Both the position numbers and the translations under genes were made by a program. The notes beneath the pieces are model-generated. The model did not search any database. It was not told the DNA's origin and was given only the letters and a program-made list of their open reading frames with translations. A DNA stretch of 20,487 nt from the IMG/VR virus record IMGVR_UViG_3300017735_000139, positions 1 to 20,487 of that record; one strand, given 5' to 3'. Source of the stretch: a virus. Positions 1 to 20,487 of the stretch are shown here, in pieces; the stretch's first letter is position 1; each line of letters begins with the position of its first letter.

Positions 1-17
1 CCATAGACTACCCCTTT
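1..17 (-). promoter_or_regulatory. Shine-Dalgarno and ATG of the next late gene, cut by the window edge
   Basis: On the minus strand a purine-rich AAAGGGG (11-17) lies six bases before an ATG (2-4), about 35 bases after the stop codon of the tail-chaperone gene. This is the normal arrangement for the next gene of the late operon. Only the start codon and one further base are visible, so nothing can be said about the product. Confidence 0.4.
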
Positions 18-38
18 GTTTTGTAATGGTCGTCCCCA

Positions 39-401
39 TCATGCTGGGGGGCTTGGCCAGTTAATGTTTAAGGGGTCGCCTTGGTCAGTGATGTCTCTCA
101 ACGCTTGTCTGTAGGTGCGCCAACTTGATTTTTGAGAGCTTGTTAATGGGCTATCAGCGCCCTGTGTCCAGTCAGAAGAACGCATTTTCCCGTTGCGGGT
201 GGCTCTCACCTCTTTCCAGCGCTCCTCAGTCACCGCCTCATCTGTAATGGCGTCCAAGAAGTCGGGGGACATTTCTGTGCCATCAACAGAAACAATAACT
301 GTTGTGCCGTCCGTTTCAGTGCGGAGGCATTTATATTCAAAGCCTGTGTCCTTACAGTGCTTCGCAAGAGCCAGAGAATATTTTTCAAAATTAGGATTCA
401 T
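39..401 (-). CDS. Phage tail assembly chaperone-like protein (120 aa)
   Basis: The C-terminal half (about residues 68-118) carries the pattern R-N-G-K-(M)-R-x-S-D-W-T-x-x-x-D, then W-x-x-Y-R-Q-A-L-R-D-I, and ends in N-W-P-x-P-P. This is the signature I associate with the phage tail assembly chaperone family (PF16778), commonly encoded directly after tail fibres. The N-terminal 60 residues are unassigned. The start codon overlaps the stop of the upstream fibre gene as ATGA, so the two are translationally coupled, and this protein probably helps that fibre fold or attach. A small dyad, CCCCA-N6-TGGGG, spans the stop codon (34-49). It has no T-run and is not a convincing terminator. The family call is from memory of the motif, not from a search. 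Confidence 0.75.
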   Translation of the reverse strand: MNPNFEKYSLALAKHCKDTGFEYKCLRTETDGTTVIVSVDGTEMSPDFLDAITDEAVTEERWKEVRATRNGKMRSSDWTQGADSPLTSSQKSSWRTYRQALRDITDQGDPLNINWPSPPA

Positions 402-1501
402 CGTGTGACCTCCCAGTACTCAACGACGGTGCTGAAAAGATACAACTGGTCATCAGTTGTGCCGCCAGTGTGGTATAGGTAAAGACGGAGTTCTAATTCG
501 CCGCTGGCATTTAGATAATTGGAACGGTCATCAAGGTATGCAGAAGTCCAAGCAGACGCTTCTATATACCAGTTGGCACCACCGTCGTAGATGTAATTAT
601 GATGCCGACGTGGCTCTTCTAAGTTAGTCCATGTGCTGGTGGAATCTCTGTACTGAACCACCATCTCAAAGCCCATATTTCCGTTGTCGTGTCGCGCCCT
701 GCCGTGGTAATGGATGTTGACGACTAGGCCGTTGTTGTCGCTGACGTAGGTGTATGCTGGCAAAGCCTCTTCATAAATACGGTCTGTCTGAGTTGTGCGG
801 TTAGCGCCGTTGTAAGTTCTTTCAAAGTTTACGACTGTACCAGCGCCCCAGTCGTCGCCGAGGTATCGGCCGCCGCCGTGAACTACAATGTCAGTTGAGT
901 TGACTTCAAAGCCTGTGGAGTTGCCTGCCCCACCGTTCACTGTCAGTTGGGTCTGTGCGTCCAAGATGCCGAACTGCCCTGAGTTTACAGAGTAGCCATT
1001 CATCAGTTCGTCCCAACCAGAAGTCGTGGGGCCATAAGCATTGCCGACACTGAAGGGACGCGATGCGGCGAGATATAAGTTGTCGTTGTATTTGACTATG
1101 TCGTACTTTTCATACTGTGTGGTGGCGTCCCAGTCACCAGCGTAGTTGAAGCTGTTTATAACTTCACTCCAATTAAAGGGGTCGGTTGTCGGGACAGTAA
1201 GGTCGGCGTCGCCAGTCTCCCAAGATTGGGTTTGGTCGGCTACCCAAATGGTGTTTTTGTACTTAACCATATCCCCCATGGCATACCCACGCTGGGCATC
1301 CCACGCACCGCGATAGGCGAAGCCTTGCGCCATCCTGTCCCAGTCGGCGGGGAAGTTTTCTGGGGGGCGGCTGAAGTTATTGGTAACGGCTATGTATGAC
1401 GCGCCATTGCGTTCAACTACATCATCCTTAGTGTAGTTGGCCGATGCGTTCCATACGCCTGCCCAGTTAAATCTGAATTTTCCTAAGTCGAGAAGTGCCA
1501 T
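398..1501 (-). CDS. Tail fibre / receptor-binding protein with three CBM-like repeats (367 aa)
   Basis: Residues about 10-170 consist of three tandem modules. Each has the pattern W-(N/D)-A-x-x-x-Y-x-x-x-D-(V/I/M)-V-x-x-x-x-x-x-(Y/W)-x-A and each ends with a W-(D/S)-(R/E) motif. This resembles the carbohydrate-binding CBM5/12-like modules often found in phage fibres. Residues about 175-367 are rich in G, Y, T and N and look like a beta-structured tip domain, a plausible receptor-binding part. A good ribosome-binding site (GGAGAT, five bases from ATG) fixes the start nine bases after the preceding fibre gene. The product would sit at the distal end of the tail and touch the host surface. The exact receptor cannot be read from sequence. 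Confidence 0.75.
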   Translation of the reverse strand: MALLDLGKFRFNWAGVWNASANYTKDDVVERNGASYIAVTNNFSRPPENFPADWDRMAQGFAYRGAWDAQRGYAMGDMVKYKNTIWVADQTQSWETGDADLTVPTTDPFNWSEVINSFNYAGDWDATTQYEKYDIVKYNDNLYLAASRPFSVGNAYGPTTSGWDELMNGYSVNSGQFGILDAQTQLTVNGGAGNSTGFEVNSTDIVVHGGGRYLGDDWGAGTVVNFERTYNGANRTTQTDRIYEEALPAYTYVSDNNGLVVNIHYHGRARHDNGNMGFEMVVQYRDSTSTWTNLEEPRRHHNYIYDGGANWYIEASAWTSAYLDDRSNYLNASGELELRLYLYHTGGTTDDQLYLFSTVVEYWEVTR

Positions 1502-1509
1502 AATATCTC

Positions 1510-3465
1510 CTACGGGTTAGCGTCTTCGTCGACGACGTTTATTGTCCCGCCGATACCAGCAACAGGGTCGGCGAAATAATACAGAGTGTCAGGAGTGCTT
1601 GCTGTCACCTTGATGCGGCTAACACTTCCAGTCGCGTTTAGAGTGACGTCAGACAAATAAGTTGTCCCTGTGGCTCCGTTAGCGTCTGTCCCATGAATGC
1701 CGTCCGCCACCTCAGAGAAGCGGAACTTAACCGTCGGCCGCTGGGCTGGGTCGTCCCAAGTCATGTCATCCAAACTTGTTGTGTATTCAAAGTCGTAGAT
1801 ATGCCCGCGAACAAGTGTAATGGTCTTTTGCTTTGTTTCGTTTAATGCAAAGACAGCTATGTTGTAGGCATTACTTGGTTGACCGGGGCTATTAGAGTTA
1901 GGGACGTACTCGGCTTGAAGGCTAACTTCAAAGCGTGGGTATCTGTGTTCGCCCAGCTTGACCTTTAGGTGTCCGTCACTGGCAAAGTAATATTGCTCAT
2001 CTGAGCCACCCAAACGCTGAACTTCATAAGCATCTGTGTAATGCTCAATCTCTTTGTTGGTGAAGTCGTTTGTAATGGAAGCGTTCTTGGCAAGGTTAGG
2101 TACATCGTAATGGTCAAACGCTCTTATTGAAGTAGAGTCGCCTGCAACATTAGGGTCTATCTGCTGGAAGTTTTGGTAGTTCCTGTTCCAGCTAAGAGTC
2201 TTCTCAATGTTGTTTACATAATAAGTCGACGGATGCGGAAGGTCGTAGTCCAAGTCTTCAATCTGGAACTCCCAAAGCGTAGGCATATTCGCGCCGCGTA
2301 TCTCTATCGTACCATTGTCGGAAGTATAAGAGTTATTCTGGCGGTGGAAGTACATGTTGAACTTACGGTTACGCCCAACAGGGATTTGAGAAGGGCTATT
2401 GATAAACACAGAACTAGAGCTATCAACATACTTATTATATGTGTATCTGCCGCCTTGATGATAAGTCCAGCCAGCGCCCTCTGAGAACAAGATAGTAGAG
2501 TTCATGGTTGTTTGATTATCAACGCCGCGTGAGTTCTGGTTGGCGAACATAAGAAATAAAGGTTCATCCACGCTTTGCAAGGTGAAGCAAACATTCCTGT
2601 CTGTTGTGCCAGCGTTGTAGGCAAGATACTGGCTTACAACGTAACTCCAACGGCTGTTGAGAGGAAGGTACGGAATCTCAATCTGTCCAGCGAAGACAGG
2701 GTTGGAGATGATTTGGCCAATAGTTCCAGTCCACCAACTTGGTACAGCCGTTGGGGTTGTCATGCCCCAGCTTGCCGATGAGTCTGCATCTCTATTTATT
2801 GGGACTGCGCTTGGTGGGACATCAATCCTAGTGGTAATTGCACAAGGTATGCGCTGGATGCGTGGGTACTCAGAGCGAGGGTCACGGTTTTCCCAACCGC
2901 TGTATGTGGAAACAGTTGTTGGACCCGGACCAGTCGTCCACTTGAGTTCGCCGTCTGCGGAACGCTCAAACCCGTGGAAGTAAGTCTCCGACTTAGTTGC
3001 TTCCAACTCGTCGGCCTTGGCGTCAATCGCTTGAATAAGTGTGTCGGCCGCAGATACAACTTGCCAGTTGGTGGCTGTGTCTAGGAATACACCTGTGCTA
3101 CCTGAGTTGTGGTCTGCGTTGGATATGTAAAGATTGTTGTTGTGGGTTACTAGGTCGAGCCGCTTGTAATCAATGTCTTGCGCCCAGTTGCCTCGGAGCC
3201 GAAAAAGAAATGTATTCGTATCAATAAACGAACCAGCGACGGCCTGTGGACCCGGCGCATACTGTAGGACGTTTGTTGTGCCGTCTACATTGAACGTAAC
3301 AAAGCCAGCGTCTACGTTGCCGTTGGCATCGAAGATGTCGTCTAGGAGAGCAGATAGAGGACGGCCGCCCTTCTCAGTGGCCTCCAGATATGTATCAAGA
3401 GTGTGGTTGCCTGTCTGAGAGGAGCGGAACCGTATCTGGTCTCCAGTGGGTTTTGTAAAGGCCAT
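1510..3465 (-). CDS. Long tail fibre protein (651 aa)
   Basis: The N-terminal about 50 residues, beginning M-A-F-T-K-P-T-G-D-Q-I, probably attach the fibre to the tail. Around residues 88-137 there is one W-A-x-D-I-D-Y-x-x-x-D-L-V-x-x-x-N-N-L-Y module of the same type as the three repeats in the next gene. A short helical stretch follows (A-D-T-L-I-Q-A-I-D-A-K-A-D-E-L-E), which may trimerise. The remaining about 480 residues are Asn/Thr/Ser/Tyr-rich and beta-like, typical of fibre shafts. AAGGA precedes the ATG and the gene starts one base after the 94-aa gene ends. Position right after portal and a small gene is unusual, because head genes would be expected there in many phages. No enzymatic motif is visible. 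Confidence 0.7.
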   Translation of the reverse strand: MAFTKPTGDQIRFRSSQTGNHTLDTYLEATEKGGRPLSALLDDIFDANGNVDAGFVTFNVDGTTNVLQYAPGPQAVAGSFIDTNTFLFRLRGNWAQDIDYKRLDLVTHNNNLYISNADHNSGSTGVFLDTATNWQVVSAADTLIQAIDAKADELEATKSETYFHGFERSADGELKWTTGPGPTTVSTYSGWENRDPRSEYPRIQRIPCAITTRIDVPPSAVPINRDADSSASWGMTTPTAVPSWWTGTIGQIISNPVFAGQIEIPYLPLNSRWSYVVSQYLAYNAGTTDRNVCFTLQSVDEPLFLMFANQNSRGVDNQTTMNSTILFSEGAGWTYHQGGRYTYNKYVDSSSSVFINSPSQIPVGRNRKFNMYFHRQNNSYTSDNGTIEIRGANMPTLWEFQIEDLDYDLPHPSTYYVNNIEKTLSWNRNYQNFQQIDPNVAGDSTSIRAFDHYDVPNLAKNASITNDFTNKEIEHYTDAYEVQRLGGSDEQYYFASDGHLKVKLGEHRYPRFEVSLQAEYVPNSNSPGQPSNAYNIAVFALNETKQKTITLVRGHIYDFEYTTSLDDMTWDDPAQRPTVKFRFSEVADGIHGTDANGATGTTYLSDVTLNATGSVSRIKVTASTPDTLYYFADPVAGIGGTINVVDEDANP

Positions 3466-3466
3466 A

Positions 3467-3751
3467 CTACAGTCCTTGCTCTTTCATGAATCTCAGCAAT
3501 TTTGCACGAGTTAAGGTGAACTTGTCGTCCTCCTCATAGCGAGCAACCAAATCTTGTATGGCTCTTTCAGCGGCGGAAACCCTTGGCTCACACTGGCAAC
3601 CACTGGCTTTGGTTATTTCTTCCAGCAGTTCGCTTTTAATTTTATGTATCTCTCCAGCCACAATCTCAGCAACGTAGGACTTCACCCAATCACGCTGTAT
3701 GCCCGTCAGTTTTGTTGAGCCTTCTATGGCCTTTGCGTTTGGTAGTGTCAT
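3467..3751 (-). CDS. Unknown 94-aa late protein, mostly helical
   Basis: No family is recognised. The sequence is predicted helical and charged, with a C-Q-C pair near residue 53 and a basic end (T-R-A-K-L-L-R-F-M-K). It begins inside the portal stop codon (ATGA overlap) and ends one base before the tail fibre, so it is expressed together with structural genes. It could be a head-tail adaptor, scaffold or fibre-attachment factor, but the sequence gives no direct support for any of these. Confidence 0.6.
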   Translation of the reverse strand: MTLPNAKAIEGSTKLTGIQRDWVKSYVAEIVAGEIHKIKSELLEEITKASGCQCEPRVSAAERAIQDLVARYEEDDKFTLTRAKLLRFMKEQGL

Positions 3752-5631
3752 TCGCCCATCCTCTTTAGGTTGCCCTTTTCAATCTCACGTTCCATTTGCT
3801 CTTGAGGCATGATGTTCGCACCACGCATCTTTTCCATCATGGATATTTGCTGAGAGGGAGTTGGGCCTTGCTCTTGCTCTTGCTGGGTAATCTTGAACTG
3901 TTCTAAGTCGCTGACACCCATAGAACGGATAGCTTCTTCTGCAATCTTGCCGACTTTGTATTCCATGTTCAGTCCAGTCTGGCCCATGACTTGAAGCATG
4001 TTCATCCATGTCTCTGCATTGCGAGTTGGCTCAACCGGAAGCGTGCCGTCTACGACTAGGTAGTCGATGTCGCCTTGCAACATGCTGATGTCAAAGTCTA
4101 GGTAGTCGTCCTTAATCATGTTGGTCAGTTCGCCGGGGCTATCTCCGCCCGTAATGCGAAGTGAGCCTTCATATTCTAGGGCGTCTTGTAAGTTCCCGAC
4201 CATCATCCTCACGAGAGGACGCACCGTAGTTGACGACATGATACGAGAAATAACACCAAGTCGTTGAGAGCCAAGCTGGGTAAGACGCTGGATTTCTGTG
4301 GCTGTCCGTATGCCATCCGCTGTAGGCATGCCCTGCTGGGCGTCTGAAGCGGCAGATACTCTTTGCTTTAAGTCGGACATAGCGCCAATGTCTTGCCAGT
4401 GGCCGCGTGTTACATCTGGTATCTCTGCGATGAACACACCGTCACCGGGCTTTGTACCGGGGAGAGTACGCACAAGCCCCCACGGATTTCTGTCAATTAA
4501 GTCTGGGACACTGACAGAGGTCGGGTCTACGAATATTAGGTTGTTTAGAGCCGCCTGCACGTTGTCGACACGGCTACGAAGTAGCCATGTGCTTATTTCG
4601 TGTAGAGGAAGTAGTAAGTCGTACAGTGATTGGCCGTATGTCTTGTGGCTGTCGTGGTACAGGCCGCCGATTGTGACGGGGAACTGCCGCCCATACGGGT
4701 TTAGACGGCAGTTAATAACCGCGCCTTCGTCCAGAATAGTCACTAGCAACCAAACTTGTTCTAGGTTGTCGAGGCCAAGCTCGTAACCATTGAAGCGTAC
4801 CCACGCCTCATCGACTATGCGGCTGTCCTGTAGTGTGAAGTGGTAGCCGTTCTCTTGCCCTTGAGGTTCTTCGGGGTTGATTGAAAGGCCACGCCCTTCT
4901 TCTTTGAACCAGCCGTGAGCATCCCATGAATGACGTACACCTTCTTTGCGGCGTAGTCCCGGATACTTGGCGACTTTGGGGTATTGGTTAGAACCGAGCA
5001 GGGCATTGGTACTCATGTGGTCTGTAAAGACTATGAACTGCATCCTTTCCCAGTCTCCCCACTGAACACGGGGGTCTGGGAAGCATCTGCGCGGGTCAAA
5101 GTTCACAATGTCGTTTGTCTTTGTCGTAGCGTTCCACACACACTTAGTCGGAGCGAAGCCGTAGCGGATGGAGTCCAAGAGCATCTGTGCAAGCCGCGCC
5201 TCGCCTGCGGTGCGTCGCATGTGCTGGTGCAGTAGGCGCTCAAGTATCATACTTGATTGGCGCGACTTACGATTGAGTCCCTCTAATTGGAACATAGGGT
5301 TGCGGCCTGCTAGGGCAGACATGAGGTATGTGAGTACGGTGTCAGCGATAGCGCGTGTATCTGCTACGACTACCTTCTCGCGAAACTTTGTAGCGTTCTC
5401 TGGAACCCAAACGTCGTGTGCGCGGTCAGCATCCCGCCAATGGTCGTAGCGGCGAGAGATACGCTCATGAGACATCTTGGTGCAGGCGCGTACATAATCA
5501 ATGAGTTTGGTCTCTTGGTCGTCAGAAAGCATGTCACTGATATCCTCGTAGGCCATTAAAGGCTCTGCGAGGTTGCTGAGGTCTACGACTACGTCGTTCT
5601 TTGAGGGGCTGGTCATAGTCTTATAGCGCAT
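3748..5631 (-). CDS. Phage portal protein (627 aa)
   Basis: The length, its place just after the terminase large subunit, and the sequence pattern all fit a portal. The N-terminal part (about 60-200) has V-V-V-A-D-T-R-A-I-A-D-T-V-L-T-Y-L-M and an F-D-P-R-R-C-F-P-D-P segment. The middle contains the long helical region S-R-V-D-N-V-Q-A-A-L-N-N. Around 442-446 is R-T-A-T-E, the 'TATE'-type motif that recurs in portals before the long crown helices. The portal forms the dodecameric ring through which DNA enters and leaves the capsid. The start is supported by GGGGAG seven bases upstream, and its ATG shares one base with the terminase stop (TGATG). A second Met at codon 6 lacks a comparable site. 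The C-terminal 40 residues are Gln/Glu/Met-rich. Confidence 0.85.
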   Translation of the reverse strand: MRYKTMTSPSKNDVVVDLSNLAEPLMAYEDISDMLSDDQETKLIDYVRACTKMSHERISRRYDHWRDADRAHDVWVPENATKFREKVVVADTRAIADTVLTYLMSALAGRNPMFQLEGLNRKSRQSSMILERLLHQHMRRTAGEARLAQMLLDSIRYGFAPTKCVWNATTKTNDIVNFDPRRCFPDPRVQWGDWERMQFIVFTDHMSTNALLGSNQYPKVAKYPGLRRKEGVRHSWDAHGWFKEEGRGLSINPEEPQGQENGYHFTLQDSRIVDEAWVRFNGYELGLDNLEQVWLLVTILDEGAVINCRLNPYGRQFPVTIGGLYHDSHKTYGQSLYDLLLPLHEISTWLLRSRVDNVQAALNNLIFVDPTSVSVPDLIDRNPWGLVRTLPGTKPGDGVFIAEIPDVTRGHWQDIGAMSDLKQRVSAASDAQQGMPTADGIRTATEIQRLTQLGSQRLGVISRIMSSTTVRPLVRMMVGNLQDALEYEGSLRITGGDSPGELTNMIKDDYLDFDISMLQGDIDYLVVDGTLPVEPTRNAETWMNMLQVMGQTGLNMEYKVGKIAEEAIRSMGVSDLEQFKITQQEQEQGPTPSQQISMMEKMRGANIMPQEQMEREIEKGNLKRMGE

Positions 5632-7244
5632 CAGATTTCTCCCCAGCCTCTAAAATTTTCGTCTTTACCAACTTGTCGTTCCCACCATTTGTCGTCGTTG
5701 CCTGTGTTAAATTGGGCAGACAATGAAGAACCCATATTGATAGGCGAGTTTAGTAGCTCGCTTGCTTGTCCGCCCATTTTTGATAAAGCGGCAAGCCCCA
5801 TTGATAAGGCGTCAATCATGTCGTCGTGCTTCCCATTCGGAAATGACTGAGCCTCGTCCATGAAGCTATCAAGCCATAATGCCTCATTCGGTATGAAAAC
5901 TCGTCCCCCCTCTACAAGAGGCAGTACAGAGTTTAATCTGGAGACCTTATCGGTTCCGACCTTCACGGGAATTACCGACATACCTGATTGAGTTCGTAGC
6001 TCTTGAATGAGGGATTGGCCTGACGCTTTGTCCTCGACATACATGCCGCGCAAGCCCCTGCCGCGCCATTTAGCGTTCAAGGTAATGGCGGCACGTTTAA
6101 GTTCTGGGAAGTCATACCTCTCACGAACAATGTCCAGAATGTGCATGTCCGCATTGTTGTCCATACCCAAGACCATCATTACGCTGTAGTCAGCGGTCTC
6201 TGTTTTCTTAAAGGCGGTATCGCAAGAGATAATGATGGTATTGCAATCTGGCTCCTCTGCCTTTCTCCACCATCCCGACTTAATAAGATTACCACCACGG
6301 ATATAGGGAGATTGCTGATAGAGTGAGGCAAATTCTCTGGGGTCTAGTCTTTCTCGCTTTTTAAGCTCTTCGATTGGGAATCTGTCTGGCCACAGGGCTT
6401 CTTCTCTTGCTTCGTAGTAGTGACGTTTCGATGGTGATACTTTACTGAGTTCGCCCTGCGGTATGAAGCGAGGGTCTTCTTCTGGCAGTTCAGCCACACT
6501 CCTCTTGACATTAGTATCCTTACTCCTGATTGCTGGGAAGTTGATGTGCGCCCATGCGCCCTCCTTCCAGTCTTCAGTCTCCATGATACGCCCAGCCAAG
6601 TCGTCCGGGTGCCACCGCGTCAGGATAACTATTTCTATTGGTGCCGCGCCGTTTGGCTCTGGTTGCTTACGAGTGGTAAGAGCAGACACATAATATGACC
6701 AAGTCTTGTTGCGCTGAGTCGCGCTGTCGGCTTCTTCACGAGCTTTAACGGGGTCATCAATGAGCAAAAGAGTGGCCGCACGACCAGTCGTAGAGCCGCC
6801 CATGCCAGTTGCGTAGTATGAACCGCCGAATGTAGTGCGCCAGTCGTCTACTGCTTTGGATTCTTCCGACATATAAAAGTCAGGAAACGCTTGGCTAATG
6901 ATTGGCTCACGCGCATGGTCTCTTGTCTGACGCCCGAAAGTTTTAGCAAGGTCTTGGTTGTAAGACGTCGCAAGAACATTTCTATTTGGTCGGCGAGCAA
7001 GGTAATACACCGGAAAAAGAGTTGACGCCAACCAAGATTTGCCATGTCGTGGCGGCATAGTAATAAGAAGACGTCGGCATCCAAGAGTGTCTTTCTCAAG
7101 CCTATCCAACGTGTCAATGAGTTCCATTTGGAAGTCGGCCAATTCAAAATCTGGGTAAAGTGCTTTAACAAATCCATGAAAATTATCCTTCGCTTGAGCT
7201 ATTTTGAGCAGTCGTTGAGCCGCTTGCTGGGGTGTCAGTGCCAT
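5631..7244 (-). CDS. terL: Terminase large subunit (537 aa)
   Basis: All catalytic elements of a packaging terminase are present. The ATPase has Walker A P-P-R-H-G-K-S (64-70), Walker B L-L-L-I-D-D (159-164) and the coupling motif T-R-W-H-P-D-D (209-215). The RNase-H-like nuclease has S-C-D-T-A-F (D342), Y-V-E-D-K (E404) and H-D-D-M-I-D-A-L (D474, D475, D478). The enzyme pumps DNA into the prohead through the portal and cuts the concatemer. The ATG is preceded by AGAGG at normal spacing although it lies 62 bases inside the upstream small gene. The nearest pattern I know is the TIGR01630/Terminase_6C type. No defect is seen, so it should be functional. Confidence 0.96.
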   Translation of the reverse strand: MALTPQQAAQRLLKIAQAKDNFHGFVKALYPDFELADFQMELIDTLDRLEKDTLGCRRLLITMPPRHGKSWLASTLFPVYYLARRPNRNVLATSYNQDLAKTFGRQTRDHAREPIISQAFPDFYMSEESKAVDDWRTTFGGSYYATGMGGSTTGRAATLLLIDDPVKAREEADSATQRNKTWSYYVSALTTRKQPEPNGAAPIEIVILTRWHPDDLAGRIMETEDWKEGAWAHINFPAIRSKDTNVKRSVAELPEEDPRFIPQGELSKVSPSKRHYYEAREEALWPDRFPIEELKKRERLDPREFASLYQQSPYIRGGNLIKSGWWRKAEEPDCNTIIISCDTAFKKTETADYSVMMVLGMDNNADMHILDIVRERYDFPELKRAAITLNAKWRGRGLRGMYVEDKASGQSLIQELRTQSGMSVIPVKVGTDKVSRLNSVLPLVEGGRVFIPNEALWLDSFMDEAQSFPNGKHDDMIDALSMGLAALSKMGGQASELLNSPINMGSSLSAQFNTGNDDKWWERQVGKDENFRGWGEI

Positions 7245-7578
7245 TTTCTACCTCTTCGTATTCTGCTTCGACGGCATCTACTTGCGACGCGATACGTTGC
7301 AGTTCATCTATTGTAAGTTCGTGCGCTTGTTTATTCTCAACAGTGTGTTCGTTGAACGAGTGGTGTAAGTCAGGCATGACTTTATTCAGCATCATGCCAA
7401 ACAGTCTGGTTTGCTGAGCATCCCACTTCTTATTTCCGGCCAGCACCTCGCGCACCTCCGGCATTTGCTTGCGTACAACGTCCAGTACGCTCCGGCGGAC
7501 TCTGTCGACTTCCAGCGGAGTTACTGCGGGCAGGCCAGTGCCTTTTGTGGAGCTAGGTTCTTTTCTTACGTTAGGCAT
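7183..7578 (-). CDS. Probable terminase small subunit (131 aa)
   Basis: The call rests mostly on position: it is the first gene of the late operon, directly upstream of and overlapping the large subunit by 62 bases. A central segment W-D-A-Q-Q-T-R-L-F-G-M-M-L-N-K-V-M-P-D-L-H (about 52-72) has the shape seen in several small-terminase families, followed by an acidic and Ser/Thr-rich tail after residue 105. No clear N-terminal helix-turn-helix is visible. If correct, it recognises the packaging start and delivers DNA to the large subunit. GGAAAAG lies a few bases before the ATG. The long overlap with the next gene suggests coupled translation. Confidence 0.6.
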   Translation of the reverse strand: MPNVRKEPSSTKGTGLPAVTPLEVDRVRRSVLDVVRKQMPEVREVLAGNKKWDAQQTRLFGMMLNKVMPDLHHSFNEHTVENKQAHELTIDELQRIASQVDAVEAEYEEVENGTDTPASGSTTAQNSSSEG

Positions 7579-7664
7579 GTATCTTTTCCGTCACAGTGTT
7601 TCCATTTTTTGGTGCGAAATATTTGTTAGTGGGACATGGCATATAGAAAACCCGGCGGCGGGAC

Positions 7665-7712
7665 GGGGGCTACGCCCCCCCTGTTGGCCAAGTCGTGTTG
7701 CCCTATGGGCAA
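7665..7712 (-). promoter_or_regulatory. Tandem triloop hairpins in the late-operon leader
   Basis: Two perfect 6-bp stems with 3-base loops lie 19 bases apart: GGGGGC-TAC-GCCCCC (7665-7679) and TTGCCC-TAT-GGGCAA (7698-7712). They lie 87 bases or more before the small-terminase start codon. Neither is followed by a T-run in the leftward direction, so they are not plain intrinsic terminators. They may structure the leader mRNA or mark protein-binding sites. Confidence 0.45.
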
Positions 7713-7889
7713 AAACGCGACAATCTGTAGTGTAAGTTACTGTATTTGTTATGATTTCATGTCCCTTCTGAGGGCATATTAGTGGTATTTTCCCCTCGTA
7801 ATTTGAAAACCTACTGAAATCTCTACAATTCAATGGGTTATTGTAACTGTCTGGTAATCATAACAACTGGTTAGAGAGGATGTCGTCCT

Positions 7890-7944
7890 ATACCCCAAAG
7901 GGGTATGGGGGGATTAGTTAGTGCCGCTCGGCGTTGTTGCTGAG
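7890..7944 (+). promoter_or_regulatory. Leader hairpin pair before the first early gene, copy A
   Basis: ATACCCC-AAA-GGGGTAT (7890-7906) is a perfect 7-bp stem with a 3-base loop, followed by T-less GGGGGG at 7907-7912. A second stem, CTCGGC-N6-GCTGAG (7927-7944, one G-T pair), follows. The strong ribosome-binding site of the 129-aa gene comes 20 bases later. The first hairpin plus the G-run is repeated before the CobS-like gene. The G-run offers an alternative partner for CCCC. Confidence 0.5.
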
Positions 7945-7976
7945 ATGAGGCGAACCAACCTGCATAGGAGGTAATC

Positions 7977-8366
7977 ATGCAGAATACTACACACACACCT
8001 GACGTACATTCCGTGACCATGACCGCGATGGAAGCTAACGCTTCCAAGGGCAACGCCATCATAGCTGGCATCGGCTCAATGGCGGCCGCACGCGCCACGA
8101 TTGCACACGACTCACCGTCCGACTTCGTGACGGCTGTGTCAGCTTCGCTGAAGCAACGCCTTGCGGATTACGATGCCAAGGGTCTCGCGCATAACTCGGC
8201 GCGCTTCGCATCAACGTCCAAGGCCATCGCGATGCTCACAGTTGCGCCTGCGCCAATCACACCGCCTGCGCCAGTGCATACTGCGCCATCTCGTGCGACC
8301 AAGGCCGAGTTGCAAGCTCAGCTTGCTGAGTTGCAGGCATTCGTGACTGCGCTTACCGCCAAGTAA
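7977..8366 (+). CDS. Stand-alone early protein of unknown function (129 aa), Ala-rich
   Basis: No family recognised. The protein is Ala-rich and probably helical through residue 95. It then has a Pro/Ala linker (A-P-A-P-I-T-P-P-A-P, about 94-103) and a short C-terminal coiled coil (A-E-L-Q-A-Q-L-A-E-L-Q-A-F). There is no signal peptide and no cysteine. It has an almost ideal ribosome-binding site (TAGGAGGT, five bases before ATG), its own structured leader, and a 14-bp intrinsic terminator 17 bases after the stop. Together these imply a separate, abundant transcript. It is the first gene of the early arm, where phages often place host-takeover or anti-defence proteins. That role is inference from position only. 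Confidence 0.8.
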   Translation: MQNTTHTPDVHSVTMTAMEANASKGNAIIAGIGSMAAARATIAHDSPSDFVTAVSASLKQRLADYDAKGLAHNSARFASTSKAIAMLTVAPAPITPPAPVHTAPSRATKAELQAQLAELQAFVTALTAK

Positions 8367-8383
8367 TCACGACTAACCCCAAT

Positions 8384-8423
8384 AGCCCCTCTCACGCGCC
8401 GTGCGTGGGAGGGGCTTTTTTTT
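8384..8423 (+). terminator. Strong rho-independent terminator
   Basis: A 14-bp stem (8384-8397 with 8403-8416, one G-T pair, loop GCCGT) is followed at once by a run of eight T (8416-8423). It ends the transcript of the 129-aa gene. Genes downstream therefore need their own promoter or read-through. Confidence 0.92.
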
Positions 8424-8425
8424 GT

Positions 8426-8442
8426 GACTACACCCTGTAGTC
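8426..8442 (+). promoter_or_regulatory. Perfect 7-bp triloop hairpin before the 74-aa gene
   Basis: GACTACA-CCC-TGTAGTC is an exact inverted repeat with a 3-base loop. It starts two bases after the T-run of the terminator and ends 28 bases before the next start codon. It matches the geometry of the hairpins at 7890 and 11111 though not their sequence. It could be an operator or a 5' mRNA-stabilising stem. Confidence 0.45.
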
Positions 8443-8470
8443 GCGCAACCAGCCATAGGAGGACATCATC

Positions 8471-8695
8471 ATGGCAACAGTACAAATCGGCGTTCACACG
8501 CAAATCGACGGCATCGAGCATGAACTTGCAGACGTCGTACACAATCACGCAAACCTCGACTTCAATGACGCTCAGTGGGTTGCGAACCAGTCGCTCGTGG
8601 GCGACGTCACCATCATGGACGCATCACCAGCAATGGAAGATGCAGTCAAATCATGCGGTCTTGCGGCATTCGTATCATTCACAACGCTTGACTAA
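8471..8695 (+). CDS. Unknown 74-aa early protein
   Basis: No family recognised. The product is acidic, with several His and Asn residues (V-V-H-N-H-A-N-L-D-F-N-D). It has no membrane segment and no nucleic-acid-binding motif. The ATG has AGGAGGA upstream at good spacing. It sits between the early terminator and a TGTGACA dyad and seems to begin a new transcription unit of small genes. Function cannot be assigned. Confidence 0.7.
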   Translation: MATVQIGVHTQIDGIEHELADVVHNHANLDFNDAQWVANQSLVGDVTIMDASPAMEDAVKSCGLAAFVSFTTLD

Positions 8696-8696
8696 C

Positions 8697-8714
8697 TGTG
8701 ACACAACTGTCACA
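8697..8714 (+). promoter_or_regulatory. 18-bp palindrome TGTGACA-N4-TGTCACA (operator or stem-loop)
   Basis: A perfect 7-bp inverted repeat with CAAC between its arms starts two bases after a stop codon. An AT-rich TATATAAC (8717-8724) follows, resembling a -10 element, so this could be an operator over a promoter for the small-gene cluster. TGTGACA also occurs at 15628-15634 and at 18471-18477, both within upstream regions. Confidence 0.4.
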
Positions 8715-8744
8715 CATATATAACACGACTTAGGAGAGTCATTT

Positions 8745-8828
8745 ATGCAAGAATTTCTATCACCGGACGACTTGGACAAGGTCTATCACGTTGTCAAAGC
8801 CGTCATCACCTATCTGTTCGGGAGTTAA
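8745..8828 (+). CDS. Very small ORF, 27 aa
   Basis: ATG at 8745 is preceded by TAGGAGAG at normal spacing, and the frame stays open for 27 codons to TAA, two bases before the next gene's ATG. The peptide begins M-Q-E-F-L-S-P-D-D-L-D and ends V-I-T-Y-L-F-G-S, amphipathic with a hydrophobic second half. The tight packing and ribosome-binding site argue that it is translated. Function unknown. Confidence 0.5.
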   Translation: MQEFLSPDDLDKVYHVVKAVITYLFGS

Positions 8829-8830
8829 TC

Positions 8831-9103
8831 ATGAGCAAACGCACACGAATGACAGTATCGCTGTCACCATCACAATACGCACAACTTCACACCCGCAAGT
8901 CGCTTGCGCGACGACTGCTGGAAATCTTCGGTTACTTCGCAGTGGGCATGGCTATCTATGGTTTGGTCATGCTAGTCGCCACCAACCTCGTAACTGGTTG
9001 TGGCCAAGCGACTTACCACGCAGACAGGACATGGGAGACAGGCACTTGTCACCCTGCATGGCTGTTCCCCGATTCAAAGCAGAGCGTGAAGGGAACGTGG
9101 TAG
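8831..9103 (+). CDS. Small membrane protein (90 aa)
   Basis: A basic N-terminus (residues 1-29, several Arg/Lys) is followed by one strong hydrophobic segment at about 30-53 (L-L-E-I-F-G-Y-F-A-V-G-M-A-I-Y-G-L-V-M-L-V-A-T). The C-terminal 35 residues are polar with two cysteines, probably on the outer side of the inner membrane by the positive-inside rule. GGGAG precedes ATG. No family recognised. A holin or superinfection-exclusion role is possible, but its place in the early arm argues against lysis. Confidence 0.7.
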   Translation: MSKRTRMTVSLSPSQYAQLHTRKSLARRLLEIFGYFAVGMAIYGLVMLVATNLVTGCGQATYHADRTWETGTCHPAWLFPDSKQSVKGTW

Positions 9104-9192
9104 TGAGAGACCACGACATAAAGCGCTATGCAATCGAGTTTTGCATAGTCGCAATGCTTGCATGGGCAATGTGTCCCTGCAACGGAGCGTGA
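9103..9192 (+). CDS. Possible 29-aa hydrophobic peptide, GTG start
   Basis: GTG at 9103 overlaps the TAG stop of the membrane-protein gene (TAGTG), with AAGGGA about a dozen bases upstream. The peptide has a short hydrophobic core (F-C-I-V-A-M-L-A-W-A-M-C) and three cysteines. An earlier in-frame ATG near 9061 would lengthen it by 14 residues into the preceding gene. It fills what would otherwise be a gap, which supports it weakly. No function is assigned. Confidence 0.4.
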   Translation: MRDHDIKRYAIEFCIVAMLAWAMCPCNGA

Positions 9193-9193
9193 C

Positions 9194-9337
9194 ATGGTTG
9201 GAAAATATCACGTCATCACCACGCCTCGCGGCTACGCCGTGAGGTGCATCTTAACCGGATACATCGAAGCCAAGTCGCGTACACGCGCACAGGCTGAGCG
9301 TATCTGCAATCTCATGAACAAAGGGAGTTCAACATGA
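9194..9337 (+). CDS. Unknown 47-aa basic protein
   Basis: The frame runs from ATG at 9194, one base after the previous stop, to a TGA that overlaps the next ATG (ATGA). The product is basic. It has a beta-like start (K-Y-H-V-I-T-T-P-R-G-Y-A-V) and then a helix (T-R-A-Q-A-E-R-I-C-N-L-M-N). This resembles a small beta-beta-alpha fold, but no family is recognised. Coupling at both ends supports expression. Confidence 0.55.
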   Translation: MVGKYHVITTPRGYAVRCILTGYIEAKSRTRAQAERICNLMNKGSST

Positions 9338-10131
9338 AATCGAAAGTAATCTCACGCACCAATCGCGAAAGACTGGCAACCATCCTGACTGTGTTCGCTT
9401 GCAAGGACGAGTTCAAGCCCATTATGGACAAGTACAACGAGGCTTGCGACTTGCTGACACCAATACACGATAAAATCCTCGACGACATTGACGCCTTGCC
9501 CGACTTGGCCAAGCGATTTGTCAGAGTTCATGTGGATGAGAGTATGGAAGTTGACATGGACAAGCCTGTGTACGACTTGCGTACAGTCTACAACATGGTC
9601 AATCCATTCTATGGCGACGAACAACGATACGGACAGATGGCCTTTGGTGATGGCGACGTCATTGAGGTCACGAGTGCGGAGCGGTTCGGCTTCAATGTTG
9701 AGCAAGACCAGTTTGATTGGGACAAGTCTCTGTTCCCAAAAGACCGCCATTTTAGTTGCGTCTTTAGCGACATGCGCTACGCGTATGTGAAGTCCAACCG
9801 CACAATCTCGTCACGAAGCGGAACCACCGTCCCTGATGAGTACCTAGCAGACTTGCAACCAGCCCTAGCCGCCAAGGCTTGGGCAACCAGCATGCACTGT
9901 GCCTTGTCCGACAACATGCGGAGTATGGCTCGTGAACTGACCGAGAACATCGAGACTGCCAAGACTACGAAGAATCTCGTAGCCGCATGGCCGGAGGCCG
10001 AGCCATTCGTGGCCAAGTTGTACCCCGAATGCACAGACAGTGGGGTGCAGTCGACTTGCGAGACACCGCTCGGCAACATCATCTTGCGTCACATCAAGCA
10101 ACTGCCAGCACCAGCACAGGCGGCTGAGTAA
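9334..10131 (+). CDS. 265-aa early protein, possibly related to the Nmad5 family
   Basis: The protein is soluble and mixed alpha/beta. Near residues 208-224 it has K-T-T-K-N-L-V-A-A-W-P-E-A-E-P-F-V. I recall an 'L-x-x-x-W-P-E' motif of this kind near the C-terminus of phage proteins labelled nucleotide-modification-associated domain 5. The N-terminal helix begin (R-T-N-R-E-R-L-A-T-I-L) is also compatible. This link is a memory-based hint, not established. GGGAG stands before the ATG. The last residues are Ala/Pro-rich. It is coupled to neighbours on both sides (ATGA, TAATG). Confidence 0.7.
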   Translation: MKSKVISRTNRERLATILTVFACKDEFKPIMDKYNEACDLLTPIHDKILDDIDALPDLAKRFVRVHVDESMEVDMDKPVYDLRTVYNMVNPFYGDEQRYGQMAFGDGDVIEVTSAERFGFNVEQDQFDWDKSLFPKDRHFSCVFSDMRYAYVKSNRTISSRSGTTVPDEYLADLQPALAAKAWATSMHCALSDNMRSMARELTENIETAKTTKNLVAAWPEAEPFVAKLYPECTDSGVQSTCETPLGNIILRHIKQLPAPAQAAE

Positions 10132-10328
10132 TGGAAGCATTCGTCATAGACAAAACCAACAGTGGCGACGACTACCTATACGTCGACGTTCCCTCGCATG
10201 GTTTGACAGTAATGATAGGCAACGGAGATGACGGCGTCACTGTCGACATGTATCCGATGGCCGAAGTTTGGGATGAACCAATCGCCGCAATCTGGGCGAC
10301 AACTACGGAAGGAGCAAACCATCAATGA
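10131..10328 (+). CDS. Unknown 65-aa acidic protein
   Basis: It starts in the TAATG overlap with the preceding gene and ends inside the next start codon. It is strongly acidic with many Asp and Gly residues (G-N-G-D-D-G-V-T-V-D) and likely all-beta. No family recognised. A DNA-mimic role is conceivable for such a small acidic early protein, but the charge alone does not show it. Confidence 0.65.
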   Translation: MEAFVIDKTNSGDDYLYVDVPSHGLTVMIGNGDDGVTVDMYPMAEVWDEPIAAIWATTTEGANHQ

Positions 10329-10849
10329 ACCGATTTGTCACGAACCTTTGTCCAAAGATTGCCGCGCAAGACCAGTGTGACAAACATCTACGCAAAATGC
10401 TTATCGAAGAAGCGCAGATGTTGTCGACTGCACTGCATGACAATCACCCGCACATGTATCGTGACGACTTATACAAGCCAGTCCATCAGGGGCATCCATG
10501 CACCCTGTGGGCAGGTGAGTCATGTTCAAACTGGCTGTGGGCATACAAGCATTGGCAAGGTCTTGCCGATGAGTATGAGTTCCGGTTCGGTAATGCCGAC
10601 CACAAAACCATTCGTATCATGCGGCCACTGTTGCATGAGGTACGAAACCGCGTTGACTTCATGACTTCATGGGACAACGTCAACCACACACCACACCCAC
10701 AATGCTTTGGCGACTGGCCTCACAAGACTAAGGAGGACTGGCCTGTCACGGCATACCGTTCATACATTCGCGACTACAAAACCACAGTAATGAAGGAGAT
10801 GAAGTGGACACGTCGCACTCAACCCCAATGGTTCACAAGGAGGCCATAA
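10325..10849 (+). CDS. Pyrimidine-dimer glycosylase-family-like phage protein (174 aa)
   Basis: The pattern matches a widespread phage family: A-A-x-D-x-C-D-K-H-x-x-K-M-x-x-E-E-A-Q-M-L-S-T-A (about 13-36), then Y-K-P-x-H-x-x-H-P-C-T-x-W-A (50-63), then S-x-x-N-W-L-W and L-A-D-E-Y-x-x-R-F-G-N (68-90). I know such proteins as a conserved group sometimes labelled pyrimidine-dimer DNA glycosylase / Pyr_excise-like. The conserved Cys, His and acidic residues suggest an active or metal-binding site, but the activity of this subgroup is uncertain. AAGGAG stands about ten bases before ATG. It may repair or nick DNA. No truncation is seen. Confidence 0.7.
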   Translation: MNRFVTNLCPKIAAQDQCDKHLRKMLIEEAQMLSTALHDNHPHMYRDDLYKPVHQGHPCTLWAGESCSNWLWAYKHWQGLADEYEFRFGNADHKTIRIMRPLLHEVRNRVDFMTSWDNVNHTPHPQCFGDWPHKTKEDWPVTAYRSYIRDYKTTVMKEMKWTRRTQPQWFTRRP

Positions 10850-11103
10850 TGAATATCAACAACTATGAATCACCACGACTAGCGTGGCACGAGGCTTCGG
10901 CAGTGCTTCAGTATCAAATCTGCAAACTCGTGGCAGAAAACGACAGCTTTGTGAAACAAGCAGTCGAACTCGCACGCAAGGAGCGCCGCATAAACAAGCA
11001 ATGCCATGCCGTGGCTCGTCACCGCCTCATCCAAGCGAAGGAAGTACGCGATGAAAGTCGTGTTCTTATCGCCAGCCTCGAAACAATGATGAGGGGGGTC
11101 TAG
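10849..11103 (+). CDS. Unknown 84-aa helical, basic protein
   Basis: AAGGAGG six bases before ATG and a TAATG overlap with the preceding stop fix this start. An in-frame ATG 45 bases upstream lacks a comparable site. The product is mostly one long helical, basic stretch (E-L-A-R-K-E-R-R-I-N-K-Q-C-H-A-V-A-R-H-R), coiled-coil-like. Nothing more specific is recognised. It is the last gene before the second leader hairpin. Confidence 0.65.
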   Translation: MNINNYESPRLAWHEASAVLQYQICKLVAENDSFVKQAVELARKERRINKQCHAVARHRLIQAKEVRDESRVLIASLETMMRGV

Positions 11104-11110
11104 CGCAATA

Positions 11111-11152
11111 AAACCCCGAAGGGGTTTGGGGAGAACAGTGAGTGGCTGTTCT
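11111..11152 (+). promoter_or_regulatory. Leader hairpin pair before the CobS-like gene, copy B
   Basis: AAACCCC-GAA-GGGGTTT (11111-11127) is a perfect 7-bp triloop stem followed by GGGG, then a second perfect stem AGAACAG-N7-CTGTTCT (11132-11152). It starts seven bases after a stop codon, and the start codon comes 37 bases later. No T-run follows, so it is not an ordinary terminator. It repeats the element at 7890-7944 in both sequence (first hairpin) and layout. Confidence 0.5.
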
Positions 11153-11189
11153 GCCAAATCAACCAAGCATTCAAAGGAGATACACACAC

Positions 11190-13190
11190 ATGCTTGATAC
11201 CATCACAATCGCATCGGAAGCAGTCAAGGCTTCCCACACCACCGACAACACAAGTCGTGCCGCGCTTCGCAAGATTGCTCGCACGGTCATCAACGATAGC
11301 AGTGTTGTTACCACCGACATGAAGTCGAACTTCCAAGCGCGGACTGGCGAGAGTTTCAACGGCATGATTGACAAGGTGCATCGCAACGTACTCTTGAACA
11401 TCATCTCCGATGGCTTGTCCACTGCGACTGGCATCCCTGACTCCATGCAAAAGTGCATGGACAAGATAGCTGAATCTTGGAACGACGACAGCAAATGCCA
11501 ACCAGCCGAGCGAGGTGGCGGCGTAAGTCGTGGCTATCATAAAGACTTCCAGCGAGTCGAGAATGCTGTCGCTCACATCAATGGTCACGCTGGTAAGCAT
11601 GACATTCACAAAGGGCTTTGGCGCAGTGACATGAAACTCAACGCCTTTGGTGACGCCATACAGTGTGCGGCTAGTATGATAATCGACCAGTTCGGTTTGC
11701 CTAAACCTACGCACTTTGACGTTAATACCCCTGACGTCAAGTCTCGTTACAACATGCGTATCGTCAACCGCATGATGGACGACTTGCCAATCGACAGGAG
11801 CAACAACGACCTTGTCGATGGCATACAGGATAACATCTATAGTCGCGACTATGACAATGCGCCAGTCGATTACGATTCACTCAGCACCGCACAGCAAGAG
11901 CGTGTCGAAGACCTAACCAAGCGTTACATCCAGATGTATGACATATCTGGTGAGTTGAACGCCGACGATGGCCAACGCCTTGAGAAGAATGAATCACCCA
12001 ACAACAACAGCATTGTGGTTGACCCCAACCTCAAGCAAGGCGTTGACCTCATGCTCAACCAAGCGACACAGGGTAAGGTGACTGACATCAACGTGTTGAT
12101 TGAGGGCATCGCTCGTAACACTCAGCTTGAGGAAGAGTTGAGTAAGCTACGCGATGCACAGATGGTGCCTAACTTCGCAACGTCTGGCACTGATGTCGTT
12201 GATGAGTCGACGCTGACTTACGAAGTCGTGATGCGTAAGGCCAGTGACATCTTCCTCTCGCCTGCTGGCAAGAAGTCACCCAAGCTAGACTTCGATGTGC
12301 CAACGCTAGTCTGGCGCAACGATGCTGGTGATGAGGTTCGTCACCCTATGTGTCCTGAGATTGACCACACCTACCAGTTCCGGCAGTACATGCTCATTAA
12401 GTTCTTGTCGGCCATCAAGTTTGGTCACAACTCATGGCTCCACGGTCACACTGGTACTGGCAAGACGACATTCGTCGAGCAGGTAGCCGCTTGGTGTGGC
12501 GTTCCAGTCGAGCGACTTAACCTTGACTCGAATCTTGAGCGGGCTGACGTCATTGGTGGCAAAGAGATTGAGGTCGATAACGGTTCGCCTATCACGGTGT
12601 ATCGTGAGGGTATCTTGCCTCGTGCTATGGCCAAGCCATGTTGGTTTATCTGCGATGAGATTGATGCTGGTCGTGCCGACATGTTGTTCGTCTTGCAACG
12701 TGCGCTTGAGGGCAAGGGGCTGACAATCACCGAGGATGCAGGACGTGTCGTCAAACCACACGACTTGTTCCGCTTCGTCGCAACAGCCAACAGTCGTGGG
12801 CAGGGTGATGAGTTCGGGTTCTATGCTGGTGTTCGCCCCATGAACATCGCCATGCTCGACAGGTTCACCATGTTTATTGAGGTTCCGTATCTCGACAAGG
12901 ACGATGAGATGCGGTTGCTCAAGACTGCGTATCCCAAGATGACAGAGAATGAGCGGTCAGAGTTCTGCGAGTTCAGTCAGAAGGTACGTCAGGCATTCTG
13001 CAACGGCGAGATTAGCAAGACGCTATCGCCTCGTGGTCTGCACTCAATGGCGAGTTACTATCTGCACTTCAAATCGTTGATGCCTAACGACGAGGCACGA
13101 CTTGAGGCCGCCAAGGTGGCTGTGATTGATGCGGCCCCGGCTGACAATCGTCACACCATTGAGCAGATGTTCACAACTCTAGTCGGGTAA
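11190..13190 (+). CDS. CobS-like AAA+ (MoxR-type) ATPase with long N-terminal extension (666 aa)
   Basis: The AAA+ module fills about residues 385-600: Walker A G-H-T-G-T-G-K-T (419-426), Walker B W-F-I-C-D-E-I-D (485-492), sensor-1 A-T-A-N-S (530-534) and an arginine finger in M-L-D-R-F (R558). Segments such as R-L-N-L-D-S-N-L-E-R-A-D-V-I-G and D-E-I-D-A-G-R-A-D-M-L-F-V-L-Q-R follow alphaproteobacterial CobS closely. CobS is about 330 aa, so the first about 380 residues are additional and unassigned (helical, charged). The start is ATG 11190, with AAAGGAG about ten bases upstream. A longer reading from GTG 11142 would run through the leader hairpin. It pairs with the VWA protein encoded next but one. 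Such pairs remodel or unfold partner proteins using ATP, and in CobST they drive cobalt insertion. Confidence 0.88.
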   Translation: MLDTITIASEAVKASHTTDNTSRAALRKIARTVINDSSVVTTDMKSNFQARTGESFNGMIDKVHRNVLLNIISDGLSTATGIPDSMQKCMDKIAESWNDDSKCQPAERGGGVSRGYHKDFQRVENAVAHINGHAGKHDIHKGLWRSDMKLNAFGDAIQCAASMIIDQFGLPKPTHFDVNTPDVKSRYNMRIVNRMMDDLPIDRSNNDLVDGIQDNIYSRDYDNAPVDYDSLSTAQQERVEDLTKRYIQMYDISGELNADDGQRLEKNESPNNNSIVVDPNLKQGVDLMLNQATQGKVTDINVLIEGIARNTQLEEELSKLRDAQMVPNFATSGTDVVDESTLTYEVVMRKASDIFLSPAGKKSPKLDFDVPTLVWRNDAGDEVRHPMCPEIDHTYQFRQYMLIKFLSAIKFGHNSWLHGHTGTGKTTFVEQVAAWCGVPVERLNLDSNLERADVIGGKEIEVDNGSPITVYREGILPRAMAKPCWFICDEIDAGRADMLFVLQRALEGKGLTITEDAGRVVKPHDLFRFVATANSRGQGDEFGFYAGVRPMNIAMLDRFTMFIEVPYLDKDDEMRLLKTAYPKMTENERSEFCEFSQKVRQAFCNGEISKTLSPRGLHSMASYYLHFKSLMPNDEARLEAAKVAVIDAAPADNRHTIEQMFTTLVG

Positions 13191-13200
13191 GGAGGAAGCG

Positions 13201-13374
13201 ATGCCTAGATACGAAGTAACCCGAAGCTATACTGTTATATGCGTAGCTACAGTTGAAGCTGATACGCATGACCATGCAGAAGAAATAGCTTGTGATTCTG
13301 GTGACATACACTGGAAAGAATATGATGGTGACTATGATACCGAAGTATATGTAGAGGAGATTGTAAATGACTAA
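13201..13374 (+). CDS. Small acidic protein (57 aa), DpnD/PcfM-like in pattern
   Basis: ATG follows an excellent AAGGAGG site and the frame ends eight bases inside the next gene. The peptide starts M-P-R-Y-E-V-T-R-S-Y-T-V, then V-E-A-D-T-H-D-H-A-E-E-I-A, then W-K-E-Y-D-G-D-Y-D-T-E-V. This 'Y-x-V-x-A-x-x-x-x-E-A' layout resembles small DpnD/PcfM-like phage and plasmid proteins. Its codons (gaa, gat, tat, gta) look more AT-rich than those of both large neighbours. It sits between the ATPase and the VWA gene, so it may serve that complex. Confidence 0.65.
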   Translation: MPRYEVTRSYTVICVATVEADTHDHAEEIACDSGDIHWKEYDGDYDTEVYVEEIVND

Positions 13375-15472
13375 ATACATACCAGAAACAGCGGCACTCG
13401 ACGACGTCGTCATGACAGGTGATGACTTGATGGATGCTACCAGTAAGAACGTGCGGACGTTCTCGACTGACCATGACACTGACTGCATATTCGTCGGTGA
13501 TGGTGCGGCAACCGATGGTGACACGGTGTATCTGCCTAGTCTGAATGGCGATGCCGATGTGACCAAGCGGCAAGCACTCGTGCTTGGTGGGTTCGCACTG
13601 CACGAGACACTGCACAAACTACTGACCGACTTCCGATGGTTCAAGAAGAAGGTCAAGGGCTGGTCGGTATTCACCAAGTCTATGCACAATGCCATTGAGG
13701 ATGTGCGTATCGAGAATGGTGGGCGTGTTCTATATAATGGCTTGCCCAAACAGGTCGACAAGACTGCGCGTGAGGTCAACCGCAAGTTCATTGATGAAGT
13801 GTATCGTGACCGCCCCGAATGCGTGAAAGACTTTGGGGTTATCGGGCCAGTCGCAGTGACGTGGGCGGGCCGCAAGGCGCTTGGCTATGACGACCCATCC
13901 AATGAGGAAGCGCTAAGTCTTCTGCCCAATGACATCCGCAAGCGTGTCGAGCGCATCGCACAGCAAGCCATGAAGCTGGATACTGGTGTCCGTGGCATGG
14001 GTCAAGTCGACCAACGTGCGGCATTCAATGGATGTAAGAAGGGTGGCTTGCTTGCCGAGCGTATCACCAAGCAGTTGGAAGAAGAGTTGGAAGAGAAACA
14101 GAAACAGAAACAGCGTGTGGGAGAAGAAGGTAATGGCACAACGGAACAGCAACGTGATGAGAACGAACAAGGGCAAGAACAATCTGGCACCGGAGGGTCA
14201 GAGCAGACGTCAGGCGAGAAGACACTTGGCGAAGATGGAGCGGGTCAAGGCGAGGAAGCAGGCAAGTCTCGCGACAAAATGAAAGACACCGATGGCAAAC
14301 CGTCCGACAGCCAACAGAAGTCTGGCAATGGCATCGGCAACGGTGGCAACGATACCTACGGTGAGATGGTCAAGGACATCGACCCGATTGACCCGAACAT
14401 CGACGCCGCCGCTAGTCGTATCGTCGATGAGATAAATCAGTCTGACCCAACAGGCTATCGTGTTTGGTGTCCATCTGCTGATGAGTTGCACACTCGGTAC
14501 AATGATAACCGACTTAATGGTTTACGCTTTGGGCAAGGCGGTGGTCGCAAGCTGTTCGATGAATCCAAGAAGCGAAGCGGCGGTGCCTTGTCGACTATCC
14601 GTCGTAAGTTGGAGCGTGTGTTGCTCGAAGCCAAGGAATCCATGTGGGAAAACGGCAAGCGTTCTGGTCGCATGGATGTGCAACGCAACGCGACTAAGAT
14701 AGTTCAGCTACGTCCCAATGTGTTCCGTCGTCGTGAGACAGAGCAGGCTGTGAACAGTGCGCTTACCATCCTGATTGACCAGTCGGGTTCAATGGATGAT
14801 GGCGTCAAGATTGAGTTGGCACAGCAGACAACCATCGCAATCTTGGAAGCCCTTGAGCCAACACAAGTACCAGTCGAGGTGATTGGTCACAACACTGGCG
14901 GCGTACCTAATCGCACCGACTACGACAGGAAGAAACGTCAGCAGAAACGCAAGGCCAGTATAAATGCGGCTGAGTATGGTCGTGGCAGAGTTACAGTCGA
15001 CAAAGATTATGGTCGGTACAACAAGATTGATTACTTCTTGTACAAGTCTTTTGAGGACAGCTTGTCTGTGTGTCGTGAGTCACTAGGCTGGATGGTTCAA
15101 ACGACTAAGGGTTCCAATGCTGACGGCGATGCCGTCCGGTATGCGGCAAAGCGTTTGCTTCAGAGACAAGAGCCTCGCAAGATACTGTTCGTGTTGAGTG
15201 ACGGTGCGCCAGCTTGGTACAGCGACACACATGACAAGCACCAATGGACTAGAGATTGTGTTGAATGGTGCAAGCATCAGGGCATTCATGTTGTCGGGCT
15301 TGGCATGTTGGATGGCTCGGTTGCTAGTTATTACCCCGACTACATTGTAGTTCACAACATTGATGACTTCGCCAAGACCTACATAAATAAGATTGCCAAG
15401 ATGTTGCTTGGCAAGGGTGAGATTAACCACGATGCAATGAAGACAGGGGTTCGCCGTGGCACGAAAATGTAG
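13367..15472 (+). CDS. CobT-like VWA protein with zincin-like N-terminal motif (701 aa)
   Basis: Three regions are visible. Residues 70-120 hold H-E-T-L-H (79-83), followed by N-A-I-E-D-V-R-I-E (108-116), the HExxH-plus-downstream-Glu layout of gluzincin metallopeptidases and of VWA-like metallopeptidase proteins (DUF2201 type). Residues about 232-330 are a low-complexity Glu/Gln/Gly/Lys linker. The C-terminus from about 465 is a von Willebrand A domain with MIDAS D-Q-S-G-S (471-475), a downstream Asn/Asp-rich segment G-S-N-A-D-G-D-A (583-590) and L-S-D-G-A-P (610-615), arranged as in CobT. The upstream ATPase would be its partner. GGAG lies seven bases before ATG. Peptidase activity is a hypothesis, and the MIDAS looks intact. 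No CobN-like large chelatase subunit is present here. Confidence 0.88.
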   Translation: MTKYIPETAALDDVVMTGDDLMDATSKNVRTFSTDHDTDCIFVGDGAATDGDTVYLPSLNGDADVTKRQALVLGGFALHETLHKLLTDFRWFKKKVKGWSVFTKSMHNAIEDVRIENGGRVLYNGLPKQVDKTAREVNRKFIDEVYRDRPECVKDFGVIGPVAVTWAGRKALGYDDPSNEEALSLLPNDIRKRVERIAQQAMKLDTGVRGMGQVDQRAAFNGCKKGGLLAERITKQLEEELEEKQKQKQRVGEEGNGTTEQQRDENEQGQEQSGTGGSEQTSGEKTLGEDGAGQGEEAGKSRDKMKDTDGKPSDSQQKSGNGIGNGGNDTYGEMVKDIDPIDPNIDAAASRIVDEINQSDPTGYRVWCPSADELHTRYNDNRLNGLRFGQGGGRKLFDESKKRSGGALSTIRRKLERVLLEAKESMWENGKRSGRMDVQRNATKIVQLRPNVFRRRETEQAVNSALTILIDQSGSMDDGVKIELAQQTTIAILEALEPTQVPVEVIGHNTGGVPNRTDYDRKKRQQKRKASINAAEYGRGRVTVDKDYGRYNKIDYFLYKSFEDSLSVCRESLGWMVQTTKGSNADGDAVRYAAKRLLQRQEPRKILFVLSDGAPAWYSDTHDKHQWTRDCVEWCKHQGIHVVGLGMLDGSVASYYPDYIVVHNIDDFAKTYINKIAKMLLGKGEINHDAMKTGVRRGTKM

Positions 15473-15662
15473 TGGCATCGCTCGTATCCCTGCTTACTGG
15501 TTCAACTGGTATCCATACTCACGAAGCACAGAGTTTTATGTGCGTGTGTATTGGCAGTGCCGCAGACGTGGCATCCGCAAATCTAATAAGTCAGACGTGT
15601 TAAGGGTGATGCGTCTGGTTGACAACTGTGACATATCTGATACAACTAAAAACATGTGTTAA
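15456..15662 (+). CDS. Possible 68-aa basic, aromatic protein (GTG start)
   Basis: The frame begins at GTG inside the end of the CobT-like gene (17-base overlap) with AGGGG upstream. The product is rich in Trp/Tyr and Arg early on (W-F-N-W-Y-P-Y-S-R-S, V-Y-W-Q-C-R-R-R-G). It fills the otherwise empty 190 bases before the next gene. No family recognised. The non-ATG start and lack of homology knowledge keep confidence moderate. Confidence 0.45.
   Translation: MARKCSGIARIPAYWFNWYPYSRSTEFYVRVYWQCRRRGIRKSNKSDVLRVMRLVDNCDISDTTKNMC
15619..15646 (+). promoter_or_regulatory. Candidate sigma-70 promoter before the 79-aa gene
   Basis: TTGACA (15619-15624) and TACAAC (15641-15646) are separated by 16 bases, 30 bases before the ATG of the 79-aa gene. 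TGTGACA, also seen in the palindrome at 8697 and in the promoter region at 18471, lies in the spacer. It lies within the end of a possible 68-aa gene. Confidence 0.4.
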
Positions 15663-15675
15663 TCAGGAGACTAGA

Positions 15676-15915
15676 ATGAATGAACATACTTTGTCAGGAA
15701 TCAGGCGAGTTCTGCGTGACATGGCGGAAGCGAATGATGACATATCAATCGCAAATGTTACCGCCTACTTAGGCGGCGGCCACAAGGTCGAGAACATAAT
15801 TGAAGTAGAGACCGTAGGAGATGTAGCAGTTCTTCACAGCGATGAGGGTTGTTGCATCACACACCATCACATCGACCCGAAAAACATCATCGGGTTTAGC
15901 CACGTTAAATTTTAG
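15676..15915 (+). CDS. Unknown 79-aa protein
   Basis: The start is chosen at ATG 15676 because AGGAGA lies five bases upstream; an earlier in-frame ATG at 15619 has none. The product starts helical (T-L-S-G-I-R-R-V-L-R-D-M-A-E) and then has beta-like segments with C-C and H-H-H-I (E-G-C-C-I-T-H-H-H-I), possibly a metal site. No family recognised. Confidence 0.65.
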   Translation: MNEHTLSGIRRVLRDMAEANDDISIANVTAYLGGGHKVENIIEVETVGDVAVLHSDEGCCITHHHIDPKNIIGFSHVKF

Positions 15916-15926
15916 GAGACACACAC

Positions 15927-16394
15927 ATGAATACCATCACAGAAACCATCGTTGATAAAACACTTTCCGATTTGGGTGTAGTCGAATTGCCCAAGCAAAC
16001 ACCTGTCCCAACCTACAACCCTGTACAGACCAGCCGCAAGACCAAGGTTCTTGACGCGAGAGACAAGTCGTGGACACCGAAGACATCACGCGCTGTATCA
16101 CCAGAGGATTGGAAGAAAGACACAGTGCTTGAGTTGCTTGACACCATTCGCAAGGATGCCTTTGAGGCCAGCAAGGGAGAGGCAGACGCAGTAATATCGC
16201 AGAAGCACATGGCACAAATCGTACATCTTGTTGCGACTGATGTGGCCAATGGGCTTGAGCATGCAGGGCTAGTCTATATGGATGGCGAAGCGCCAGCCAT
16301 GTTGAGGAAACTGCTTACGACTTTCATTACATCGCAGACCAAGCACTATAATGGTTCGATGTACCGCTTCGTTAAGGTAGTCGACAATGGGTAA
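15927..16394 (+). CDS. Unknown 155-aa early protein
   Basis: AGGAGACACACAC precedes the ATG, the same ribosome-binding-site plus CA-repeat spacer that precedes the CobS-like gene. The N-terminal 60 residues are polar and likely disordered. Residues about 65-150 look helical (V-L-E-L-L-D-T-I-R-K-D-A-F-E, A-Q-I-V-H-L-V-A-T-D-V-A). No motif identifies a function. It overlaps the next gene by eight bases, so translation is coupled. Confidence 0.7.
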   Translation: MNTITETIVDKTLSDLGVVELPKQTPVPTYNPVQTSRKTKVLDARDKSWTPKTSRAVSPEDWKKDTVLELLDTIRKDAFEASKGEADAVISQKHMAQIVHLVATDVANGLEHAGLVYMDGEAPAMLRKLLTTFITSQTKHYNGSMYRFVKVVDNG

Positions 16395-16704
16395 GGCAAC
16401 TGCACAGGATGTGGCCTACCAAAACTGGAAGGCTGACAAGGACAATGAGGATAGCAAGAAGACTATCACTCTGCGGAACCATGAAGCATGTATCATCATA
16501 AAGCTGGACTTATCGGTCGAAACATACGTCAATATAACTCAAGACATACAAGAGCCAGAGCTTTTGGCGCTTGGTATTTCATGGGCTTTGGAGAATGCGG
16601 ATTGGAAGAAGAAGATTACGCGGAAGGCGCGTGAGAAACTTCTGAAAATCTGTGACGAAGAAGGGGTGGCATACACCACCCCTTCACACACACACGAAGA
16701 CTGA
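16387..16704 (+). CDS. Unknown 105-aa protein
   Basis: The product is charged: a Lys/Asp-rich start, a beta-like middle (C-I-I-I-K-L-D-L-S-V-E-T-Y-V-N-I), and a basic helical end (K-K-K-I-T-R-K-A-R-E-K-L-L-K). No family recognised. A 10-bp hairpin is encoded in its last codons. It appears to be the final gene of the early operon. Confidence 0.65.
   Translation: MGKATAQDVAYQNWKADKDNEDSKKTITLRNHEACIIIKLDLSVETYVNITQDIQEPELLALGISWALENADWKKKITRKAREKLLKICDEEGVAYTTPSHTHED
16660..16685 (+). promoter_or_regulatory. Perfect 10-bp hairpin at the end of the early operon
   Basis: GAAGGGGTGG-CATACA-CCACCCCTTC is an exact inverted repeat inside the last codons of the 105-aa gene. A CA-repeat follows instead of a T-run, so it is not a textbook intrinsic terminator. 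It could stabilise the mRNA end, slow polymerase, or separate early and regulator/integrase transcripts. Confidence 0.45.
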
Positions 16705-16706
16705 CC

Positions 16707-16728
16707 ATCACATCAGCAATCGTGTGAT
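16707..16728 (+). promoter_or_regulatory. Dyad ATCACA-N10-TGTGAT upstream of the LuxR-type gene
   Basis: A perfect 6-bp inverted repeat lies 29 bases before the regulator's ATG, in the only gap between the early operon and the regulator-integrase pair. The total span of 22 bases is typical for a dimeric HTH operator. Autoregulation by the adjacent LuxR-type protein is a plausible guess. Confidence 0.3.
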
Positions 16729-16757
16729 TACTTTAACTCAAACGTAACGAGGAGACA

Positions 16758-17177
16758 ATGGATACAACGCAACAAATTGAGTCGCTGGAGTTCCGGCTTA
16801 ACAAGTTAGAGAAACTTGTAGACTTGATTATTGTGCGCGAAGACAGCCACAAGATTAAGTCTGAAAAACTAGCTAGTCCTTTGGACTACACGTCGAAGCA
16901 ACACGCCGTCATGCAAATGTTGTATGCGGGAATGTCGACTAAGGAAATGACTGACATGCTGATTGTGAGCGAAGGAACAATCAAGGTTCACATATCTTCC
17001 ATCATGAAGAAGTCGGGAATGCGAAGCCGCTCCCAAATACCAGCCTTGTATGAGGACTGGTTGGATAGGCTATCGCCTGACCAATACCGACGCCAATCTG
17101 GTATCCCGATGGGATGGGCAACAGAGCCAGAGAAGTATGAGGCCGTCACCAAAATGTTAAGGATGAAAATGCGATGA
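16758..17177 (+). CDS. LuxR/GerE-type helix-turn-helix regulator (139 aa)
   Basis: Residues about 43-95 form a GerE-type DNA-binding domain: Y-T-S-K-Q-H-A-V-M-Q-M-L-Y-A-G-M-S-T-K-E-M, then S-E-G-T-I-K-V-H-I-S-S-I-M-K-K-S-G as the recognition part. A short leucine-zipper-like helix precedes it (I-E-S-L-E-F-R-L-N-K-L-E-K-L-V), suggesting dimerisation. No receiver or autoinducer-binding domain is present, so control is probably by dose. GAGGAGA precedes the ATG. The gene overlaps the integrase by ATGA, so both are made from one mRNA. A role in the lysis-lysogeny choice or in integrase control is inferred from this coupling. The C-terminal 35 residues are unassigned. Confidence 0.85.
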   Translation: MDTTQQIESLEFRLNKLEKLVDLIIVREDSHKIKSEKLASPLDYTSKQHAVMQMLYAGMSTKEMTDMLIVSEGTIKVHISSIMKKSGMRSRSQIPALYEDWLDRLSPDQYRRQSGIPMGWATEPEKYEAVTKMLRMKMR

Positions 17178-18217
17178 CACTAAGACTGAAGAAACAAAAC
17201 GGTCAATGGTATGTCGATGGCACGATTGCCGGAGTGAGAGTCCGGCAGTCGACCAAGCTACCAGCGACACCGCAATACAAGGCGCTCGCAGAACGCGAGC
17301 GTCTAAAACTTGAGAGCGATGCCATACACGGTAGCTTGGGTGGCAATCGTATTAACGTGACATTCCGTGAGGCATGTGACGACTATATCAAATGGAAGCG
17401 AGTCGAGGGCAAGTCGACTTCACGCGCTGAGATTTCACTGGATAAAGTTTGCGAGACTCTGGGTTCGGTCAAGTTGCCAGACTTGTCGACTCAGACCTTG
17501 CAAGTCTTCGCCGCCGGGGCGTGGCCGGGATGCAAGCCCGGTACAGTTAAGCGCAACATGGGTGTGGTGAGGGCGGTGTTGAACTATGCGGCAAAGGTGA
17601 ACCAAGGTTACACTGCTCCGCATGTCGAGATGCCCAAGGTGAATGATGCGAGAGACATCCACTTCGACGAGGGACAGGCGACTGCCTTTCTGAATTGGGT
17701 GCGTGACGAGTACCCGATGTTCGACATCCACTTCACGACTTTGGTTGATACTGGTGTGCGGCTCAACGAAATGCTTTCGATTCGCTCGACCAGCTTTGGC
17801 GATGATGTCGTGCGTATTCGTAAGAGAGTTGCGCTTAGTGGCAAGACTGTGAGCCGAGACATTCCACTGACCCCTGACATGTTAAGGGTGCGTGGGTTGT
17901 GTGTCCCGAAGAGGGCAACTGAGCCATTGTTCTTGTCGCTGACAGGGAGTGAACTTAACCCGATGCTTGCGACCAAGACGCTCAACAAAATATTGAAGCT
18001 GGGTTGCAAGGCTATGGGCTTACCACATGAGGGCGATGCGGCCATGAGAGTGCATGACCTACGCCATACGTTTGCTTATCTCACAGCAAAAGCAGGGGCA
18101 GATATAGGTGACTTACAATATTTATTAGGGCATGAAGACATCAGTCAGACAATGCGCTATAGGGGCTTTATCCAAAGCCGAGCAAGGACTTTTGTTAGTA
18201 GCATGCGTTGTGCATGA
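17174..18217 (+). CDS. int: Tyrosine-recombinase integrase (347 aa)
   Basis: Catalytic residues of the tyrosine-recombinase fold are in place: Arg in L-V-D-T-G-V-R-L-N-E-M-L (R196), H-D-L-R-H (H294, R297), L-L-G-H (H320) and the nucleophile in Q-T-M-R-Y (Y329). The N-terminal about 60 residues are a small beta arm-binding-like domain and residues about 62-150 the core-binding helices. Length is normal. It would join attP to a host tRNA gene. It is coupled to the LuxR-type regulator, and the putative attP starts 75 bases after its stop, the classic arrangement. Confidence 0.96.
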   Translation: MTLRLKKQNGQWYVDGTIAGVRVRQSTKLPATPQYKALAERERLKLESDAIHGSLGGNRINVTFREACDDYIKWKRVEGKSTSRAEISLDKVCETLGSVKLPDLSTQTLQVFAAGAWPGCKPGTVKRNMGVVRAVLNYAAKVNQGYTAPHVEMPKVNDARDIHFDEGQATAFLNWVRDEYPMFDIHFTTLVDTGVRLNEMLSIRSTSFGDDVVRIRKRVALSGKTVSRDIPLTPDMLRVRGLCVPKRATEPLFLSLTGSELNPMLATKTLNKILKLGCKAMGLPHEGDAAMRVHDLRHTFAYLTAKAGADIGDLQYLLGHEDISQTMRYRGFIQSRARTFVSSMRCA

Positions 18218-18291
18218 GTAGCCTACTGGCAGAGAATTGACAAACACGTTTCAAAAAAAATTCAAAAAATTTTCTAAGTCGTTGAAAAGAT

Positions 18292-18336
18292 TGGCGCACT
18301 CGACAGGACTTGAACCTGTGACCTCTGCCTTCGGAG
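18292..18336 (-). other. attP: Putative attP core: 3' part of tRNA-Arg(CCG)
   Basis: Read on the minus strand, the 45 bases form the 3' half of a tRNA: anticodon loop C-T-C-C-G-A-A (anticodon CCG), stem strand GGCAG, variable loop AGGTC, T-arm ACAGG-TTCAAGT-CCTGT, acceptor strand CGAGTGC, discriminator G and CCA. The matching 5' anticodon-stem strand is absent (TCCCC instead of CTGCC), so this is not a whole tRNA but the stretch that restores the host gene after integration. It is followed by A/T-rich DNA, as after host tRNA genes. Confidence 0.88.
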
Positions 18337-18421
18337 GGGGATGAAAACACATCTGTTCGTCCCCCTTTTATTATTTTATCAATCAATACAATAGACTAGC
18401 AGACTTGTAGGATGTGCCTCT

Positions 18422-18504
18422 GGACACAACCGCACACATCTAATGACGTTTTATTGTCCACATTTTTGTGTGACAGATGGTTGACAGTTGTGTTGGTTGT
18501 GTCC
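18422..18504 (+). promoter_or_regulatory. 10-bp inverted repeats GGACACAACC / GGTTGTGTCC flanking a regulatory segment
   Basis: GGACACAACC (18422-18431) and its exact complement GGTTGTGTCC (18495-18504) lie 63 bases apart. Between them is a weaker dyad around 18457-18477 (TGTC-CACA-TTTT-TGTGTGACA). The right repeat overlaps the -35/-10 spacer of the promoter below. Paired operators bridged by a repressor, or integrase arm sites near attP, would both fit. Confidence 0.45.
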
Positions 18505-18509
18505 ATATT
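18481..18509 (+). promoter_or_regulatory. Sigma-70-like promoter for the HTH gene pair
   Basis: TTGACA (18481-18486), a 17-base spacer and CATATT (18504-18509) lie 37 bases before the ATG of the 132-aa HTH gene. The -35 is a perfect consensus; the -10 is moderate. Confidence 0.55.
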
Positions 18510-18529
18510 CAAGTTATAAATGTAACTTG
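18510..18529 (+). promoter_or_regulatory. Operator-like palindrome CAAGTTA-N6-TAACTTG
   Basis: A perfect 7-bp inverted repeat starts directly after the -10 element, covering the expected transcription start. A repressor bound here would block the promoter. The small HTH proteins encoded just downstream are natural candidates for autoregulation. Confidence 0.5.
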
Positions 18530-18545
18530 TAGAAGGTACTATCAA

Positions 18546-18944
18546 ATGGCTAAAACAGCACACACAAACCGCAAGACGCGGGTCTGCATCACACCAACCG
18601 AAGTTATCAGCTTACAAACTGATTACCGCAACGGCGTAAACCGTGAGAGAATCCAGAAGAAATACAAAATCTCACAGGGTTCTTACTATAAGTATGTAAA
18701 GGCCGAGCGAGAGAGAATGTTGAGAGCCGCTCTTGATGGTAAGCGCGAGGCGTCTAGTGTGGCGCATGTCAACGTCATGTCGGCTGGCTCTTACGGCATT
18801 GCTTACAATGAACTTGCAATGAAGTCTTCCAACTACCTCAAAGGTATGTCGCTCACCTTTGGCGTGACCGAAGCAGAAATTCTGGATGACCTCGTCAACC
18901 TCGCTCTCGATTTGGGAGCAATGGAAATTCATGGCAAGAAGTAA
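18546..18944 (+). CDS. HTH-containing protein (132 aa), probable regulator
   Basis: The start at ATG 18546 is favoured because GAAGG lies nine bases upstream and the promoter lies just before it. Residues about 17-50 (T-P-T-E-V-I-S-L-Q-T-D-Y-R-N-G, then I-Q-K-K-Y-K-I-S-Q-G-S-Y-Y-K-Y-V) form a helix-turn-helix of the Hin/Sigma-70-region-4-like kind, followed by a basic patch. The C-terminal half (about 90-132) looks helical and may dimerise. No peptidase domain of a CI-type repressor is present. The gene overlaps the next HTH gene by 14 bases. Confidence 0.7.
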   Translation: MAKTAHTNRKTRVCITPTEVISLQTDYRNGVNRERIQKKYKISQGSYYKYVKAERERMLRAALDGKREASSVAHVNVMSAGSYGIAYNELAMKSSNYLKGMSLTFGVTEAEILDDLVNLALDLGAMEIHGKK

Positions 18945-19158
18945 ACAGCCAACCGATACACTCAGGGTCGACCCTCTTGTCCGTAGGTTTTTTGAATTAG
19001 CTAAAGAACACGAACTTGATTACAGCAACATAGCTTACAAGGCAGGGGTGTCGAGCGAGACTATTTATCGGTGGCAAAAAAGCAACGTGCCAAACCTCGT
19101 GACCTTCTCAGCATGCCTTGAAGCTATGGGTTACGAACTCACTATTAAAAACCGCTAG
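18931..19158 (+). CDS. Small Xre/Cro-like HTH protein (75 aa)
   Basis: The core D-P-L-V-R-R-F-F-E-L-A-K-E-H-E-L, then I-A-Y-K-A-G-V-S-S-E-T-I-Y-R-W, then P-N-L-V-T-F-S-A-C-L-E-A-M-G-Y-E-L is the five-helix Cro/CI-type DNA-binding fold and nothing else. Such single-domain proteins act as Cro-like repressors or excision controls. ATG 18931 is preferred over an earlier in-frame ATG because the family begins here. Overlap with the preceding gene implies coupled synthesis. The terminator lies 27 bases after its stop. Confidence 0.8.
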   Translation: MARSKQPTDTLRVDPLVRRFFELAKEHELDYSNIAYKAGVSSETIYRWQKSNVPNLVTFSACLEAMGYELTIKNR

Positions 19159-19185
19159 GGGGTTCCTCCCTTGACCCTCGCGGTG

Positions 19186-19220
19186 GTGACGCCCCTGATG
19201 TTTTTCGTCGGGGGCGTTAC
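19186..19220. terminator. Bidirectional terminator between convergent genes
   Basis: A 15-bp stem (19186-19200 with 19206-19220, with several G-T pairs) and a TTTTT loop sit exactly between the Xre-like gene and the convergent minus-strand gene, overlapping the latter's stop codon. T-runs after the stem are lacking, so strength is uncertain, but placement and stem length are typical. Confidence 0.65.
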
Positions 19221-19453
19221 TGTATGAAGTCCTCTTCAAATTCCACAGCCATCTGAAGCATAGCGCCCTCAACGATTATGTCGGACAGGGCGACTGCACT
19301 ATCTGTTGTTAAGTACATGTTGATGTCGCCAATGGTTAGAATAATACCATCATGAATTACCTCTACTTGAGGCACTATCTTTATCGGTTCGTTCTCCGAA
19401 ATCACTGCGGTTGAATGCGACTGCCCGACATAGTCGGATGAACTCGTTGTCAT
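19217..19453 (-). CDS. Unknown 78-aa acidic protein overlapping the HNH gene
   Basis: The C-terminal two-thirds (E-V-I-H-D-G-I-I-L-T-I-G-D-I-N-M-Y-L, then S-D-I-I-V-E-G-A-M-L-Q-M-A-V) looks like a folded acidic alpha/beta protein. The ATG start has AAGGGA eight bases upstream but lies 104 bases inside the HNH gene. A GTG at codon 30 would shorten the product to about 50 aa and avoid most of the overlap, but lacks a good site. No family recognised. Confidence 0.55.
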   Translation of the reverse strand: MTTSSSDYVGQSHSTAVISENEPIKIVPQVEVIHDGIILTIGDINMYLTTDSAVALSDIIVEGAMLQMAVEFEEDFIQ

Positions 19454-19895
19454 CTAATGTTCCCTTCATCATGTTTGCGGCTTGGCACACCAGTTGGATA
19501 TTGTCTGGTGTGTAGGGCAAGTCGGGTTCGATACGGTCTATCGAAATGTTGTATGGGTTTTTGATACCTGAACCATCACGGTAGTTTTCCATCTTTAATC
19601 CAGACAAGGCGCACTTACCATCTTGCAAGTCGTACTTGTGCCAGACATCTTCATGAGTGATGCCGAAGTGTATGTTGGGGTCGCGCTTCAGTCGGGCATA
19701 ACGTAACTGTTGCAATGCTCTTTGCATGTAATGCTTCGGGTCGGAGTTGCACTTTCTGTTTCGCGCTGTGTTCTTACAGCTACGGCATTGCGGTTGAACT
19801 TTCGGACGACCTCCGTGTCGGCGTGAGTTGTAACTGTAAAATTCTTGTAACGCTAATTTTCTATGACAAGAGGTACACTCTCGTACCTCTGGCAA
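19350..19895 (-). CDS. HNH endonuclease with N-terminal zinc finger (181 aa)
   Basis: The N-terminus has C7-x2-C10 and C37-x2-C40, a zinc-binding pair (C-T-S-C, C-R-S-C). The HNH core is C-A-L-S-G (95-99), then I-S-I-D-R-I-E-P (117-124), Y-T-P-D-N-I-Q-L-V-C (128-137) and N-M-M-K-G (141-145), as in free-standing phage HNH nucleases. It could be a homing nuclease or a packaging cofactor, since HNH proteins assist some terminases. The start is TTG, three bases after the preceding stop; no ATG lies upstream in frame before the conserved part. A hairpin covers its first codons. Confidence 0.85.
   Translation of the reverse strand: MPEVRECTSCHRKLALQEFYSYNSRRHGGRPKVQPQCRSCKNTARNRKCNSDPKHYMQRALQQLRYARLKRDPNIHFGITHEDVWHKYDLQDGKCALSGLKMENYRDGSGIKNPYNISIDRIEPDLPYTPDNIQLVCQAANMMKGTLDDNEFIRLCRAVAFNRSDFGERTDKDSASSRGNS
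19869..19890 (-). promoter_or_regulatory. Hairpin over the first codons of the HNH gene
   Basis: AGAGGTAC-N6-GTACCTCT is a perfect 8-bp inverted repeat within codons 2-9 after the TTG start. In the mRNA such a stem so near a weak start codon would reduce translation. It may also be chance. Confidence 0.35.
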
Positions 19896-19898
19896 AAC

Positions 19899-20054
19899 CT
19901 ATACGGATACCTTCTTGCTAGTCTTGCGGCTTGTAATAACCATCTGCTTGCCTTGGTTCATCATCGGTCTGGGTGCGGCATTGACCGCATTCTGCTGGCA
20001 ACCTTTGCGACTACAAGTCTCTTTGGTTGGACAGCTATGTCCATAGCAATTCAT
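19899..20054 (-). CDS. Unknown 51-aa cysteine-rich protein
   Basis: The ATG overlaps the previous gene's stop (ATGA) and has AAGGA eight bases upstream, which favours it over two in-frame upstream ATGs. The first 19 residues hold four cysteines and a histidine (C-Y-G-H-S-C-P-T-K-E-T-C-S-R-K-G-C), a likely zinc-binding knuckle. The rest is basic and ends K-K-V-S-V. No family recognised. Confidence 0.6.
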   Translation of the reverse strand: MNCYGHSCPTKETCSRKGCQQNAVNAAPRPMMNQGKQMVITSRKTSKKVSV

Positions 20055-20254
20055 GTCGGCGTTCCTTTCGATATACATTTGAGGTATCCTCTCGTTGGGA
20101 TACCTGTTTGGTCGGCGGCGTCTTGAACTATCTCTTGTGTCGCAGGGCGACCAGCTTCTAGGCACTCTTGTTTAGTCGGCCAGCTTTTCCCTGACTCCAT
20201 CCAGTGTTGTTGACCAGTCGCAAACTGAACCAGTATGACAAACACGAACTCCAT
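20051..20254 (-). CDS. Unknown 67-aa protein with hydrophobic N-terminus
   Basis: It starts one base after the DUF6321-like gene's stop, with GGAA upstream. Residues 2-12 are hydrophobic (E-F-V-F-V-I-L-V-Q-F-A), short for a membrane anchor but possible as a signal-like segment. The rest is soluble with two cysteines (Q-E-C-L-E-A-G, L-K-C-I-S). Both ends are coupled to neighbours. No family recognised. Confidence 0.6.
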   Translation of the reverse strand: MEFVFVILVQFATGQQHWMESGKSWPTKQECLEAGRPATQEIVQDAADQTGIPTRGYLKCISKGTPT

Positions 20255-20255
20255 A

Positions 20256-20483
20256 TCAGCAGTTCCAAGCCCGACGTGACCAGTAATTGGCCGACAACTT
20301 ATTCTTCTTGCCCTTGATGCCACCACTGCGGGCGCAGTAAGATTTTTTTCTCGCTGGCTGCGATTTTTTTATGGTCATGTTGGCGTCACCAAAGCGAATG
20401 ATTTTCTCCTTACCATTCTGGCAAGCCTTGACCACAAACTTCTTGCCGCCAGAGACCTGACGCTTGGGCTTGTTGCAAGGCAT
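20256..20483 (-). CDS. Small basic conserved phage protein, DUF6321-like (75 aa)
   Basis: The sequence runs M-P-C-N-K-P-K-R, then F-V-V-K-A-C-x-N-G-K-E-K-I-I-R-F-G-D, then K-K-S-Y-C-A-R-S-G-G-I, and ends S-R-R-A-W-N-C. I recognise this as a short basic protein common in marine phages, with a C-terminal part like DUF6321. Its role is unknown; the high Lys/Arg content would suit nucleic-acid or virion binding. The start lies four bases from the window end, so its ribosome-binding site is not visible here. It heads a run of four coupled minus-strand genes. Confidence 0.75.
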   Translation of the reverse strand: MPCNKPKRQVSGGKKFVVKACQNGKEKIIRFGDANMTIKKSQPARKKSYCARSGGIKGKKNKLSANYWSRRAWNC

Positions 20484-20487
20484 AGAC

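Follow-up and report, generated by a model that had tools for sequence, protein, structure and literature searches.

The cobS-like and cobT-like genes, which adjoin on the + strand of the window (the whole 20,487-nucleotide stretch analysed here), very probably encode an ATP-driven protein-remodelling machine of a MoxR-clade AAA+ ATPase and a VWA partner. We assign a probability of roughly 0.55 to the whole proposal, in which the pair is such a machine rather than a cobaltochelatase and the N-terminal domain of the VWA protein most likely acts as a metallopeptidase on the held target. The zincin-type motif of this domain is near-universal in the viral proteins and absent in the sampled bacterial CobT, which makes a protein-grabbing, perhaps protein-cutting, machine likelier than a vitamin-making enzyme. 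The core idea is not new, as Iyer et al. 2021 (PMC7824862) already proposed a pair of MoxR and metallopeptidase-vWA proteins for jumbo phages. New here are the link of this pair to the CobS/CobT label, cyanophage “peptidases” included, the in-place difference of the motif from bacterial CobT, and the finding that CobN was undetected in 55 of 107 sampled alphaproteobacterial genomes with CobT.

The cobS-like gene (11190..13190, +; from the ORF translation and domain matches) encodes 666 residues counted from an ATG, or 682 residues from a GTG at 11142. The CobS/AAA_5 match, corresponding to the AAA+ core, starts at about residues 374-417, and bacterial CobS has about 328 residues; thus the N-terminal extension (residues 1-380; 11190..12329, +) adds 330-380 residues, in agreement with the roughly 380 extra residues noted in the preliminary description. 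In the structure model of the extension, the helical residues 1-135 are modelled well and residues 136-275 mostly with low confidence. The extension is common to the relatives of the CRP-810 type (CobS of roughly 520-780 residues in all), and is absent from bacterial CobS and from the SSU5/cyanophage-type phage CobS (about 350-430 residues). The Walker A motif GHTGTGKTT (residues 419-427; 12444..12470, +), the Walker B acidic pair D489-E490 (12654..12659, +), sensor 1 and the arginine finger are intact, and residues G419, G424, K425, D489, E490, N534, R558 and R615 are invariant over 41 aligned sequences. The core is closest to NorQ/CbbQ and CobS, and in structure to CbbQ and NorQ with a TM-score of about 0.8 (on the target), which bears out the earlier reading of the two genes as an AAA+/VWA remodelling pair.

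The cobT-like gene (13367..15472, +) encodes 701 residues and consists of three parts: the N-terminal domain with the zincin motif (residues 1-244; 13367..14098, +; delimited by PF06213 homology and the AlphaFold model), a charged Gly/Asp/Glu/Gln-rich low-complexity linker (residues 245-405 or about; 14099..14581, +), and the VWA domain, a CobT_C match (residues 452-681; 14720..15409, +). The protein passes the Pfam cut-offs for both the CobT N-domain (PF06213) and CobT_C (PF11775); PF06213 was matched by 48 of 50 N-domains. HETLH (residues 79-83; 13601..13615, +) lies in the model helix 67-86, and EDVRIE (residues 111-116; 13697..13714, +) in the helix 101-122. E111, the first glutamate of EDVRIE in the stretch AIEDVRIE and 28 residues past H83, is the candidate third metal ligand. 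The VWA domain carries an intact MIDAS, D471-Q-S473-G-S475 (DQSGS, residues 471-475; 14777..14791, +), and a conserved SDG at residues 611-613. HETLH, E111, the charged linker and the MIDAS were all found as first described. Between the two genes, a small ORF of 57 residues (MPRYEVTRSYTV...; 13201..13374, +; read from the sequence) sits behind AGGAGG and overlaps the start of the cobT-like gene, and a small ORF occupies the equivalent place in T5S1.

A scan of viral contigs with a single protein gave no relatives, so an alignment was used as the query instead. All 76 full-length viral-contig relatives carry both HExxH and a DxSGS MIDAS, and cobS was found upstream in 73; much of the viral sampling relied, however, on search patterns for the ED motif or the MIDAS. 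HExxH arose in 1.5% of shuffles of one relative's N-terminus, against 76/76 observed; the viral motif is beyond chance. In 62 dereplicated viral proteins, aligned in rows without motif selection, E80 is conserved in all, E116 and G125 in 61, H79, H83, E111, D112 and P57 in 60, and N108 in 58, so that the eight most conserved positions include H79, E80, H83, E111, D112 and E116. This recount replaced the alignment A4, whose invariance carries no weight, as its rows were chosen for HExxH and ED...E in the first place. The preliminary description had made the peptidase idea depend on conservation of H79, E80, H83 and E111 in homologues, and these four clearly are conserved (60-62 of 62). The spacing from the second histidine to the glutamate ranges from 23 to 36 residues, mostly 32. 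The E. coli K-12 phage PhiR41_1 has HEVAH and ALEDVFIE, and CRP-810 has HEAGH and ALEDIWLE.

HExxH has been lost in two isolated phages, nickie and ANB28, which still keep the gene pair, indicating that cleavage is dispensable in those two. Together with bacterial CobT, which keeps the domain without the motif, they favour a view of the zincin-like domain as a docking platform only, with HExxH in a structural role. We regard this as quite improbable, because the ligands and the catalytic glutamate are near-universal at mostly 20-35% protein identity, beyond the needs of a scaffold. The catalytic glutamate of HExxH peptidases, which is not a metal ligand, corresponds to E80. It is retained in the nickie and ANB28 proteins despite the lost histidines, hence its invariance has, at least in part, another cause.

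The AlphaFold model of the N-domain (residues 1-244, pLDDT 96.6) comprises three strands, the HExxH helix and the Glu helix in a zincin-like order. No solved structure in the PDB matched it at E≤0.001, the best E-value of any match being 0.2; the weak matches include ArdC (E 0.73) and several M32 carboxypeptidases, whose recurrence in these model comparisons is only a hint. By hhalign, the N-domain scored at most 6.8% against M48, M32 and one DUF2201 protein, which is not significant; the comparison has little power, as it did not recover a match between M48 and M32 either. None of the Pfam peptidase families matched the viral N-domains. The preliminary description had suggested that the zincin part may cleave the target, and had proposed structure prediction and HMM comparison with DUF2201 and gluzincin families; motif conservation and the order of elements speak for it, but significant structure and profile matches are missing. 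Peptidase activity is thus unproven, and from sequence and model we predict, at slightly better than even odds, that the domain is a metallopeptidase.

A metal site lacking protease activity would equally conserve HExxH...E. In that case the machine would insert metal into, or remove it from, a phage or host metalloenzyme without cleavage. The closest characterised relatives do insert metals (NorQD, which serves nitric oxide reductase, PMC13036017; CobNST), a disrupted cobT reportedly alters the fitness of Caulobacter in the presence of EDTA (PMC11870441), and the Caulobacter control genome has CobT and lacks CobN. Nevertheless, a purely metal-handling chaperone seems unlikely to us, since conservation is highest at E80, whose part in peptidases is catalysis and not metal binding (with the above reservation on its invariance), and the metal-inserting bacterial CobT does without the HExxH...E site.

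The bacterial aerobic cobaltochelatase CobS/CobT (cryo-EM chains such as 9uka and 9ujv) shares with the viral remodelling pair a homologous AAA+ core, N-domain and VWA domain. Viral and bacterial CobT N-domains are homologous (hhalign 98.7%, E 1.6e-16), yet HExxH was found in none of 50 sampled bacterial CobT, where it is replaced in place (viral RGyvDHEaGHvrhTD versus bacterial RGxADxxALRxRHHD); the downstream E..R.E is retained in most of the bacterial N-domains. A C-terminal tree, built by a quick method with 25 of 55 inner branches open, groups its nine bacterial CobT rows with a support of 100 and implies three changes of motif label; being unrooted, it accommodates loss as well as gain of the motif. 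The two systems also differ in the long N-terminal extension of viral CobS of the CRP-810 type and in the CobN partner, as no CobN (PF02514) turned up in any of 52 virus records, among them the window, which is a fragment. Moreover, both proteins score far below the NCBI equivalog cut-offs, the CobS-like protein with 162.3 of 558.55 bits (TIGR01650) and the CobT-like protein with 98.4 of 759.05 bits (TIGR01651). Cobalt chelation is therefore probably not the main role of the phage pair, consistent with the initial doubt raised by the lack of a visible CobN.

An auxiliary metabolic role, in which phage CobST joins the CobN of the host and raises cobalamin output, has been proposed for viral CobST (PMC8651126). 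The homology to both subunits is genuine, the Poseidonocella host genome of such a prophage has CobN along with its own CobT, and B12 is needed by class II ribonucleotide reductase (RNR) and other enzymes. We consider this role improbable all the same: besides the missing viral CobN and the low equivalog scores, such phages infect E. coli K-12, and the E. coli control genome is without CobN; the zincin residues, missing from bacterial CobT, show the highest conservation within the viral N-domain. The complete CRP-810 genome showed no large RNR subunit and hence no recognisable class II enzyme that such B12 could serve, so that supply of B12 to a class II RNR of the phage was not retained as an explanation for phages of this type. 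An RNR match occurs in 14 of 39 cobST records, mostly of phage types other than CRP-810.

The marine phage of the window is a member of the CRP-810 type described in the literature, its TerL being 57.3% identical to that of CRP-810 over 99% of the length. The Roseobacter phage CRP-810 (OR671924; PMC11288001) has the same pair in the same order (CobT only about 30% and CobS about 28% identical to ours), followed by a LuxR regulator and an integrase. In the window, the LuxR/GerE-type regulator (16758..17177, +) and the tyrosine integrase (17174..18217, +) are at the same places. Members of the type nearly all carry cobS and cobT, which PMC11288001 treats as auxiliary metabolic genes for B12; cobT is described there as activating the lower ligand base, which is a different CobT, and the portions consulted make no mention of a protease motif. 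Upstream of our pair lies a phrog_624 “DNA binding protein” (10325..10849, +), whose relative in L011 matches PF03013 (pyrimidine-dimer glycosylase), the commonest family among the neighbours of cobS/cobT-like pairs. A PADLOC search gave no defence family, and promoter and terminator counts are close to random expectation, with one strong hairpin as the exception.

This neighbourhood bears on a role in virion maturation, in which the metallopeptidase-VWA protein and the ring would process and assemble structural proteins. Such a role has been proposed for the group 2.2 jumbo-phage pair (ASV44728, ASV44729; PMC7824862), in which a MoxR ATPase neighbours a vWA protein that bears a metallopeptidase domain at its N-terminus. 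That pair is apparently equivalent to ours, the likeness being one of described architecture alone, and was described for jumbo phages only and without reference to CobS/CobT. Tail assembly of an archaeal virus needs a MoxR-vWA pair (cited in PMC7824862), and the pair is retained across many kinds of tailed viruses. On the other hand, our pair shares the + strand with the regulator and the integrase, opposite the structural genes on the - strand, and in many phages its neighbours serve replication or repair, such as genes for DNA polymerase, primase/helicase, ligase or clamp; operon position is, however, weak evidence. On balance, we think a virion role rather unlikely.

The preliminary description mentioned single cobS genes in marine phages, but the examples examined are not single: the neighbour annotated as “peptidase” is a cobT-like gene, both in cyanophage P-HM1 (HEVGH, EDIRIE, DWSGS) and in Stenotrophomonas phage DLP6 (HEIGH, EDARIE, DQSGS). 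In T4-like cyanophages, the “peptidase” (phrog_459) next to cobS unites HEVGH, EDIRIE and DWSGS in a single protein, and its N-domain matches the viral profile with an E-value of 8e-10. The cyanophage pair differs from ours in belonging to a far branch, with reversed gene order and a short CobS.

A possible working mode of the machine is offered by NorQ/NorD, a same-clade AAA+ ring whose partner NorD shares the layout of N-domain, linker and VWA domain; NorQ is proposed to twist the VWA of NorD against its N-domain (PMC13036017). The known role of NorQ/NorD is iron insertion, and the matches listed for the model of the phage N-domain do not include NorD. By analogy with NorQD, the CobS-like protein would form a ring, onto which the CobT-like protein would dock by its VWA end. 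The MIDAS of the docked VWA domain may hold an acidic site of the target protein, and ATP hydrolysis would shift the VWA end relative to the N-domain via the flexible linker. Through its HExxH...E site, which presumably binds zinc, the N-domain would then most likely serve as a metallopeptidase for the target so held; bacterial CobT is a relative that lacks the site. As target, a protein of the phage or the host that the machine encounters at an early stage of infection, close to DNA replication or repair, is probable.

Marine virus studies routinely count cobS and cobT as viral vitamin-B12 genes. We tentatively suggest, at somewhat less than even odds, that viral “CobST” represents a family of ATP-driven metallopeptidases misfiled as B12 auxiliary metabolic genes, that bacterial CobT of cobaltochelatase is its branch without a protease site, and that bacterial CobST is often independent of CobN. 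So read, the family would span podo-, sipho- and T4-like phages, the last with the several hundred cyanophages found here. Should viral CobST indeed be a remodeller with a protease site, the B12 reading would be wrong for the pair in hundreds of phages, T4-like cyanophages among them. The contrast between viral and bacterial CobT provides a simple test, as only a few residues would be needed to predict which CobT could cut. As about half of the sampled CobT-bearing alphaproteobacterial genomes have no detectable CobN, the role of bacterial CobST is itself in question there.

The preliminary description gave the coordinates, lengths and residues of a cobS-like gene (11190-13190, + strand; 666 aa, AAA+) and a cobT-like gene (13367-15472, + strand; 701 aa, VWA) correctly, as a re-reading of the sequence revealed. 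The HExxH motif (HETLH, residues 79-83) of the CobT-like N-domain (residues 1-244) is present in all 76 full-length relatives from viral contigs, as is DxSGS, and a downstream ED...E in 73. Because the patterns that retrieved these relatives targeted the ED and MIDAS motifs, the counts for these two are biased high; HExxH was no part of the retrieval, except for one of the 76 (planctomycete or Poseidonocella loci), whose pattern included it. When the first 260 residues of one relative are shuffled, HExxH arises by chance in 1.5% of trials. Conservation was counted in 88 aligned viral-type proteins, collected with no filter on motifs and reduced by dereplication to 62. The best-conserved N-domain positions include the residues on which the proposed peptidase activity depends: E80 is found in 62, G125 and E116 in 61 each, H79, H83, E111, D112 and P57 in 60 each, and N108 and G75 in 58 each. 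The histidine exceptions are phages nickie (DSEIS) and ANB28 (DREVS).

The predicted N-domain structure is of very high confidence (pLDDT 96.6, pTM 0.92) and has three strands (residues 39-42, 53-56 and 64-66), followed by a helix that bears HETLH (67-86), a short helix (89-96) and a helix that bears E111 (101-122). In this model the order of elements is as expected of a zincin, which fits the zincin-like fold previously proposed around HETLH; however, a search of solved structures gave no significant match. The viral predicted structures matched were other phage CobT/VWA proteins, including one from a haloarchaeal virus. The core of the CobS-like model resembles CbbQ2 and NorQ (TM of about 0.8 on the target), and its N-terminal extension is partly of low confidence.

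Profile comparison using hhalign (98.7%, E 1.6e-16) and matches of 48 of 50 viral N-domains to the CobT family PF06213 indicate that the viral and bacterial N-domains are homologous in sequence. Nevertheless, the viral motif region reads RGyvDHEaGHvrhTD, whereas that of bacterial CobT reads RGxADxxALRxRHHD, with HExxH replaced in place. None of 50 bacterial CobTs, sampled from the top and bottom of the score range of alphaproteobacterial PF06213 matches, has HExxH; all 50 have DNSGS, cobS usually adjoins, and most bacterial CobTs retain the later E..R.E. The CobT of solved cobaltochelatase complexes shows the same bacterial-type reading, RGLGDSMALRQARHN.

Several results make a chelatase role unlikely. 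Both window proteins fall far short of the NCBI equivalog cut-offs for CobS and CobT, and the large cobaltochelatase subunit CobN was found in none of 52 virus records. The motif is intact in phage PhiR41_1, whose listed host is E. coli K-12 MG1655, and CobN was not found in the E. coli control genome. Even in bacteria, CobT and CobN do not consistently occur together: among 142 alphaproteobacterial genomes, CobT occurs in 107, CobN in 55 and both in 52. The 55 of 107 CobT-bearing genomes without detected CobN are an upper bound, because many genomes are drafts. Together with the Caulobacter vibrioides control genome, in which CobT is present and CobN was not detected, these genomes suggest a CobN-independent role for bacterial CobST. 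Caulobacter cobT reportedly affects fitness under EDTA (PMC11870441).

The 20.5-kb virus record carries its structural genes, including portal (3748-5631), TerL (5631-7244) and tail-region genes, all on the - strand; the + strand block contains the pair and ends with a LuxR-type regulator and then a tyrosine integrase. Since Roseobacter phage CRP-810 shares the order cobS-cobT-...-LuxR-integrase, and its TerL is 57% identical across 99% of the length, the phage is assigned to the CRP-810 type. In the published description of this family, nearly every member, among 251 related uncultured genomes, carries cobS and cobT, and the majority an integrase (PMC11288001). The large RNR subunit was not found in the complete CRP-810 genome, which likewise counts against the chelatase reading. 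Between the two phages, identity is only about 30% for CobT and for CobS, against 57% for TerL, which points either to rapid divergence of the pair or to its exchange inside one phage family.

Several further features were observed in the window. A 57-codon ORF with a good Shine-Dalgarno sequence (13201-13374), absent from the 60-aa ORF list, lies between cobS and cobT and overlaps the cobT start. A 265-aa protein (9334-10131) has a sub-threshold match to the nucleotide-modification-associated domain Nmad5 (E 4e-4). Directly after a small ORF (7977-8366), a GC-rich hairpin of 15 pairs followed by seven T (8384-8416) is a strong candidate intrinsic terminator. A 181-aa protein (19350-19895, - strand) with Cys pairs CTSC...CRSC appears HNH-like by eye and had no match in Pfam.

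In other phages, the pair adjoins DNA ligase and DNA polymerase III (SSU5, nickie, Cyrano and partly ANB28), primase and helicase (ICP2), a polymerase (T5S1), or gp46 and gp45 (P-HM1). In a set of 103 proteins encoded next to such pairs, of which four come from the window, the commonest family is phrog_624, which overlaps pyrimidine-dimer glycosylase, followed by primase, helicase and polymerase families. Although gene order is weak evidence, these neighbours suggest an early role tied to replication or repair. A chromosomal pair in Planctomycetota MAG FR_30 (L092:4298-8505), an AAA+ gene (AAA_5/CbbQ_C) and a CobT-like gene with the zincin motif (HEAGH, AIEDEWIE), lies directly upstream of a restriction-type helicase (ResIII/EcoEI_R_C), a type I specificity subunit and HipA-like genes. 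Few Planctomycetota genomes (2 of 149, one match being weak) encode an N-domain of this kind.

A MoxR ATPase paired with a vWA protein that bears a metallopeptidase at its N-terminus has been described in group 2.2 jumbo phages, with virion assembly as the suggested role (Iyer et al. 2021, PMC7824862). The 'peptidase' of Stenotrophomonas phage DLP6, encoded beside cobS, is matched by 463 phage records, for the most part cyanophages, and that of cyanophage P-HM1 has HExxH, ED...E and MIDAS. These sequence matches suggest that the CobT-like and peptidase labels denote one protein; no paper joining the CobS/CobT label, the phage 'peptidase' and the metallopeptidase-vWA protein was found in the open-access literature searched. 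In the mechanism proposed for NorQD (PMC13036017), the AAA+ ring carries the VWA domain, which inserts a finger into the pore; the N-domain is bound to one subunit of the ring, and rotation powered by ATP stretches the linker that joins the two domains. The NorQD partner protein and the phage CobT-like protein share this three-part layout. By analogy, we propose that the phage pair may work as a NorQD-like motor, the metal-site N-domain of which would cut, or otherwise modify, a target held by the machine.
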